Source: Noviherbaspirillum massiliense JC206 (GTDB taxonomy: Bacteria; Pseudomonadota; Gammaproteobacteria; Burkholderiales; Burkholderiaceae_D). From it: a DNA stretch of 64,000 bases. The translations under genes were made by a program, and so were the position numbers. Each line of letters starts with the position of its first letter. The stretch's first letter is position 1. The stretch is taken from NCBI RefSeq assembly GCF_000312045.1, contig NZ_HE978634.1:1730098-1794097 (forward strand), read 5' to 3'. The notes under the pieces were generated by a model. The model was not told where the DNA came from and ran no database searches. It saw only the letters and a list, made by a program, of their open reading frames with translations. Shown piece after piece: positions 1 to 64,000 of the stretch.

Positions 1-2752
1 GGCCTTCAGAAGCCGCTGGCGCGAAGAATTCGAGGGAGACCCGTCCCGTTCTCCGATTTACAAGGATATCGGCAACGGGATCGCCCCCGCCGGCATCGAA
101 TACTACCTGCCGCTGTTCTTCGAAGAAACCGCGACACTGTTCCAGTACCTGCCGCCGGATGCAATACTTGCTCTGGTCGGTGACATCGATGGTGCCATCC
201 GGCGCTTCTGGACCGATACCGAATCCCGCTACAAATTCCTGAAGGCTGACCGGGAACGCCCGCTGCTTCCCCCGGAAAACCTGTTCCTGACGGTGGATGA
301 TTTCTTCACCCTGGCCAAGCCGCATGGCAGATGGGTAATACAGCAGGGAGACACAGCATCCGAAATATCGGCGCCGATTCCCAATGTTGCCGTCAACCGC
401 CGCCTCGATGATCCGCTGACCAATCTGCGCGCCTACCTCCTGCAAACCGGCAAGCGCGTGATGATCTGCGCCGACTCGGCGGGTCGCCGCGAAACGCTGC
501 ACCAGTATTTCAGCGAATTCGGCCTTGCCCTGCAGCTGTGCGAGGACTACGCCGACTTCGCTACCGCATCGGCCAAGCTGATGCTCGGCGTCGCCCCGCT
601 TCATGCCGGCTTCGAACTCGGCGAATCGAACGGCAACCTCGCCTTCATTACCGAAACCGAACTCTATGCCGGGACCGGGCGCCGCGCCGGCCGGAGGAAG
701 CAGGAAGGCGCAACCCAGGTCGAGTCCATGGTGCGCGACCTGTCCGAGCTCAAGGTCGGCGATCCGGTGGTGCATGTCAACCATGGAATCGGCCGCTACA
801 TGGGACTGGTCAGCATGGACCTCGGCGCGGGCGAAACCGAGTTCCTGCACCTCGAGTACGCGAAGGAAACCAAGCTGTATGTGCCGGTCTCGCAACTGCA
901 CGTGATCTCCCGCTATTCCGGTGCCTCGCCGGAAGATGCACCCTTGCACGCACTCGGCTCCGGGCAATGGGAAAAGGCCAAGCGCAAGGCAGCCCAGCAG
1001 ATCCGCGACACGGCGGCCGAATTGCTCAACCTCTATGCCCGCCGCGCAGCGCGGCAAGGCCATGCCTTCCAGTATTCGGCACGTGACTACGAGACGTTCG
1101 CGGAAAGCTTCGGCTTCGAAGAAACGCCGGACCAGAGTGCTGCGATCAATGCCGTCATCAAGGACATGACCAGCGGCAAACCGATGGATCGCCTGATCTG
1201 CGGCGATGTCGGCTTCGGCAAGACCGAGGTCGCGCTGCGCGCCGCATTTGTCGCTGTCATGGGCGGCAAGCAGGTGGCGATCCTGGCGCCCACCACACTG
1301 CTGGCGGAACAGCATGCGCAAACCTTTGCCGACCGCTTTGCGGACTGGCCGGTAAGGATCGCCGAACTGTCGCGCTTCCGCACCGGCAAGGAAGTGACGC
1401 AGGCGATCAAGGGCCTGGCCGAAGGCACGATCGATATCGTGATCGGTACGCACAAGTTGCTGTCCGATGAAGTGAAGTTCGCCCGCCTCGGGCTGGTCAT
1501 TATCGACGAGGAGCACCGTTTCGGCGTGCGGCAGAAGGAGGCGCTGAAAGCCTTGCGCGCCGAAGTCGATGTGCTGACCCTGACCGCGACTCCGATTCCA
1601 CGTACGCTCGGCATGGCGCTCGAAGGCTTGCGCGACTTTTCGGTGATTGCAACCGCGCCGCAGAAGCGGCTCGCGATCAAGACCTTCGTGCGCCGGGAAG
1701 ATGATTCGGTGATCCGCGAAGCCTGCCTGCGCGAACTGAAGCGCGGCGGCCAGGTTTACTTCCTGCACAATGAAGTCGAGACCATCGAAAACCGCAAGGC
1801 GATGCTGGAAGCCCTGCTGCCCGAGGCGCGCATCGGCGTGGCGCACGGCCAGATGCATGAGCGCGAACTGGAAAAGGTGATGCGCGACTTCGTGTCGCAA
1901 CGTTTCAATATCCTGCTCTGCACTACCATCATCGAAACCGGCATCGACGTGCCGACCGCGAATACCATCATCATGCATCGTGCCGACAAGTTCGGCCTGG
2001 CGCAATTGCATCAGCTGCGCGGCCGGGTTGGCCGCTCGCACCACCAGGCCTACGCTTACCTGCTGGTGCACGATGTGCAGGGCTTGAGCAAGCAGGCCCA
2101 GCGCCGCCTTGAAGCGATCCAGCAGATGGAAGAACTCGGCAGCGGCTTCTACCTCGCGATGCATGACCTGGAAATCCGCGGCGCGGGTGAGGTGCTGGGA
2201 GAAAACCAGTCCGGCGAGATGCTGGAGGTCGGCTTCCAGCTGTATTCGGATATGTTGAATGAAGCGGTACGTGCCCTGAAGAATGGCAAGGAGCCGGATC
2301 TCGCTGCGCCCCTGTCGAGCACCACCGAGATCAATCTGCATGTTCCCGCCCTGCTGCCCAACGATTACTGCGGCGATGTGCATGAGCGCCTGTCGCTCTA
2401 CAAGCGGCTGGCCAATTGCGAAACGCAGGAAGCGATCGATGACTTGCAGGAGGAACTGGTCGACCGTTTCGGCAAGATGCCGGACGCCGTGCGGGCGTTG
2501 ATCGAGACCCACCGTCTGCGGATTGCAGCCAAACCGGTCGGCATCGTCAAGATCGATGCGCATGCCGAGGCGGCCTTGTTGCAGTTCGAACCGAATCCGC
2601 CGATCGATGCGATGCGCATCATCGAGCTGATCCAGAAGAACCGGCACATCAAGCTGAACGGACAGGACAAGCTGCGCATCACGGCCAACATGCCCGACCT
2701 GGCGGCGCGGGTATCGCAGGTGAAGGCGACTATCCGCTCGCTCGTATCTTAA
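1..2752 (+). CDS. mfd: Transcription-repair coupling factor Mfd (5' truncated by window edge)
   Basis: Last 916 codons of Mfd, the superfamily 2 DNA translocase that pushes RNA polymerase off lesions and recruits UvrA. The frame is open from base 2 with recognisable Mfd sequence (SRSPIYKDIGNGIAP), so the true start lies upstream of the window and the ATG at 293 is internal. Full-length homologues are about 1150 residues. In order: the end of the UvrB-like module; the CarD-like RNA polymerase-binding domain (VGDPVVHVNHGIGRYMG, near 755-805); Walker A (GDVGFGKTEVAL, near 1203); a DEEH box (IIDEEHRFG, near 1500); motif VI (QLRGRVGRS, near 2015); and the C-terminal regulatory domain. All helicase motifs are intact. 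It lies 28 bp before serB on the same strand. Confidence 0.97.
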   Translation, partial: AFRSRWREEFEGDPSRSPIYKDIGNGIAPAGIEYYLPLFFEETATLFQYLPPDAILALVGDIDGAIRRFWTDTESRYKFLKADRERPLLPPENLFLTVDDFFTLAKPHGRWVIQQGDTASEISAPIPNVAVNRRLDDPLTNLRAYLLQTGKRVMICADSAGRRETLHQYFSEFGLALQLCEDYADFATASAKLMLGVAPLHAGFELGESNGNLAFITETELYAGTGRRAGRRKQEGATQVESMVRDLSELKVGDPVVHVNHGIGRYMGLVSMDLGAGETEFLHLEYAKETKLYVPVSQLHVISRYSGASPEDAPLHALGSGQWEKAKRKAAQQIRDTAAELLNLYARRAARQGHAFQYSARDYETFAESFGFEETPDQSAAINAVIKDMTSGKPMDRLICGDVGFGKTEVALRAAFVAVMGGKQVAILAPTTLLAEQHAQTFADRFADWPVRIAELSRFRTGKEVTQAIKGLAEGTIDIVIGTHKLLSDEVKFARLGLVIIDEEHRFGVRQKEALKALRAEVDVLTLTATPIPRTLGMALEGLRDFSVIATAPQKRLAIKTFVRREDDSVIREACLRELKRGGQVYFLHNEVETIENRKAMLEALLPEARIGVAHGQMHERELEKVMRDFVSQRFNILLCTTIIETGIDVPTANTIIMHRADKFGLAQLHQLRGRVGRSHHQAYAYLLVHDVQGLSKQAQRRLEAIQQMEELGSGFYLAMHDLEIRGAGEVLGENQSGEMLEVGFQLYSDMLNEAVRALKNGKEPDLAAPLSSTTEINLHVPALLPNDYCGDVHERLSLYKRLANCETQEAIDDLQEELVDRFGKMPDAVRALIETHRLRIAAKPVGIVKIDAHAEAALLQFEPNPPIDAMRIIELIQKNRHIKLNGQDKLRITANMPDLAARVSQVKATIRSLVS

Positions 2753-2780
2753 TTTTTTTCATCAACTCCAACGAGACTGC

Positions 2781-3638
2781 ATGAGCAGCCCCAACATGAA
2801 TCTGATTCTCCAAGGCCAGCAAGCCGACAAGACAAGCGTGGAACGCATCGCCGCCCTCGCCGGTGCAAAGCGCATCACCCCCATCCACGCGCATGCCTGG
2901 CGCTGCGAAGGCGTGGAACACTCCGGCGCGCTCAAGGAAAGAGTCTATGCCGCCTGCTTCGAGGCGAAGATCGACGGCGCCTTCATCCAGCCTGGCCGCA
3001 GGCTGACGGATTTCGGCTTGGTTGCAATGGACATGGACTCCACGCTGATCACGATCGAATGCATCGATGAAATCGCGGATATGCAAGGCCTGAAGCCGCA
3101 AGTGGCGGAAATCACCGAGGCTGCGATGCGCGGTGAAATCGAATTCCGCGAAAGCCTGACGCGCCGGGTAGCCCTGTTGAAAGGCCTCGATGCCGGGGCC
3201 TTGCAGCGCGTTTACGACGAAAGACTGAAGCTTTCGCCGGGCGCCGAGACGATGCTGCACGCAGTGAAAGCAGCAGGCCTGAAAACCCTGCTCGTTTCCG
3301 GCGGCTTCACCTTTTTCACTGACAGGATGAAGGAAAGGCTGGGTCTGGATTACACCCACTCCAATGTGCTCGAGATCATTGAAGGCAAGCTGACCGGGCG
3401 CGTGCTCAACGGCATCGTCGATGCGGACGAAAAGAAAAATACGGTAGAGCGGGTCTGCGCCGAACTGGGCATTGCGCCATCACGGGCAATCGTGATGGGA
3501 GACGGCGCCAATGACTTGAAAATGATGGGAATCGCCGGCCTGTCAGTGGCTTTCCGTGCAAAGCCGGTTGTCAGGGCACAGGCGAATGTGGCCTTGAATT
3601 TCGTCGGGCTGGATGGCATCTTGCCATTGTTCGAATGA
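2781..3638 (+). CDS. serB: Phosphoserine phosphatase SerB
   Basis: Catalyses the last step of serine synthesis, O-phospho-L-serine to L-serine, in the cytoplasm. The 285-residue protein is a HAD-family phosphatase. Motif I is MDMDSTL, with the nucleophile Asp84 and general acid Asp86; motif II is LVSGGFTFF; motif IV is MGDGANDLKMM. About 80 residues precede the HAD core, as usual in proteobacterial SerB. ATG 2781 is chosen; a second in-frame ATG at 2796 is possible, and neither has a strong Shine-Dalgarno sequence. It lies 28 bp after mfd and may be co-transcribed with it. Confidence 0.97.
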   Translation: MSSPNMNLILQGQQADKTSVERIAALAGAKRITPIHAHAWRCEGVEHSGALKERVYAACFEAKIDGAFIQPGRRLTDFGLVAMDMDSTLITIECIDEIADMQGLKPQVAEITEAAMRGEIEFRESLTRRVALLKGLDAGALQRVYDERLKLSPGAETMLHAVKAAGLKTLLVSGGFTFFTDRMKERLGLDYTHSNVLEIIEGKLTGRVLNGIVDADEKKNTVERVCAELGIAPSRAIVMGDGANDLKMMGIAGLSVAFRAKPVVRAQANVALNFVGLDGILPLFE

Positions 3639-3678
3639 TCCATGCCATATGGCCTTTGGCCATGCAGAAGGAGCCGCA

Positions 3679-4041
3679 ATGTCTCAGGAAATCGTGTTCG
3701 ACAGCAATCTCCAGTCCACCAAGAATCTTGCCTGGTGGCTTTATCTCCTGCATGGCGCCAGCTTTCTGTTTTCGCTGGGCGCATTTTCCTGGATTCCGCT
3801 CATCATCAACTATGTGAAGCGTGATGACGCCGCCGGCACCTTTGTCTACAGCCATCACGGCTGGCAGATCCGGTCCTTCTGGTGGTACCTGTTCTGGATG
3901 GCACTCGGCGTGATCCTGTTCATGACAGTCATCGGCATCCCGCTCGCCTGGCTGGTATTTACCGCGGCCTGGGTGTGGAAAGCCTATCGCCTGATCAAGG
4001 GCTTCCTCTACCTGAACGACAACAAGCCCATGCCGACCTGA
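3679..4041 (+). CDS. Small membrane protein, DUF4870-like
   Basis: A 120-residue integral membrane protein of unknown function. It has three hydrophobic segments (around residues 18-45, 66-86 and 88-104), and the YSHHGWQIRSFWW stretch between the first and second resembles the DUF4870 pattern. ATG 3679 is preferred to an upstream in-frame ATG at 3613 because AAGGAG lies at 3669-3674, five bases before it, and the extra 22 residues look non-coding. It follows serB by 40 bp on the same strand and converges with metC. Confidence 0.85.
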   Translation: MSQEIVFDSNLQSTKNLAWWLYLLHGASFLFSLGAFSWIPLIINYVKRDDAAGTFVYSHHGWQIRSFWWYLFWMALGVILFMTVIGIPLAWLVFTAAWVWKAYRLIKGFLYLNDNKPMPT

Positions 4042-4060
4042 AGGAGGACGTTGCCTGCGC

Positions 4061-5242
4061 TTACAACACGGACAGCGCCTGCTCGATGTCGGCAATCAAA
4101 TCCAGCGGATCTTCCAGACCGATGTTGAAGCGCACGAGTTGTCCCTTGTCAGTCCAGTTCCTGCGCATTCCCTGAATTCGGTAAGGCACGCACAGGCTGT
4201 GCGCCCCGCCCCAGCTGAACCCGATCTTGAACAGCTTGAGGCTGTCGACGAAACGATCAGTCTGCTCTTCGGTATAGCGCTCGTCGAAGATCACGGAAAA
4301 CAGTCCGCCCGCGCCGCTGAAGTCGCGCCTCCATATCTCGTGGCCTGGACAGTCGGGCAAGGCCGGATGCAGCACGCGCGCGATCTCCGGCCGCTCCTTG
4401 AGCCATGTGGCGACCTTGCGGGCACCGGCATCATGTGCATCGAAACGCAGCTTCATGGTGGGCAGGCCGCGCAGTACGAGATAGGCGTCATCCGCCCCCA
4501 CCCCATACCCCATGCGCATGTGTGCCAGTTCCAGCCGATGGATCAAGTCCTTGTCACGGGTGATGACGGCACCCATCAACACATCCGATCCGCCGGACTG
4601 GTACTTGGTCAGGGCCTGCATCGAGATGTCGACACCATGCTCGAAGGCGCGAAACCCGAGCCCCGCCGACCAGGTATTATCGATCGCCACGTACACCTTT
4701 TGCCCTTGCACGCTTCTCGCTTGCGCCGCCCTGCAAATGGCGGGAATGTCCGGCACTTCCATGGATACCGATCCCGGCGCTTCGGTCCAGATCAGGCGTG
4801 TATTCGGCTGGATCAGTTCGGCGATGCCGGCACCGATCAGGGGATCGTACACTCGCGCGCTGATGCCGAAATCCTGCGACAGCCACTTCGCGAGTTCACG
4901 ATTGGGGTTGTACACATTGTCCGGGATCAGCAGGTCGTCGCCGGCCTTGAGCAGCGCAAAATCCACCATGGCAATCGCCGCCAATCCGCTGGGCGCCAGC
5001 AGGCAGTGATTTCCGCCCTCGATTTCGGCCAGACGCGCCTCCAGCGTGAAAGTAGTCGGCGTGCCATGCAATCCATAGGTATAAGCGCTCTTGTCCTGCC
5101 AGTTGCGCGAGCGCATGGCGGCCACATTCTTGAACAGCACTGTCGATGCATGATGAATGGCTACCGGCATGGCGGCAAAGCCTGCTGGCGCGGCGTAGTC
5201 GCTATGGATCAGCGCAGTCTGGATGGATTTGCGGTCAGTCAC
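4061..5242 (-). CDS. metC: Cystathionine beta-lyase (Cys/Met metabolism PLP enzyme)
   Basis: PLP-dependent lyase that converts cystathionine to homocysteine, pyruvate and ammonia in methionine synthesis. The 393-residue product shows the fold-type I pattern: YTYGLHGTPTTFTLE near the N terminus, a cofactor-binding stretch (LAPSGLAAIAMV), VAIDNTWSAGLGF and the lysine-containing QALTKYQSGGSDVLMG. I chose the GTG at 5242 (product begins VTDRKSIQTALIHSDY, as homologues do). An ATG at 5311 would add 23 residues of unlikely composition and overlap rimO. It lies 46 bp downstream of rimO on the same strand and is probably co-transcribed. A related gamma-lyase activity cannot be excluded from sequence alone. 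Confidence 0.92.
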   Translation of the reverse strand: MTDRKSIQTALIHSDYAAPAGFAAMPVAIHHASTVLFKNVAAMRSRNWQDKSAYTYGLHGTPTTFTLEARLAEIEGGNHCLLAPSGLAAIAMVDFALLKAGDDLLIPDNVYNPNRELAKWLSQDFGISARVYDPLIGAGIAELIQPNTRLIWTEAPGSVSMEVPDIPAICRAAQARSVQGQKVYVAIDNTWSAGLGFRAFEHGVDISMQALTKYQSGGSDVLMGAVITRDKDLIHRLELAHMRMGYGVGADDAYLVLRGLPTMKLRFDAHDAGARKVATWLKERPEIARVLHPALPDCPGHEIWRRDFSGAGGLFSVIFDERYTEEQTDRFVDSLKLFKIGFSWGGAHSLCVPYRIQGMRRNWTDKGQLVRFNIGLEDPLDLIADIEQALSVL

Positions 5243-5288
5243 GCGGTTCTCGCTTGGATGAATGCGCTCGCCGGGGGAAGGTTTGTCC

Positions 5289-6647
5289 TCAGGCTTCGGC
5301 CCAAAGGTCATGCTCGTCGGCCGCGGTCACCTGGACTTCGACAAACTCGCCGACCCGCAGTTTCCGGTGCGGCTCGTACGGCGGCTTGACATAGACCACG
5401 CCGTCGATTTCCGGCGCATCGGCCGCCGACCTTCCCACGCCGCCACTGGCATCGATCTCATCGATCAGCACGCGGATGGTCTTGCCTACCTTTGCCTGCT
5501 GGCGTCTTTTCGAAATCTCTTCCTGCAATTCCATGACGCGCGCCCGGCGTTCCTCGCGCACCTCTTCCGGCACCGGGTCCGGCAACTGATTGGCCGTCGC
5601 ACCTTCTACCGGCGAATAGGCGAAGCAGCCCAGCCGGTCGATCTCAGCTTCCTTCAGGAAGTCGAGCAGGTACTGGAATTCCTGTTCCGTCTCCCCGGGG
5701 AAGCCGGCGATGAAGGTGGAGCGGATCGTCAGGTCCGGGCACATCTTGCGCCATGCCTGGATGCGGTCGAGATTCTTCTCGCCATTGGCCGGACGCTTCA
5801 TCCGCTTCAGCACGTCCGGATGGGCATGCTGCAGCGGCACATCCAGGTACGGCACCACCGTTCCCGCATTCATCAGGGGAATCACTTCGTCGACATGCGG
5901 ATAGGGATAGACATAGTGCAGCCGTACCCAGGCGCCATACTGGGCCGCGAGCTCGCCCAGCGCAGCCACCAGCTGGGTCATGTGGGTCTTCACCGGCTTG
6001 CCGTTCCAGAAGCCGGTACGGAATTTCACATCCACGCCATAGGCGCTGGTGTCCTGCGAAATCACCAGCAATTCCTTCACGCCTGCCTTGAACAGGTTTT
6101 CCGCTTCCAGCATCACTTCCGCAATCGGGCGCGACACCAGATCGCCGCGCATCGACGGGATGATGCAGAAGCTGCAGCGATGGTTGCAGCCTTCGGAAAT
6201 CTTCAGGTAAGCGTAGTGCTTGGGTGTGAGCTTGATGCCTTGCGGCGGCACCAGGTCGATGAAGGGCTCGTGCGGCTTCGGCAAATGCCTGTGCACCGCG
6301 GACATCACTTCGCCGACTGCATGCGGACCCGTGACTTCGAGTACTTTGGGATGGACGCTTTGGATGATGTCGTTGCCGGCCGCATCCTTTTTCGCGCCAA
6401 GGCAGCCGGTGACGATGACCTTGCCGTTTTCATTCAGCGCTTCGCCGATCGCATCGAGCGACTCCTGCACAGCAGCATCGATGAAGCCGCAGGTATTGAC
6501 GATGACCAAGTCGGCGCCGTCGTAGGATTTGGCCGTCTCATAGCCTTCGGCACGCAGCTGGGTCAGGATCTGTTCCGAATCCACGAGTGCCTTCGGGCAG
6601 CCGAGCGAGACGAAACCGACTTTGGGAGATTGAGGAAGCTTGGACAT
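5289..6647 (-). CDS. rimO: Ribosomal protein S12 methylthiotransferase RimO
   Basis: Radical-SAM enzyme that adds a methylthio group to an aspartate of ribosomal protein S12. The 452 residues hold the N-terminal UPF0004 cluster cysteines (Cys17, Cys53, Cys82), the radical-SAM CxxxCxxC (Cys154, Cys158, Cys161 in [13 protein letters not shown]) and a C-terminal TRAM domain. Length and start ([17 protein letters not shown]) match the family. The start codon sits only three bases after the T-tract of the terminator that follows phaR, and no Shine-Dalgarno sequence is visible. Confidence 0.98.
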
Positions 6648-6650
6648 AAC

Positions 6651-6688
6651 AAAAAAGGGTACAAAGCGAATCCGCTATTGTACCCTTT
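6651..6688 (-). terminator. Intrinsic terminator after phaR, abutting the rimO start
   Basis: Perfect 11-bp inverted repeat, AAAGGGTACAA at 6654-6664 and TTGTACCCTTT at 6678-6688, with a 13-nt loop. Read on the minus strand, the stem is followed by a run of six T ending at 6651, a canonical rho-independent terminator about 50 nt after the phaR stop. The T-tract ends just before the rimO ATG at 6647. Confidence 0.85.
6677..6682 (-). promoter_or_regulatory. Possible -10 box for rimO inside the terminator stem
   Basis: On the minus strand this reads TACAAT, five of six matches to the consensus. A start about 7 nt downstream would fall in the hairpin loop, so transcripts would lack the 5' arm of the terminator and could enter rimO with a leader of about 25 nt. 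No good -35 box is visible at 16-18 bp spacing. Confidence 0.3.
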
Positions 6689-6740
6689 CATCGACTAGCC
6701 TTTGCCCGGTGCAAACCCGGCGCGGCTTGCTCTTATTGAA

Positions 6741-7298
6741 TCATTTCTTGTTCTTTTCGCCTGTCCCGAAGGGAAATGCGGTGAACATGTTCTTGGTCTG
6801 ATTCTGCATCTGTTCCTGCATCTGGATGAACAGGTTCTTCGATTGCTCGATATAGTTGCTCATCATGCCCTGCATCATCGGCCCTTGCACGTTCATGAAC
6901 TGCGTCCACATCTCCGGGCTGAAGGGCTTGCCTTCATAGAAACCCTTGGAGCTTTCGGCCAACTTGTTCTGGATGTCGATGAAGGCTTCGATATTTTTCT
7001 CCAGGTATGAACCCATCATGCCCTGCATTGCATGTCCGTAATAACGGATGATCTGGGACAAGGCATCGCTGGAGAACATCGGGGTGCCGTTCGCTTCTTC
7101 CTCGAGAATGATTTGCAAGAGAATGCTGCGCGTCAGGTTTTCATCCGTTTTGGCATCGACGACGGTGAATTCCTCCCTGTCCAATACCAGCTGCTTCACA
7201 TCGGCGAGAGTGATGTAGGAACTGGTCTGTGTGTCATAGAGGCGGCGGTTTGGATATTTCTTGATCAAGCGCTCCGAAACCTTTTTTGCACTATTCAT
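6741..7298 (-). CDS. phaR: Polyhydroxyalkanoate synthesis repressor PhaR
   Basis: DNA-binding repressor that also binds polyhydroxybutyrate and controls phasin and PHA genes. The 185-residue protein has the diagnostic N-terminal PHB/PHA accumulation regulator domain (RLIKKYPNRRLYDTQTSSYI), a second short domain (SYLEKNIEAFIDIQNKL) and a Met/Gln-rich C terminus. ATG 7298 is preferred; a GTG four codons upstream at 7310 is possible. It lies downstream of phaC on the same strand with a 279-bp gap, has its own -10 candidate and ends in a strong terminator. Confidence 0.95.
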   Translation of the reverse strand: MNSAKKVSERLIKKYPNRRLYDTQTSSYITLADVKQLVLDREEFTVVDAKTDENLTRSILLQIILEEEANGTPMFSSDALSQIIRYYGHAMQGMMGSYLEKNIEAFIDIQNKLAESSKGFYEGKPFSPEMWTQFMNVQGPMMQGMMSNYIEQSKNLFIQMQEQMQNQTKNMFTAFPFGTGEKNKK

Positions 7299-7349
7299 TG
7301 AATATTCCACATTTTGTATCGCAACAAGCTTTAGCCATGCGGCAGGAAA

Positions 7350-7384
7350 ACGAACAGACGTTCGTCAACTCATGTTCCATTATA
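7350..7384 (-). promoter_or_regulatory. Candidate phaR promoter with adjacent palindrome
   Basis: A perfect TATAAT lies on the minus strand at 7384-7379, 80 nt before the phaR ATG; no clear -35 is seen. Just downstream, 7350-7365 is a 6-4-6 palindrome (ACGAAC, AGAC, GTTCGT), placed where an autoregulatory operator would act. That PhaR binds it is only a guess. Confidence 0.4.
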
Positions 7385-7577
7385 GTGCGAAAAAACAAAG
7401 ATTTACGTCATGCTCATCAATTTGTCCGAGCATATTGCGACGCGGCAGACAGGGCCATGACTGCACTTATTTCAGCGCCGGGGCAGCTTCCGTACGCCAG
7501 CAGACAAGACTGCTCAAATGCCAGCAACCAGCCGTGTCAGCGCCGGAACCGCATCTGAGCGCAACACCGAATTCCTG

Positions 7578-9296
7578 CTAAGCCGCCTTCACCCTGACAT
7601 AGCGTCCAGGCGCGGGCTCGATGGCCTTGTATTGGCTGTTGCCATAATTCCTGGGCGCCTCGACTTGCCGGCCTGCATGCTTGGCCAGGAATTTTGCCCA
7701 TTCCTCCCACCAGCTGCCCGGATGCTCGGTTGCCCCGCTCATCCATTCCTGCGCGGAGGCAGGCGTCTTGTCATTGACCCAATAACTGCGTTTCTTCTTC
7801 GCCGGCGGATTGATCACGCCAGCGATATGCCCGGATGCGCCGAGCACGAAGCGGTTGTTCCTTTTCTTTTTGGGATTGAGCAGCTGTGTTGACTCGTACG
7901 CAGAAGTCCATGGCACGATATGGTCTTCCCGCGACCCGTAAACGAATGTCGGCACATTGATCTTCGACAGGTCGATCTTCTCCCCTGCAACCGTCGCCTT
8001 TCCCGGTTCCTTCAGATTGTTTTCGAGATAGGTGTTGCGCAGGTACCAGCAGAACATCGGGCCCGGGAGATTGGTGCCGTCGGCATTCCAGTAGAGCAAA
8101 TCGAATGCCGGAGGTGGTTCCCCCTTCAGGTAATTCGAGCTCACGTAATTCCAGACGAGGTCATTGGCACGCAGGCTGGAAAAGGCGCAGTTGAAGTCCC
8201 GCCCCGGCATCAGCCCGCCCTGCCCGATCGTCTGTTCACGCAATGCCACCTGTGCCTCGTCGATATAGACATCGAGAACGCCGGTGTCCCCGAAATCCAG
8301 CAAGGTGGTCAGCAAGGTCAGGCTTTCTACCGGCTTCTCGCCGTGGGCAAAAGGAATCGCCAGGGCAGTGGCCAGGAGCGTGCCGCCGACGCAGAACCCG
8401 AGAGTATTGATCTGCTCCTGCCCCGTCACCTCGCGCGCCACCTCGATCGCCTTCATCACGCCTTCTGTTACGTAGTCATCCCATCCCAGGTGGCCCAGCG
8501 AGGCATCGGGATTGCACCAGGAAACCAGGAACACGGTGTGCCCCTGCTCCACTGCATAACGGACCAGCGAATTATCGGGCTGCAGGTCCAGGATGTAATA
8601 CTTGTTGATACAAGGCGGCACAATCAGCAACGGCCGCTCGAACACGGTTTTGGTTAGCGGCTTGTACTGGATGAGCTGGAACAACTCGTTCTCGAAGATC
8701 ACCGCGCCTTCAGTCGTGGCGACATTCCTGCCAACTTCGAATGCCGATTCATCGCTCTGCGAAATCCTGCCCTTCTGCATGTCTTGCAGCATGTGGGCAA
8801 TGCCTTTCGCCAGGCTCTTGCCATTGGTCTCGAGCATTTTCTGCTGCGCTTCCGGATTGGTGACCAGGAAATTGGCCGGCGACATGGCATCCACCAGTTG
8901 CTGCACGGCGAACCGCACCTTCTGCTTCGCTCTTGGGGGCATCTGCACCGCCTCGGCCATCTCCATCAGGTAGCGCGCATTGAGCAGGTAAGCAGCCGCA
9001 TTGAAGGCATACAGGCTATTCGCCTGCCACTCAGGTGCCGAAAAACGCTTATCCTTGATCTCCGGCGCCTTGGCGCTGACGAAATCCTGCCAGAGCGAGG
9101 AGAATCGCTGGATATAATCGTTCTGCAGTTTCAGAGCCTGGGTCGGGTCGAGCAATGCGCCGAAAGACTGGGTTGCCGAAGCTGCTGCATTTTCCGTGGA
9201 AGACTGCGCCTGTTGAAACCAGTTCTGCCAGATATTGGGATCGGTGAAAGGCAACATCCAGGATGGGGTGCCAGCTTGGGGGGGCGACATCTTCAT
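7578..9296 (-). CDS. phaC: Class I poly(3-hydroxybutyrate) synthase PhaC
   Basis: Polymerises 3-hydroxyacyl-CoA into PHA granules. The 572-residue product has the PhaC N-terminal domain (residues about 80-250) and an alpha/beta hydrolase core with the lipase-like box GFCVGG, whose Cys302 is the nucleophile. The catalytic Asp lies in GSREDHIVPW and the His in LGASGHIAGV. ATG 9296 is chosen because GGAG lies 8 nt upstream; ATGs at 9302 and 9290 are alternatives. phaR follows, but the acetoacetyl-CoA reductase gene phaB, often between them in relatives, is absent. Confidence 0.97.
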   Translation of the reverse strand: MKMSPPQAGTPSWMLPFTDPNIWQNWFQQAQSSTENAAASATQSFGALLDPTQALKLQNDYIQRFSSLWQDFVSAKAPEIKDKRFSAPEWQANSLYAFNAAAYLLNARYLMEMAEAVQMPPRAKQKVRFAVQQLVDAMSPANFLVTNPEAQQKMLETNGKSLAKGIAHMLQDMQKGRISQSDESAFEVGRNVATTEGAVIFENELFQLIQYKPLTKTVFERPLLIVPPCINKYYILDLQPDNSLVRYAVEQGHTVFLVSWCNPDASLGHLGWDDYVTEGVMKAIEVAREVTGQEQINTLGFCVGGTLLATALAIPFAHGEKPVESLTLLTTLLDFGDTGVLDVYIDEAQVALREQTIGQGGLMPGRDFNCAFSSLRANDLVWNYVSSNYLKGEPPPAFDLLYWNADGTNLPGPMFCWYLRNTYLENNLKEPGKATVAGEKIDLSKINVPTFVYGSREDHIVPWTSAYESTQLLNPKKKRNNRFVLGASGHIAGVINPPAKKKRSYWVNDKTPASAQEWMSGATEHPGSWWEEWAKFLAKHAGRQVEAPRNYGNSQYKAIEPAPGRYVRVKAA

Positions 9297-9347
9297 ATGC
9301 ATGTCTCCGTGGGAATGAAGAACCAGATTTTTCCGGACTCGAACTCT

Positions 9348-9572
9348 ATGTATATCGTTGCGCTTGCATGGACCTATGTCGTATTCATGATGTCGGTTGC
9401 TGAACAATCGGTCGTCGCCGGTGTTCTGACCTTTCTCATGTACGGACTCTTGCCAGTCACAATCATTCTATACCTCGCTGGCAGTTCCCGACGCAGGAAG
9501 CGCCTGCGGAATATGGAAACGCTGCAATCGGACACTTCCCATTTGCAAGGCGAAGAAAGACGCGAGGACTGA
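9348..9572 (+). CDS. Small two-helix membrane protein divergent from phaC
   Basis: Encodes 74 residues beginning MYIVALAWTYVVFMMSV, with two hydrophobic helices (about residues 2-20 and 24-44) and a basic/polar tail (SSRRRKRLRN). Composition and layout look like a genuine small inner-membrane protein, and the pattern resembles an uncharacterised family seen beside PHA genes in Burkholderiales; that is from memory. ATG 9348 is chosen as the start of the hydrophobic part; an in-frame ATG at 9315 would add 11 residues. It starts 51 bp from the phaC start on the other strand, so the two promoters must overlap each other or the coding regions. Confidence 0.75.
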   Translation: MYIVALAWTYVVFMMSVAEQSVVAGVLTFLMYGLLPVTIILYLAGSSRRRKRLRNMETLQSDTSHLQGEERRED

Positions 9573-9611
9573 GCCGCAGCCTCTTCTATCTTTGATGAAA
9601 TCTGGCGGTAG

Positions 9612-10364
9612 TTACTTGATCCAAATCAACGAGGCCATGCGCCCCGTCGTCTTTTCTCGCCGATAGGAATAAAAGCGGCGCGCATCGGTGACGGTACAAA
9701 ATCCGCCACCATGTACCTTGGCAACTCCTGCGCTGTTCAAACGCATCCTTGCCAGCAGATACAGGTCCGCGAGAAATTTTCCAGGCTGCGCGGGAATCGG
9801 CTTGAATGCCCCACGAAAAGCGGGGTCTTGCTTGCGAAAGCAATCAAGGACATCCTCGCCGACCTCGAATTGGTCGGGACCGATCGCGGGGCCGAGCCAC
9901 GCGAAAATCTGCCCCGCTCCGGCCCTGCGCATCATGCCGATGGTATTTTCAAGGACGCCATTTGCCAGCCCGCGCCAGCCGGCATGTGCAGCACCAACCG
10001 TGGTGCCCGTTGAATCGCACAACAATACCGGCAAACAGTCGGCAGTCTGGATCACGCACACGACGCCTCGTTGGGTGGAGACGCTCGCATCGGCTTCCGG
10101 CGCATCCTTGACGCCCGCAGCATCTAGCACCGTTGTCCCATGCACCTGGGACAGCCAGGCCGGTTCGGCCGGCAGCACGGATCTCAGCAATGCCCGATTT
10201 TGATGTACGTGTTCCGGCCGGTCGCCGACATGGGTGCCGAGATTGAGCCCTCCATCACCCAAGCCATCGTCGTAAGGTGGAAGACTGAATCCGCCGCTGC
10301 GCAAGGTAGACAGTGCGCCGATATTGGCAGGAGCACAAGGCCAGTCCGGAACGATGATATCCAT
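9612..10364 (-). CDS. pgeF: Laccase-domain purine nucleoside phosphorylase / peptidoglycan editing factor (YfiH family)
   Basis: A 250-residue member of the YfiH (Cu-oxidase_4) family, described as acting on purine nucleosides and on mis-incorporated peptidoglycan precursors. The metal-site residues are present: His75 (SQVHGTTV), Cys110 (IQTADCLPVL) and His127 (GAAHAGWRG). ATG 10364 has AGGGAG just upstream and leaves a 17-bp gap after rluD, a pairing conserved in many proteobacteria. Longer in-frame starts would run into rluD. Confidence 0.93.
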   Translation of the reverse strand: MDIIVPDWPCAPANIGALSTLRSGGFSLPPYDDGLGDGGLNLGTHVGDRPEHVHQNRALLRSVLPAEPAWLSQVHGTTVLDAAGVKDAPEADASVSTQRGVVCVIQTADCLPVLLCDSTGTTVGAAHAGWRGLANGVLENTIGMMRRAGAGQIFAWLGPAIGPDQFEVGEDVLDCFRKQDPAFRGAFKPIPAQPGKFLADLYLLARMRLNSAGVAKVHGGGFCTVTDARRFYSYRREKTTGRMASLIWIK

Positions 10365-10381
10365 GTGCACGCTCCCTGTGA

Positions 10382-11419
10382 TCAAATGTTTTCCAGATGT
10401 GAAATGCCGGCCCGTGTGACCAGGTCCGCAAGATCGGCGGGCATGGGCGCCTGCCATTCGCACATCGCGTGGGAAGCCGGGTGGATCAGGCCCAGCCGGT
10501 AGGCATGCAGCGCCTGGCGCGGAAACACTGCAGCCAGGTGCGGCTTGCCATACAGGGCATCGCCAACCAGAGGAAAGCCGATCGATTGCATGTGCACGCG
10601 GATCTGATGGGTACGTCCGGTTTCGAGCTTGCAGCGGAGCAGGCTGACCGGGCGACCGTCGAGCTTTCCGGTAGCGAGTCGCTCGTAGTGCGTGATCGCC
10701 GGCTTGGCGCTCTCATGCCGACTGACCGCCATTCTGATCCGGTCGCGCGGATGCCGGCCGATTGGCGCCTCCACCTTGCCGCCAATCTGCGGCATTCCCC
10801 ATACCAGGGCGAGATAGTCGCGCTTCACGCTGCGCGCTTGCAGTTGCCGCACCAGGTCGGTTTGCGCCTCCAGGCTTTTTGTCACCACCATCAGCCCGGT
10901 GGTGTCCTTGTCGAGCCGGTGCACGATGCCGGCCCGCGGCACACCGGCCAGCGCCGGAACATGATGCAGCAAGCCATTGAGCAGGGTGCCGGACCAGTTG
11001 CCTGCAGCCGGATGCACCACCAGGCCGGCCGGCTTGTCGATGACCAGAATTGCCGCATCTTCATGCAAGATCGGCAAGTCCATCGGCTCAGGCGCAAATG
11101 CACGGTCTTCCGGCGCGAGCTGCGGGCGGACGACGACTTCCTCGTCGCCGAGGACAATTGTCTTCGTGCGCGCCGGGCGACCATCCAATGTGACATGGCC
11201 GCCATCAATCCATTGCTGAAGGCGGCTGCGCGAATATTGCGGGACAAGCCGCGACAACACCTTGTCCAGGCGTTCCCCGCCCATTTCGGGACTCAGCTGC
11301 AGCGTAATAGGTTCGGTTTCAGGCAGCGATCCATCGTCATCTTCGAAGTCATCAAGGCTGCCATCAGAAAGGGTTTCAGTCAAAATCGGGTTTCCGGTTG
11401 ATATCGGGCCAAGATCCAT
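10382..11419 (-). CDS. rluD: 23S rRNA pseudouridine(1911/1915/1917) synthase RluD
   Basis: Makes pseudouridines in helix 69 of 23S rRNA. The 345 residues have an N-terminal S4 RNA-binding domain (about 45-100) and a catalytic domain with Asp170 in GIVHRLDKDTTGLM. The first 35 residues are acidic and likely disordered. It is divergent from bamD across 43 bp and followed by pgeF at 17 bp, the usual rluD-pgeF pair. No clear Shine-Dalgarno sequence precedes ATG 11419. Confidence 0.96.
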   Translation of the reverse strand: MDLGPISTGNPILTETLSDGSLDDFEDDDGSLPETEPITLQLSPEMGGERLDKVLSRLVPQYSRSRLQQWIDGGHVTLDGRPARTKTIVLGDEEVVVRPQLAPEDRAFAPEPMDLPILHEDAAILVIDKPAGLVVHPAAGNWSGTLLNGLLHHVPALAGVPRAGIVHRLDKDTTGLMVVTKSLEAQTDLVRQLQARSVKRDYLALVWGMPQIGGKVEAPIGRHPRDRIRMAVSRHESAKPAITHYERLATGKLDGRPVSLLRCKLETGRTHQIRVHMQSIGFPLVGDALYGKPHLAAVFPRQALHAYRLGLIHPASHAMCEWQAPMPADLADLVTRAGISHLENI

Positions 11420-11462
11420 CGGCTATAATCCGAGGCTTGTCCAGATGTGTCCTGCAAAAGTC

Positions 11463-12257
11463 ATGCAAAAAAAGTTGAAATTGGGCGCCCTCCTTCTCGC
11501 CATCTCTCTTTCCGGCTGCGGCGTGCTGCCGGAGAAGATGGACGAAACCAGAGGGTGGTCAGCCTCGAAATTATACTCGGAGGCTCGTGACGAACTGGCC
11601 GGCGGAAACTACGATAAGGCGATTCAGTATTTCGAAAAGCTCGAGTCGCGCTACCCCTTCGGCACCTACGCGCAGCAGGCCCAGATGGAAATCGCCTATG
11701 CATACTATCGCCAGGGCGAGCAAGCCCAGGCACTGGCAGCAGTAGATCGTTTCCTGAAGCTGCATCCGAATCACCCGAATGCCGACTACATGTACTACCT
11801 GCGCGGCCTGATCAACTTCAACGACAGGGAAGGCTTTCTGAATTTCCTGGCGAAGCAGGATCCGAGCGAACGCGACCCGAAAGCAACCCGCGACGCTTTC
11901 GACGCCTTCAAGCAGCTGGTCGAACGTTATCCGGACAGCATTTATGCCAAGGATGCAACTGCGAGGATGAAATACCTCGTGAATGCAATGGCTCAGTATC
12001 AGGTGCATGTGGCCAGCTACTATTTCCGCCGTGGCGCCTACCTGGCTGCGGCCAACCGCGCCGAGACTGCCGTCCAGGAATACCAGGATGCTCCTGCAGT
12101 CGAAGAAGCGCTGTCCATCATGGTTCGCTCCTATGACGCCATGGGCTTGACCGAACTGCGCGACGACGCCCTGCGCGTCATGAAAAAGAATTTCCCGAAC
12201 AGTGCCTATTTCCATGGCGGTCCGCAGGAAAGCAAGCCATGGTGGAAACTCTGGTAA
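11463..12257 (+). CDS. bamD: Outer membrane protein assembly factor BamD (lipoprotein)
   Basis: Essential lipoprotein of the BAM complex, which folds beta-barrel proteins into the outer membrane. The 264-residue product starts with a lipoprotein signal peptide (LLAISLSGC, lipidated Cys19), followed by TPR-type helical repeats (SEARDELAGGNYDKAIQYFE and repeats to about residue 230). ATG 11463 gives a proper signal peptide, whereas longer frames run into rluD. A TATAAT at 11424-11429 may be its -10 box; the nearest -35-like TTGATA (11398-11403) is spaced at 20 bp. Confidence 0.96.
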   Translation: MQKKLKLGALLLAISLSGCGVLPEKMDETRGWSASKLYSEARDELAGGNYDKAIQYFEKLESRYPFGTYAQQAQMEIAYAYYRQGEQAQALAAVDRFLKLHPNHPNADYMYYLRGLINFNDREGFLNFLAKQDPSERDPKATRDAFDAFKQLVERYPDSIYAKDATARMKYLVNAMAQYQVHVASYYFRRGAYLAAANRAETAVQEYQDAPAVEEALSIMVRSYDAMGLTELRDDALRVMKKNFPNSAYFHGGPQESKPWWKLW

Positions 12258-12285
12258 TCGACTGGCCTATTCCGTCCTTTCCTGC

Positions 12286-13062
12286 TTAGTCTTCGATGCG
12301 GCGCCGGAACACCCAGCAATTGCCGCTGGATGCGCGCTCCTCAAATCGATATCCCTCGCTGTCGAATTCCTTCAGCTGTCCCGGCCGCGTGATGCCATGC
12401 TCTGCTGCATAGCGCGCCATCATGCCGCGCGCGCGCTTTGCATAGAAGGAAATGATCTTGTATTTGCCGTTCTTCCAGTCTTCGAATACGGGGGTGACCA
12501 CCGGCACAGCCAGGAGCCCAGGCTTGACCGCCTTGAAATACTCTTCCGACGCGAGGTTGACCAGAGCGGAAGACTTGTTCTCTACCAACGCCTTGTTCAG
12601 GGCCGCCGTCGGCAGTTCGCCCCAGAAGGCATACAAATCCTTGCCGCGCGCATTTGCCAGCCTGGTACCCATTTCCAGACGGTAGGGCTGCATCAGGTCG
12701 AGCGGACGCAGGACGCCATAGAGGCCGGATAGAATACGGATGTGGGCTTGCGCAAAATCGAGCTGTTTCGCACTCATCGAGGGCGCATCCAGCCCTTCAT
12801 ACACATCGCCGTTGAATGCCAGGATCGCCTGCTTGGCATTTTCCTTGGTAAAGCGCGGTGACCAGGTGGCGTAACGCGTGGCATTCAGGGCGGCCAATGC
12901 ATCCGAAATGCCCATCAGGCTGCCGATCTGGGCCGGCGACAAGGTGCGCAGGATGGCGATCAGTTCGGCGGAGTGTTCTATGAAGTCCGGTTTGGTATGG
13001 AGCGCGGTGTGTGCGGGTGTTTCGTAATCGAGGGTCTTGGCGGGGGAAAGAACAATCAGCAT
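12286..13062 (-). CDS. yaaA: Peroxide stress protein YaaA (DUF328)
   Basis: A 258-residue YaaA/DUF328 protein that, in E. coli, binds DNA and limits free iron during hydrogen peroxide stress. Family hallmarks include the N terminus [36 protein letters not shown] and [15 protein letters not shown]. It converges with bamD. Its ATG (13062-13060) overlaps head to head with the ATG of the PIN gene on the other strand (13061-13063). Confidence 0.95.
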
Positions 13063-13543
13063 GCAAAACTCGGAATCTCAGGCATTCTCAAAAATTCCCG
13101 CAATGATACCTAAGCGCGTGGTGCTCGACACCAATGTCTGCCTCGATTTGTTCGTATTCCGGGATCCGCGCTGGATCGGTTTGCTGACGGCGCTTAAAGA
13201 AGGAAAAGTGGAAGCCGTCACCCGCGAGGACTGCAGGATGGAATGGCTGGCAGTACTCGAATATCCGCATCTGCCGCTCAGCAGCGAAACCCGCCCGCTA
13301 GCCGCGGCGGAGTTTGATGCCCTGATTTCGTTGCACCGTGCTTCCGAAACCGATGCTCGCACCACCGTACCGCTGCCAATCTGCCGCGACCCGGACGACC
13401 AGAAATTCCTCGAACTGGCACGCGACTCGGCTGCGCAGTTGCTGATCACGAAGGACAAGGCCTTGCTGAAGCTCGCGAAAAGGACGGCAAAGGCCGGACT
13501 GTTTGCCATCATCACCCCCGAGGCATGGAAGCCCGAGGAATAG
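13061..13543 (+). CDS. PIN-domain protein, COG1569-like (orphan toxin-type nuclease)
   Basis: A 160-residue PIN-fold protein annotated in relatives as a putative toxin-antitoxin toxin component. The acidic residues expected of a metal-dependent RNase are present: [14 protein letters not shown] near residues 16-28, the acidic [13 protein letters not shown], and [13 protein letters not shown]. No antitoxin-like small gene lies on either side, so it is either solitary or not a classic toxin. ATG 13061 is chosen because GGGGAAAG lies about 10 nt upstream; an in-frame ATG at 13103 (MIPKRVVLD) is the alternative. Its start codon interlocks with that of yaaA. Confidence 0.85.
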
Positions 13544-13590
13544 CTACAATACAATTCCGGATTTCGCCAACGACCGAAAGAACAAAGACC

Positions 13591-14769
13591 ATGCCCTCCT
13601 CCACTCGACCCGACACGACACCTCACCTGCAATCCAGGCTGCCATCGGTAGGCACGACCATTTTCACCGTGATGTCTGCGCTGGCGGCAGAACGGGGCGC
13701 GGTCAACCTCGGACAGGGCTTCCCGGATTTTGATTGCGACCCGGCGCTTGTCGGCGCAGTCAGCGCGGCGATGAAGCAAGGCTTGAACCAGTATCCGCCG
13801 ATGGCGGGGGTTCCGGCCCTGCGCGAGGCCATTGCCAGGAAGATTGACCGGATTTACGGCCATGCCTACGATGCGGGCACCGAAATCACGATCACCGCCG
13901 GCGCCACCCAGGCCATCCTGACCGCCATACTCTGCAGCGTGCATCCCGGCGATGAAGTCATTGTCATCGAGCCCGCGTACGACAGCTATCTGCCCTCGAT
14001 CGAGCTGGCAGGCGGCAAGGCGGTATTCGTGCAGATGGATGTGAGCGCGCAAGGTTACGCGGTGCCCTGGACAAAAGTTGCCAATGCCGTCACGAACAAG
14101 ACCCGCCTGATCATGATCAACTCGCCTCACAACCCGACCGGCTCGGTGCTGCGTGAGCAGGACATCAAGGCGCTGGCCGACATCGTGCGCGGCACCGATA
14201 TCCTGATCCTGTCGGACGAGGTCTACGAGCACATGGTGTATGACGGCCGCCGGCACGAATCGGTATGCCGCCATCCGGAACTCGCCAGCCGGTCATTCGT
14301 GGTTTCGAGCTTCGGCAAGACTTACCACGTCACAGGTTGGAAAGTCGGCTATGTCGCCGCACCGGCTGCGTTGAGCGCCGAATTCCGCAAGGTGCATCAG
14401 TTCAATGTCTTCACCGTCAACACGCCGGTGCAGCACGGCCTGGCCGCTTACATGGCCGATCCTGCACCCTATCTCGACCTGCCGGCGTTTTACCAGCACA
14501 AGCGCGACCTGTTCCGCAGCCGGCTGGAACGGACACGCTTCAGGCTGCTGCCGTCCGACGGCACCTACTTCCAGTGCGTCGAATACAGCGCGATTTCCGA
14601 CCAGCCGGAAGCCGAGTTTGCGAAATGGCTGACCTCGGAAATCGGTGTCGCCGCCATTCCGGTCTCGGCGTTTTACCATCAGCCGAAGGAGTCCGGCATC
14701 GTCCGGTTCTGCTTTGCGAAGAAGGACGAGACGCTGAATACAGCGCTCGACCGCCTGGCAAAGCTCTGA
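13591..14769 (+). CDS. Methionine aminotransferase-type PLP enzyme (YbdL-like)
   Basis: Class I/II aminotransferase of 392 residues, closest in pattern to YbdL, which transaminates methionine with 2-oxo acids; it may serve methionine salvage. Visible are NLGQGFPDFD, the substrate-site NSPHNPTGSVL, LSDEVYEHMVYDG, and the PLP lysine Lys243 in SSFGKTYHVTGWKVGY. ATG 13591 follows a purine-rich GAAAGAACAAAG. It starts 47 bp after the PIN gene on the same strand and ends in a terminator at 14798. Confidence 0.92.
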   Translation: MPSSTRPDTTPHLQSRLPSVGTTIFTVMSALAAERGAVNLGQGFPDFDCDPALVGAVSAAMKQGLNQYPPMAGVPALREAIARKIDRIYGHAYDAGTEITITAGATQAILTAILCSVHPGDEVIVIEPAYDSYLPSIELAGGKAVFVQMDVSAQGYAVPWTKVANAVTNKTRLIMINSPHNPTGSVLREQDIKALADIVRGTDILILSDEVYEHMVYDGRRHESVCRHPELASRSFVVSSFGKTYHVTGWKVGYVAAPAALSAEFRKVHQFNVFTVNTPVQHGLAAYMADPAPYLDLPAFYQHKRDLFRSRLERTRFRLLPSDGTYFQCVEYSAISDQPEAEFAKWLTSEIGVAAIPVSAFYHQPKESGIVRFCFAKKDETLNTALDRLAKL

Positions 14770-14797
14770 TGCCCTTAAACAATTTCGCCTGGAATTG

Positions 14798-14823
14798 CAG
14801 GCCCGCAGTCGAGGGCCTGTTTT
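14798..14823 (+). terminator. Terminator after the aminotransferase gene
   Basis: Inverted repeat CAGGCCC (14798-14804) and GGGCCTG (14813-14819), followed by TTTT at 14820-14823. It lies between the convergent aminotransferase and GST genes. Confidence 0.65.
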
Positions 14824-14826
14824 GCA

Positions 14827-15480
14827 TCAGGATGGCTTGCCGCGCGACTTGATCAATTCCTGGTTAACCTTGCGGTCCGCATTGACCTTCTGTGCCGTCG
14901 GTCGCTCGCCCAGCATCTTCACGTATTCCCGCACCGGCAGGTCTGCCAGAAGGTCTTCGCCGTAAATCGCCCTGGATGCCATGCTGACCACGGGCAGGTG
15001 CACCATCCCCGCGCAATCGGCCATGGTGAATTCCGAACCGGCGATGAAAGGGGAAAATTTCGCGAGCCGGGCAAAGGCTTTCACATTCCGGGTCAGGAGT
15101 TTCTTCGTTCTTTCCTTTTGCTCGTCGCTCACCGAACCGCCGAAGAATGCTTCCGGATACAGCTCCCGCGCCACCAGTTCGAGATGCAGTTCCATGAAGG
15201 TGATCAATTCCCGCACCTTCGCAGCGGCGAACGGGTCGCCCGGAAGCAGCGGCTTGTGCGGATAGGCCACCTCGATGTAGTCCATGATCACCTGGGACTC
15301 GCACAGCGGGCCATGCTCGGTCTCGATGTATGGCACCTTGCCAAGCGGTGACCGTTCCAGCAAGGCTGGGGAGCGGTCTGCCCACACCAATTCCTCTTCA
15401 AACTTCACGCCCTTTTCTAGCAGTGCGAACTTCACCTTGTTGTAGTAATTGCTGAGCGCGAAACCACAAAGCTTGAGCAT
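14827..15480 (-). CDS. Glutathione S-transferase family protein (stringent starvation / GST-like)
   Basis: A 217-residue cytosolic GST. The N-terminal thioredoxin-like domain begins MLKLCGFALSNYYNKVKFAL and carries the glutathione-site pattern GKVPYIETEHGPLCESQVIMDYIE; an all-helical C-terminal domain follows. The substrate is unknown. ATG 15480 is preceded by AGGAGAC on the minus strand, so the longer upstream reading frame is rejected. It is divergent from the enoyl-CoA hydratase gene across 232 bp. Confidence 0.93.
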   Translation of the reverse strand: MLKLCGFALSNYYNKVKFALLEKGVKFEEELVWADRSPALLERSPLGKVPYIETEHGPLCESQVIMDYIEVAYPHKPLLPGDPFAAAKVRELITFMELHLELVARELYPEAFFGGSVSDEQKERTKKLLTRNVKAFARLAKFSPFIAGSEFTMADCAGMVHLPVVSMASRAIYGEDLLADLPVREYVKMLGERPTAQKVNADRKVNQELIKSRGKPS

Positions 15481-15712
15481 CTTGTCTCCTCGGAATGATT
15501 GATGGTTGTTGATGCCACTTGCGTCTTGCAGGACAGAGTATAACGTGCGGCTGATCCACGCTGGACAGACATGGAAGTCCAATTCCTCCGAACGCGAAGC
15601 TAGGCCAGCATTTCGGCATGCCGGCTTTTCGCATTTCGGCAATAATATGACTTCAAACCTGAAAAATTCTGGCCGGTCTGAACCGGTCCAAATCATCGCG
15701 AAAGTTCTTCCC

Positions 15713-16492
15713 ATGTCTGCCGAACTTCAAGCCTCCCGCCGTGATGCCACGCTGATCCTGACCCTGTCCAATCCCGGTGCAAAGAATGCGCTGCACCCGG
15801 ACATGTATGCAGCCGCAATCGAAACTCTGGCAACCGCCGAGCGTGACAGCTCGATCCGCGCCGTCGTGCTCACCGGGGCCGACGGCTTCTTCTGCTCCGG
15901 CGGCAATCTGAACCGCCTGCTCGAAAACCGCACGAAGGCGAAATCGGCGCAGGCCGAATCGATCGACAGCCTGCACAGCTGGATCGAAGCCATCCGCGAC
16001 TGTCCGAAGCCGGTTATCGCGGCGGTCGAAGGTGGCGCTGCCGGCGCTGGCTTTTCCCTCGCGCTGGCCTGCGACCTGATCGTCTCCGGGACGTCGGCGA
16101 AATTCGTGATGGCCTATGTCAAGGTCGGCCTGACACCGGACGGTGGCGGTTCCTGGTTCGTGTCCAAGGCCTTGCCACGCCAGCTTGCCACGGAAGTGCT
16201 GCTGGAAGGCAAGCCGATCCTGGCTCCGCGCCTGCATGAACTCGGTGTCATCAACAAGCTGGTCGCGGATGGCACTGCGCTGGATACGGCGCTGGAATGG
16301 GCGGACCAGCTTGCGGCGCAGTCGCCGAATGCGGTGGAACGCATCAAATCGCTGGTGCAGGAGGCGCAGACCGATACCCTCGCCCAGCATTTCGAATCCG
16401 AGAAGAAGAATTTCGTGGAAAGCCTGCATCATCGCGATGCGCAGGAAGGCATCACCGCATTCCTAGAAAAGAGAAAGCCCCAGTACAAATGA
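15713..16492 (+). CDS. Enoyl-CoA hydratase/isomerase family protein (alternative oxepin-CoA hydrolase type)
   Basis: A crotonase-fold protein of 259 residues. The oxyanion-hole stretches are clear: GADGFFCSGGNLNRL and EGGAAGAGFSLALACD. The segment around VKVGLTPDGGGSW lacks the arrangement of two glutamates typical of true enoyl-CoA hydratases, so the reaction is uncertain; close relatives are labelled oxepin-CoA hydrolase, alternative type. ATG 15713 matches the usual N terminus (MSAELQASRRDATLILTLSNPG). It opens a plus-strand run of five acyl-CoA-related genes; its stop overlaps the next start as ATGA. Confidence 0.9.
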   Translation: MSAELQASRRDATLILTLSNPGAKNALHPDMYAAAIETLATAERDSSIRAVVLTGADGFFCSGGNLNRLLENRTKAKSAQAESIDSLHSWIEAIRDCPKPVIAAVEGGAAGAGFSLALACDLIVSGTSAKFVMAYVKVGLTPDGGGSWFVSKALPRQLATEVLLEGKPILAPRLHELGVINKLVADGTALDTALEWADQLAAQSPNAVERIKSLVQEAQTDTLAQHFESEKKNFVESLHHRDAQEGITAFLEKRKPQYK

Positions 16493-17193
16493 GTCCATCC
16501 CGGAGAAGACGTATTTACCTGATGCGTCACGGCAGCGTCACGTATTTCGATGAGGCGGGCAAGCCGTTCCTGCCGGAACAGGTTCCCTTGAACGAACTTG
16601 GTCGCTCGCAGGCGAGCGCCGCCGGCAAGGTGTTCGCCATGGAGAAAATCCATTTTGACCGGGTGATCGTGTCCGGTTTGCCGCGTACGGTAGAAACCGC
16701 TACCCGCGTGCTTGCGGAGACCGGGCAGCAGATCGAACTCGAGCGCTGGCCGGAACTGCAGGAAATACGGGGTGGAAAACTGTCAGCCATTCCCGACGAG
16801 CGCCTGACGGAAGCCTTCACCGGTGCCTTTGACGGCGTGGTTCCTGAGCACCGCCAGTTTCTCGCCGGGGAAAGCGTCGGACAGCTCATGGACCGGGTGC
16901 ATCCCTGCATCGATCGCCTGCGCGCCGATACTTCCTGGGATACGGTATTGCTGGTGCTGCATGGCGGCGTCAATCGGGCGATCTTGTCCTACGCCTTGAC
17001 GAACCAGCGGCTATTCCTCGGCAATCTCGCGCAGACCGCGGGCTGCATCAATGCCATCGATGTCGGTGCCATGCATGCAGACTGGGTGGTTCGCATGGTC
17101 AATTATTCACCGCTGTCGCAGCTGCAGGGCGAATCGCGCAGCACGACCATGGAGGTATTGCTGGAGCAGTACAAGAAATTCCGACGCGCATGA
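16489..17193 (+). CDS. Histidine phosphatase superfamily protein
   Basis: A 234-residue phosphoglycerate-mutase-like phosphatase. The catalytic RHG is in IYLMRHGSVTYFDE (His14), and the second conserved His lies in LLVLHGGVNRAIL. The physiological substrate is unknown. It starts at 16489, overlapping the crotonase stop by four bases, so the two are translationally coupled. The kinase gene follows after 102 bp, so the phosphatase sits in an operon that also handles a phosphorylated acyl-CoA intermediate. Confidence 0.9.
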   Translation: MSPSRRRRIYLMRHGSVTYFDEAGKPFLPEQVPLNELGRSQASAAGKVFAMEKIHFDRVIVSGLPRTVETATRVLAETGQQIELERWPELQEIRGGKLSAIPDERLTEAFTGAFDGVVPEHRQFLAGESVGQLMDRVHPCIDRLRADTSWDTVLLVLHGGVNRAILSYALTNQRLFLGNLAQTAGCINAIDVGAMHADWVVRMVNYSPLSQLQGESRSTTMEVLLEQYKKFRRA

Positions 17194-17295
17194 AGGCAGC
17201 GCCTGCAGAAATATTGAATTGCAAACATGGCGACATGCCGCGCCATTCGAGACGATAGAGCCGGCCCGACCGGCCAACATACCGTAGGAGGAGCA

Positions 17296-18360
17296 ATGTA
17301 CGAAGAATTCATGGGCACCCGCCCCGTTTCCGAACGCCAGAAGTTCGACGTAGGGGCGATGGAAGAATACATGCGCCGGCATGTCGAAGGTTTCTCCGGC
17401 ACGCTGAGCGTCGAACAGTTCAAGGGCGGGCAATCCAACCCGACCTTCAAGCTGACCGCCGATGGCAGGCATTACGTGCTGCGCACCAAGCCCGGCCCCG
17501 CCGCCAAGCTGCTCGCATCGGCCCATGCAATCGACCGTGAATTCCGGGTCATGGATGCGCTCCACAAGGCAGGTTTTCCCGCTGCGAAGCAATACGCCCT
17601 GTGTACCGAAGAATCGGTGATCGGCCGTGCCTTCTACATTATGGATTTCGTGGATGGCCGCGTGCTGTGGGACCAGTCCCTGCCCGGCATGAGCAAGGAA
17701 GAACGACGCGCCTACTACGATGAAATGAACCGCGTCATCGCGCAATTGCACACCATCGATTACACGGCGATCGGCTTGGCCGATTATGGCAAGCCCGGCA
17801 ACTATTTCGTCCGCCAGATCGATCGCTGGACCAAGCAATACAAGGCATCCGAGACAGAAAAAATCGAGGCGATGGATGCCCTCATCGAATGGCTGCCGCA
17901 AAACATCCCGCCCGGGGATGAAACCAGCATCGTGCACGGCGACTACCGCCTCGACAACATGATCTTCCATCCGACCGAGCCGCGCATCCTGGCAGTGCTC
18001 GACTGGGAACTCTCGACCCTCGGGCATCCGCTCGCCGATTTTTCCTACCACTGCATGAGCTGGCATATTCCGCAAGGCCAGTTCCGCGGCATCGGCGGGC
18101 TGGACCTCGAAGCCCTCGGCATTCCGAGCGAGGCGGAATACATCGCGAAATACTGCGAGCGCACCGGCAAAACCATCCGCAAGGAAGATTTCGATTTCTA
18201 CCTCGCCTACAACATGTTCCGCATGGCCGGCATCCTGCAGGGAATCATGAAGCGCTATGTGGACGGCACGGCCTCCAGCGAACAGGCCTTGAAGGCAGGC
18301 CTGGCGGCGCGGCCGATGGCGGAGATGGGGTGGCGCTACGCCAGTGGGAAGAAGAACTGA
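17296..18360 (+). CDS. APH-type phosphotransferase, LvaA / ACAD10-ACAD11 kinase-domain-like
   Basis: Aminoglycoside-phosphotransferase-fold kinase of 354 residues. The catalytic loop HGDYRLDNMIFHP and the metal-binding Asp of LAVLDWELSTLGHP are intact, as is the N-terminal nucleotide-binding segment (FKGGQSNPTFKLTADG). In Pseudomonas putida LvaA and in mammalian ACAD10/11, such domains phosphorylate 4-hydroxyacyl-CoA before an acyl-CoA dehydrogenase-like partner eliminates the phosphate. Here that partner is the next gene, 39 bp downstream. ATG 17296 has GGAGGAG just upstream. The exact substrate is inferred, not shown. Confidence 0.9.
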   Translation: MYEEFMGTRPVSERQKFDVGAMEEYMRRHVEGFSGTLSVEQFKGGQSNPTFKLTADGRHYVLRTKPGPAAKLLASAHAIDREFRVMDALHKAGFPAAKQYALCTEESVIGRAFYIMDFVDGRVLWDQSLPGMSKEERRAYYDEMNRVIAQLHTIDYTAIGLADYGKPGNYFVRQIDRWTKQYKASETEKIEAMDALIEWLPQNIPPGDETSIVHGDYRLDNMIFHPTEPRILAVLDWELSTLGHPLADFSYHCMSWHIPQGQFRGIGGLDLEALGIPSEAEYIAKYCERTGKTIRKEDFDFYLAYNMFRMAGILQGIMKRYVDGTASSEQALKAGLAARPMAEMGWRYASGKKN

Positions 18361-18399
18361 TACCGGCAGGAACGAGCAAGCATACTAACAGGAGACAAC

Positions 18400-19662
18400 A
18401 TGGACTTCGAATATTCAGACCGTTGCAAGCAGCTGCAGGAAAAGCTCCTGCGATTCATGGACGAGCATATCTATCCGAACGAGAAAGCCTACAAGGAGGA
18501 AGTCGACCGCAACGGGCTGGAAAAAGGCAATCGCTGGCTGGCAACCAATATCGTCGAAGAACTCAAGCCCAAGGCGCGGGCCGCGGGACTGTGGAACCTG
18601 TTCCTGCCGAAATCGCCGCGCGCGCCGGAAGGCTTGTCGAACCTTGATTACGCGCCGCTATGCGAAATCATGGGCCGCGTGCCATGGGCAGCGGAAGTCT
18701 TCAACTGCTCCGCGCCGGATACCGGCAACATGGAAACCATCGAGCGCTACGGCAGCGAAGAACACAAGCGCCAGTGGCTGGAACCCCTGCTGCGCGGCGA
18801 GATCCGTTCCGCGTTCGCAATGACGGAACCGGCCGTCGCTTCATCCGACGCAACCAATATCGCTACCCGCATCGAGCGCGATGGCGATGAATACGTCATC
18901 AATGGCCACAAATGGTGGATTTCCGGCGCAGGAGACCCGCGCTGCAAGATCTTCATCGTCATGGGCAAGACCGATCCGAATGCGCCCCGCCATTCGCAGC
19001 AATCGATGATTCTGGTACCGGCAGACACCAAAGGCATCACCATCAAGCGCCCGCTGAACGTATTCGGCTATGACGACGCGCCGCACGGCCATTGCGAAAT
19101 CCTGTTCGAAAACGTGCGGGTACCGGCCTCCAATATTCTCCTCGGCGAAGGCCGCGGCTTCGAAATTGCGCAAGGCCGCCTCGGGCCGGGCCGCATCCAT
19201 CATTGCATGCGTTCGATCGGAGTCGCGGAGCGGGCGCTGGAATACATGTGCAAGCGGCTCAATGAACGCATCGCCTTCGGCAAGCGGATTTCCGAGCAGA
19301 GCGTCTGGCATGAACGCATTGCCGAGGCGCGCATCAGGATCGATACTGCCCGCCTCCTGACCCTGAAGGCGGCGTACATGATGGACACGGTCGGAAACAA
19401 GCATGCGAAAGCCGAGATCGCAATGATCAAGGTACTGGCGCCAAACGTCACCCAGCAGGTGCTGGACTGGGCGATCCAGGCGCATGGCGCCGGCGGCGTG
19501 TGTGACGATTTCCCGCTCGCCTATCAATGGGCAGGCAACCGCACCCTGCGTCTGGCAGACGGTCCGGACGAAGTGCACCGCAATGCGATTGCGAAGCTGG
19601 AACTGGCAAAGCATATGCCTATTCCTTCGCCCGAAAAAGAATTGCCGATTACCCGCTCGTAA
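18400..19662 (+). CDS. Acyl-CoA dehydrogenase, LvaC / ACAD11-like
   Basis: FAD-dependent acyl-CoA dehydrogenase-fold protein of 420 residues, with the flavin/substrate signatures [18 protein letters not shown] and [15 protein letters not shown]. In place of the C-terminal YEGT-type Glu motif it has [17 protein letters not shown], an Asp version typical of the ACAD10/11 group. With the adjacent kinase it probably turns 4-hydroxyacyl-CoA into enoyl-CoA via a 4-phosphoacyl intermediate. A good ribosome-binding site (ACAGGAGACAAC) precedes ATG 18400. Confidence 0.93.
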
Positions 19663-19756
19663 ATCGGACTCGGGCCGCAGCTCAACAGACTGGGCAGCGG
19701 CCCGCTCATCGAATAATTCGCTGAATTCCTCTGCACGACCCGAAGAAGGAGAATAT

Positions 19757-20452
19757 GTGATCGACGTTTATTCCGCAGCTACGCCGAACGGCCACAAGGT
19801 GCATATCATGCTCGAAGAGTGCGGCCTGCCCTACCGCATTCATCACATCGACATCGGCGCAGGCGACCAGTTCAAGCCCGAATTCCTCGCGGTTTCACCG
19901 AACAACAAGATTCCGGCGATCGTCGATCCAGACGGCCCGGATGGCAAGCCGATGCCCCTGTTCGAATCCGGCGCAATCCTCGTCTACCTCGCGAGCAAGG
20001 TAGGCAAGTTCCTCGGCGACAGCGATCGGGATAAATTCACGACCCTGCAATGGCTGATGTTCCAAATGGGCGGGGTCGGCCCCATGCTGGGACAGGCCCA
20101 TCACTTCCGCATTTATGCGCCGGAAAAAATCAACTACGCAATCAACCGTTATACGAATGAGACGAAGCGACTGTACGGCGTGATCGACAAGCAGTTGTCG
20201 AAGAATGCCTATCTTGCCGGCGACCAGTACACGATTGCGGATATCGCGACCTTTCCCTGGACCCGATCCTGGAAAAACCAGGGCATAGACTGGGATGACT
20301 ATCCGCACGCCAAGCGCTGGTTTGATGAAATCAGTGAACGTCCTGCCGTCAAGCGTGGAGTGGAGGTGCTGGCGAATGCCCGAAAGTCCCTGGCGGACGA
20401 CCCCAAGGCAAAGGAAATGCTGTTCGGCACCGCGCAATACGCGAAGCGCTGA
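19757..20452 (+). CDS. Glutathione S-transferase, YghU/YfcG-like
   Basis: A 231-residue GST of the Nu class type (VIDVYSAATPNGHKVHIMLE at the N terminus, NNKIPAIVDPDGPDG in the glutathione site). Nu-class enzymes commonly act as disulfide-bond oxidoreductases on glutathione disulfide. The start is a GTG at 19757, six bases after AAGGAG; the ATG two bases upstream is out of frame. It is the last gene of the plus-strand run and ends just before a convergent terminator. Confidence 0.92.
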   Translation: MIDVYSAATPNGHKVHIMLEECGLPYRIHHIDIGAGDQFKPEFLAVSPNNKIPAIVDPDGPDGKPMPLFESGAILVYLASKVGKFLGDSDRDKFTTLQWLMFQMGGVGPMLGQAHHFRIYAPEKINYAINRYTNETKRLYGVIDKQLSKNAYLAGDQYTIADIATFPWTRSWKNQGIDWDDYPHAKRWFDEISERPAVKRGVEVLANARKSLADDPKAKEMLFGTAQYAKR

Positions 20453-20470
20453 TCCCCTGATCTGAAAATT

Positions 20471-20499
20471 CGCCGCTTTCCATATTTCGGAAAGCGGCG
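20471..20499. terminator. Shared terminator between convergent operons
   Basis: Perfect 11-bp inverted repeat, CGCCGCTTTCC (20471-20481) and GGAAAGCGGCG (20489-20499), with a 7-nt loop. It lies between the stops of the plus-strand GST and the minus-strand MaoC gene. On the minus strand it is followed by AATTTT. Confidence 0.7.
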
Positions 20500-20508
20500 T
20501 CTGGGGCC

Positions 20509-20964
20509 TTACCAGTACCGGCGCGTGATCGATTCCGCCACACACACCGGCTTGTCACCGCCCTCACGCTCCATCGTGACTTGCCAGACCATCTGCGCGC
20601 CACGGTCGATTTCCTCGACCGAAATGAGGCTCATCCTGCCGCGCACCTTGCTGCCGGCGGGCACGGGCGCCGGAAAGCGCACCTTGTTGAGCCCGTAATT
20701 CACGCCCATTTTGGCATTGGGCATGCTGATCGCGCTTTCCATCATCATCGGCAGCAGCGACAGGGTCAGGAAACCATGAGCAATGGTCGTGCCGTAGGGA
20801 GATTCCTTGCGCGCCCGTTCCGCATCGAGATGGATCCATTGATGGTCGCCGGTTGCATCTGCGAACAACTGGATGCGTTCCTGGGAAATCAGAACCCAGT
20901 CCGATACCGCCACTTCCTGGCCGACCAGGCTCTTCAATTCATCAAGCGAAGCGATTTCACGCAT
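20509..20964 (-). CDS. MaoC-family (R)-specific enoyl-CoA hydratase
   Basis: A 151-residue single hot-dog hydratase. The hydratase-2 motif is visible: Asp and His in FADATGDHQWIHLD, then SPYGTTIAHGFLTLSLLP. It probably hydrates trans-2-enoyl-CoA to (R)-3-hydroxyacyl-CoA, which could feed oxidation or PHA synthesis. It is the last gene of a four-gene minus-strand operon with the two acyl-CoA dehydrogenases and a second MaoC protein. Confidence 0.92.
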   Translation of the reverse strand: MREIASLDELKSLVGQEVAVSDWVLISQERIQLFADATGDHQWIHLDAERARKESPYGTTIAHGFLTLSLLPMMMESAISMPNAKMGVNYGLNKVRFPAPVPAGSKVRGRMSLISVEEIDRGAQMVWQVTMEREGGDKPVCVAESITRRYW

Positions 20965-21053
20965 GTTGTCTCCTTTTGATTTTGAGTTTGATGGAGTCGC
21001 AGGTTGGCAGCGCTGCTGTCCTGCGGCCTCCGATGCTTCTCATGCAATGCGAA

Positions 21054-21509
21054 TCACGCCGGGCGGCGCTTGAACATGCCCATGCCCTTGATCGTCGCAA
21101 CCAGCTCGCCGTGCTGGTTTTTCGCCTGCCACTGCGTGACGACCACGCCACGGTCGGGCTTGCTGTTCGACGGCCGCTTCTCCAGCACGGTAGTGGAAAC
21201 GGTGAGCGTGTCACCACCGCGTACCGGTTTCAGCCAGCGGATCTCATCCACGCCAGGCGATCCGAGGCTTGCCGCGTCGCGCAGCAAGCCATCTACCATC
21301 AGGCGCATGATCATGCCGCAGGTGTGCCAGCCACTGCCGATGATGCCGCCGTAGATCGACTTCTCGGCCGCAGCCTTGTCCACGTGGAAGGGCTGCGGGT
21401 CGAACCTGGCGGCGAAATCGATGATCTCTTCTTCCGTGACTTCGCGCGATCCGACTTCGATGGTCTGGCCGACCTCGAAATCGTCGAAATACCACTTGAA
21501 TTGCGTCAT
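21054..21509 (-). CDS. MaoC-family dehydratase
   Basis: A second single hot-dog MaoC protein of 151 residues. The hydratase signature is partly altered: [19 protein letters not shown] in the Asp/His region and [17 protein letters not shown] in the next motif. Some tandem MaoC-like proteins form active/inactive heterodimers (known in steroid degradation), and this arrangement could be similar, though each protein here is of ordinary length. It lies 29 bp after the small acyl-CoA dehydrogenase. Confidence 0.9.
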
Positions 21510-21538
21510 ATTGGCCTTTCGTCGTGAGATCTCAACGG

Positions 21539-22678
21539 TTATGCGGTTTTCCGGAAATCCGGCTGTGCCGCAAACCGTGCCAAGTGGTAGTCGGTATCGC
21601 CCAGGGTCACTTCGATTATCGCCAGGCGCTTGAAGTGGTGCGCCGCCGGTAATTCATTGGTAACGCCCATGCCGCCGTGCAGTTGCACCGCCTGCTGACC
21701 AACGAATTTCAGCGCCTGCCCGACCCGCACCTTGGCGGCGGAGACGACACGACGCCGTTCGGCAGCATCCGTGGACGTCGCCTTGACCGCAGCCAACGTC
21801 GCCATCGAACGCGCTTGTTCGAATTGCATGAACATCTCGGCCATCCTGTGCTGCAGCGCCTGGAATTTCCCGATCGGCACGCCGAACTGCTGGCGCGTTT
21901 TGAGGTATTCGAGCGTTGCCGCATTCAGCGCTTCCATTGCGCCCACCGCCTCCGCGCATAGCAGGGCAATGCCGTAATCGGTTGCCGCTTCGAGTAAGTC
22001 CCAGCCTGCGCCTTCCTTGCCCAGCAGCGCCGAAGCGGGAACCTGCACATTGTTGAAGCTGATGTCGGCAGCGCGCTGACCGTCAACGCTACGGTAATCA
22101 CGGACCACCACCCCTTGGGCATCGGCAGGCACGACAAACAGCGAAATCCCATTGATGTCACGCTGGTCGCCGCTGCTGCGCGCAGAAACGATCAGCTTGT
22201 CGGCCTGTCCGCCATGAATGACGACGGTCTTGGTGCCATTTATGACATAGTTGCCGCCACTTGCCTTGGCAGTAGTGGCGATATCGAACAGCTCATGGCG
22301 GGACTGCTTCTCGCCGAGAGCGCTGGCGAGCTTCAACTCGCCGGACGCCACCTTTTCCAGCGTCGGTTCCTGGCCGCCCGCCAGTTTGAGGAACTGCGCG
22401 CCCAGCATTGTGGCGAAATAAGGCTCGACCACGAGGCCGCGTCCGATCTCATGCATCACCACCATCATGTCGACGGCGGAACCATTGAAGCCGCCCTGCT
22501 CTTCCGGAATGGGCAATGCCGTCATGCCGAGTTCGACAAGCGTAGCCCAGGCTTCCGCAGAAACGCCCTTCTCCGAATGGATGATCTTGTTGCGGTGCTC
22601 GAAGGTGTAATCCTTCTCGATCCAGCGGCGCAGCGCGTCGGAAAACTGTTGCTGCTCTTGGGTGAAATTGAAGTCCAT
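21539..22678 (-). CDS. Acyl-CoA dehydrogenase, small (PimD-like) subunit
   Basis: A 379-residue acyl-CoA dehydrogenase-fold protein resembling the small subunit of pimeloyl-CoA dehydrogenase. Flavin-domain features are present ([16 protein letters not shown] near the C terminus), but I see no Glu at either usual catalytic position: the C-terminal site reads [14 protein letters not shown] and the helix-G segment lacks an ER pair. It therefore looks like the non-catalytic partner of the adjacent large subunit. It starts 7 bp after that gene's stop. Confidence 0.92.
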
Positions 22679-22685
22679 GTTCTCC

Positions 22686-23882
22686 TCACAGTCCCAGGAT
22701 CATCTGGGAGATGATGTTTTTCTGAATTTCGTTGGAGCCGCCGTAGATCGAAGTCTTCCGGAAGTTGAAGTAATACGGCGCAAGCGGCGCGGCATCGTCA
22801 TTCTCCGCGACGCTATGCTCGCGCTCGCCCTCGAGGTAAGCCGGATCGAAAGGCAATGCGTAAGGCCCGATTGCTTCGACCATCAGTTCAGTCAAAGCCT
22901 GCTGGATCTCGGTGCCCTTGACCTTCAGCAGGGATGCTTCCGGCCCCGGTCCGCGCTTGCTGCTTTCCTGCGAGACAACGCGCAAGACCGTCATCTCCAG
23001 CGCCATGATCTCGATTTCGAGGCTCGCCACTTTGACGGAGAACACCGGATCGTCAAGCAATGGTTTGCCGTTCTTGCGCTGGTTGTTCGCGACCCGTTTC
23101 AGGAACAGCAGTTCGCGCTTGGCGCGGCCCACCGCAGCAATGCCGGTGCGCTCATGTCCGAGCAGGTATTTCGCATAAGTCCAGCCCTTGTTCTCTTCAC
23201 CGATAAGGTTCTGCACCGGCACCTTGACGTTGTCGAAGAAGACTTCATTCACCTCATGCTCTTCATCGAGCATGATGATCGGACGCACGGTGATGCCCGG
23301 CGTGTGCATGTCGATCAGGAGGAAGGAAATGCCTTCCTGCTTGCGCACATTCGGATCGGTGCGCACCAGGCAGAAAATCATGTCGGCATGCTGCGCCAGC
23401 GTAGTCCAGGTCTTCTGACCGTTGACGATGTAGTAATCGCCCTGACGCTCGGCGCGCGTTTTCAGGGAAGCGAGGTCGGATCCGGATCCGGGCTCGGAAT
23501 AGCCTTGGCACCACCAGTCGTCGCAGTTGAGAATGCGCGGCAGATAATGGCGCTTCTGCTCTTCATTGCCGAAGGCCATGATGACGGGCGCCACCATGTT
23601 GATGCCAAAAGGGAGAATGGGCGGCGTGCCGGCGCGGGCGCATTCCTCTTCCCAGATATGCCGCTGCACCGGAGTCCATCCCGTGCCGCCGTATTCCTTC
23701 GGCCATGCCGGTGCAGCCCATCCCTGTTTGGCGACGATCTTGTGCCAGCGGACATAATCTTCCCGGGCAAGGCGTTTATGGTTCAGAACCTTTTCCTGCA
23801 GGTCCTTGGGGAGGTTTGCGTCCAGAAATGCGCGGACATGGTCACGGAACGCCAGATCCTCCAAAGTGTAGTTTAAGTCCAT
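22686..23882 (-). CDS. Acyl-CoA dehydrogenase, large (PimC-like) subunit
   Basis: A 398-residue FAD-dependent dehydrogenase. Signatures include CQGYSEPGSGSDLASLKT and NGQKTWTTLAQHADM. The candidate catalytic Glu is in helix G (LLGHERTGIAAVG); the C-terminal position reads SIYGGSNEIQ, with Gly instead of Glu. Resemblance to pimeloyl-CoA dehydrogenase large subunits suggests dicarboxylic or branched acyl-CoA substrates. ATG 23882 is preceded by GAGGAGAC; the frame's longer start runs into the operator region. First gene of the minus-strand operon. Confidence 0.93.
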   Translation of the reverse strand: MDLNYTLEDLAFRDHVRAFLDANLPKDLQEKVLNHKRLAREDYVRWHKIVAKQGWAAPAWPKEYGGTGWTPVQRHIWEEECARAGTPPILPFGINMVAPVIMAFGNEEQKRHYLPRILNCDDWWCQGYSEPGSGSDLASLKTRAERQGDYYIVNGQKTWTTLAQHADMIFCLVRTDPNVRKQEGISFLLIDMHTPGITVRPIIMLDEEHEVNEVFFDNVKVPVQNLIGEENKGWTYAKYLLGHERTGIAAVGRAKRELLFLKRVANNQRKNGKPLLDDPVFSVKVASLEIEIMALEMTVLRVVSQESSKRGPGPEASLLKVKGTEIQQALTELMVEAIGPYALPFDPAYLEGEREHSVAENDDAAPLAPYYFNFRKTSIYGGSNEIQKNIISQMILGL

Positions 23883-23916
23883 GCTGTCTCCTCGTTGCGT
23901 TAGCTCAAAAAGCACG

Positions 23917-23936
23917 ATCGTTCGCAAACGATTATA
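23917..23936 (-). promoter_or_regulatory. Operator-like palindrome overlapping a -10 box upstream of the PimC-like operon
   Basis: The 16-bp sequence at 23917-23932 is palindromic with arms ATCGTT and AACGAT; only two central bases break symmetry. On the minus strand a perfect TATAAT (23936-23931) overlaps its edge, 49 nt before the first ATG. This layout is typical of TetR-family repression of acyl-CoA operons. No -35 of good quality is seen and no regulator gene lies next to it. Confidence 0.55.
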
Positions 23937-24055
23937 CAGTGGATTTCAGGCAGGGAAGCAAGAAATTGCCGGATACAGAATCCTTTTTTACAATGCATAC
24001 CTGCAGCAGTGGCACTGCAGTTCCATTGCCTGACGTCAGCACCAAATGAAGCTGT

Positions 24056-24478
24056 TTACTGCAAGGGTTCTTTGAGCGCGTTCGGCACCGAGAGTGACAT
24101 CACCTCGATGCCCTCTTCCGCCAGTGCAGCGCATTCGTCAAGCGTGGCAACGCCACGGATTCCACGTTCCGCAGTCTCCCGGTAATGAATGCGCCGGGCT
24201 TCCTGCGCAAAGCGATCCCCGACATCTTCGGTGTTGTCCAGGACATGGCGCACCATTTCAAGGTACTTCGCTTGCAACTGGCTCATATCGGGCTGCGGCG
24301 CTTCTTCAGCATGGGAAAGGTTAAGGCGGGGGGCGGAAGGCAGCCTGCGAACTGTGCAATTGCCGCAAAACGGGCATTCGATCAGCTGGTCCTGTAGCTG
24401 TGTACTGCAATCCTCCTCGGAAGAAAACCATCCTTCGAAGCGGTGATCGTGCGCACAACTAAGGTTATAGACTTTCAT
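24056..24478 (-). CDS. DUF1178 family protein
   Basis: A 140-residue protein of unknown function, recognisable by MKVYNLSCAHDHRFEGWF and a zinc-ribbon-like set of cysteines (Cys8, Cys24, and ECPFCGNCTVRRLPSAP). The C-terminal half is helical. ATG 24478 fits the family start exactly; the upstream in-frame extension to 24556 is rejected. It is a single gene on the minus strand. Confidence 0.92.
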   Translation of the reverse strand: MKVYNLSCAHDHRFEGWFSSEEDCSTQLQDQLIECPFCGNCTVRRLPSAPRLNLSHAEEAPQPDMSQLQAKYLEMVRHVLDNTEDVGDRFAQEARRIHYRETAERGIRGVATLDECAALAEEGIEVMSLSVPNALKEPLQ

Positions 24479-24692
24479 GAATCTCGTGGGTGTTTCCGCC
24501 GCGGAGATGATCCCGCGCCGGGAGTCGGACAGAGGCAAACCATTGGAATTTCGCAAGGAGAATATTTTACTGTTTTCCCCTGACGGTGTTCCTTCCCTGT
24601 CTCAGACCCACGTTGCACAGGCTGACTAAGGTCGTCTGGCCGTATCAGACTCCGTACGCGCCGGAGAATACAGGCTCAATCCCACAATCGCC

Positions 24693-24980
24693 TCAGCCCT
24701 CATTGAATTCGAACTGTTGCTGCCGGGGCGTCGACATACCGGCGAGGCGATGAGCCAGCAGGGCTGCCTTTGCCCGGCGGCGGGCGGAGGGCGCTGTGAT
24801 TTTGCCCGTCAGTTTCTTGACATTGGCCTTCATCTCCAGGATCTGCTCTGACCTCGCCAGCCGCACCAGCGCATGCAATGACTCTCTCAGCACATGTTGC
24901 TGGCGACTGCTCGCCTCTTCGCCACAAATGGCGACGATCAATTCCTCGATGACTTCATTGGTACCAAAAGCCTTCTTCAT
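24693..24980 (-). CDS. Hypothetical small helical protein
   Basis: Encodes 95 residues, MKKAFGTNEVIEELIVAICG at the N terminus. It is predicted almost wholly alpha-helical, with a basic middle (KANVKKLTGKITAPSARRRA) and a Gln/Phe-rich end. There is no signal peptide or known domain. Codon choice favours G/C in third positions, and an AGGG-like site precedes the ATG, which supports it as real. I do not recognise a family. It stands at the edge of a gene-poor, AT-richer tract. Confidence 0.55.
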   Translation of the reverse strand: MKKAFGTNEVIEELIVAICGEEASSRQQHVLRESLHALVRLARSEQILEMKANVKKLTGKITAPSARRRAKAALLAHRLAGMSTPRQQQFEFNEG

Positions 24981-25298
24981 TACGGACCCTGCTCCAAATA
25001 GAGAAATTTTCTAAGTAGAAAGTTTGCCCAATTATTCGCAAGAAATGCTTGAGAATTATCAATTCTTCCCCCGCCCAATAAAATAATTCCACAAGGAAAT
25101 AAAGTCGCGTAGAAATGCCCGGCACCATTTTGCCGCAAAATTCTGATACGTCGGCGTGCCAAGGGAGGTGGCCCATTTCCGCCTACTACAGGAATAACCT
25201 GAACAACTGCACACATGTACTCTACTGTGCGCGAGCTCAATATGGGCACCTGCGCTTTTGTTAGGCTTCAGTCATGCCCACATGGATGAAATGAACAA

Positions 25299-25472
25299 AT
25301 GGTTGATGATCAAAAGCCTCTTCCCGTCCCGGCTCCAGATGAAGAGTCCATTTCAGAGCAGGATCAGCCACAGGACGAGGCGGGCGATCAGGACCCAACC
25401 TTGGCTCCCTCGCCAATCGCAACCCGCCTCAGCCTGCTGGGCAAGCTTGTAATTCCTCCGACGACCAAGTGA
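25299..25472 (+). CDS. Possible acidic microprotein
   Basis: Open frame of 57 residues starting MVDDQKPLPVPAPDEESISE and ending RLSLLGKLVIPPTTK. It is rich in Asp, Glu, Gln and Pro with a short hydrophobic end, an ordered composition unlike the other frames of this stretch. Weak GGATGA upstream as a ribosome-binding site. No family recognised. Confidence 0.3.
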   Translation: MVDDQKPLPVPAPDEESISEQDQPQDEAGDQDPTLAPSPIATRLSLLGKLVIPPTTK

Positions 25473-25658
25473 GCAGCGCTACCGGCCCGTACCGGTTTGC
25501 AGAAACGCACTGACAGGCGAGCAGGCGGGAATCCGACATCGACTGCCTTGCACCTCAGCCTGATTCCGCAACAGGCTGGAGCATCTGCGTTCGATGACAA
25601 CTTGCTTGCCCCGGGACCTCGGCCACAAGCGTGACTCACTCAATTATTTTTTTCGCCT

Positions 25659-25760
25659 ATGTTTTCCAAACATCACGTCACGGAAATCCTGCGCACCATT
25701 TCGTACATTGTGCTGGTGATCGCCACGCTGACTGCCACCTATTTCGTCGCGCAAATCTGA
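25659..25760 (+). CDS. Possible 33-residue single-span membrane microprotein
   Basis: A 34-codon frame whose product has a short basic N terminus (MFSKHHVTEILRTISY) and then a hydrophobic helix ending TYFVAQI. Third-codon positions are strongly G/C, as in the real genes around it, although the surrounding DNA is gene-poor. A T-rich stretch and no Shine-Dalgarno sequence precede the ATG, which is the main argument against it. Confidence 0.4.
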   Translation: MFSKHHVTEILRTISYIVLVIATLTATYFVAQI

Positions 25761-26227
25761 TTCGTACTCTAGACCGAGCCCGCGCTTCGCATTGCCCGAC
25801 ACCGACTTCCAATTCCCAGCAAACTCCTGGCTGTACTGGAAAGGTACAACCTCGTTCCCAGTATCTTGAATAGGCTCGCTGCCGCTGCTCCACGGCGATG
25901 AAAGCGGTGGGCACCGCGGACGAACTCGACATACTTTCAAGCATCGCAACGAGCAAGGAGGCATAGCCGAAGCTCATCCGCCTGAGTTTTCCGGAATGAT
26001 TGCGGCACACCTGCTTGCACCGCTTTGTCCTCCCCGTGCAACAAACGCTGTGCCATCCCGGCGAATATGCCTTCAATACCTCTACGGCAACGCCAAGGGG
26101 CAGCCTTTTAAGGTAAAGTTCTGGCAAATGGCCTGCACGCAGCACCCGTGCTCTTCCGGCGCTCTGCATGAGTACTACCTATCACGCCATTTGCCCGCGC
26201 CTTGTTTCAACCGCGAAGAACCAGTTT

Positions 26228-27706
26228 ATGCAGGGATTTGATCCGCGTTCCTTTCTTATCATTACTGGGCTGCTTGGAACCCTGTGCCTGGTTATCCTGG
26301 TCGTCGTCATCCGCAACAGTTTTCCAAAGTCTATCGGTGGCATATCAGAATGGTCCTGGGCTTGCGGTCTCATGGTGGCGGCCGCATTTCTTTTCAGCTC
26401 CACCGACATACTTCCTCTGGGAGTGGCACGGCTAATCGCCAATATCCTCCTGCTGTTCGGACTTCTGATGATGTATATCGGCTTGCGCCAATTCGCGGGC
26501 CTCGCTCCCAAGCACCGGGGATTGCTTTATTTTCTGCTGCTTATTTCAGTTTTGTTCGGGTGGTACAGCCTCGCGGACAACAATTACCGGATAAGAGTAA
26601 TCCTTGCGATGTTTGCGCATATGCTCCTGTTTCTTTCATGCGCCAGCCTCGTCTACCGGATGGATCACAAGGGTTTTCCGGAGCGATTCACGCTGGCCGT
26701 ATTCCTGCTGCTGAGCGTCGCCTCCCTGGTACGCCTGAACGCAGCGGCGTCCCACTACGACAATTTGCAATTCATCGACAGCACTTCTCCGCTCCAGGTT
26801 GCCTATGTAGTGACGATCACTTTTTCAATGATCGCGCTGACTGTCGGCTTCATGCTCATGGTCAGCAGGCGTTTGCGCGATACGCTTGGCCATCTGGCCG
26901 CGAGCAGTGCGTTCGCGAAGCAACGATATGATGCCCGGATGGAGCTGGAAAGAGATCTGAAAGCCGCGGTGGCAAGCAACCAGCTTGTCATGCACTACCA
27001 GCCGCGCGTTGATGTAAAGACCGGCATGGTCGTGGGCGTCGAAGCACTGGTGCGATGGAATCATCCGACCAAAGGCTTGCTGGGTCCCAGCCAGTTCATT
27101 CAAACCTGTGAAGAGAGCGGCATGATCCTGCCAATCGGCGAATGGACCTTGCGGCAGGCAGTGTCCGTTCTCAATCGCCTGCAAGCAGAGGCGCGGCCGG
27201 GCATCCAGATGTCTGTCAATGTAAGCGCCAAGCAATTCAATTGCGCCTCGCTTGCCTCACAGCTTGAGCCTCTGCTTAAGGATGCCCTCTTCAAACCGCA
27301 ACAGCTGGAACTGGAATTGACAGAAAGCGTCGTTATCGATGATCCCGCACGCGCAGAAGCGATCATGGGACAGCTCAAGAACATGGGCATCCGGCTGTCC
27401 CTGGATGACTTCGGCACCGGCTATTCATCCCTGTCCTACCTGAAGCGCCTGCCGATCGACGGCGTCAAGATCGATCGCTCTTTCGTGATGGACCTGCCGG
27501 AAGACCCCGGCGATGCAGCCATCACGCGTGCCATCATCGCAATGGCACATGCCCTGGAACTGCAAGTCGTCGCGGAAGGCGTGGAAAGGACAGAACAGCT
27601 TGCCTTCCTGCGCGATATCGGCTGCGACGAATATCAGGGCCATTTGTTTGCCAAGGCATTGCCAGAGCAGGAATTATTGGCATTGCTGGCAGCGAACCAC
27701 CAGTAA
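26228..27706 (+). CDS. Membrane-bound EAL-domain cyclic-di-GMP phosphodiesterase
   Basis: A 492-residue protein: about seven transmembrane helices (residues 8-212) form an N-terminal sensor module, followed by a short linker and a complete EAL domain. The catalytic motif EAL is at 272-274 (VVGVEALVRWNHP), DDFGTG at 393-398, and the later KIDRSF, VAEGVE and YQGHLFAKAL segments are intact, so it should hydrolyse c-di-GMP. No GGDEF domain is present. ATG 26228 is chosen; an in-frame ATG at 26168 would add 20 residues. Confidence 0.92.
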   Translation: MQGFDPRSFLIITGLLGTLCLVILVVVIRNSFPKSIGGISEWSWACGLMVAAAFLFSSTDILPLGVARLIANILLLFGLLMMYIGLRQFAGLAPKHRGLLYFLLLISVLFGWYSLADNNYRIRVILAMFAHMLLFLSCASLVYRMDHKGFPERFTLAVFLLLSVASLVRLNAAASHYDNLQFIDSTSPLQVAYVVTITFSMIALTVGFMLMVSRRLRDTLGHLAASSAFAKQRYDARMELERDLKAAVASNQLVMHYQPRVDVKTGMVVGVEALVRWNHPTKGLLGPSQFIQTCEESGMILPIGEWTLRQAVSVLNRLQAEARPGIQMSVNVSAKQFNCASLASQLEPLLKDALFKPQQLELELTESVVIDDPARAEAIMGQLKNMGIRLSLDDFGTGYSSLSYLKRLPIDGVKIDRSFVMDLPEDPGDAAITRAIIAMAHALELQVVAEGVERTEQLAFLRDIGCDEYQGHLFAKALPEQELLALLAANHQ

Positions 27707-28055
27707 GCTGCCGATTCTGATCCTGCAGACGTTGTAGTTCCCGTTTGCGGCCCGCCTTCCCGGCAACTGCATTCTCAAGTCACTCGCAAATTAGCTCCTC
27801 TTAGGCGGCGAGATCACAAGGGTAGTTGACATGGCCAAGTCAAAGATGAAAACTGGCTCCTCGGATCATCGAGACATTTACCAAGAATGATGTAGCTAGT
27901 CATCGCCATGGACGCGGGGGTGCGGAGCCGGGAAGCCGCGTTACAGGATGCGAGCGCGGAGCGCATTTGTAGACCGCCCTGGTCGCCAAGGCAAACTGAA
28001 TAGCCGGGGGAAGCAGCAGGTCGAGCCTTCGAACGGCGCGCCAACGTCTGCAAAC
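27707..28055. other. Intergenic region with an 18-bp palindrome
   Basis: No convincing gene. The notable feature is a near-perfect palindrome at 27826-27843: arms TTGAC and GTCAA around a central TGGCCA. A 31-codon frame at about 27910-28005 has fair codon use but no ribosome-binding site or family and is not called. Confidence 0.4.
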
Positions 28056-28088
28056 AAAAATGGCCTGCCAGGTGGCAGACCATTTTTT
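28056..28088 (-). terminator. Terminator after the ABC binding-protein gene
   Basis: A long stem with AAAAATGG-CTGCCA type arms at 28056-28070 and their complement at 28073-28088; the one non-Watson-Crick position becomes a G-U pair on the minus strand. It is followed by five T on the minus strand (28060-28056). The other strand also has a T run, so it may work both ways. Confidence 0.8.
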
Positions 28089-28135
28089 ACATTACATGTG
28101 AAGGAAGCAGCTCGGTCACCTGCCTCCTTGTCGAC

Positions 28136-29044
28136 TCACTGAGCGACCTTATCGCTTGGGAAGCGGATCGAATCGCGCAGCAGGAAGCTCATCGGCATAT
28201 TCAAGGCGACATTGTTCAGCGCCGGCACCGGGGTCTTGAACCACTTGTCATACAGCTTGTTCAGTTCTCCGGCGTTCATGACTCGTGCCACTTCCCTGTC
28301 GACCACGGCCTTGAATGCCGGGTCCTCCTTGCGGAACATGATTGCATACGGTTCGGCTGAAAGCGGATCGCCAACAATATTGAAAGCCGACGGATCTTTC
28401 GCCTGCGCCCTCAAGCCGTACAGCACCACGTCACCCATCGCGTAGGCATCGGCCTGCCCTGCTTCCAGAATCTTGAAAGAATCGCCGTGGTTCTTGCCTT
28501 CGACGAAAGTCATGTTCAGTGCGCTCGATTCGTTTCTTTCTTTCACAACCCCGTATTGCACCGCGCCTTTCGTGATCACGATGGTCTTGTTGCGCAGGTC
28601 ATTCCAGTTCTTGATCGGGGAATCCGCCTTCACCATCAGGCGTGCAGACGCAATGAAATGCGGTATGGTGAATGCAACCTGCTTGCGCCGCTCCGGCGTG
28701 TTGGTAGTCGTACCACATTCCAGGTCCGCCCTGCCTTCCACAATGGCTGCAATGCGGTTGGAAGAATTGATCGGGACATAGGCCACGTTCAACTGCGGCA
28801 GTTTCAATTCTTTCTGAATCGCGTCGACCACCTTCAGGCAAAGGTCTATCGCATAACCGGCCGGTTTTTTATTCTCATCCATGAAAGAAAACGGCACCGA
28901 CGTTTCCTGGTAAGCAATCGTGACGGTTTTCGTATCGCGAATCTTGCTTAACGTGTCCTCCGCCTGCGCAGAAGCCGGCAGGACGGTAACCAATGCTGCG
29001 ACGATAGTAGTAGCCAAAGATCCGCATGCGACAAGAGATTTCAT
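28136..29044 (-). CDS. Amino-acid ABC transporter substrate-binding protein (GltI-like)
   Basis: Periplasmic family-3 solute-binding protein of 302 residues. A signal peptide is clear (cleavage after about residue 26-28, PASAQAED). The mature part starts TLSKIRDTKTVTIAYQETSV and keeps the ligand-site stretch LECGTTTNTPERRKQVAF typical of glutamate/aspartate-binding GltI. No permease or ATPase gene is beside it, so it is an orphan binding protein here. ATG 29044 has AAGGAAGGGG upstream. It ends at a strong terminator. Confidence 0.93.
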   Translation of the reverse strand: MKSLVACGSLATTIVAALVTVLPASAQAEDTLSKIRDTKTVTIAYQETSVPFSFMDENKKPAGYAIDLCLKVVDAIQKELKLPQLNVAYVPINSSNRIAAIVEGRADLECGTTTNTPERRKQVAFTIPHFIASARLMVKADSPIKNWNDLRNKTIVITKGAVQYGVVKERNESSALNMTFVEGKNHGDSFKILEAGQADAYAMGDVVLYGLRAQAKDPSAFNIVGDPLSAEPYAIMFRKEDPAFKAVVDREVARVMNAGELNKLYDKWFKTPVPALNNVALNMPMSFLLRDSIRFPSDKVAQ

Positions 29045-29134
29045 GTTCCCCTTCCTTAGTTTTGAATCTTTTATAGTGCCAGGCACCTGTTTATGCTCTA
29101 TTTCGGAAAAACAGTTTTTCCTGAAAGCAACGCA

Positions 29135-29178
29135 ATGACATCATTGCTTTTTGACAGTGTCAATCGAAGCAATACATT
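29135..29178. promoter_or_regulatory. Palindrome shared by possible divergent promoters
   Basis: 29151-29163 is a perfect 13-bp palindrome (TTGACA, G, TGTCAA), giving a consensus -35 box on each strand. On the minus strand a TGTCAT lies 17 bp further on (29140-29135), about 90 nt before the binding-protein ATG. On the plus strand a TACATT lies 16 bp away, toward the deacetylase gene. Confidence 0.45.
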
Positions 29179-29361
29179 TCGTTGCACTTTTCACAGCGGT
29201 CTGTAACAGGTCGTTCAAGATTGAAAGAAAACGTAACTGCGTTTGCCTGATTCAGCGCAAGCGTAAAATTAGTTCAGCTCAACGAGGAGCGAGCCGCCTT
29301 GCAGGAAGATTAGCCCACACCGTCGCACCAGGACGGATAACAAGACGAATGGGAGGAATCG

Positions 29362-30570
29362 ATGGGCGCTCGGGCTTCGTGGGCAATGCTGTTCTGCGCA
29401 CTTCTTGCATTGCATGGCTGCGGTGGAAGCGGAAACGATGGAAATTCCAACTCCGGAGCCAACAGTAACCCAGGTACCCAGCAAAACAACACCGATACGA
29501 ATACAGGCGGAGACACCAATACCGGTGGCGATACGAATACTGGCGGAGATTCGGATACTGGAGGGAATCCCGGCAATGGCTCCGGCTGCAATGCAAGCAT
29601 CAGCCGCTGCTTCGATCTCGCCAAAACGCGAGTGACGCGCTACCGGGACAACAAGCAGGCCGCGGCCTCCTATACGTTTGACGATGGCTATGAATCAAGC
29701 TTCAACATCGCCAAGATATTCGAAGACCTGAACCTGCGGGCAACCTTCTATATTGTCACAGGAAACGTCACAGACAACGCATGGCCGCGCTGGCAAGCCC
29801 TTGCGGCAAAGGGGCATGAGATCGGCAACCACTCGATGACGCATGAAGTCGACATGTCGCTGCCACAGACGGACGCTGTACTCAATACGGAGATCGTCGA
29901 CTCGAAACATCTCATCGAACAGAAACTCGGGCCGGGACCGATGACCTTCGCCTTTCCCTGGCACGCCTATACGCAGCATGCATTGGACATCGCCAGTCAA
30001 AACCATGTCGCGGTACGCAAACTTTCCCTGCCGAACGAGCCCTACGAATTTGCCTTTTTTGATCGGGCAGATCATGAGACCGGTGCGGAAGACGCGCCTC
30101 CTGTTCCTGAAGATCAAGTTCTGGCAAGGGTGAATGGGCAACTGGACAGGATGGTACAAGCCGGTGGATGGTTTGTGGCGGGCGGGCATGGCTTGGATGG
30201 AGATGGTTGGAGTCCTGTCTCCTCCCAGTTCCTGAAGGATCACCTGAAACATGCAGGCAACTATGCCTCGAAGCTCTGGATCGATACCTTCCTCAACGTC
30301 ACCCGCTACCGGATGTGCCGGAGCCAGGTCACACCCAAAGTGGACATCCTGTCTTCGGAAAAGGCATTGGTGAGCCTCTCGACCGCTGCCGATCCTGATC
30401 TCTGCACGGAGCCGCTGACAGTCGCCATGCCGATCACCGGCCTGTCAAGCGAAAAGATCCGCGTGCGTGATGAGGCAGGAAAGGATTTGCCCGTCAACTG
30501 TGACAATGGGACGCTGCTGTTGAATCTGCGCCCCGGCCAGAAGATGAAGGTGGAGATTCTTCAGCCTTGA
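29362..30570 (+). CDS. Lipoprotein polysaccharide deacetylase (NodB domain)
   Basis: A 402-residue exported protein. The lipobox LLALHGC places the lipidated Cys at 20. Residues about 25-75 form a low-complexity Gly/Asn/Thr/Asp linker with repeated DTNTGG. The carbohydrate esterase family 4 NodB domain follows: YTFDDGYESSFNIAK (catalytic Asp) and GHEIGNHSMTHEVDM (zinc His residues). After about residue 300 comes a beta-rich tail of unknown role. It probably removes N-acetyl groups from an envelope polysaccharide at the outer membrane. Preceding GGAGG supports the start. Confidence 0.9.
   Translation: MGARASWAMLFCALLALHGCGGSGNDGNSNSGANSNPGTQQNNTDTNTGGDTNTGGDTNTGGDSDTGGNPGNGSGCNASISRCFDLAKTRVTRYRDNKQAAASYTFDDGYESSFNIAKIFEDLNLRATFYIVTGNVTDNAWPRWQALAAKGHEIGNHSMTHEVDMSLPQTDAVLNTEIVDSKHLIEQKLGPGPMTFAFPWHAYTQHALDIASQNHVAVRKLSLPNEPYEFAFFDRADHETGAEDAPPVPEDQVLARVNGQLDRMVQAGGWFVAGGHGLDGDGWSPVSSQFLKDHLKHAGNYASKLWIDTFLNVTRYRMCRSQVTPKVDILSSEKALVSLSTAADPDLCTEPLTVAMPITGLSSEKIRVRDEAGKDLPVNCDNGTLLLNLRPGQKMKVEILQP
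29494..29565 (+). repeat. Four tandem 18-bp units in the deacetylase linker
   Basis: Four in-frame copies of an 18-bp unit encoding DTNTGG, DTNTGG, DTNTGG and DSDTGG. Synonymous differences between copies show the peptide has been kept while the DNA drifted. Copy number could vary between strains. Confidence 0.85.
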
Positions 30571-30595
30571 TCCCTGTCCGGTGCTGCAGCCATCC

Positions 30596-31021
30596 TCAGG
30601 TCTGCAGCGTCGTTTCCAGGTTGATCGTGGCGTTCAGCACGCGCGATACCGGGCAGTTTTTCTTGGCGTCGTTGGCGATTTCATTGAATTTATTCTGGTC
30701 GATACCGGGCACCTTGGCATCGAGTTTCAGATCAATCGTCGTGATCGTCCAGTTGCCCTGAACCTGTTCCAGGCTGATCGTTGCCTGCGCCGCCAACCGG
30801 TCGGGCTTGAAACCCGCACCGCCCAATGCTGCCGACAAAGCCATCGCAAAGCAGCCTGCATGGGCTGCGGCGATCAACTCTTCCGGATTTGTCCCGGCAC
30901 CATTTTCAAAGCGGGTGGAAAAGGAATACTGCGTATCCTTGAGGACACCGCTCTGGGTGGAAACACTTCCCTTGCCTCCCTTGAGATCGCCTTGCCAGAT
31001 GGCCGATCCAGTCCTTTTCAT
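30596..31021 (-). CDS. OsmC-family peroxiredoxin
   Basis: A 141-residue OsmC protein that reduces organic hydroperoxides. The two redox cysteines are in AAAHAGCFAMALSAAL and AKKNCPVSRVL, as expected for OsmC rather than Ohr. It is a single cytoplasmic domain of normal length and starts MKRTGSAIWQGDLKGGKG. It lies with pirin and WrbA on the minus strand, a small redox-stress neighbourhood, although gaps of 117 and 182 bp suggest separate transcripts. Confidence 0.94.
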   Translation of the reverse strand: MKRTGSAIWQGDLKGGKGSVSTQSGVLKDTQYSFSTRFENGAGTNPEELIAAAHAGCFAMALSAALGGAGFKPDRLAAQATISLEQVQGNWTITTIDLKLDAKVPGIDQNKFNEIANDAKKNCPVSRVLNATINLETTLQT

Positions 31022-31138
31022 GTCTGCTCTCCTATAGAGTTCTTCTTACGATCAAGAAGCGTGGCATCGGCGAGCGTATCGGCCGCCGGTTCATTCGCTC
31101 AGACTCGTCCGTTTTCGTCCGGTTCCGGCGCACCCGCA

Positions 31139-32062
31139 TCACGGGTAATGCACCGGCTTGCCGGGCAAGTCGGGCAAGGGGATGAATTCGGTCTCGCCCG
31201 GAACCATTGTGAATCTCTGCCTTTGCCAGTCTTCCTTTGCCTGCTCGATCCGGTCCGGCGAACTCGAAACGAAATTCCAGGTGAGATAACGCGGCCCGTC
31301 CATCGGTTCTCCACCTAGCAACATGAACCTGGCCGGCGTCTTACCCGATGCAAGCGTCACACCCGCACCGGGCTTAAAGACCAGCAATTGTCCTGCATCG
31401 AACACGCCATCGCGTCCCAGATCGAGCTGTCCTTCCACCAGGTAGAGAGCCTGTTCGCCATACTCCGCCGGGATCTGCATCCGTGCCCCGGCTTGCAGCA
31501 GCACCTCTACATAGAACAAGTCGGACAGGGTCGGTACCGGCGACTGCTGCCCGAAGAAGCGCCCGGCAATGATCCTTGCCCTGATACCTTCACCTTCCTC
31601 GATGGGCAATTTGTCTGCGCCAAAATGCTTGAAGGACGGTGGGGCTTCTTCCTGTGCTCTGGGCAATGCCACCCAGCACTGCAGGCCGAACAGCGAAGCT
31701 TCATGTTGTCGCATTTCCTGGGCCGTGCGCTCCGAATGGACGATGCCGCTCCCGGCGGTCATCCAGTTCACTTCGCCCGGCCGGATTGCCTGCACGCTGC
31801 CCAGGCTGTCGCGATGCATGATCTCGCCGTCGAACAGGTAGGTGACCGTGGCAAGGCCGATATGCGGATGAGGGCGTACGTCAAGGCCGCGTCCGGCCGA
31901 AAACACATGCGGTCCCATCTGATCCAGAAAGACAAACGGCCCGACCATGCGACGCCGGGTGGAAGGCAAAGCGCGACGCACTTCGAAGCTGTCGCCCAAA
32001 TCATGGCTTCGTGGCACCACAACGGTTTCCAGACTGGTTTCAGCCGGCAATTGGTCATCCAT
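31139..32062 (-). CDS. Pirin family protein
   Basis: A 307-residue bicupin. The N-terminal cupin has the metal-binding set [19 protein letters not shown] with a downstream His/Glu ([13 protein letters not shown]), and the pirin C-terminal domain follows. Some bacterial pirins have quercetinase activity; others regulate pyruvate metabolism by contact. ATG 32062 follows GAGAGGGAATGG; a GTG at 32083 would place that site inside the gene. Confidence 0.93.
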
Positions 32063-32244
32063 GTTCCATTCCCTCTCTGTCACGATCGATGACTTCCATC
32101 ATACCCAGCGATGGGAAACCACCCGCCTTCTTCATGCGGGATTGCCCTACCCCATTGAATTCGCTGGCAGAGATTGCCTCACTTCTGAGCCAGCCCATTG
32201 TGCGTGCCGCTCGCACCCGGCGGTGCTAGGCGCTATCTCGCTGT

Positions 32245-32865
32245 CTATTTAGCGGCCTGCTTCTTCGTAATTTGCGCTACGTGCCTCCCCTGGAAACGCG
32301 CTATCGCAAGTTCATTCTCGCTCGGCTGGCGCGATCCGTCACTGCCGGTAATGGTAGTGGCGCCGTACGGCGTACCGCCGCTCACTTCATTCATACCGGT
32401 CAGGCGCGGCTCCGAATAAGGTACGCCTACGACGATCATCCCCTGATGCAAAAGCGTGGTATGGAAGCTGGTAAGCGTGGTCTCCTGGCCGCCATGCTGG
32501 CTGGCTGTACTGGTAAATACGCTGCCAACCTTTCCGATCAGCGCGCCACTCATCCACAGTGCGCCGGTCTGGTCAAGGAAATTGCGCATCTGCGAAGCCA
32601 TGTTGCCAAACCGTGTTGGGGTGCCGAAGATTATGCCATCCGCGTCCGCCAATTGCTCCGGCCGGATGATGGGGACATGGGCAAACGCCGCCCTTGCCGC
32701 CTTCGCCCCGCTCTTTTCAAGGATGTCGTCCGGTACCAACTCGGGCACTTGGTAGATCTGGACATCGACATCCGCCACTTCCCGTGCACCGGCGGTAATG
32801 GCTTCCGCCATTTTGTAGATATGCCCGTACATGCTGTAAAACACGACCTGAATATTGGTTGCCAT
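32245..32865 (-). CDS. wrbA: NAD(P)H:quinone oxidoreductase WrbA
   Basis: Flavodoxin-like FMN enzyme of 206 residues that reduces quinones by two electrons. The FMN-binding loops are visible: [16 protein letters not shown] at the N terminus, [16 protein letters not shown], and [17 protein letters not shown]. Length and order match E. coli WrbA. ATG 32865 is preceded by AGAAGGAG on the minus strand. A 357-bp gap separates it from ribA. Confidence 0.96.
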
Positions 32866-33222
32866 GAAATCTCCTTCTGAAAGCGCCCCGCCCCGACCAC
32901 AAAAACCTGTGTGAACACGTGCCCGGTGTCTTGACGGCACTCTGCAAGATGACAAGCGGCCAGCGATGACTGATATGGCACGGGATGATCGGAATCCGTG
33001 CCCACATCGATTTCAGCGGGGCAAGCTGCCTGGCTCGGAAGCAGTCAGTTCCATTAATGAAGATTGCAAGATCTATTCCCGAGCCCTTGCCGGCTCGGGC
33101 TGAAGAATCGGCCGGTCACCGCGCCACAACGCAAGTTCTTTTGCCAATGGCGTGCAGCGGCGTGCGGTGACAGGCGGGCAGTGTCTGCGCACAACTGCCC
33201 GGTTCAGACGTAAGTGGCGCGG
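32866..33222. other. Intergenic region with an 8-bp stem hairpin
   Basis: No gene seen. It contains a perfect inverted repeat CCCGAGCC (33078-33085) and GGCTCGGG (33092-33099) with a 6-nt loop, about 125 nt past the ribA stop. No T-tract follows, so it is not a standard terminator. Confidence 0.4.
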
Positions 33223-33897
33223 CTAGCGTGAAGAGTCGGTGGCCGATTCCATCTGTTCCAGCTGGTCCAGCGGAATCAGGTGTCCAAGCTTGGCAGCCTT
33301 GGTCTTGAGATAGCGTTCGTTGAAGGGATTGCGGTTCACGATCAGGGCGATGCGTTCGACTACCTCGATGCCCAGCTTTTGCAGCGCATCCACCTTGCGC
33401 GGATTGTTGGTCATCAGGCGCAGGCTGGCAATGCCGAGGCGCCCCAACATCGGCCGGCAGAGGCTGTAGTTGCGCAGGTCTGCTTCGAAGCCGAGTTGCA
33501 GATTGGCTTCCACCGTATCGGCGCCGGCATCCTGCAAGTGATAAGCGCGGATCTTGCTGACCAGGCCGATGCCGCGGCCTTCCTGACGGAGATAAAGCAG
33601 CACGCCGCGTCCCTCGGACGCGATGTTCTTCAGTGCATTTTCCAGCTGTGCGCCGCAGTCACAGCGCTGGCTGAACAGGCCATCGCCTGTCAGGCATTCA
33701 GAATGAACGCGCGCGAGCACGGGCTCGCCGTTGGCAACGTCGCCCAGCGTCAGGGCAAGGTGCTCCTTTCCGCTGGAGTGATCGATGAACGCGTGCAATT
33801 GGAATGTCGCCCAGGGCATGGGGAGCTCGCAGGACGTGACGTATTCAATATTCTTGTCCGCGGCCAGGCCTTGCTGGCCGCCTTGTGAAGAGGACAT
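33223..33897 (-). CDS. ribA: GTP cyclohydrolase II RibA
   Basis: Opens GTP at the start of riboflavin synthesis. The 224-residue protein is a single RibA domain without a fused RibB. The zinc ligands Cys68, Cys79 and Cys81 lie in [18 protein letters not shown], and the catalytic stretch [15 protein letters not shown] is intact. ATG 33897 starts [10 protein letters not shown]; the upstream in-frame ATG 18 codons earlier gives an Arg-rich, unlikely N terminus. It is monocistronic on the minus strand. Confidence 0.96.
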
Positions 33898-34065
33898 GGA
33901 GGACCTTATACGATAGATAACATGACGGTTCCGGCGCAAGCTTTGAAGCATCCGCTTTGGAAACCGGCACCGGAAAACCCATCATTATATTGGATGCAAA
34001 AGTTCCAGGCGGATCTGGCCCCGCCTACCTTGCTCCTTCAATCCATGTCCTGGCTTGCCATGCTG

Positions 34066-35226
34066 CTAGGCCGCGACCGCCGCCCGCCTTTCGGCGAAAT
34101 CTTCCCAGCGCCGCCGGGTATGCCTGCGATCGCGGGCATTGTTCAGGCCCATGTCCGGCGCTTCCGAGAGTTTGTGCATCTCCCCTTCGCGATCCACGCT
34201 GTAATTCTTGCAGACGATCATTTCATGCAGATGAACTTCCGGCAGTACGCGCGTGTATTCGAACAGGATGCTGCGCGTGACTTCTGCCTTGGCGCAAATG
34301 TGGCTGCCATGCCCGATCCAGGTAGGCCCCACTATTCTTGCGCCAGCCTCGATATGGCAGCCGGAACCGATATAGACCGGCCCTTCGATGCTCGTGCCTT
34401 CCCAGTCGATCCGGGTATTCAGGCCGACCCAGACGCCGTCCCGGATCTGCGTCCCGGGTACTTCCATCTGCGCGACTTCGCCCGTGAGGACGCCTTGCAG
34501 CACGCTCCAGTAATCCGTCACGCTGCCGATGTCGAGCCAGTTGAAGGGGCGCGTCTGTGCGTAGAATGGCAAGCCTTTCTCGGCCAGCAGAGGAAACAGC
34601 TGGGAGCCGATATCGAATACCTCGCCGGAAGGAATCAGATCGATCGCTTCCGGCTCGAAGATGTAGATGCCGGTGCTGGCAAAATTCGACTTCGCCACTT
34701 CCCGCTTCGGTTTTTCCTGGAAGCTCAGCACGCGCTTGTCCGCATCGGTGACCACCACGCCATAGTCCGACACCTTGTCCCAGGGCACTTCCTTGGTGAT
34801 CACGCTGGCGATCGCACCCTTGCTTCGATGCTCTTCCAGCGCGGCCTTGATATCCAGATCGATCAGCGCATCACCGCATACCACGATGGTGGTCTCGTCG
34901 AAGAAATGGCCGAATTCCTGGATTTTTTTCATTCCACCGGCAGAGCCAAGAGCTTGCGGCACCACTTCCCCCTGATCGTCCACATACCCCTCGAAGGAAT
35001 AGCCGATCTGCACGCCGTACTGGTGCCCTTCGCCGAAATAATCCTCGATCTTTTCATGCAGATAGCTGACGTTGACCATGATGTCGCGCACGCCGTGCTT
35101 TGCAAGGTGCTCGACGATATAGGCCATGACCGGTTTGCCAAGAACGGGAATCATCGGCTTCGGCACATCATAGGTGAGCGGACGAACGCGGGTACCTTTG
35201 CCTGCAGCAAGAATCATTGCTTTCAT
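34066..35226 (-). CDS. NDP-sugar pyrophosphorylase (mannose-1-phosphate guanylyltransferase-like) with acyltransferase-type repeats
   Basis: A 386-residue nucleotidyltransferase. The N-terminal Rossmann domain has MKAMILAAGKGTRVRPLT, PMIPVLGKPVMAYI and the metal-site VVCGDALIDLD. From about residue 265 a left-handed beta-helix follows (VWVGLNTRIDWEGTSIEGP and VGPTWIGHGSHI). It makes an activated sugar (GDP-mannose, or dTDP/UDP-sugar) for surface glycans; the exact base and sugar cannot be read from sequence. A basic, low-complexity C terminus ends the protein. ATG 35226 fits the family; the longer frame adds 37 poor residues. Confidence 0.93.
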   Translation of the reverse strand: MKAMILAAGKGTRVRPLTYDVPKPMIPVLGKPVMAYIVEHLAKHGVRDIMVNVSYLHEKIEDYFGEGHQYGVQIGYSFEGYVDDQGEVVPQALGSAGGMKKIQEFGHFFDETTIVVCGDALIDLDIKAALEEHRSKGAIASVITKEVPWDKVSDYGVVVTDADKRVLSFQEKPKREVAKSNFASTGIYIFEPEAIDLIPSGEVFDIGSQLFPLLAEKGLPFYAQTRPFNWLDIGSVTDYWSVLQGVLTGEVAQMEVPGTQIRDGVWVGLNTRIDWEGTSIEGPVYIGSGCHIEAGARIVGPTWIGHGSHICAKAEVTRSILFEYTRVLPEVHLHEMIVCKNYSVDREGEMHKLSEAPDMGLNNARDRRHTRRRWEDFAERRAAVAA

Positions 35227-35988
35227 GTATTTTGACCTTAAACGAATAGAGAGTTGAACAGCTGCTTGATGCGGTGCGGCCCGCACGCTGTGCTGCGAAC
35301 CGCACGTGGATATTCGTAAGAAAATCAGGCATAGCAACTCTGGTCAGACTGTCTATCTGTCAACAGGTTCCGTGTTTCTTGGTGCGACAGCAATCTTCCT
35401 CAAATGAGATTTCCGAACTTCATTTCATCGAGGGAAAACAGGGGCTGCCTCGTTGGCGGCCCGTCTCGTCAAGCCCGAAACTCGCTGCATGGCGCAAGTC
35501 GCGGCACACTCCTCCAATTGACTCGCGCTTGGCATTGGCCCGCAGGGCGGAAGACAGGCATCATGCATTTCGACATGCGGGGATAGCGCTCGAAGGCTTT
35601 TCGCTGTCGCGCCTTGAATCTCCTTAGTGCTGCACTAGACTCAAATCTTCTGGCCTGCGGGCCGGTAGATTTTTACCGAGCAACCAAGCCTCAGCCGCTG
35701 CCTGGAACAGGACATGCGGATAAACACACTCCACAAGCTCCTCGGATGCTTACATCCCGCCGCCTGTATCGATGCCGTTTGGGCAGTCGACTCAGACAGG
35801 AATGCCATGCCCCTCCTCCGGAGCATGCTGGCTGCGCATGGCGAAAGAGATGCCTGCCGCGCCGGCCCGGCATGGCGAAATTTGCGACGGATCAATAAAA
35901 GGCAAGAATGGTTGTCCAGTGGCGCCGTTCATGCTGCGAAGGTGTTACCGTTGGCAGGCTGATGCACGCGAACCCATTCATCCACGCC
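35227..35988. other. Long intergenic stretch without a confident gene
   Basis: About 760 bp between the pyrophosphorylase start and the protease gene. Several frames of 60-130 codons exist on both strands but none has convincing composition. The best is 35714-35962 (82 codons), whose ribosome-binding site would be only one base from the ATG. It probably holds promoters for both flanking genes. Confidence 0.4.
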
Positions 35989-36942
35989 ATGAAGAAAGTG
36001 ACGCTTTACAGCAGCTCGACCAGAAACAGGCCAGCCCGGTCAACGGAATCTCCCCCTCGATCCCGGAATGCCGACAGTCAGGCAAGGCCGCCACAGGACG
36101 CCCCGAGTCAACCTCAGGTAAAGCAGAAACCAGGCCCCGGTCGGCTGCGCGGCTTCATTTCGCGTCATGAGCGCCTGCTGCTGGTTGCCTCAGCCGCACT
36201 GCTCAGCCTGTGCCTGCTGATTGCCTACATCGAAAGCAGGCCGCAGCCACGCAAGATCACCCAGCGCGACATCGACGCCGCGGTGCTCCATACGCTTGAT
36301 CACAATGTACTGCCTTCACCGGAGGCCAAGGCCTTCGCAGCAGTGCAGCGCTCCGTCGTCCGGGTCCGGCAGCTCCATCATGTCCAGGGAAGCAGCGACG
36401 ACAGGGTGACCGGTGTGGGTACAGGCGTGGTCATCGTCGACAACGGCACCATCCTCACCAATCTTCATGTGGTGGCAGGGGCGGAACGGGTACAGGTCAT
36501 CTTCGCCGATGGAACGGAATCGGAAGCCGCGGTAGCCGCCGAGCAACCGGAAAACGACCTCGCCGTGCTGCAGGCAAAGAGCCTGCCCGACGATTTGGTT
36601 GCCGCCACCCTTCGTTCCACCAGCGACCTGTCCATGGGCGACCGGGTGATCGCGGTCGGGTTCCCGTTCGGGATCGGCCCGTCCGTATCCTCGGGCGTGG
36701 TGTCCGGCCTCAGGCGCGAATATCTTTCCCCGGAAGGCAAGCGTCTCCTGACCAACCTGATCCAGTTCGACGCGGCTGCGAATCCCGGCAATTCCGGCGG
36801 CCCGCTGGTGACGATGGACGGGCAGGTAGTGGGCATCGTGACGGCGATACTCAATCCGAGCGGCCAGGGTTTGTCCATCGGCATAGGCTTTGCAGTACCG
36901 ATTGAAAATGCTGCGGCCGCCGTAGGCGAGCTGCCGTTCTGA
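35989..36942 (+). CDS. Membrane-anchored trypsin-like serine protease (DegP-type, no PDZ)
   Basis: A 317-residue protein: a polar, Pro/Arg-rich cytoplasmic N terminus, one transmembrane helix (LLLVASAALLSLCLLIAYIE, about residues 63-82) and a periplasmic S1C protease domain. The triad is complete: His in LTNLHVVAGAE, Asp in PENDLAVLQAK, Ser in AANPGNSGGPLV. There is no PDZ domain. Starts at 35908 and 35962 are possible; 35989 (MKKVTLYSS) is preferred on composition. It precedes the MoxR gene by 34 bp, suggesting a role in the same envelope system. Confidence 0.9.
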   Translation: MKKVTLYSSSTRNRPARSTESPPRSRNADSQARPPQDAPSQPQVKQKPGPGRLRGFISRHERLLLVASAALLSLCLLIAYIESRPQPRKITQRDIDAAVLHTLDHNVLPSPEAKAFAAVQRSVVRVRQLHHVQGSSDDRVTGVGTGVVIVDNGTILTNLHVVAGAERVQVIFADGTESEAAVAAEQPENDLAVLQAKSLPDDLVAATLRSTSDLSMGDRVIAVGFPFGIGPSVSSGVVSGLRREYLSPEGKRLLTNLIQFDAAANPGNSGGPLVTMDGQVVGIVTAILNPSGQGLSIGIGFAVPIENAAAAVGELPF

Positions 36943-36976
36943 ACATGCATACGACACACTCAAAGGGCAGTCATTC

Positions 36977-37993
36977 ATGAATGAGAGAGAACCAGGATCA
37001 AACGATGTTTCCCTGCAGATGGAGCACATCCTCTATGAGGTGAAGAAGGTTGTCGTCGGCCAGGACCATTTCCTCGAACGCGTGCTGGTCGCCATCCTTG
37101 CGCATGGCCACCTGCTGGTAGAGGGCGTGCCGGGACTGGCCAAGACGCTGACCGTCAACACCCTCGCCCACACCATCCGCGGCAGCTTCCGTCGCATCCA
37201 GTTCACGCCGGACCTGGTACCTGCGGATCTGGTGGGAACGCGCATCTACAACCAGAAAACAGGCGATTTCACGACGTCCTTCGGCCCGGTGTTTACCAAC
37301 CTGCTGCTTGCCGATGAAATCAACCGCGCCCCGGCCAAGGTGCAAAGCGCGCTGCTCGAAGTGATGCAGGAACACCAGGTCACGATCGCCGGCGAAACCC
37401 ACCCGGTGCCGGAGCCCTTCCTCGTCATGGCGACCCAGAACCCGATCGAGACGGAAGGCACCTATCCCTTGCCGGAAGCCCAGGTCGACCGCTTCATGAT
37501 GAAGGTGCTGGTCGATTACCCAAGCGAAGAGGAGGAATTCGTCATCGTCAACCGCGTGACAGGCAATCCGCAGACCGTGAACCCCGTGACCACCACCCAG
37601 CAACTGGTCCAGCTCCAGCGCAAATGCCGCACCGGCTATGTCGATCCCTCGCTGGTGCAATATGCGGTTCGGCTGGTGGCAGCCACGCGCAGGCCGGAGC
37701 ATTATGGCGTGCCGAACGTCGCCCCCTATCTCACGTACGGCGCCAGTCCGCGAGCGACCATCCATCTGGTGGAAGGTGCGCGCGCCCTCGCGTTCCTGCG
37801 CGGGCGTTCCTATGTCCTGCCGGAGGACATGACCGATATTGCGCCGGACGTTCTGCGCCACCGGCTTTCGCTGTCCTACGAAGCGCTTTCCGACGGCATG
37901 ACCGCGGACCAGATCATCCTCCGCCTAATGAAGCACTTGCCGGCGCCTGAAAGACCCCTCGAAACCCATGTCAAACTGGATGCAAACGCCTGA
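36977..37993 (+). CDS. MoxR-family AAA+ ATPase
   Basis: A 338-residue chaperone-type ATPase. Walker A is EGVPGLAKTLTVNT and Walker B LLADEINRAPAKVQ; sensor 1 is in VMATQNPIETEGTYPLPEAQ, followed by the AAA lid. MoxR proteins work with VWA-domain partners to mature or insert envelope complexes. An AAAGGG site lies upstream. Its last 26 bases overlap the DUF58 gene, so the two are translationally coupled. Confidence 0.96.
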   Translation: MNEREPGSNDVSLQMEHILYEVKKVVVGQDHFLERVLVAILAHGHLLVEGVPGLAKTLTVNTLAHTIRGSFRRIQFTPDLVPADLVGTRIYNQKTGDFTTSFGPVFTNLLLADEINRAPAKVQSALLEVMQEHQVTIAGETHPVPEPFLVMATQNPIETEGTYPLPEAQVDRFMMKVLVDYPSEEEEFVIVNRVTGNPQTVNPVTTTQQLVQLQRKCRTGYVDPSLVQYAVRLVAATRRPEHYGVPNVAPYLTYGASPRATIHLVEGARALAFLRGRSYVLPEDMTDIAPDVLRHRLSLSYEALSDGMTADQIILRLMKHLPAPERPLETHVKLDANA

Positions 37994-38903
37994 AACCATC
38001 CTGCGCCGGCTTGAATGGACGGTGCTGCGCCGCCTCGACGGCGTCCTGCATGGCGATTACCGGACGCTGTTTCGCGGCCCCGGCGTGGACCTGGCCGACC
38101 TGCGCGAATACCAGTATCACGACGATGTGCGCCATATCGACTGGAATGTCACCGCCCGTCTGCAGGTGCCGCATGTGCGGGTATTCAACGAAGACCGGGA
38201 CCTCACCGCCTGGTTCCTGCTCGACCTCAGCCCTTCGGTGGATTTCGGCTCCGGGCAGGTCAAGAAGCGCGGCGTGGAGATCGACCTGGTGACCATCCTT
38301 GCCAGCATGCTGACCCATCACGGCAACCGGATCGGTGCGCTGTTCTATGGCGGCGATGTCGACACGGTGATTCCCGAGCGCACCGGCAGGCGCCAGGTAT
38401 TGCACATCCTGCGCCGCATGCTGGATCGCCCGGAGGCCTCGCAGGCCGCGCCGACCCGCCTGCAGGACTTGCTGCAAACCGCCTTTCAGGTGATCCGCAG
38501 GCGCTCACTGGTGTTCGTCGTGTCCGATTTCATCAGCATGCCGGGATGGGCCAAGCCGCTGGCGCAACTCGCGCAACGGCATGAGGTGGTGGCGGTGCGC
38601 CTGTATGACAAACTGGAGATGGAATTGCCGGACCTGGGCGTGCTTGTGGTGCAGGACGCGGAAACCGGCGAGCAATTGTTCGTCGACACGCATGACAGGC
38701 TGTTCCGCAGGCGCTTTGCGGCTGCGGCGGCACGCCGCGAGGAAAGCTTGCGCAGCGCATTCCGCGATGCCGGCGTGGATGCGCTGGAGCTCGCCACGAG
38801 CGACAGCATCATGGACGCGGTACTTCGCTTCGCCGAACTGCGCAAGGTGCGACAACGTCTGGCCGCAGGCGGCACCATGCCCCGGCACGTGGAGCAATCA
38901 TGA
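37968..38903 (+). CDS. DUF58 domain protein
   Basis: A 311-residue protein with the conserved DUF58 block (FRGPGVDLADLREYQYHDD, then DIDWN-like HIDWNVTARL) and a VWA-like fold after it (LLDLSPSVDFGSG, a degenerate metal site). This is the standard middle gene of MoxR-DUF58-BatA operons. It overlaps moxR by 26 bp and the next gene by four (ATGA at 38900). Confidence 0.94.
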   Translation: MSNWMQTPETILRRLEWTVLRRLDGVLHGDYRTLFRGPGVDLADLREYQYHDDVRHIDWNVTARLQVPHVRVFNEDRDLTAWFLLDLSPSVDFGSGQVKKRGVEIDLVTILASMLTHHGNRIGALFYGGDVDTVIPERTGRRQVLHILRRMLDRPEASQAAPTRLQDLLQTAFQVIRRRSLVFVVSDFISMPGWAKPLAQLAQRHEVVAVRLYDKLEMELPDLGVLVVQDAETGEQLFVDTHDRLFRRRFAAAAARREESLRSAFRDAGVDALELATSDSIMDAVLRFAELRKVRQRLAAGGTMPRHVEQS

Positions 38904-39955
38904 CCTTCTTCTGGCCCCAGATGCTATGGCTGCTGCTGCTCGTACCAGCGTTGGTGGCAGCCTACCTTTTTCTGCTCCGACGCAAGAAAAAGCTGGCGAT
39001 ACGCTATGCAAGCCTGTCCATCGTCAAGGAAGCGATGGGACCTGCGCAGGGAATGCGGCGGCATGTTCCTCCCTTGCTGTTCCTGCTTGCGCTCACCCTG
39101 ATGATTGTCGCCATCGCCCGCCCGGCGGCGATCGTTACGCTTCCTTCCCAGTACGAGACCATCATCCTGGCCATCGATGTTTCCGGCAGCATGCGTGCCA
39201 CCGATGTGGCTCCCAGCCGGCTGGGAGCAGCGCAGGAAGCGGTGCGCAGCTTCGTGGCTGATCAGCCAAGCAATACCCGCATAGGCGTAGTGTCGTTTGC
39301 CGGCACCGCCTCGGTCGTACAGCCGCCGACCTTCAACCGCGAGGACATTCTCGCAGCCATCGACCGTTTCCAGCTGCAACGCGGCACGGCGGTGGGGAGC
39401 GGCATCCTGGTGTCGCTGAAGATGCTCTTTCCGGAGATTGAATTCGACCTGAATGCCTCCAATCCGCGCCCCGAAAGTGCGCGTGAGTCGACGCGCGGCG
39501 CTTCGCTCGACAAAGAACCCAAGCCCCAGGCACCGGATTTCAAGCCGGTCGCGCCCGGCTCCTACACCTCTGCGGCCATCATCCTGCTGACGGATGGCCA
39601 GACCACGACCGGCCCGGACCCGATCGAATCGGCCAAGATGGCAGCCGAGCGCGGCGTGCGGGTATATACCGTGGGTGTCGGCACGGTCAATGGCGAGGTC
39701 ATCGGCATGGAAGGCTGGTCGATGCGGGTGCGACTGGACGAAGATGCATTGAAGAGCATAGCGAGCGAAACCAAGGCGGAGTATTTTTACGCCGGCACAG
39801 CCACCGACCTGACGCAAATTTACAAGACTCTGAATTCCAAGCTCGTATTCGAAAAGAAAGCCACCGAGATCACTGCGCTGTTCTCTGCCGCTGCGGCCGT
39901 CCTGGCAGCGTTGTCGGGCTTGCTATCCCTGCTATGGTTTAACCGCATTCTCTGA
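38900..39955 (+). CDS. BatA-like VWA domain membrane protein
   Basis: A 351-residue protein with two N-terminal membrane helices (about residues 5-24 and 55-78), a periplasmic or cytoplasmic von Willebrand A domain and a C-terminal helix. The MIDAS motif DVSGSMRATD is intact, with a later TDGQTTTGPD. A Pro/Ser/Arg-rich insert splits the VWA domain near residues 185-215. Aerotolerance (Bat) operons carry such proteins; here no BatB/BatD genes follow. Confidence 0.93.
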   Translation: MTFFWPQMLWLLLLVPALVAAYLFLLRRKKKLAIRYASLSIVKEAMGPAQGMRRHVPPLLFLLALTLMIVAIARPAAIVTLPSQYETIILAIDVSGSMRATDVAPSRLGAAQEAVRSFVADQPSNTRIGVVSFAGTASVVQPPTFNREDILAAIDRFQLQRGTAVGSGILVSLKMLFPEIEFDLNASNPRPESARESTRGASLDKEPKPQAPDFKPVAPGSYTSAAIILLTDGQTTTGPDPIESAKMAAERGVRVYTVGVGTVNGEVIGMEGWSMRVRLDEDALKSIASETKAEYFYAGTATDLTQIYKTLNSKLVFEKKATEITALFSAAAAVLAALSGLLSLLWFNRIL

Positions 39956-40105
39956 CGCCGTACTGCAGGCTCCGCAAGGCCCGCGGCATCCCCGGTGTGG
40001 CGTTTTCCCTTACGGGACTCAACGATTGCCTATAAAAAAATTGGCAATTATAGAACCTGCCAATGCATGCACGACGAGATCCGCGAGGGGATATCAAAAA
40101 GAAAA

Positions 40106-40133
40106 GGGGTTGCAAGCTCGAACTTGCAACCCC
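40106..40133. terminator. Bidirectional terminator between batA-like and exported His-rich genes
   Basis: Perfect 11-bp repeat GGGGTTGCAAG (40106-40116) and CTTGCAACCCC (40123-40133) with a 6-nt loop. On the minus strand it is followed by TTTTCTTTTT, a good terminator for the gene ending at 40221; the plus-strand tail is weaker (TCGTTTA). Confidence 0.85.
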
Positions 40134-40220
40134 TCGTTTACTACAGCACCTGCGCGCCGGGCCTAGAAAGTCGCGGGATATGAATGCGACCTCTTGGCGA
40201 TCTCCGAGCCGTGTGCCGAG

Positions 40221-40556
40221 TTAGCGGCGACCGCGGCCGTGGCCATGGTCATGATCGTCATGGTCGTGATCATGCTTCTTGTGCTTCCATTCCTTGCACT
40301 TGTGGCCCCTGCAATCCCAATGATCGCGGTCACGCTCGACGTATACCGGCTCCTTGACAACGACAGTCCTGGGCTGCACGTACACTGGACGCGGCTCGAC
40401 GTATACCGGTCTGGGCTGGACAACAACCGGAGCCGGGGCCACGGGCACGCCGATATTGACATCGACGTCGACCCTACCAGCCATGGCTGGGCCGGCCGCA
40501 AGCATGATGACAGCCGTAGCGACAAGACCTAATGCAGTTGAGCGATGCTTCTTCAC
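40221..40556 (-). CDS. Secreted Val/Pro-repeat protein with His/Asp-rich tail
   Basis: A 111-residue product with a clear signal peptide (cleavage after GPAMA, residue 26). A Pro/Val region follows with repeated PRPVYVE/PRPVYVQ units, then a polar part with two Cys (HWDCRGHKCKEWKHKK) and a tail of alternating His and Asp/Gly. It looks like a periplasmic metal-binding or cell-surface protein; no defined family is recognised. It has its own terminator downstream. Confidence 0.8.
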   Translation of the reverse strand: MKKHRSTALGLVATAVIMLAAGPAMAGRVDVDVNIGVPVAPAPVVVQPRPVYVEPRPVYVQPRTVVVKEPVYVERDRDHWDCRGHKCKEWKHKKHDHDHDDHDHGHGRGRR

Positions 40557-40956
40557 TATTGAACTCCCTGGTTGATGATTCTATTAAAACGCTTCACTGT
40601 CCTGTGCGGCCAGCCACAAAGCGTAAAAAATGTTGCAGGACGTATCCGTAAAATCGGCGCGCGACCTACCTGCGCTTATGCCTCAATCAGGACTGCATCC
40701 CTGCCACCCATTTTCTTCCGGGTGCGGCGGCCTACACTTTATATCAATCCGAAAATGGTTGGCATCTTCCGTGTCTGATTTTTACCTCAACGTAGCCCAG
40801 CCTGTGCCATGAAAAGCCGAACGACGGACCGCCACTCCCTTACCCCTAGGGCAAAACAGTTTGCGGCACCAGTCATTAATCGCCGCTTACTGTGATACTC
40901 TCCGCGACGGCGGGAAACTCGCCACATACATACTGTTCCGCGACGTTCCAAGGCAT
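40557..40956. other. Upstream region of the LtaS-like gene
   Basis: No gene seen in these 400 bp. It contains the motif CCCTAGGGCAA at 40844-40854, also present at 44552-44562 before the histidine kinase gene. Promoters of the flanking divergent genes must lie here. Confidence 0.4.
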
Positions 40957-42882
40957 ATGAAACTCATTCGCAATATCCCCCTGCTGCCGGCATTGGTCGG
41001 CGCCATTCTGCTGATCATTTACGCAATTACCCGTATCGGACTGGCCGTCTACACCGGTTTCGATGCCGTTCCACTGTCGCTGTGGCCAGGCATTCTTGTC
41101 AAAGGATTATTTTTTGACCTGGCGGTGGCATCCGCACTGCTTGCCCCGGTGCTTCTGTACGAAGCCATCGTGCCAAACCGCTGGCGCGCCTCGCGCGTGC
41201 ATCATGTGGTGCGCATGGCCTGGCTTTGGGGCAGCATCGCTCTGCTGCTGTTTGGCGCGGTAGCGGAAACGACGTTCTGGATGGAGTTTTCCACCCGATT
41301 CAATTTCATTGCGCTGGACTACCTGATCTATACCCATGAAGTCATCGGCAACATCCTCGAATCCTATCCGGTCGGCTGGATCCTTGGTGGCATAGCCGCG
41401 CTGGCCGCGCTGATTGCCGGGCTGATTCGCAAGCCGGTCATCCGTGCCGACAGTATTCCCGTGAGCCGTTCGCAGCGGCTCGGCCTGGCCATCTCGGCAA
41501 TCGCCTTGCCGTCACTGCTGCTGAGCTTCGCCAGCATCGACCAGATGGAAGGACAAGGCAATGCCTATGCAGATGAGTTGTCCGGCAATGGCTTGTTTAC
41601 CCTGGCTGCGGCAATGCGCCGCAATGAACTCGACTACGACAAGTTTTACCGGACCATGCCTCAGGATGTCGCCGATGTCACGCTGAAAAAGCTGGGCGTG
41701 CAGCGTCAGCCCTTGCTTGCGGACGGTGGCCAGGCCTCACCAGAACCGATCTCCTACAAGACGCCTTTTGTGCGCCGGCCGCGCAATGTCGTCCTGATTT
41801 CCGTGGAAAGCCTGTCGGCGTCCTATCTCGGCGCATACGGTTCCGACAAGGGCCTTACGCCGAACCTGGATGAAATTGCGCGCAAGGGAATGAAGTTTGA
41901 ACAAGTGTTCGCCACTGGCACGCGTACCGTCCGCGGCCTGGAAGCGCTGTCCCTCGGCACGCCGCCGGTGCCCGGCCAGGCCATCGTGCGACGCCCGAAC
42001 AATGACCATCTCGCCACCATCGGCGAAATGCTCGAGCACCAGGGATTCAATACCTTCTTCTTCTACGGCGGGTATGGATACTTCGACAACATGAATGCCT
42101 ATTTCAGCGCCAACGACTACCGGATCGTGGACAGGACCGACTTCCCCAAGGAGACGATCATGTTCGAAAACGTCTGGGGCGTGGCCGATGAGGCGCTGTT
42201 CGACAATGTGCTGCGGACGATGGATAACAAGACCGCTTCGGAAAAGCCGTTCTTTGCCCACGTTATGACGACCAGTAACCACCGGCCGTACACCTATCCC
42301 GATGGGCGGATCGACATTGCTTCGCCGGGCGGCCGCAGTGGCGCAGTGAAATACACGGATTATGCGATCGGCAAGTTCCTGAAGGACGCCGAGTCCCGCC
42401 CCTGGTTCAAGGACACGCTCTTCGTCATCGTCGCCGACCATTGCGCATCGGTTGCCGGCAAGAGCAAGTTGCCGGTGGAGAGCTACCACATCCCGCTGAT
42501 TTTCTATGCCCCAGGTCTGCTCAAGCCGGGAAGCTATGCTCCCCTCATGAGCCAGGTCGACATCGCGCCGACCCTGTTGGAAGTCCTTGGAAAGAAAGGC
42601 GAAGAAGAGTTCTTCGGCCGCTCCGTATTCGCGGAAGGACCTGCGCCGCAAAGGGCATTCATCAGCAATTACCAGGAATTGGGCTACCTGCGCAACGGCA
42701 TCCTGACCGTGCTGCTGCCGAAGAAGCGGGTGGAAAGCTATCGCATCGATCCGAAAACCTATGCGTCAACGCCGACGGCGGTCGACCCGCAACTGGTGAA
42801 CGAAACGATTGCCTTTTACCAGACGGCTTCCCGGGCTTTCAAGGCGGGCGCGCTCAAGGCACCCTATTACGTGAAGCACTGA
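40957..42882 (+). CDS. LtaS-type sulfatase-fold phosphotransferase, inner membrane
   Basis: A 641-residue protein with five predicted membrane helices in the first about 200 residues and an extracytoplasmic sulfatase-fold domain (about 255-600). Signatures: NVVLISVESLSASYLGAYG (metal-binding Glu), ATGTRTVRGLEAL with the nucleophilic Thr (residues 320-327), and VIVADHCASVAGKS. Relatives transfer phosphoglycerol to glycans such as osmoregulated periplasmic glucans. The substrate here is unknown. ATG 40957 fits the first helix; an earlier TTG at 40861 is not favoured. Confidence 0.9.
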   Translation: MKLIRNIPLLPALVGAILLIIYAITRIGLAVYTGFDAVPLSLWPGILVKGLFFDLAVASALLAPVLLYEAIVPNRWRASRVHHVVRMAWLWGSIALLLFGAVAETTFWMEFSTRFNFIALDYLIYTHEVIGNILESYPVGWILGGIAALAALIAGLIRKPVIRADSIPVSRSQRLGLAISAIALPSLLLSFASIDQMEGQGNAYADELSGNGLFTLAAAMRRNELDYDKFYRTMPQDVADVTLKKLGVQRQPLLADGGQASPEPISYKTPFVRRPRNVVLISVESLSASYLGAYGSDKGLTPNLDEIARKGMKFEQVFATGTRTVRGLEALSLGTPPVPGQAIVRRPNNDHLATIGEMLEHQGFNTFFFYGGYGYFDNMNAYFSANDYRIVDRTDFPKETIMFENVWGVADEALFDNVLRTMDNKTASEKPFFAHVMTTSNHRPYTYPDGRIDIASPGGRSGAVKYTDYAIGKFLKDAESRPWFKDTLFVIVADHCASVAGKSKLPVESYHIPLIFYAPGLLKPGSYAPLMSQVDIAPTLLEVLGKKGEEEFFGRSVFAEGPAPQRAFISNYQELGYLRNGILTVLLPKKRVESYRIDPKTYASTPTAVDPQLVNETIAFYQTASRAFKAGALKAPYYVKH

Positions 42883-42903
42883 CGGCGAGGTCAGTTCGCC
42901 GCG

Positions 42904-43347
42904 CTAGCCTTCGGCTCTTGCCGAGCGGCGCGGCACGACCGCCATGGTCAGGCGCGATATGCAGACCAGGTGGCCATCCTCGTCAGCAATGCGGATTTCC
43001 CATACATGCGTAGTCCGGCCGAGATGGTAAGGCCGTGCAGTACCGGTCACCCAACCATGGCTGGCCGGACGCAGGTGATTTGCGTTGATGTCGAGGCCGA
43101 CGCAATACGCCTTCTCTTCTTCCACGCACAGATTGGCGGCGCAGCTTCCCACCGTTTCAGCCAGCAGCACCGATGCGCCCCCATGCAGGATGCCGAAAGG
43201 TTGTACGGTCCGCGAATCGACCGGCATGCGGGCGGAAAGCCAGTCCTCGCCGATTTCGGTGAACTCGATGCCAAGGCGTTCCGCTGCCGTGTTCGCATTC
43301 CATTTCTGGATATCTTCCAGCGATTTTTCTTTCTTCCAGATAGCCAT
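42904..43347 (-). CDS. Hot-dog fold thioesterase (PaaI/YdiI type)
   Basis: A 147-residue acyl-CoA thioesterase. The signature FGILHGGASVLLAETVGS, with its acidic catalytic residue in the following helix, and NHLRPASHGWVTGTARP mark the PaaI/EntH group. Menaquinone or aromatic acyl-CoA hydrolysis is possible. ATG 43347 follows GCAGGAAA on the minus strand; an in-frame start at 43383 adds 12 residues. Confidence 0.92.
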   Translation of the reverse strand: MAIWKKEKSLEDIQKWNANTAAERLGIEFTEIGEDWLSARMPVDSRTVQPFGILHGGASVLLAETVGSCAANLCVEEEKAYCVGLDINANHLRPASHGWVTGTARPYHLGRTTHVWEIRIADEDGHLVCISRLTMAVVPRRSARAEG

Positions 43348-43510
43348 TTTCCTGCTTGCCATGAACATTGATGAGGCAAGCATCTTATCGCATCTGTTCC
43401 GATGCGAAATGTCGGACCTGCAATATGGAATAAGGACCGGATACCTTGTGCCGGAGCGAATAGTGCTTGCAAGGCTTGGGCTGCAACCGTTTGCCAGGCG
43501 GTGGGCGTCC

Positions 43511-43693
43511 CTATCTGCCTATCCCGAGATCGATCGTCCCGCTCGGAGTTGTCCCTGACCGAATCGGCGCGCCCTGAACATCATTTCCACCTTGCACGGC
43601 CGCAGGCTGGCTGGACACCTGCGCGCCTTCGCGACTGATTGCACAGCCGCAAAGCAATACGAGAAGTACCAGGGGAATGCCAAGCTGTTTCAT
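43511..43693 (-). CDS. Small lipoprotein
   Basis: A 60-residue product: a signal sequence with lipobox LLCGC (lipidated Cys17), then a short Gly/Ser/Gln-rich mature part (about 44 residues) ending GTIDLGIGR. ACGGAG lies just upstream of the ATG. Function unknown; entericidin-like size, but not recognisably that family. Confidence 0.7.
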   Translation of the reverse strand: MKQLGIPLVLLVLLCGCAISREGAQVSSQPAAVQGGNDVQGAPIRSGTTPSGTIDLGIGR

Positions 43694-44092
43694 ACGAACT
43701 CCGTAGATTGTTTGAAATTTAGATGCGCCCCATGTGTGCCGGTTCGGGCTTTATCGCCCTGTGCTTCGTAGCCGCGCTTGGATCATTCGCCTTCGATCTC
43801 TGGTCGATAAAGCGGTTTCCAGGAGCCTGCAAGGGAAAGAAGGTAGGGTGCGCCGTGCGCACCGGGATCGCATGATGCGCACGACGCACCCTACTTCCCA
43901 TGGCAGATTGAAATTCGCTATAGAGCAGACATGATGGGGAAATGCGAATGCAGGCCAGCTGATTTGACGGCAAGCACGAATGCCACGGTGCTGCCGATTG
44001 CCCACACTCTTGAAGACAGTGACGGCCGCGAACGGGGCCTCACAAAATCTGAAGGGAAAAAAACTGAAGGGAAAAAGAATGGGGGGAAAAGC
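43694..44092. other. Intergenic region with repeats
   Basis: No gene seen. It holds the REP-like palindrome (43843-43894) and, next to the tRNA terminator, two tandem copies of a 14-bp purine-rich unit, CTGAAGGGAAAAAA, at about 44049-44076. Confidence 0.5.
43843..43894. repeat. REP-like imperfect palindrome
   Basis: Two 19-bp arms (43843-43861 and 43876-43894) are inverted copies with one mismatch, which becomes a G-U pair on the minus strand; the loop is 14 nt. The ends read GTAGGGTGCG / CGCACCCTAC, and the arms are rich in TGCGC. This resembles repetitive extragenic palindromes of proteobacteria. No transposase lies next to it. Confidence 0.65.
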
Positions 44093-44120
44093 AAAAGGGC
44101 CTACCTTTCGGTAGGCCCTT
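44093..44120 (-). terminator. Terminator of tRNA-Arg
   Basis: Stem AAGGGCCTACC (44095-44105) with GGTAGGCCCTT (44110-44120) and a TTTC loop; on the minus strand it is followed by TTTTGCTTTT. It lies 10 bp past the tRNA 3' end. Confidence 0.85.
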
Positions 44121-44130
44121 CCTTTGATAC

Positions 44131-44207
44131 TGGTGCGGCTGGCAGGAATCGAACCCACGACCCCTTGGTTCGTAGCCAAGTACTCTATCCAGCTGAGCTA
44201 CAGCCGC
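44131..44207 (-). tRNA. tRNA-Arg (anticodon ACG)
   Basis: A 77-nt cloverleaf on the minus strand. The acceptor arms GCGGCTG and CAGCCGC pair perfectly; the anticodon stem is CTTGG/CCAAG around loop CTACGAA, giving ACG. The T-loop is TTCGATT, and 3' CCA is encoded (44133-44131). Arg-ACG is the A-to-inosine edited tRNA reading CGU/CGC/CGA. Confidence 0.97.
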
Positions 44208-44733
44208 GAAAGACCGAAGTATAGCATCGGTTCAATTAATTTTGGAAGCCCCTTTTTCAAATCAATTGTTTTTTCTTTCGACCGGTCAAAAAAGGATCGT
44301 GAAAAACTCCGCGCCTTCGATGGCTACGTCCTGCATTACGGGCAGACGATGAGCTCGTTCTGACACTGGTCTACGTTCTGATTGATTCCGGGAGTTTCCC
44401 CGCCATATCCGCCAACCTGCTGCCTCAACGATGCAGCGGGTGCCACCTGCTGCAGCCATAACCTGACCAATCGCCACTACTCATTTCTTTTTCCCTGTTT
44501 TCACGCGATTGATTTCAAAACTACTTGTGATAAAGTCCGTCATGACCTTTCCCTAGGGCAATCTTAAATGCGGTGCCTATATCGATTGCAACCGGGCACA
44601 AGGTTTTCATCGTCAGGCTAATGTCATTCGGGAACGAGTGTAAAGTTCCGAAGCCCCCCTTGATCCGTCACTGAGACGGACCCGGCTCACAACCCTGGCA
44701 AATGCCCGAAATAATTCATAACAGTCTAGCAAC
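44208..44733. other. Intergenic region upstream of the histidine kinase gene
   Basis: No gene seen. It contains a likely -10 box for the tRNA (TATACT on the minus strand, 44223-44218, about 10 nt before the tRNA 5' end), the CCCTAGGGCAA motif at 44552-44562, and a 6-5-6 inverted repeat (TCCGTC/GACGGA, 44664-44680) about 55 bp before the kinase start. Confidence 0.45.
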
Positions 44734-46164
44734 ATGATGCATGCGGAATGGCTGCCCGTCCTGATGCAGGGCTCGTTCAGCGAAATCTACGTTTTCGATT
44801 GCGACACGCTGAGGTTTGTCGAAGTCAACCGTGCCGCGCGCGAAAACCTGGAGTACACGGAAGACGAGCTCGCAGCCATGACGCCCTTCGGCATTGCACA
44901 GAATCTTTCCGCCGAAGTGCTGGATCGGACTCTGCAATCCCTGCGCAGCGGCGAAGTCGAACAGGCGACGCTGAATGCCGTCCATGTCCGCAAGAATGGC
45001 AGCACTTATCCGATCGAGCTGCGGCTCTTCCACTGCCCTGCCCGACCCGCCTCCTTCTACATCGCCATCGCCAACGACGTCAGCGCGCGCGACGAGTCGG
45101 CAAAGGCGCTCAAGGCCAGCGAAGCACGCTTTCGCGCGATCGTCTCGAACACGCCCGGCCTGGTCTATCAGTTCCTCCTGCGTCCCGATGGCAGTGTCGC
45201 CTTTCCCTATCTGAGCGAAGGCTGCCATGCGCTGCTCGGCGTCACCGCCGAGCGGCTGCAAGCGAAGGCTTCGCTGTTTCTCGATCTGATCCTGCCGGAA
45301 GACAGGCAATCCTATCTCGATTCGATGGCCGCATCGGCTTCGGAACTGAAAGGCTGGAACTGGGAAGGCCGCATCTGGATCGAGAAGTGGAAAGACATCA
45401 AGTGGATCAACCTGCGCTCGACCCCGCGTGCGCTTCCCGAAGGAGGCGTGCAGTGGGAAGGCATCATGACCAATATCACCCAGAGCAAGCTGGAAGAGGA
45501 AGAAATCAAGCGCTCGCGCGCGCAGCTTGCGGAACTGTCGGCCCACGTCGAAATCGTCAAGGAACAGGAGCGCACCCGCATCGCGCGGGAAATCCATGAC
45601 GACCTAGGCGGCAACCTGACTGCGATCAAGATGGCTTTGTCACTGGTGGTACGACGTCTGCCGCCGGACCAGAGCCAACTGGCGGACAAGGCGCGCTATG
45701 TCGATTCATTGGTGGACCGTACCATTGAAGCGGTACATCGGATTTCGATGGATCTGCGGCCCAGCATTCTCGATTTCGGCATCGTCGCGGCCATCGAATG
45801 GCAGGCGCGGGAGTTCGAAAGGCAGGCTGGCATTCCCTGCGAGTTTTCCTCGGACAGTGAAGATATCAGCCTGCATCCGGACCAGGCCATCGCCCTGTTC
45901 CGGATCTTCCAGGAAGCGCTGACCAATATCAGCAAGCATGCCGGCGCCAGCAGGGTCGTGGTGCGGCTGAATTGCAGCAGCGATGAAGCCATGCTCGAAA
46001 TCGCGGACAACGGACGAGGCATTGCCCCCGCCGACCGCATGAAGCCGAAATCTTATGGCATTCGCGGCATGGTGGAACGCGCGAGCGCACTCGGCGGTGA
46101 GCTGACGGTAAGCCAGGCGCCGGAAGGAGGCAGCGTTGTCGCGATCCGGATTCCGCTTTCCTGA
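44734..46164 (+). CDS. PAS-domain sensor histidine kinase, NarL-type (HisKA_3)
   Basis: A 476-residue kinase without transmembrane helices: PAS 1 (about 10-120), PAS 2 (about 130-255), a HisKA_3 dimerisation domain with phospho-acceptor His288 in AREIHDDLGGNL, and HATPase_c (EALTNISKHAGASR, IADNGRGIAP, GIRGMVERAS). It is a cytosolic sensor of an unknown, possibly redox or ligand, cue. The adjacent LuxR-type regulator is its evident partner, 64 bp downstream. Confidence 0.94.
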   Translation: MMHAEWLPVLMQGSFSEIYVFDCDTLRFVEVNRAARENLEYTEDELAAMTPFGIAQNLSAEVLDRTLQSLRSGEVEQATLNAVHVRKNGSTYPIELRLFHCPARPASFYIAIANDVSARDESAKALKASEARFRAIVSNTPGLVYQFLLRPDGSVAFPYLSEGCHALLGVTAERLQAKASLFLDLILPEDRQSYLDSMAASASELKGWNWEGRIWIEKWKDIKWINLRSTPRALPEGGVQWEGIMTNITQSKLEEEEIKRSRAQLAELSAHVEIVKEQERTRIAREIHDDLGGNLTAIKMALSLVVRRLPPDQSQLADKARYVDSLVDRTIEAVHRISMDLRPSILDFGIVAAIEWQAREFERQAGIPCEFSSDSEDISLHPDQAIALFRIFQEALTNISKHAGASRVVVRLNCSSDEAMLEIADNGRGIAPADRMKPKSYGIRGMVERASALGGELTVSQAPEGGSVVAIRIPLS

Positions 46165-46228
46165 ATCATCTGTCGCCGGCCAGGCACCGGCCGGCATGAG
46201 CAAAGAATGAAACCTGAAGAAGTACCCG

Positions 46229-46879
46229 ATGAAAAAGAATGAAAAAATCAAGATCCTGATCGCCGACGACCACGCCATCGTCCGCGAAGGACTGAAACAG
46301 ATCCTTGCCGATACCAAGGATATCGTCGTCGCAGGCCACGCCGAGAATGGCGCGGACGCCATCAAGCTGGCGCGCAAGGGCGACTGCAACGTCCTGCTGC
46401 TGGACATTTCCATGCCCGACCGCAGCGGGATCGAAGTATTGAAGCAGGTCAAAAAGGATGTGCCGAAGATGGCAGTCCTCATGCTGTCGATGCACCGCGA
46501 AGACCAGTACGCCATCCGTTCGCTCAAGGCAGGCGCGGCCGGCTACCTCAACAAGCAGAGCGCACCGAACGAACTGGTCGATGCCATCCGGCAGGTGGCA
46601 TCCGGCCGCAAGTATGTCACCCCTGCCCTTGCGCAGGAACTGGCCAACCAGGTCAGCGACGAACGCCTGGAAAAACCCCCGCATGAAACCCTGTCGGATC
46701 GGGAATACCAGACACTGATCATGATCGCTTCGGGCAAGACGGTCAGCGACATTGCCGCCGAACTGTCGCTTTCGGTCAAGACGATCAGCATGTACCGCTC
46801 GCGCCTCTTGCAGAAAATGAAACTGCGCCACAATGCCGAACTGACGCATTACGCGATCAAGAACCAGCTGGTCGAGTAA
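46229..46879 (+). CDS. Response regulator, NarL/FixJ family
   Basis: A 216-residue regulator: a receiver domain with acidic pocket Asp13/Asp14 and phospho-acceptor Asp59 (VLLLDISMPDRSG), and a C-terminal LuxR helix-turn-helix (TLSDREYQTLIMIASGKT, then DIAAELSLSVKTISMYRS). It is the partner of the preceding kinase. The CCCTAGGGCAA copies at 44552 and 40844 are candidates for its binding site, by position only. Confidence 0.95.
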   Translation: MKKNEKIKILIADDHAIVREGLKQILADTKDIVVAGHAENGADAIKLARKGDCNVLLLDISMPDRSGIEVLKQVKKDVPKMAVLMLSMHREDQYAIRSLKAGAAGYLNKQSAPNELVDAIRQVASGRKYVTPALAQELANQVSDERLEKPPHETLSDREYQTLIMIASGKTVSDIAAELSLSVKTISMYRSRLLQKMKLRHNAELTHYAIKNQLVE

Positions 46880-47011
46880 GACCGCCTGCGCGGCCTTCGC
46901 TTCCGAAATCCGGAACTGGCCGCGCTTTCACGCCCTAATCCGGCCATTGCCGGTCCATGCCGCGGCATATCATGGTGCAATCCCTATCCTCGCCGGATTG
47001 CACACGCCGCA

Positions 47012-48622
47012 ATGCAGGACAAGAACAGACAATCCGAACAGCAGAGCGCTGCCGATATCGCGCGAGAGGCGTTTCGCCGCCTCGCGCTGCGCCGCATTGC
47101 GCCTACGCCAGAGGCCTATCAGGAGGTCTACAACGAGATAGCCGGCATACCGGCTCAAGCTTCGGCCGAAAAAGTGCTGGCGGAATTTGCAGTGCGCCTG
47201 ACCAAGGCTCCGCCCGAAATCGGGGTCGTGGCACCGCGCCTGGTCAAGGCGGTGGAAGCACGCAACTGGCAGGAATGCGGCAATTGCCTCGCGCTGCTGC
47301 TTGACCGGGGAACTGCTCATCCTCCTGCGCCGCAGTCCGTGACGGATGCCGGTGAGTCCTCGCCACGCCTCGACCCGATCCAGCGACTCAATGCACTTGG
47401 CGCATCCTTCGGAGACGGCAAGCAGACGCGCATGCTGCGCGACCTGCTGGCCCGCACCCTGACGCTCGCAGTTGCCGCCCTTCTGCAGCGTGCCCCGGAA
47501 CTCGCGGAAGAATCGGAAACACTGGCTCGCCTGGTGAAGGAAGCGAATACGGAACAGGCGCTGAACGATGTCGCAGCGCGCCTGAAGCAACTGTGCTTCA
47601 GGATTGAGCTGAAGAGTGCCGACATGGCCGAGGAGCACGAACTGCTGCTGCGCCTGTTCCGGCTATTGCTCGAAAACGTCGGCAACCTGGTGGAAGAGGA
47701 TTCCTGGTTCAGCGGCCAGGTCGCCACCGTACAGAACCTGCTGTCCGGTCCCATCACCTATGGCGCGCTGATGGATGCCACCCGCAGCATGAAGGAAGTG
47801 GTCTACAAGCAGGGCACGCTCAGGAACAGCCTGACCGAAGCCAAGGCCACCGTCCGCAACATGGTCCTCACCTTCATCGACCGCCTCGGCGCAGTGGCCG
47901 ACAGCACGGCCAGCTATCACGACAAGATCGACAAATATTCGCAGAAGATCAGCCAGGCCAAGCACATCGGCGAGCTGAATGCCATCCTCCAGGATGTGAT
48001 GCGCGACACCCGCACCGCGCAGACCGAAGCACTGCGCTCGCGCGACGAAATGATCAGCGCGCGGCAGGAAGTGCAGCAGGCGGAAGCCCGCATCCAGCAA
48101 CTGGAATCCGAGCTCGAGCAGATGAGCGAACTGGTGCGCGAAGACCAGCTGACCGGCAGTCTCAACCGGCGCGGCCTGGACGACGTTTTCGAGCGTGAAC
48201 TGGCCCGTGCCGAGCGCCGCCAGTCGCCCTTGTGCATCGCCCTGCTCGACCTCGACGATTTCAAGAAGCTCAACGACACCCACGGTCACAGCGCCGGCGA
48301 TGACGCGCTGGTTCACCTGGTGCGCGTGATCAAGGACACGCTGCGCACGATGGACGTCATCGCCCGTTTCGGAGGCGAGGAATTCCTCATCGTCCTGCCC
48401 GACACGCCGCTCGAAGAAGCGAAGATGGTGGTGCAGCGCCTGCAGCGCGAACTCACCAAGCGCATCTTCATGTACAACAACGAACGACTGCTGATTACCT
48501 TCAGTGGGGGCGTGGCAATGCATCGCCCGCAGGAAGATCAGGCCTCGCTGGTGCGGCGGGCGGACGAGGCCTTGTACAAGGCTAAGCGGGCAGGGAAAAA
48601 CCGGGTGGTTGCAGAAGAGTGA
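47012..48622 (+). CDS. Diguanylate cyclase (GGEEF) with helical N-terminal domain
   Basis: A 536-residue soluble protein. The N-terminal 370 residues are helical with a coiled coil (about 340-375), a layout seen in other proteobacterial cyclases without a named sensor. The GGDEF domain is complete: DQLTGSLNRRGLDDVF, active-site GGEEF at 454-458, and an inhibitory-site RTMD at 445-448, five residues before it. It should make c-di-GMP with product inhibition. No clear ribosome-binding site precedes ATG 47012. Confidence 0.93.
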   Translation: MQDKNRQSEQQSAADIAREAFRRLALRRIAPTPEAYQEVYNEIAGIPAQASAEKVLAEFAVRLTKAPPEIGVVAPRLVKAVEARNWQECGNCLALLLDRGTAHPPAPQSVTDAGESSPRLDPIQRLNALGASFGDGKQTRMLRDLLARTLTLAVAALLQRAPELAEESETLARLVKEANTEQALNDVAARLKQLCFRIELKSADMAEEHELLLRLFRLLLENVGNLVEEDSWFSGQVATVQNLLSGPITYGALMDATRSMKEVVYKQGTLRNSLTEAKATVRNMVLTFIDRLGAVADSTASYHDKIDKYSQKISQAKHIGELNAILQDVMRDTRTAQTEALRSRDEMISARQEVQQAEARIQQLESELEQMSELVREDQLTGSLNRRGLDDVFERELARAERRQSPLCIALLDLDDFKKLNDTHGHSAGDDALVHLVRVIKDTLRTMDVIARFGGEEFLIVLPDTPLEEAKMVVQRLQRELTKRIFMYNNERLLITFSGGVAMHRPQEDQASLVRRADEALYKAKRAGKNRVVAEE

Positions 48623-48675
48623 TGCTGTCCCGGCTTATCCAATGCATAGATGCCAAACCAGAATAAGGACCAGTC

Positions 48676-49455
48676 ATGGCCAAATTATTGATTGCCGTTG
48701 CTACACACAACCGCCCGCTCATCACTGAGCTTTCCCTTTCCATGTTGAACCAGATCAAGGGCCCGGAAGACACGCTGATCGTCTACGACGATGGCTCGAC
48801 GGCGTACGGCGAGAAGTGGCTGAAGAGAATGGCCGACGAGGTAATCAGGATGCCAGTCTCCGGTGGCATTGAACGGCTGCGCGCCCGGAATTTCAAGGAT
48901 TTCGCCACTGTATTCAGAGAGTACGATTTTCTCTATACGACTGACAATGATGCCGTCCATGATCCTGCGTTTTCCCTGATGCTGCGCGGGCTCTACAATC
49001 GTTACACATACGGCAACCAGAAACTGCCGGTCTGCCTGTATCACAGCACATTTCACAGCCACCAGGATAACGTGAAGTGGAGCAATGATGAAGTCAGCCT
49101 GCGTCTGACGGCACCCGGGATATCACAGATGTACGACCGAGAGATGGCTGAAGTCATCGTTACAGGGCTACGGGCCAGACCGGAACTGGAGTCGCGCTAT
49201 GGCTATGACTACCATTTTCCCCTCATGCTGAAGCGGCCTTTCATCCAGAGCAACGTCTCTTATCTGGAGCATTTTGCACGGGATCGTTACGAGGGCGGCA
49301 TTCACGCCGCGAATTCCGGCACAGGAGCTGAAGCGCTCAAGGATTTTGAAAGAGACCGCGCAATCCGCCCCACTGCACATCTTGAGGCATTAAGGCCGGT
49401 AATCATCAATTACATCCTGAATGGCGTGCCGAGCGAAATGGAGACGGAGCAATGA
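48676..49455 (+). CDS. Glycosyltransferase, GT2-like
   Basis: A 259-residue protein with a GT-A type N terminus (LLIAVATHNRPLITELSLSM, VYDDGSTAYGEKW) and a probable metal site in LYTTDNDAVHDPAFSL. It lacks a membrane anchor. The donor and acceptor are unknown. Its stop overlaps the next start (ATGA), and it opens a three-gene group that ends just before flagellin, so flagellin glycosylation is the likely job. Confidence 0.8.
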   Translation: MAKLLIAVATHNRPLITELSLSMLNQIKGPEDTLIVYDDGSTAYGEKWLKRMADEVIRMPVSGGIERLRARNFKDFATVFREYDFLYTTDNDAVHDPAFSLMLRGLYNRYTYGNQKLPVCLYHSTFHSHQDNVKWSNDEVSLRLTAPGISQMYDREMAEVIVTGLRARPELESRYGYDYHFPLMLKRPFIQSNVSYLEHFARDRYEGGIHAANSGTGAEALKDFERDRAIRPTAHLEALRPVIINYILNGVPSEMETEQ

Positions 49456-51002
49456 TCCCGAAAACAATACATATCATCTGGGTCGGGGATGATGGCAAAC
49501 GCCCTGACGACTGTATCCAGTCCTGGGTCGATCTCAATCCGGGCTGGCAAGTCGCTCTCTGGACAAATCAGGACCTGGCCGACTACGGCTGGATCAATGC
49601 GCGGCACATGCGCGAACTCGCCGATCGCGATCTTGCGGGACTGGCCGACCTGATGCGTTGGGAGATTCTGTACAACGAAGGCGGAATCGTCGTCGATGCC
49701 GATACAGTCTGCGTCCGTGCCCTCCCCGACTGGATAACCGAATGCGAGGCATTCGCCTGCTGGGAGAGTGAGACCGGCAACCACGGGCTGATTTCCACTG
49801 TGTGTGTAGGCAGTGAGCCCGGCAATGCCTTCTTCGGCCAGATCATCCTCGACATCGAAAACGAGCTGACCGTATGCGACCGGCCGGCCTGGATGAATAC
49901 CGGCCTGCAGCGGCTTACCGGGGCATGGAAAACGCACAAGTACCAGAACCTGACCATTTTCCCTTCCCACTTCTTTTTACCGAGACATTATTCCGGGACT
50001 GCCTATACTGGACCCGGCCCGGTTTACGCGCACAAGAAATGGAATTCCAGGCTGTTTGCCACTAATGGCACTCTCCGCGCCGATTGCGCTGTGTTTACAC
50101 CCGGCGCGCTTGACCGGCTCCCCGAACCATTGCTCACCGTCGGAATGGTTACCTGGAACCGGGCCGAATACATTGGCGAAGCAATTGAATCGGTGCTTTC
50201 CCAGGATTACCGGAATTTCGAACTGCTGATCGTCGACGATGGCTCGACTGATCATACGGAAGAAGTCGTTGCAGGCTTTTCCGACCCTCGCATCCGTTAC
50301 ATTCGGAAGGAACATTCCGGCCTTGCTCCAACCCGCAATCGGGCGCTGGCGGAGGCACGCGGAGACTACATCGTCTGGCACGACAGCGACGATGTGCTGC
50401 TGCCTGGTGTACTTGACGCCTATGGCAAGCTCGCCCGCACTTGGCCGGAAGTGGCGGTCGCCTATGGCGATCTGATCGTCGTTGGTGCTTCCGGCAACAT
50501 GCTTGGTGAGCTCAAGTCAGACAATCACGCTGGCAACGCCCATTTCCTTGCCCGCCTTGCTAGACGTAACGCGCTACCGATTGGCGGCACCATGGTGAAA
50601 ACCTCCGTCATGCGCGCTGTCAATGGCTTCGACGACAGCCTCACTGCAGCCGAGGATTACGATCTATGGGTGCGTATTGCAGCGCAACGCCTCCCCTTCA
50701 TGCATCTCGACCGCTTCGTTTGCAAATATCGTCAACACGGCACCAACGTTTCATTAAAACGGGATGAAGTCCGCGCACAAGACCTTTTGGTGCTACGAAA
50801 AATGCTAAACAGCTATGACCTCAAAAGTCTCTGTTCCGATCTTGATTGGCGCTACCCCGTTCAGGCTGAAATCGCTGCATGCGGACGTGTCGCTTCGCTG
50901 CTGCAGCAAAAAGGCGACCAGCAGGCGGCAATCGACTGGTTGCAGCGCGGAACTGAACTGCTCGGCACCTACTGCAAACCTACATTTGCGATCGATCATT
51001 GA
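49452..51002 (+). CDS. Fusion glycosyltransferase: GT32-like (DXD) plus GT2 domains
   Basis: A 516-residue two-domain enzyme. Residues 1-210 carry a DXD sugar-binding glycosyltransferase (PKTIHIIWVGDDGKRP, then ILYNEGGIVVDADTVCVR). Residues about 215-500 carry a GT2 domain (TVGMVTWNRAEYIGEAI, LLIVDDGSTDHTEE, VWHDSDDVLLPG). Two linked transferases suggest sequential addition of two sugars. It is translationally coupled to the previous gene; the TPR gene follows at 51 bp. Confidence 0.88.
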   Translation: MIPKTIHIIWVGDDGKRPDDCIQSWVDLNPGWQVALWTNQDLADYGWINARHMRELADRDLAGLADLMRWEILYNEGGIVVDADTVCVRALPDWITECEAFACWESETGNHGLISTVCVGSEPGNAFFGQIILDIENELTVCDRPAWMNTGLQRLTGAWKTHKYQNLTIFPSHFFLPRHYSGTAYTGPGPVYAHKKWNSRLFATNGTLRADCAVFTPGALDRLPEPLLTVGMVTWNRAEYIGEAIESVLSQDYRNFELLIVDDGSTDHTEEVVAGFSDPRIRYIRKEHSGLAPTRNRALAEARGDYIVWHDSDDVLLPGVLDAYGKLARTWPEVAVAYGDLIVVGASGNMLGELKSDNHAGNAHFLARLARRNALPIGGTMVKTSVMRAVNGFDDSLTAAEDYDLWVRIAAQRLPFMHLDRFVCKYRQHGTNVSLKRDEVRAQDLLVLRKMLNSYDLKSLCSDLDWRYPVQAEIAACGRVASLLQQKGDQQAAIDWLQRGTELLGTYCKPTFAIDH

Positions 51003-51053
51003 AGAAGGGTCCGTTGGTCCGCACTAGCGACTCTGCAATCAAGGAAAATTCGA

Positions 51054-53003
51054 ATGTCAAAACAAAATTCTCGGCAGACAGGCAAGCACTCTTTGCAGGT
51101 TGGCTACACACAAGTGTTCGAGAAAGCCTTGGCACTACAAGAGGCAGGGAGGAAAACAGAGTCTGCTGCCATCTGCAACGAGATTCTGAAGAAGTTTCCA
51201 CGGCATGCACATGCAGCACATCTGCTCGGACTGATCGCGCTGGATGGGAAGGACAATGCCACAGCCGAAGCCTGGTTCCGGAAAGCGGCTGCAGTGGATC
51301 CGCGCAACCCCGGATTCCTGTCGAATCTCGGCGTTTCCCTGCGACGTCAGGGCCGACTCGACGAAGCCATCAGCCTGTTCGAACAGACCTTGAGGATTGC
51401 GCCTCACCATACTCCAGCCCAGAGCGGCCTGACCTCTGCTCTGCTTGAGAAAGGCGATGCTGCTACCGCGGTTGCTCATTTCGAGAAGACGGTGAAGCAG
51501 TTTCCCGATTCGCCCGACGCATTCAACAATCTGGGTAGTGCATTAATCGATGCGGGCCGTTACCAGGACGCGGTCGACACTCTGCTCAAGGCCCTGGCGC
51601 TGAAAATCGATTTTGTCCCGGCGCATACCAACCTCGGCATCGCCTTCAAGCAGCTCGGGATGCTGGACGAAGCCATCGAATGCTACAAAACTTCACTGAC
51701 GCTAGACCCGAAAAACGTTCTTGCATATAACCATTTGGGACTTGTGCATGCGAAGAAAGGCACATTGGAAGAAGCGTTTCAGGCATACCGCAAGGCGCTC
51801 GAAATCGCACCGGACTATGCGGACAGCTACAACAATCTGGGCACACTCCATCTGCAGATGGACCGTTACCGAGACGCGGAGCAATGTTTCAGGAGAGCGC
51901 TGGAGCTGAATGCCAAACATTACATGGCCCAGAACAATCTGGGCCTGGCCCTGCACAAGCGCGGTGCGCTCGCGGATGCGATACCGGCCCTGGAAGAAGC
52001 GGTGACGATGCGGCCGAATTTTCACGAAGCGCGCCACAATCTGGGCCTCAGCCAGTTGCTCGCCGGCGATTTGATTCCTGGCTGGGCCAATCACGAGGCG
52101 CGCTTGCTGATGAAGGAAAACGCAGCCAAGTACGCACGCTCGCGGGAAATCTTCGCGGCCATTCCGGAATGGGATGGAAAGTCCTCGCTGGCAGGCAAGC
52201 ACGTGCTACTGGTTCCCGAGCAGGGATTTGGCGACATGATCCAGTTCGCCCGGTATGCGCAACTGCTTGCGGCGCAAGGCGTATCCGTGACACTCAACAT
52301 TCCGAAGCCGCTCGAGCGCTTGTTCCGTTCTCTCGACGGCGTCCGGTTGGCAATCGACGGCGATCCGCTGCCAGAATGCGACTATGCCTTCCTGCTGATG
52401 AGCCTGCCGCATGTGATGGGCACGACACTCGACACGATTCCGTCAAAGCCGAGCTATCTGCTAGCGCCCACGGCCGAGGTCGAAGCCTGGCGCGAACGTC
52501 TCAATCGGATGACGGAAAACAGCGGTGACCTGCGCGTGGGACTGGTCTGGGCCGGCAATCCGGCCCACGCCAACGACCGCAACCGGTCCCTGCCGCTATC
52601 CTCCCTGGCCCCACTGGCGGAAATCCAAGGCGTTCGGCTGTTCTCGCTGCAAAAGGGAGCAGTGACCGACCTGGAGCACTTGCGGGAGCAGATGAACATC
52701 ACCGACCTTGGAAGCAGCTGCAACGACTTCGCGGATACGGCGGCTGCCATCGCCAACCTCGACCTGGTCATCGGCGTCGACACCTCGGTCGTCCATCTGG
52801 CCGGCGCACTCGGCACGCCGGTGTGGACCCTGCTTGCCTTCTCTCCCGACTGGCGCTGGCTTACCGACCGCGAGGATTCGCCCTGGTATCCGAGCATGCG
52901 GCTGTTCCGGCAACCCCGCCAAAATGATTGGGAAGGCGTGGTTGGCCAGGTCTGCTCCGCCCTTTCCCTACTGGTGCAGCCGCCACAATTAACAAAAAGG
53001 TAA
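51054..53003 (+). CDS. TPR-repeat protein with C-terminal GT9/GT41-like glycosyltransferase domain
   Basis: A 649-residue protein. About nine to ten TPR units (residues 15-340, e.g. NNLGSALIDAGRYQDAVDTL) lead into a GT-B-like C-terminal half (LVPEQGFGDMIQFARYAQLL, VGLVWAGNPAHANDR, VDTSVVHLAGALGTPVW). The architecture recalls protein O-glycosyltransferases that use TPRs to hold the acceptor. Sited 316 bp before fliC, it is the best candidate for the flagellin glycosyltransferase. AAGGAA precedes ATG 51054. Confidence 0.87.
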   Translation: MSKQNSRQTGKHSLQVGYTQVFEKALALQEAGRKTESAAICNEILKKFPRHAHAAHLLGLIALDGKDNATAEAWFRKAAAVDPRNPGFLSNLGVSLRRQGRLDEAISLFEQTLRIAPHHTPAQSGLTSALLEKGDAATAVAHFEKTVKQFPDSPDAFNNLGSALIDAGRYQDAVDTLLKALALKIDFVPAHTNLGIAFKQLGMLDEAIECYKTSLTLDPKNVLAYNHLGLVHAKKGTLEEAFQAYRKALEIAPDYADSYNNLGTLHLQMDRYRDAEQCFRRALELNAKHYMAQNNLGLALHKRGALADAIPALEEAVTMRPNFHEARHNLGLSQLLAGDLIPGWANHEARLLMKENAAKYARSREIFAAIPEWDGKSSLAGKHVLLVPEQGFGDMIQFARYAQLLAAQGVSVTLNIPKPLERLFRSLDGVRLAIDGDPLPECDYAFLLMSLPHVMGTTLDTIPSKPSYLLAPTAEVEAWRERLNRMTENSGDLRVGLVWAGNPAHANDRNRSLPLSSLAPLAEIQGVRLFSLQKGAVTDLEHLREQMNITDLGSSCNDFADTAAAIANLDLVIGVDTSVVHLAGALGTPVWTLLAFSPDWRWLTDREDSPWYPSMRLFRQPRQNDWEGVVGQVCSALSLLVQPPQLTKR

Positions 53004-53319
53004 TAATAAGCAACGACCGACCATCGGCCGGCAGGTAATACCCAAGTCGCCGGCCGCCGCATTCATCCTCCCCGCAGTTAACGCAATGTCGCCCGAAACA
53101 AGGAAAAGGCGGCTTGAAACCGCTCTTACCCGGGGCTCGCCAGGCAATAACTCCCCTAAAATGCAAAAAGACAATAAAAATTGATCAAGCCCCTAAACTT
53201 TTTTGGAACCCCTCCGATAAAGGAAGCAACAGCGGTCTGCATGGTACGAAAAATCGACGTAGACCAAAGTTAAAGACGCTTAGTCGGAAATCATCGGACC
53301 AAAATTTTAGGAGAACAAT
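53004..53319. other. fliC upstream region
   Basis: No gene. It holds a GC-rich inverted repeat, CGGCCGGC (53025-53032) with GCCGGCCG (53049-53056), just after the TPR gene without a T-tract, then the sigma-28 promoter and an untranslated leader of about 90 nt. That leader carries three GGA triplets in its last 45 nt, including the ribosome-binding site. Confidence 0.6.
53194..53220 (+). promoter_or_regulatory. Sigma-28 (FliA) promoter of fliC
   Basis: TAAACTTT at 53194-53201 and TCCGATAA at 53213-53220, with exactly 11 bp between, match the FliA consensus TAAAGTTT-N11-GCCGATAA at all but two positions. Transcription should start near 53227, about 92 nt before the flagellin ATG. Confidence 0.9.
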
Positions 53320-54147
53320 ATGCCTGCTGTTATCAATACAAACATCGCATCGCTGAATGCCCAGCGTAACCTCAGCACCTCGCAGTCCTCGTTGAATACG
53401 TCGATCCAGCGCCTGTCCTCGGGCCTGCGCGTCAACAGCGCCAAGGACGACGCTGCCGGCCTGGCAATCTCTGAACGCATGAATGCCCAGATCAAGGGCA
53501 TGAACGTGGCGATCCGCAACGCTAACGATGCCATCTCCCTGTCGCAGACTGCTGAAGGCGCGCTTGGCAAGGTGGGTGATTCTCTGCAGCGTATGCGTGA
53601 ACTGGCAGTTCAGGCCGCGAACGGCACCAACGATTCCGGTGACCTTTCCAATCTGGATGCGGAATACAAGCAATTGTCCGAAGAGGTCAGCCGCGTGCTG
53701 AGCGGTACCAAGTTCAACGGCAAGGACGTATTTACGTCCGGCTCCCTGACCTTCCAGGTCGGCGCGAACAATACCAGCAACGACCAGATTTCCGTGTCCA
53801 CCTCGGCCCTCGCGACAAACAGCAATATCACTGCAGCGACTTCTGGGACACTGTCAACCCAGAGCGGCGCGCAGGCTGCCATGGACGCCATCGACGACGC
53901 GATCACTGAAATCACCAGCGCCCGTGCTACTTTCGGTGCAGTCCAGAACCGCTTCGAGGCAGTTATCGGCAACCTGCAGATCGCTTCCGAAAACCAGTCC
54001 GCATCGCGCAGCCGCATCGTCGACGCTGACTTCGCAGCGGAAACCGCGAACCTTACTCGCGGCCAGATCCTGCAGCAGGCCGGTACCGCGATGCTGGCGC
54101 AGGCCAACTCGATGCCGAACAACGTGCTGTCCCTGTTGCGCGGCTGA
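53320..54147 (+). CDS. fliC: Flagellin FliC
   Basis: Filament subunit of 275 residues, short for the family. The conserved D0/D1 ends are complete: MPAVINTNIASLNAQRNLST at the N terminus, GLAISERMNAQIKGM, and a C terminus ending AQANSMPNNVLSLLRG. The variable centre is small (about residues 140-190) and Ser/Thr-rich, offering O-glycosylation sites. A strong TAGGAGAA site precedes the ATG, a sigma-28 promoter drives it and a terminator follows. Confidence 0.98.
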   Translation: MPAVINTNIASLNAQRNLSTSQSSLNTSIQRLSSGLRVNSAKDDAAGLAISERMNAQIKGMNVAIRNANDAISLSQTAEGALGKVGDSLQRMRELAVQAANGTNDSGDLSNLDAEYKQLSEEVSRVLSGTKFNGKDVFTSGSLTFQVGANNTSNDQISVSTSALATNSNITAATSGTLSTQSGAQAAMDAIDDAITEITSARATFGAVQNRFEAVIGNLQIASENQSASRSRIVDADFAAETANLTRGQILQQAGTAMLAQANSMPNNVLSLLRG

Positions 54148-54178
54148 TGACTGACCACAAGTCAGTGCAGTAAGAAGT

Positions 54179-54216
54179 GCTGTACGGAGCGAGTGAAATC
54201 CTCCGTACAGCTTTTT
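54179..54216 (+). terminator. Terminator after fliC
   Basis: Perfect 11-bp stem GCTGTACGGAG (54179-54189) and CTCCGTACAGC (54201-54211) with an 11-nt loop, followed by TTTTT. It lies 31 bp past the fliC stop and only 17 bp before flaG, so flaG-fliD depend on read-through or another promoter. A smaller 6-bp hairpin (54150-54166) precedes it. Confidence 0.9.
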
Positions 54217-54232
54217 CACAAGGAGTCGTGAA

Positions 54233-54598
54233 ATGTCGATTTCATCTATCAATGGCTACGTACCGTCCGAATTTGCAGCCGAAGGCAGCAGGATCAAGTC
54301 TGCTCCGGATGCAAAGCCTGCCGCATCGGCAGCGGAACCGGGCTCGCCTGCTGGCGTCGCGCCGGCATCGCCGAGCAGAAGCGATGTGATAGATGCGATC
54401 AAGACTCTGAACAAGTTTGTCGGGACATCCTCCCAAGGCATCCAGTTTTCAATTGATGAGGAAACCGGCAAGACGGTCGTCAAGGTGGTCGATTCCGAAA
54501 CGAAGGCAGTGCTGCGCCAGATGCCCAGCGCGGAGGCACTTTCCATTGCACGTTCGATCGACAAGTTGCGCGGATTGCTGATCCAGCAGAAGGCATAA
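54233..54598 (+). CDS. flaG: Flagellar protein FlaG
   Basis: A 121-residue protein affecting filament length. The family domain fills residues 45-121 (IQFSIDEETGKTVVKVVD and LRQMPSAEALSIARSIDKL) after a Pro/Ala-rich N terminus. AAGGAG lies 7 nt before the ATG. It stands in the usual place between fliC and fliD. Confidence 0.94.
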   Translation: MSISSINGYVPSEFAAEGSRIKSAPDAKPAASAAEPGSPAGVAPASPSRSDVIDAIKTLNKFVGTSSQGIQFSIDEETGKTVVKVVDSETKAVLRQMPSAEALSIARSIDKLRGLLIQQKA

Positions 54599-54644
54599 AC
54601 AGTGGCGCTTCGCCGGCTCCGGCCGGCAAGCATGGGAGAAAGAC

Positions 54645-56030
54645 ATGGGAATCAGTTCCTCCGGCGTCGGTTCCGGCCTTGACGTCAACGCCATCGTCAC
54701 GCAGTTGATGGCTGCCGAAAGCAAGCCGCTCACCATCCTGCAGCAACAGGAATCCAGCTACAAATCGAAGCTCTCCGCCTATGGCACCCTGAAGAGCACA
54801 TTGTCGAATTTCCAGACGGCGCTCAAGGGCTTGAACGGCTCCGCATTCAATGCTCAAACCGCGACGGCCAGCAACACAGACATCCTGAGCGCGACGGCAG
54901 GCAGCAGCGCCACGCCCGGCACTTACGCCATTCAAGTCACCCAGCTTGCCCAGCAACAGAAGCTCACTTCCGCCGGCGTTGCTGACAGCTCGGCCAGCCT
55001 GGGCACCGGATCGCTGACCATCAAGGTGGGCAATGCAGATGCCATCACTATTCCGGGCACCGGAACGGCGAGCTATACCCTGCAAAGCCTGCGCGACGCG
55101 ATCAATGCCTCCGGCGCGGCAGTGAGCGCGACCATCGTCAATGACGGATCTGCTGCCGGCAACCGGCTGGTACTTACCGCCAAGGATACCGGCGCCGTGA
55201 ACACCATCAAGATCACCGGCAGCGGTGCCCTGGCCCAGTTTTCCTATGACCCGGCCTCCCCAGTCGTCTATGATCCGGCCAACCCAACTACCGGCATGAG
55301 CCAGCTTCAGGCTGCGAAAGATGCCAAGCTGACGATCGACGGCATTCCTGTCACGAAGTCATCGAACACGATCACCGACGCAATCCAGGGCGTAACACTG
55401 AAGCTGACGAAGGAGACTGCCGGAAGTGCCATCACCCTGACAGTGGCGCGTGACACTGCCACCGTGAAGTCCTCCATCGAAAGCTTCGTCAAGGCCTACA
55501 ACGATCTCAGCGGCAAGATCAAGACGATGACGGCCTACGACCCGACCACCAAGACCGGGGGCGCGTTGCAGGGCGATTCCGGAGCAAAGTCGGTCCTGAC
55601 CCAGATTCGCGGCGCCCTTGGTGAAGCAGTGGACGATGCCGGCAGCCTGCGTTTGCTGTCTGACATTGGCGTGACATTCCAGAAAGACGGCACGCTGGCG
55701 ATCGACGATAAAAAACTGCAGAAGGCAATGGACGGCAAGTTCGACGATATCGCCAAGCTCTTCTCCTCCAGCACCGGATATGCCACCCGGTTGATCAAGC
55801 TGGCCGATGACATGCTGGGTGAAAAGGGCATCATCACAACGCGTACCGATGGCCTCAACGCCAGCATCAAGAATCTGACCGATCGCGAAGATGACATGCA
55901 GGCCAGGCTGGATGCGGTCGAAAAGCGCTACAGGGCGCAGTTCACTGCCCTGGACGCCGCACTCGCGAGCATGCAGAACACCAGTGCCTATCTGTCGCAG
56001 CAACTTGCGGCAATTGCCAAGAACAGTTAA
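54645..56030 (+). CDS. fliD: Flagellar cap / hook-associated protein 2 FliD
   Basis: The 461-residue filament cap that helps flagellin assemble. Both conserved ends are present: SSSGVGSGLDVNAIVTQLMA and, at the C terminus, a coiled-coil segment (NLTDREDDMQARLDAVEKRY) with QFTALDAALASMQNTSAYL. The middle is Thr/Ser-rich. GGGAGAAAGAC precedes ATG 54645. fliS follows after 17 bp. Confidence 0.96.
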   Translation: MGISSSGVGSGLDVNAIVTQLMAAESKPLTILQQQESSYKSKLSAYGTLKSTLSNFQTALKGLNGSAFNAQTATASNTDILSATAGSSATPGTYAIQVTQLAQQQKLTSAGVADSSASLGTGSLTIKVGNADAITIPGTGTASYTLQSLRDAINASGAAVSATIVNDGSAAGNRLVLTAKDTGAVNTIKITGSGALAQFSYDPASPVVYDPANPTTGMSQLQAAKDAKLTIDGIPVTKSSNTITDAIQGVTLKLTKETAGSAITLTVARDTATVKSSIESFVKAYNDLSGKIKTMTAYDPTTKTGGALQGDSGAKSVLTQIRGALGEAVDDAGSLRLLSDIGVTFQKDGTLAIDDKKLQKAMDGKFDDIAKLFSSSTGYATRLIKLADDMLGEKGIITTRTDGLNASIKNLTDREDDMQARLDAVEKRYRAQFTALDAALASMQNTSAYLSQQLAAIAKNS

Positions 56031-56047
56031 CCACCAGAGGAATTTCC

Positions 56048-56530
56048 ATGTTCGGATCACTGCAACACGGCGCGAACGCCTATGCGAAGGTCGGCATCGA
56101 GACAGGCGTCCTGGCCGCCAGCCCGCACAAGCTGATTGTGATGCTGTTCGAAGGTGCGACTGTCGCCCTGTCGACAGCCATTCAGCAAATGAAAGCCGGC
56201 GACGTCGCGGGCAAGGGACAATCCATTTCCAAGGCGATCGCGATCATCGACAACGGTTTGCGCGCGAGCCTGGACAAGAAGGCCGGCGGCAGTATCGCAC
56301 TGAGCCTGGACGCGCTGTATGAATACATGAGCAGCCGGTTGCTGACGGCCAATCTCAAGAACCAGCCGGAACTCCTGGAAGAAGTGCAGCACCTGCTGCA
56401 GGACCTGAAAGGTGCATGGGATGCCATAGGCACGACGGCTGACCCAGCGCCGCAGCCGATGCCCAAGGCGCCCCAGATGCCGGCGTATGAGACCGCCACT
56501 TCCTATCCATCCCGCTTAGTGAAGGCCTGA
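56048..56530 (+). CDS. fliS: Flagellin export chaperone FliS
   Basis: A 160-residue helical chaperone that binds the C terminus of flagellin before export. The core LAASPHKLIVMLFEGATVAL and NLKNQPELLEEVQHLLQDLK match the family; a Pro-rich tail of about 25 residues is extra. GAGGAA precedes the ATG. fliT follows after 6 bp. Confidence 0.96.
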   Translation: MFGSLQHGANAYAKVGIETGVLAASPHKLIVMLFEGATVALSTAIQQMKAGDVAGKGQSISKAIAIIDNGLRASLDKKAGGSIALSLDALYEYMSSRLLTANLKNQPELLEEVQHLLQDLKGAWDAIGTTADPAPQPMPKAPQMPAYETATSYPSRLVKA

Positions 56531-56536
56531 ACAATA

Positions 56537-56872
56537 ATGAATAACCAAGAAATCATTTCCATCTACGAGACAGTGGCGGGGATCACGGACCAGATGCTGG
56601 CGGCAGCGCGCAGCGGCGACTGGGAACTGCTGGCGGAACTGGAAACGCAGTGCAGCAGCCAGGTCGAGATTCTCAGGAAGAATGACCGGCCGCGCGAAGC
56701 GCTCACCGAAGCCGCCCGCGAGCAGAAAACCCGCGTCATCAAGAAAATTCTTGCCGACGACCGCGAGATCCGCAACCTCACCGAGCCCTGGATGGCACAG
56801 TTGTCCGTCATGCTCAATAGCGCCGGCACCGAGCGCAAGCTGTCCCGGACATACGGCGCAAGCCAGCGATAG
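56537..56872 (+). CDS. fliT: Flagellar chaperone FliT
   Basis: A 111-residue helical protein of FliT type (SIYETVAGITDQMLAAARSG, then LLAELETQCSSQVEILRK), the FliD chaperone and, in enterics, an inhibitor of FlhDC. Sequence conservation in FliT is low; the call leans on position after fliS, length and predicted helices. Confidence 0.85.
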   Translation: MNNQEIISIYETVAGITDQMLAAARSGDWELLAELETQCSSQVEILRKNDRPREALTEAAREQKTRVIKKILADDREIRNLTEPWMAQLSVMLNSAGTERKLSRTYGASQR

Positions 56873-56880
56873 CATCCGCA

Positions 56881-57981
56881 ATGATCAACCGGACCGACCT
56901 CGGCGGCACCCGGCCTCCGGCGTCGGTGCAAGCGCCCGCGCGCGTGGCATCGGCCACGGACACGGGACAGGAAGCCTTCCGTCGGCTGTCCCGGATTGCC
57001 ATCGGCAGCGAACTGCAGGCGAAAGTGCTTTCCCTGCTGGAGGATGGAACCCATCTGGTGCGACTGGCCGACACGACGGCGCGCATGGCGCTTCCCTCCG
57101 GTATCCGTGCCGGCGACACGCTGAACATGACGCTGCTGGCCCGGCAGCCCCGTCCCCTCTTCCTGCTGGCAGGCGGCGCTGAAAGCGCAACTGCCTCGCT
57201 CAGCTCGGCTGGCCGCCTCATCGATGCCCTGCTCCACGCCATTCCCGAGGGAGAGTCTGCGGCGCTCCGCGCGCAATCACCATTGCTGCCGGCAGCGCAG
57301 TTACCCGATCCGAAACAGCTGGCGTCGACCCTGCAACAGGCGCTTGACGTCAGCGGCCTGTTCTATGAATCCCATCTGCAGGAATGGCTGGCAGGCAGGC
57401 GCTCGCGGGAGGAACTGCTGCGCGAACCACAGGCGCAGTTCGGCAAGGACGCGGGACAGGAAGGCGCTGCAGAGGCAGACGATTTGCAGGGATTGCTGAG
57501 GCAGCTCGCCGAGATCACCCGGGCCGCGCAGGTCAAGACCGAAGCCGCAGCCAAGACAGGCATCGATGCACTCGCTGTCACCCGGCCCCAGGACGCACAA
57601 CTCCAGATGGACTCGGAACAGGCACGCATGGTCGGGCTTCAACTCAATACCCTGGAACAGCGGCAGTTGCGCTGGCAGGGCGAACTCTGGCCCGGTCAGC
57701 CCTTCGATTGGGAAGTCGGGGAAGATCCGCCGGACGGAAACAAAGGCGATGCTGCGCCGTCCTCATGGACCAGCACGATGCGGCTTGAACTCCCGCAGCT
57801 TGGTCCGGTGTCGGCCTCGCTGCGGCTCACGGGCGACCGGGTGCTGATACAGATAGACGCGGCGAGCGATGCCACGGCAGCCGCAATGCGCACGCATGGG
57901 AAGGAACTTGGCGATGCGCTGGATGCGGCCGGCTCGAAGCTCGACGGATTGACGATCAGAGGAAGCCATGAACCCGGATAA
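56881..57981 (+). CDS. FliK-like flagellar hook-length control protein
   Basis: A 366-residue protein with a variable Ala/Gln-rich N-terminal part and, after about residue 300, a FliK C-terminal-type domain (MRLELPQLGPVSASLRLTGD, VLIQIDAASDATAAAMRTHG). It may be a second, divergent FliK rather than the main hook ruler, which normally sits with hook-basal body genes. It overlaps the flhB-like gene by 14 bp. Confidence 0.75.
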   Translation: MINRTDLGGTRPPASVQAPARVASATDTGQEAFRRLSRIAIGSELQAKVLSLLEDGTHLVRLADTTARMALPSGIRAGDTLNMTLLARQPRPLFLLAGGAESATASLSSAGRLIDALLHAIPEGESAALRAQSPLLPAAQLPDPKQLASTLQQALDVSGLFYESHLQEWLAGRRSREELLREPQAQFGKDAGQEGAAEADDLQGLLRQLAEITRAAQVKTEAAAKTGIDALAVTRPQDAQLQMDSEQARMVGLQLNTLEQRQLRWQGELWPGQPFDWEVGEDPPDGNKGDAAPSSWTSTMRLELPQLGPVSASLRLTGDRVLIQIDAASDATAAAMRTHGKELGDALDAAGSKLDGLTIRGSHEPG

Positions 57982-58348
57982 GCGCTCGCGCAGTGCGGTG
58001 GCGCTGGCTTACCAGACCGGGGACGTGGCGCCGAAGGTAGTGGCGCGCGGACGCGGCCTGGTGGCCGAGCAGATCATCGAGCGCGCGCGCGAGCACGGGA
58101 TATTCGTGCATGAATCGAAGGAACTGGTTGCTCTGCTGATGCAGGTGGACCTCGACCGGCATATTCCGCCCGCGCTGTACCGCGCGGTGGCGGAACTGCT
58201 GGCCTGGCTCTACCATCTAGAGCGGATCGAGGGCCAATACAAGGGTGGCGCTGCCCCGCTTCGGGATGCAGCGCAAGGCGCGGCGCGCGGGACAGGGTGG
58301 CCACCCGCCCAAGCGCCGCAACGTGGCGATCCGCCCGAAGAGGGGTAG
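57968..58348 (+). CDS. FlhB-like C-terminal domain protein (EscU/YscU/FlhB family), altered 3' end
   Basis: A 126-residue soluble protein resembling the cytoplasmic switch domain of FlhB without membrane helices: SAVALAYQTGDVAPKVVARG, then ARGLVAEQIIERAREHGIFV-type segments and IPPALYRAVAELLAWLYHL. The NPTH autocleavage motif is absent, as usual in this stand-alone group. From residue 84 onward the coding sequence runs into the inverted-repeat element at 58219, so the last 43 residues (Gly/Pro/Arg-rich) are element-encoded and probably not native. Confidence 0.85.
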   Translation: MNPDKRSRSAVALAYQTGDVAPKVVARGRGLVAEQIIERAREHGIFVHESKELVALLMQVDLDRHIPPALYRAVAELLAWLYHLERIEGQYKGGAAPLRDAAQGAARGTGWPPAQAPQRGDPPEEG

Positions 58349-58450
58349 CCCTGCGAGTGAGATCAAGGGCCGGCGATTGCGGCGTTGCGCGGCTTGCACT
58401 CCCCTGCCCTTGACCTCACGACGCCCTTGTATTGGCCCTCGATCCGCTCT
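58219..58450. mobile_element. 232-bp element with perfect 27-bp terminal inverted repeats and two nested hairpins
   Basis: The ends, 58219-58245 and 58424-58450, are exact inverted copies over 27 bp, extending to 29 bp on the plus strand with one G-U pair. Inside lie two further stems: CCCC-g-CTTCGGG (58254-58265) with CCCGAAG-a-GGGG (58334-58345), and 58357-58370 with 58406-58419 (14 bp, one mismatch). No transposase is encoded, and no clear target duplication is seen. It looks like a MITE or structured RNA element; it supplies the end of the flhB-like gene and the upstream region of ycgR. Confidence 0.75.
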
Positions 58451-58530
58451 GGAACCTGCCCAGAAGGCGGGCAACGCGGTATCATACAGCCCCGACGGCA
58501 GCCGGCAGCCATATCAGACAGCAGGGAATG

Positions 58531-59295
58531 ATGGAATTCAATAGCAATTTGGAATCGGAGGATCTCAGCCAGTACGAGGTGCGTTCGCGCCGCGAAATCG
58601 TGGCGCTGCTGCGAGCCATCCAGGAACGCAAGCAGCTGGTGACGATGCTGATCGACGGCGGCCCGGAAGCGATCGTGACGTCCATCCTCGACGTGGACGA
58701 AGCCAGCGACATGGTCATCATCGACCAGGCGCCCAATCCTGCCATGAACCAGCGCCTTGTCAGCAGCAGCGATTCCTCCCTCGAGACCAGTCTCGACAAT
58801 ATCCGCATCCTGTCCTTCGCCTCCGGCATCAAGCCCTGCCTGTACGACGGCCTGCCCGCCCTGCGCTTCGCCATCCCGGGGAGCATGATCCGCCTGCAGC
58901 GGCGCGAACATTACCGCGTCGCCACGCCGGTGACCAACCCGCTGCGCTGCACGTTCGAGCTGAAGGACGCAGCCGGCAAGCCCGTAGGTCGTGTGGCCCT
59001 GCCCCTGCACAACATCAGCGGCGGCGGCATTGCCGTCATCGACGAGAAGAAGCAGCTCGACAGTACCGTGGGCCGGGTCTACAAGGATTGCAAGATAGAA
59101 ATGCCGGGCGCCAGCCCGGTGGTGGCGACGCTCGAAATCCGCAGTTCCGTCGATCTGTCCCTCTCCAACGGCAAGGCGGTGCGCCGCCTCGGCTGCATGT
59201 TCGTCGGACTGTCGGCGCCGATGCTGGCGGCGGTGCAGCGCTACATTACGAAGCTCGAACGGGAACGCAACGCCAGAGCAACCGGTCTGGGTTGA
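58531..59295 (+). CDS. ycgR: Flagellar brake protein YcgR (PilZ domain)
   Basis: A 254-residue c-di-GMP receptor that slows the flagellar motor. The N-terminal YcgR domain covers about residues 15-110; the PilZ domain follows, with the ligand motifs QRREHYRVATP and HNISGGGIAVID (RxxxR and (D/N)xSxxG). ATGs at 58528 and 58531 are both possible; CAGGGA is better spaced for the second. Its promoter region includes the inverted-repeat element. Confidence 0.93.
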   Translation: MEFNSNLESEDLSQYEVRSRREIVALLRAIQERKQLVTMLIDGGPEAIVTSILDVDEASDMVIIDQAPNPAMNQRLVSSSDSSLETSLDNIRILSFASGIKPCLYDGLPALRFAIPGSMIRLQRREHYRVATPVTNPLRCTFELKDAAGKPVGRVALPLHNISGGGIAVIDEKKQLDSTVGRVYKDCKIEMPGASPVVATLEIRSSVDLSLSNGKAVRRLGCMFVGLSAPMLAAVQRYITKLERERNARATGLG

Positions 59296-59429
59296 TCGCT
59301 CCCTTTTTCCCCAAGGGATAAATCGCGTCATTTCCAGGGTCAAACGGCAAGCTGTTCGCATGTGCGGACAGAATACGGACCCACGAGGCCGCCGATGCAG
59401 GCAGCGCTTGCGACGGAAATAATGCCGAT

Positions 59430-59975
59430 ATGAAACCCGACTCTTTCGAGACCTATTCTCGACCGGCAATTCTTCTCCACTGGCTGATCGCCATCCTGAT
59501 CATCGGCATGCTCGCCCTTGGGTGGTACATGGGCAGTCTCGAAAAGGGCCCGACGCGGGACTGGTACTACAACCTCCACAAGTCGATAGGCACCGTCACC
59601 CTTCTCCTGGTGGCGTTGCGCATCGCATGGCGCATCGGGCACCGTCCGCCGGAACTGATAGCGACGATGCCCATGTGGCAAAGAACGGCCGCGCATGCGG
59701 TGCATCATCTCCTTTATCTCGCCATGACGGTCATGACCCTGACCGGATTTCTCGCCAGCATTTTCGGCCGAGGCATCGTGTTCTTCGGCCTGCCCCTGCC
59801 AAGGCTGGTTCCGGAAAACCGTCCGCTCGGGCACCTGCTCAACGAGGTGCATGAGTTCACCGCGTGGGCGCTGGCAGTCCTCGTCGGGCTGCATGTCATC
59901 GCGGCCCTCTATCACCAGTTTGTCCTGAAAGACAGGTTGCTCATGCGTATGCTGCCGGGCGGGTCGCGTAATTAA
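59430..59975 (+). CDS. Cytochrome b561 family protein
   Basis: A 181-residue membrane protein with four helices (about residues 13-32, 49-67, 88-110 and 143-165) and heme-ligand histidines in AILLHWLIAILI, LHKSIGTVTLL, HHLLYLAMTVMTLTG and LHVIAALYHQF. It probably shuttles electrons between quinol and a periplasmic partner, as in the CybB group. Single gene, 134 bp past ycgR. Confidence 0.93.
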   Translation: MKPDSFETYSRPAILLHWLIAILIIGMLALGWYMGSLEKGPTRDWYYNLHKSIGTVTLLLVALRIAWRIGHRPPELIATMPMWQRTAAHAVHHLLYLAMTVMTLTGFLASIFGRGIVFFGLPLPRLVPENRPLGHLLNEVHEFTAWALAVLVGLHVIAALYHQFVLKDRLLMRMLPGGSRN

Positions 59976-60139
59976 GCCTGTCCGCAAAACATCTCCAGTT
60001 GCAGGCACCGGACTTATTTTTCTTGATCCAGAGAAACTTCCTTCCGGACGGGAAGCGATACAGGCTTATTGTCTGTTAGAGATTTCACCCCGCTTCGAGC
60101 CCTACCTTACAATGGCGGATTCGCTTTCCGTTGCCCATC

Positions 60140-63100
60140 ATGCCTTTGCCGTTCCCTGTTTCACCCACCACATCGAAAGACTCCCCTGCACCGGAGCGCA
60201 GGCCGGCGCAAAGTCCTTATCTGCCGCCACTGCTGGCCGGGATCATTCTCGTCCTGTCCCTGCTCGTTACCTACGAAATGTGGAACGGCGCGCAGCTGGC
60301 CGCAAAAAAGAACCTGCAGGCCGAATTCGATTTTCGGGTGAGGGAAATCATCGAGCGGATCGGGCAGCGTATGGCGACCTATGAAGAAGTCCTGCGCGGC
60401 GCAAAGGGGCTGCTGCTCGGCTCGGACGACGTTGACCGCGCCGAATTCCGCACGTATGTAGCGACGCTCCATCTCGAAGACCACTATCCGGGCATCCAGG
60501 GCGTGGGCCTCTCGGAGATCGTGCCGAAGGCGGAAAAGAATGCCCACATCGCCCGCATACGCGCACAAGGATTCCCGGAATACGCCATCCTCCCGCCAGG
60601 CGATCGCGATCCCTACACCGCCATCACCCTGATCGAGCCGTTCAACGCGATGAACCAGCGCGCCTTCGGCTTCGACATGTATAGCGAACCGGTACGTCGT
60701 GCTGCCATGCAGCAGGCGCGGGATACGGGCCAGGCGGCGCTTTCCGGCAAGGTCACCCTGGTGCAGGAAGGCCCGGCCAGCAGCCAGCCCGGCTTTCTCA
60801 TGTACCTGCCGCTGTACCGTGAAGGCGTGCCTGTCGATACTGCAGAACAGCGTCGCAACGCCATCACCGGCTGGGTCTATGCGCCCTTCCGCATGAATGA
60901 CTTCATGGAAGGCCTGGGCGGCGAGCGTTCCACCGACCTCGGGCTCAGGATCAATGACGGCGAAGACATGTCGGCCCGGGCGCAGCTGTACGACTCGTTC
61001 CCCGATGCCCAGGGCGGCGAGACAGGCGCCCCGCTCTTCACGGCGATCAGAAAGATCAGCATCGCCGGTCATCCATGGACGCTGGAAATCGCCTCCGGCC
61101 CAAACTTCGAAGCCCGGATGAACCGGGAAACGCCGCGCTTCATCGCCATTGCCGGCGCCGGTATCAGTCTGCTGCTTTCGATGCTGGTCTGGACGCTCGC
61201 CAGCGGACGCAGCCGCGCGCTGGAACTGGCCATGAACATGACGCGCGAGCTGAGGGCCAGCGAGTTCCGCTGGAAATATGCGCTCGAAGGCGCGGGCGAC
61301 GGCGTCTGGGACTGGGACCGCGGGACCGGCGAGGTGAGCTTCTCCCGGCGCTGGAAGGAAATGCTGGGGTATGACGAGGATGACATCGGCAATACCCTCG
61401 GGGAATGGGAAAAGCTGATCCATCCGCAGGACCGGCAGAAGGCGATCGCTGCCCTGGAGGACTATCTGGACGGCGGGGTCGCAAGCTATGTCAATGAACT
61501 TCGCATGCGGTGCAAGGACGGTTCCTGGAAATGGGTACTGACCCGGGGCATGGCCGTCAGCCAGGACACAGACGGCAAACCGCTGCGCATCATCGGCACG
61601 CATACCGACATCACCCGCCGCAAGCATGACGAGGAAGCGCTGCGTGCCACGCATGAGCGGATTGCCGCGGAACAGCAGCGCATGAAGGTGATTCTGGAAA
61701 ACTCGCACGACGCTTTCGTGGCGATCGACGCCGAAGGACGCGTCACCGACTGGAATACCCGGGCCGAGCAGACCTTCGGCTGGAGCGCGGAAGAAGCCAT
61801 CGGCCAGGAACTGGCCAAGCTGATCGTTCCGGAAGACCGTCGCGACGCCCATCTTGCCGGCATGCAGCGCTTCGCCGAAAGCGGCACCGGCCCCATGGTC
61901 AACCGGCTTGTCGAAGTCATGGCCCTGCATCGCAGCGGAACACTCATTCCGGTGGAACTGGCGATCGCACCGATCAAAAGCGATTCCGGCTACGTCGCCA
62001 ATGCCTTCATCCGCGATATCAGCGAACGCAAGGAGGCCGAGCAGCGGGAAGCGCGGCGCCAGCGGGCGCTGGAGGAAGCCCGCGCCGCGCTGCAGCATTC
62101 CCAGAAGCTGGAAGCGATCGGCAAGCTGACCGGCGGCGTGGCGCACGACTTCAACAACCTGCTTCAGGTCATCACCGGCAATATCCAGCTGCTGCTGGTC
62201 GACGGCGACAACGGGCAGCTGAGGGAGGAGCGCCTGCACAACGCCCTTACCGCAGTGGAGCGCGGCGCCAAGCTGTCGTCGCAACTGCTGTCCTTCGCGC
62301 GGCGTCAGCCCCTGCAGCCGAAGGTGGTCAACATCCGCCGACTGGTGCGTGACATGGATGACTTGTTGCGGCGGACATTGGGAGAGACGGTGGAAGTTGA
62401 AACCGTCGTTGCCGGCGGGCTGTGGAATACGCTGGTGGATCCTCATCAGCTGGAAAGCGTCATCCTGAACCTGGCCATCAACGCACGCGATGCCATGAAA
62501 GGCAGCGGCAAGCTCACCATCGAGCTGGGAAACGCGATGCTGGACGAAGGTTACGTGCAGGCCCAGTCCGAGTTAAGGCCGGGGCAGTATGTGATGCTGG
62601 CCGTATCGGATACGGGATCGGGCATGACGGCCGAAGTCATGGAACGCGCCTTCGATCCCTTCTTCACCACCAAGCCGGAAGGAGAAGGCACCGGGCTGGG
62701 CCTGAGCATGGCCTACGGCTTCATCAAGCAGAGCGGCGGGCATATCCGGATCTACAGCGAGCCGGGCCATGGCACCACCGTCAGGATCTACCTGCCACGC
62801 TCCTTCGAGCCGGAAGACGAAGTGGCGCCCAAGCCGAGCGAGCCGGTAGTGGGCGGCACCGAAACCGTTCTTGTGGTAGAAGACGACCCGGGTGTGCGAA
62901 AAACCGTGGTCGCCCTGCTCGCCGGATTGGGCTACCGCGTGCTGACCGCGCACGACGGCGAGAGCGCGCTGGCGGTCATCAGGAGCGGCACGGCCATCGA
63001 CGTGCTGTTCACCGACGTGGTGATGCCCGGGTCGCTGCGCAGCCCCGACCTCGCAAGGCAGGCCAGGTCGATCCTGCCCGGCCTCGCCGTGCTCTTCACC

Positions 63101-63640
63101 TCCGGCTATACCCAGAATGCGATCGTGCATGACGGGCGTCTCGATCAGGGGGTGCAACTGCTGAGCAAACCGTACCTGCGCGAGCAGCTGGCTCGCAAGC
63201 TGCGCGAGATCATCGACGCCCAGCAGCAGGTCAATGCGTCGACAAAACCCGCCGTCGAGCCGGCCGCCCCCGAGGCGCCACAGGCGAGCAAGAGCAGGTC
63301 GCTGCGGATACTGGTCGTGGAAGACAATGACGATTTGCGCCTGATTGCCTGCGAACTGCTCTCCACGCTCGGGTACAGGGCGCAGGGTGCGCGCAGCGGC
63401 GAAGACGCGCTGGACATGCTGGCGAAGGACAGCTTCGATGCTCTGCTGGTCGATGTCGGACTGCCCGGCATGAGCGGCATTCAGCTGGCGGAAAGCGTCA
63501 GGAAGACAAGGCCGGGGGTGCGGATCGTGTTCGCAACCGGCCGGGGAGATGCCTTGCATGAACTGAAGGACTCCGGATCGCGGGTGCTGACCAAGCCGTA
63601 CAATCTGAGCCGCTTGCAGCAGGCCCTGGAAGAGGGATAA
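60140..63640 (+). CDS. CHASE/PAS hybrid sensor histidine kinase with two receiver domains
   Basis: A 1166-residue hybrid kinase. Order: N-terminal helix (about 30-50), periplasmic CHASE domain (about 75-290), second helix (about 337-358), two PAS domains (about 375-500 and 515-640), HisKA with His669 in GGVAHDFNNLLQ, HATPase_c (DTGSGMTAEVMER, GTGLGLSMAYGF), then receiver domains with Asp959 (LFTDVVMPGSL) and Asp1105 (LLVDVGLPGMSG). The double receiver implies an internal relay. ATG 60140 is chosen over a TTG nine bases earlier. A second PAS sensor starts 25 bp downstream. Confidence 0.94.
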   Translation: MPLPFPVSPTTSKDSPAPERRPAQSPYLPPLLAGIILVLSLLVTYEMWNGAQLAAKKNLQAEFDFRVREIIERIGQRMATYEEVLRGAKGLLLGSDDVDRAEFRTYVATLHLEDHYPGIQGVGLSEIVPKAEKNAHIARIRAQGFPEYAILPPGDRDPYTAITLIEPFNAMNQRAFGFDMYSEPVRRAAMQQARDTGQAALSGKVTLVQEGPASSQPGFLMYLPLYREGVPVDTAEQRRNAITGWVYAPFRMNDFMEGLGGERSTDLGLRINDGEDMSARAQLYDSFPDAQGGETGAPLFTAIRKISIAGHPWTLEIASGPNFEARMNRETPRFIAIAGAGISLLLSMLVWTLASGRSRALELAMNMTRELRASEFRWKYALEGAGDGVWDWDRGTGEVSFSRRWKEMLGYDEDDIGNTLGEWEKLIHPQDRQKAIAALEDYLDGGVASYVNELRMRCKDGSWKWVLTRGMAVSQDTDGKPLRIIGTHTDITRRKHDEEALRATHERIAAEQQRMKVILENSHDAFVAIDAEGRVTDWNTRAEQTFGWSAEEAIGQELAKLIVPEDRRDAHLAGMQRFAESGTGPMVNRLVEVMALHRSGTLIPVELAIAPIKSDSGYVANAFIRDISERKEAEQREARRQRALEEARAALQHSQKLEAIGKLTGGVAHDFNNLLQVITGNIQLLLVDGDNGQLREERLHNALTAVERGAKLSSQLLSFARRQPLQPKVVNIRRLVRDMDDLLRRTLGETVEVETVVAGGLWNTLVDPHQLESVILNLAINARDAMKGSGKLTIELGNAMLDEGYVQAQSELRPGQYVMLAVSDTGSGMTAEVMERAFDPFFTTKPEGEGTGLGLSMAYGFIKQSGGHIRIYSEPGHGTTVRIYLPRSFEPEDEVAPKPSEPVVGGTETVLVVEDDPGVRKTVVALLAGLGYRVLTAHDGESALAVIRSGTAIDVLFTDVVMPGSLRSPDLARQARSILPGLAVLFTSGYTQNAIVHDGRLDQGVQLLSKPYLREQLARKLREIIDAQQQVNASTKPAVEPAAPEAPQASKSRSLRILVVEDNDDLRLIACELLSTLGYRAQGARSGEDALDMLAKDSFDALLVDVGLPGMSGIQLAESVRKTRPGVRIVFATGRGDALHELKDSGSRVLTKPYNLSRLQQALEEG

Positions 63641-63664
63641 GCCGGTCGACTACACGGGAACGAC

Positions 63665-64000
63665 ATGATGAACACTGACAGAAACGTGGCCATTCCGGCC
63701 TTCCTCTCCGGCGGCGGGGAAGCCGGAGAGCTGATGCGCTCGCGCGACTGGTCCACCTCGCCGCTGGGCGACCCCGGTACCTGGCCGCAGTCGCTGCGCA
63801 CGGTCGTCGACCTCATGCTGCATTCCAAGTTTCCGATGTTCGTTGCCTGGGGGCCCGAGCTCGGTTTCCTCTACAACGATCCCTACGTGGACATCCTCGG
63901 GGCCAAGCATCCGGCTGCAATGGGCGCCCGCTTCAAGGAAGTCTGGGCCGAAATCTGGCATGACCTCCTGCCGATGATAGAACGGGCCCTGGCGGGGGAA
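63665..64000 (+). CDS. PAS-domain sensor protein, probably hybrid histidine kinase (3' truncated by window edge)
   Basis: The first 112 codons of a second sensor. The N-terminal stretch RDWSTSPLGDPGTWPQSLRT and FPMFVAWGPELGFLYNDPY is typical of cytosolic PAS/hybrid kinases of this group. ATGs at 63665 and 63668 are equivalent; GGGAACG lies upstream. It is close enough to the CHASE kinase (25 bp) to be in the same operon. Confidence 0.88.
   Translation, partial: MMNTDRNVAIPAFLSGGGEAGELMRSRDWSTSPLGDPGTWPQSLRTVVDLMLHSKFPMFVAWGPELGFLYNDPYVDILGAKHPAAMGARFKEVWAEIWHDLLPMIERALAGE

Follow-up and report, generated by a model that had tools for sequence, protein, structure and literature searches.

MITEs are usually regarded as decayed insertion sequences (ISs), and little weight is given to their interior. 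The NEMIS/Correia elements of Neisseria are small mobile palindromes that have a TA target and can sit in transcripts. In the literature, NEMIS is classed as a MITE (PMC3733652), REPs are given a length of 20–40 bp (PMC3733652, PMC2817692), and QMITE2 of Coxiella is presented as a MITE that has terminal inverted repeats of 23–29 bp and whose transcript is predicted to fold very stably (PMC10969869). In the window analysed here (the whole stretch of 64,000 nt from Noviherbaspirillum massiliense JC206, contig NZ_HE978634.1), a palindromic element lies in the flagellar operon between an flhB-like gene and ycgR. We consider it likely that this element belongs, in a somewhat truncated form, to a widespread non-autonomous MITE-like family, on which IS5-family transposases would act in trans and whose fold would be kept as DNA.

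The insertion between the flhB-like gene and ycgR

The features of the locus, with the basis for each in brackets, are as follows.

57968–58348, plus strand: flhB-like gene with the FlhB C-terminal domain PF01312, residues 85–126 being element-encoded (ORF list, Pfam, orthologues)
58218–58219, no strand: left TA of the target duplication, part of a CTAG (comparison with element-free orthologues)
58220–58249, plus strand: left outer arm, 30 nt (inverted repeat; arms of relatives are about 30 nt)
58250–58348, plus strand: hairpin A, which holds the conserved core, TGCAGCGCAAGGCG from 58267 (covariance model match, relatives)
58349–58357, plus strand: CCCnnnGGG junction motif in the imperfect form CCCTGCGAG (motif in 62 of 65 relatives)
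58357–58419, plus strand: hairpin B, about 35–40 nt shorter than in full-length relatives (fold, alignment)
58420–58449, plus strand: right outer arm (fold, inverted repeat)
58450–58451, no strand: right TA of the target duplication, now TG (sequence, element-free orthologues)
58452–58490, plus strand: remnant of the native flhB-like tail, reading EPAQKAGNAVSYS (similar to HLEAAQRGTNEVS in locus L228)
58528–59295, plus strand: ycgR, with PilZN and PilZ domains (Pfam)

The original prediction had described a 232-bp element closed by a perfect 27-bp terminal inverted repeat. The repeat is present as described (58219–58245 and 58424–58450) and reaches 35 nt at 91% identity; the 232-bp limits hold for that repeat, the element proper being better placed from GAG to CTC (58220–58449, 230 nt), flanked by TA at 58218–58219 and by a changed TA, now TG, at 58450–58451. 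Two inner hairpins are found where they had been placed, at about 58250–58348 and 58357–58419 of the predicted fold, and the proposed folding into three arms recurs both in the predicted RNA fold, for which none of 200 shuffles was equally stable (z-score -9.29), and in the centroid of the plus-strand DNA fold. As DNA, the element reached z-scores of -9.30 (plus strand) and -9.79 (minus strand), hairpin A being split into smaller stems in both minimum-energy folds while the three-armed form is the plus-strand centroid. Hairpin A was also matched by a covariance model (G000:C1:1788347-1788445, E 3.1e-15) that counts this very sequence among its 22. The flagellar-operon copy is a variant or decayed member of its family, yet the outermost 27 bp of its repeat remain free of mismatches. 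As had been claimed, it carries no transposase: there is none among the listed ORFs, and Pfam is blank for the element-encoded tail.

The flhB-like reading frame enters the element at codon 84 (CTA, 58217–58219) and stops inside it (58346–58348), resulting in a new tail of 43 residues from codon 84, 42 of them element-encoded. Since the PF01312 match spans residues 9–81, up to the last position of the profile, the domain is left whole and only the tail of the protein is new. The predicted replacement of the 3' end from codon 84 agrees with the tails of relatives, which differ and comprise 10–27 residues, and the element does lie just before ycgR, which starts at 58528. The flhB-like gene precedes ycgR in all 15 genus genomes (own included), and none of the 14 orthologous loci of the genus carries the element. 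The gap between the flhB and ycgR alignment ends is 65–92 nt in these 14 relatives versus 314 here, subject to small offsets (L223 is off by one residue where the alignments stop and by eight where they start; in L224 and L228 the start of ycgR is off by one residue). Past its 3' side, EPAQKAGNAVS can still be read in the window, similar to the tails HLEAAQRGTNEVS (L228) and HIEAGGPANDKVS (L229). Because this native tail is still readable past the element, the site before insertion most likely read CAT-CTA-GAA, with the element placed at CTAG. According to the original prediction, the element might also be a regulatory insertion governing ycgR expression; a scan of 58100–58600 found no sigma-70-like promoter and no terminator.

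Of the identities offered in the original prediction, that of a MITE is supported by copies elsewhere, a CTAG/TA-type target, empty orthologous sites, and ends of relatives that are common to IS5-type elements. The element is short, transposase-free and bounded by terminal inverted repeats, its site is empty in 14 of 14 genus relatives, and its target duplication (TA/TG) is one base off. Finding no copies anywhere, together with the same flhB-like C terminus in relatives, had been named as the outcome that would speak against the prediction; copies were found elsewhere, and the relatives have other tails.

Distribution and geometry of the family

The search for further copies that had been proposed, run with the DNA sequence and with a covariance model, recovered relatives in the own genome and in other genomes. 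The DNA search detected them in 13 of 100 genomes (own included), and returned only the element itself and its own arms in the own genome. The hairpin A covariance model R1, built from 22 sequences with the flagellar-operon copy among them, had matches in 10 of the 15 genomes of the genus, in 77 of the 369 of the class and in 43 of the 398 of the phylum, each count including the own genome; the class and phylum scans used stricter filters, R1 E-values are rough, and R1 counts are not copy numbers, as both strands of one hairpin often match. A degenerate pattern scan of the named genome collection retrieved at least 120 stretches. Among the matches listed, these fall largely in Burkholderiales and other betaproteobacterial groups (genera Acidovorax, Undibacterium, Allofranklinella, Vandammella, Herbaspirillum and Gallionella among them), joined by a single Gammaproteobacteria MAG and by two species of Myxococcota. 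Outer arms were present in 18 of 20 class and genus matches retrieved (none in L197 and L205), including shorter copies of 163–198 nt (L204, L209, L210, L214), and in 14 of 16 phylum matches retrieved, with spans of 235–275 bp (none in L300 and L310). None were found in four Sorangium loci (L090, L097, L178, L192).

A plasmid collection searched with the element gave no match, and the pattern scan of viral contigs gave zero. In Rfam, the sole match of the element at E values up to 1 was mir-H1, with 20.5 bits versus a gathering threshold of 97, and 20 relative loci had no match. Within the titles and abstract openings that full-text literature searches listed, and within Rfam, such a family is not described; the available passages of PMC10969869, PMC3733652 and PMC2267715 likewise hold no description of one.

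In the own genome, R1 matched three places in all, namely the element and two diverged ones. The second copy (L196, G000:C1:2806444-2806542, minus strand) is diverged, has GAGGGTGTTATGAAG arms, and begins at a TAG that by eye seemingly closes an upstream frame (...INQLVR-stop); stop codons might be frequent landing sites of the element, via CTAG/TAG targets. The third (L197, G000:C1:53966-54061, plus strand) is decayed. A further place, L239 (G000:C1:173884), was rejected as an IS: a fuzzy search gave an 898-bp end pair there, and the ORFs are not transposase-like by eye. It reads, also by eye, like the lone right end of a three-armed element.

With the left arm sought 39–56 nt upstream of the core and armless cores uncounted, 105 elements were delimited, comprising 75 three-armed, 25 one-hairpin and 5 of neither kind. 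The three-armed elements are ordered as a 30-bp arm, hairpin A, a CCCnnnGGG mini-hairpin, hairpin B and an arm, about 267 bp overall, and 62 of the 75 measure 265–269 bp. When arms were allowed up to 350 nt away, they accompanied 89 of the 125 exact core matches of named loci, 24 of these 125 cores sitting less than 350 nt from a locus edge; the upstream end lies 47–51 nt from the core in 72 of the 89, and the downstream end at 150–165 nt in 52 and at 45–60 nt in 24. TA flanks the three-armed elements on both sides in 37 cases, on one side in 28 and on neither in 10, in an end placement that favoured TA, and the 10 were left out of later counts. Across the 65 elements flanked by TA on one or both sides, every arm position from 4 to 29 occurs with all four Watson-Crick pairs, and positions 21–31 pair in 77% of cases versus 33% for arms combined from different elements. 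CCCnnnGGG follows hairpin A in 62 of these 65, its loop bases being TNC in 40 and GNA in 15 (together 55 of 62).

An alignment of 32 sequences comprised the flagellar-operon copy and 31 of 35 representatives, L201, L208 and L213 having been dropped because the search motif had matched the opposite hairpin, and L016 omitted. Paired cells reached 92.0%, versus 62.4% in shuffled and at most 43.1% in slid versions, the structure being favoured over the slid versions through its derivation from the same alignment, and 72 of 85 pairs vary on both sides. Hairpins A and B have related bulged cores in opposite orientation, with invariant core columns. The family is defined by its geometry (30-bp arms, two long hairpins, a CCCnnnGGG mini-hairpin and about 267 bp) and not by end sequence.

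L028 (347 nt) has an extra nested hairpin in hairpin A and L025 (346 nt) in hairpin B, by eye, which suggests elements within elements. L277 and L286 are TA-flanked 52-bp palindromes with little beyond two arms. G009, a genome of the same genus, has 62 matches of TAGAGCGGATTGC with many short derivatives; 7 of 13 retrieved matches pair at 156–161 nt and one at 95, and the coordinates also give a 46-nt pair. In L211, another large palindrome with ends CTAGTGTTCTGAGTTGGG and CAACTCAGGACACTAG adjoins the element on the upstream side and by eye looks like a different MITE family.

Shared ends, proposed mobilisation and the level of the fold

Recognisable TA-flanked ends were seen in 7 of 31 loci examined (30 with transposase similarity, plus L279). 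Compared by eye, element and IS ends agree at 16 of 16 positions for GAACTCATTTCATAAA, GAGCGTGTTATGAACT and GGGCGTGTCATCATTC, and at 14 of 16 for GAGCGCCTAA. Four end types fit element ends, L060 being the 14/16 one, and the ends of L052 fit none that we noticed. Unbroken IS repeats measure 13 (L279), 16 (L072), 17 (L046) and 20 bp (L049), the L060 repeat having one break in its first 17. In the seven elements set beside them, the arms agree throughout their first 30 positions or with one to three exceptions. A Pfam match to PF13340 (IS4/5 family) was obtained in L045 and L060 only; protein similarity is the basis for a transposase in L072 and L049, and the interior of L279 is masked. No autonomous IS was found among 30 retrieved of 79 matches to TAGAGCGGATTGC, an end related to that of the flagellar-operon copy. 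The L045 transposase piece had no match in the own genome, and the flagellar-operon copy may for this reason now be immobile; no transposition event was observed.

Similar interiors carry different ends. Of the 113 pairs whose interiors share 85% identity or more, 24, involving 10 elements, have arms that are no more than 55% alike (the background median of arm likeness is about 0.4), and some interiors 85–89% identical carry unrelated ends. Once the interiors reach 90% identity, arms are at least 67% alike in every one of the 55 pairs.

We propose that IS5-family transposases would recognise the outer 13–20 bp of the arms in trans, with insertion at CTAG/TA and duplication of the TA. The rest of the arm and the hairpins would be retained through folding of the DNA itself, as a single strand or cruciform, the reason being either that a protein requires the shape or that one arm of a palindrome is copied onto the other at replication. 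Similar interiors would acquire unrelated ends, end exchange being the presumed cause of the pattern above. In the own genome, one copy inserted close to where the flhB-like gene ends and gave it a new tail. More tentatively, and with a chance that we put well below even, the elements may form a class of mobile DNA that spans the phylum and has its folded shape as the defining feature (about 267 bp, three arms, fixed 30-bp arms and, at the junction, a C(GNA)G/C(TNC)G loop). Such an element would repeatedly change its ends to exploit different IS5-family transposases, and would move through the folded single strand or be copied from it.

A plain MITE, with arms kept alike solely by replication-coupled palindrome correction and a fold without selected function, is a serious possibility to which we give somewhat less than an even chance. 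Arms that vary in concert with few intermediates are what it would produce, and deletion derivatives of 46–52 bp and 95 bp exist; however, the narrow length range (265–269 bp in 62 of 75), the junction motif (62 of 65) and the invariant core are unexpected from arm correction alone.

Whether DNA or RNA is the folded molecule bears on mismatches, as more G-U than A-C mismatches are expected in one strand if one RNA strand is under selection. In the outer arms of the 75 three-armed elements, the G-T to A-C ratio is 35:37. The 31 aligned three-armed sequences have 66 G-T and 62 A-C mismatches (p 0.79) with one fixed pair set aside, a core T-G pair present in 31 of 31 rows; counted in, it shifts the ratio to 97:62 (p 0.007). 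Hairpin A (25:13, p 0.07) and hairpin B (8:22, p 0.016) have opposite biases, which fit two inverted versions of one motif. Given these balanced mismatches, upkeep of the three-armed fold at the DNA level is moderately supported. The one-hairpin copies have 52 G-T versus 13 A-C mismatches (25 elements, p 1e-6, related copies counting repeatedly). A single lineage was ruled out as the source of this excess, which is 36:12 without the commonest lineage, and an RNA role is hinted at for these copies.

A structured or cis-regulatory RNA, its fold conserved as RNA and here acting on the flhB-ycgR transcript, is unlikely. The strong predicted RNA fold, the site between two flagellar genes, the one-hairpin excess and the fixed core T-G pair all speak for it, and TTC, TCC and TGC loops would read in RNA as UNCG tetraloops. 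Nonetheless, the three-armed mismatches are balanced, the element is missing from 14 of 14 orthologous loci, the loops are both TNC (40) and GNA (15) of 62, and there is no Rfam match. GNA triloops are unusually stable in DNA, as UNCG loops are in RNA, and the loop motif alone does not decide between the two. The structured RNA of the original prediction is thus less likely as the main nature of the element, and retains a footing in the G-T-rich one-hairpin copies. An ordinary lineage-specific flhB-like C-terminal coding sequence, palindromic by chance, would agree with the ORF staying open into the element until 58346–58348, but has next to no chance given orthologues with other short tails, the native tail persisting 3' of the element, and relatives of the sequence at other sites.

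Comparison with known systems

A non-autonomous mobile element with a maintained DNA fold, our favoured reading, resembles IS5-derived MITEs in being transposase-free and under 500 bp, in its CTAG/TA-type target, and in having some ends identical over 16 nt. It differs from them in its arms (about 30 bp versus IS repeats of 13–20 bp) and in a stereotyped three-armed interior found across many end types. NEMIS/Correia elements are likewise small, mobile and palindromic, share the TA target and can sit in transcripts; to our knowledge, they have no two-hairpin interior or exchanged ends, and are set apart here by description only. REP/BIME sequences also consist of related imperfect palindromes in alternating orientation. 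REPs, which are associated with RAYT transposases, are palindromes of 20–40 bp tagged GTAG or CGTC; the present family has long arms and a TA-type target. QMITE2 of Coxiella is a MITE with similar terminal inverted repeats and a very stable predicted fold, but has direct repeats of 7–9 bp where the three-armed family has TA. Integron attC sites have RYYYAAC ... GTTRRRY core boxes; unlike in these, the core halves of the element seem by eye to be oppositely ordered.

Insertions of this kind can alter both the tail of a protein and the spacing of an operon, as the flhB-like gene here shows. The family also offers a natural system for asking how a gene-free parasite changes its mobilising enzymes, and whether DNA folding aids movement. 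In contrast to the usual view of MITEs, it is the interior and the geometry that are conserved in the three-armed family, and the ends, which a transposase would be expected to recognise, that vary.
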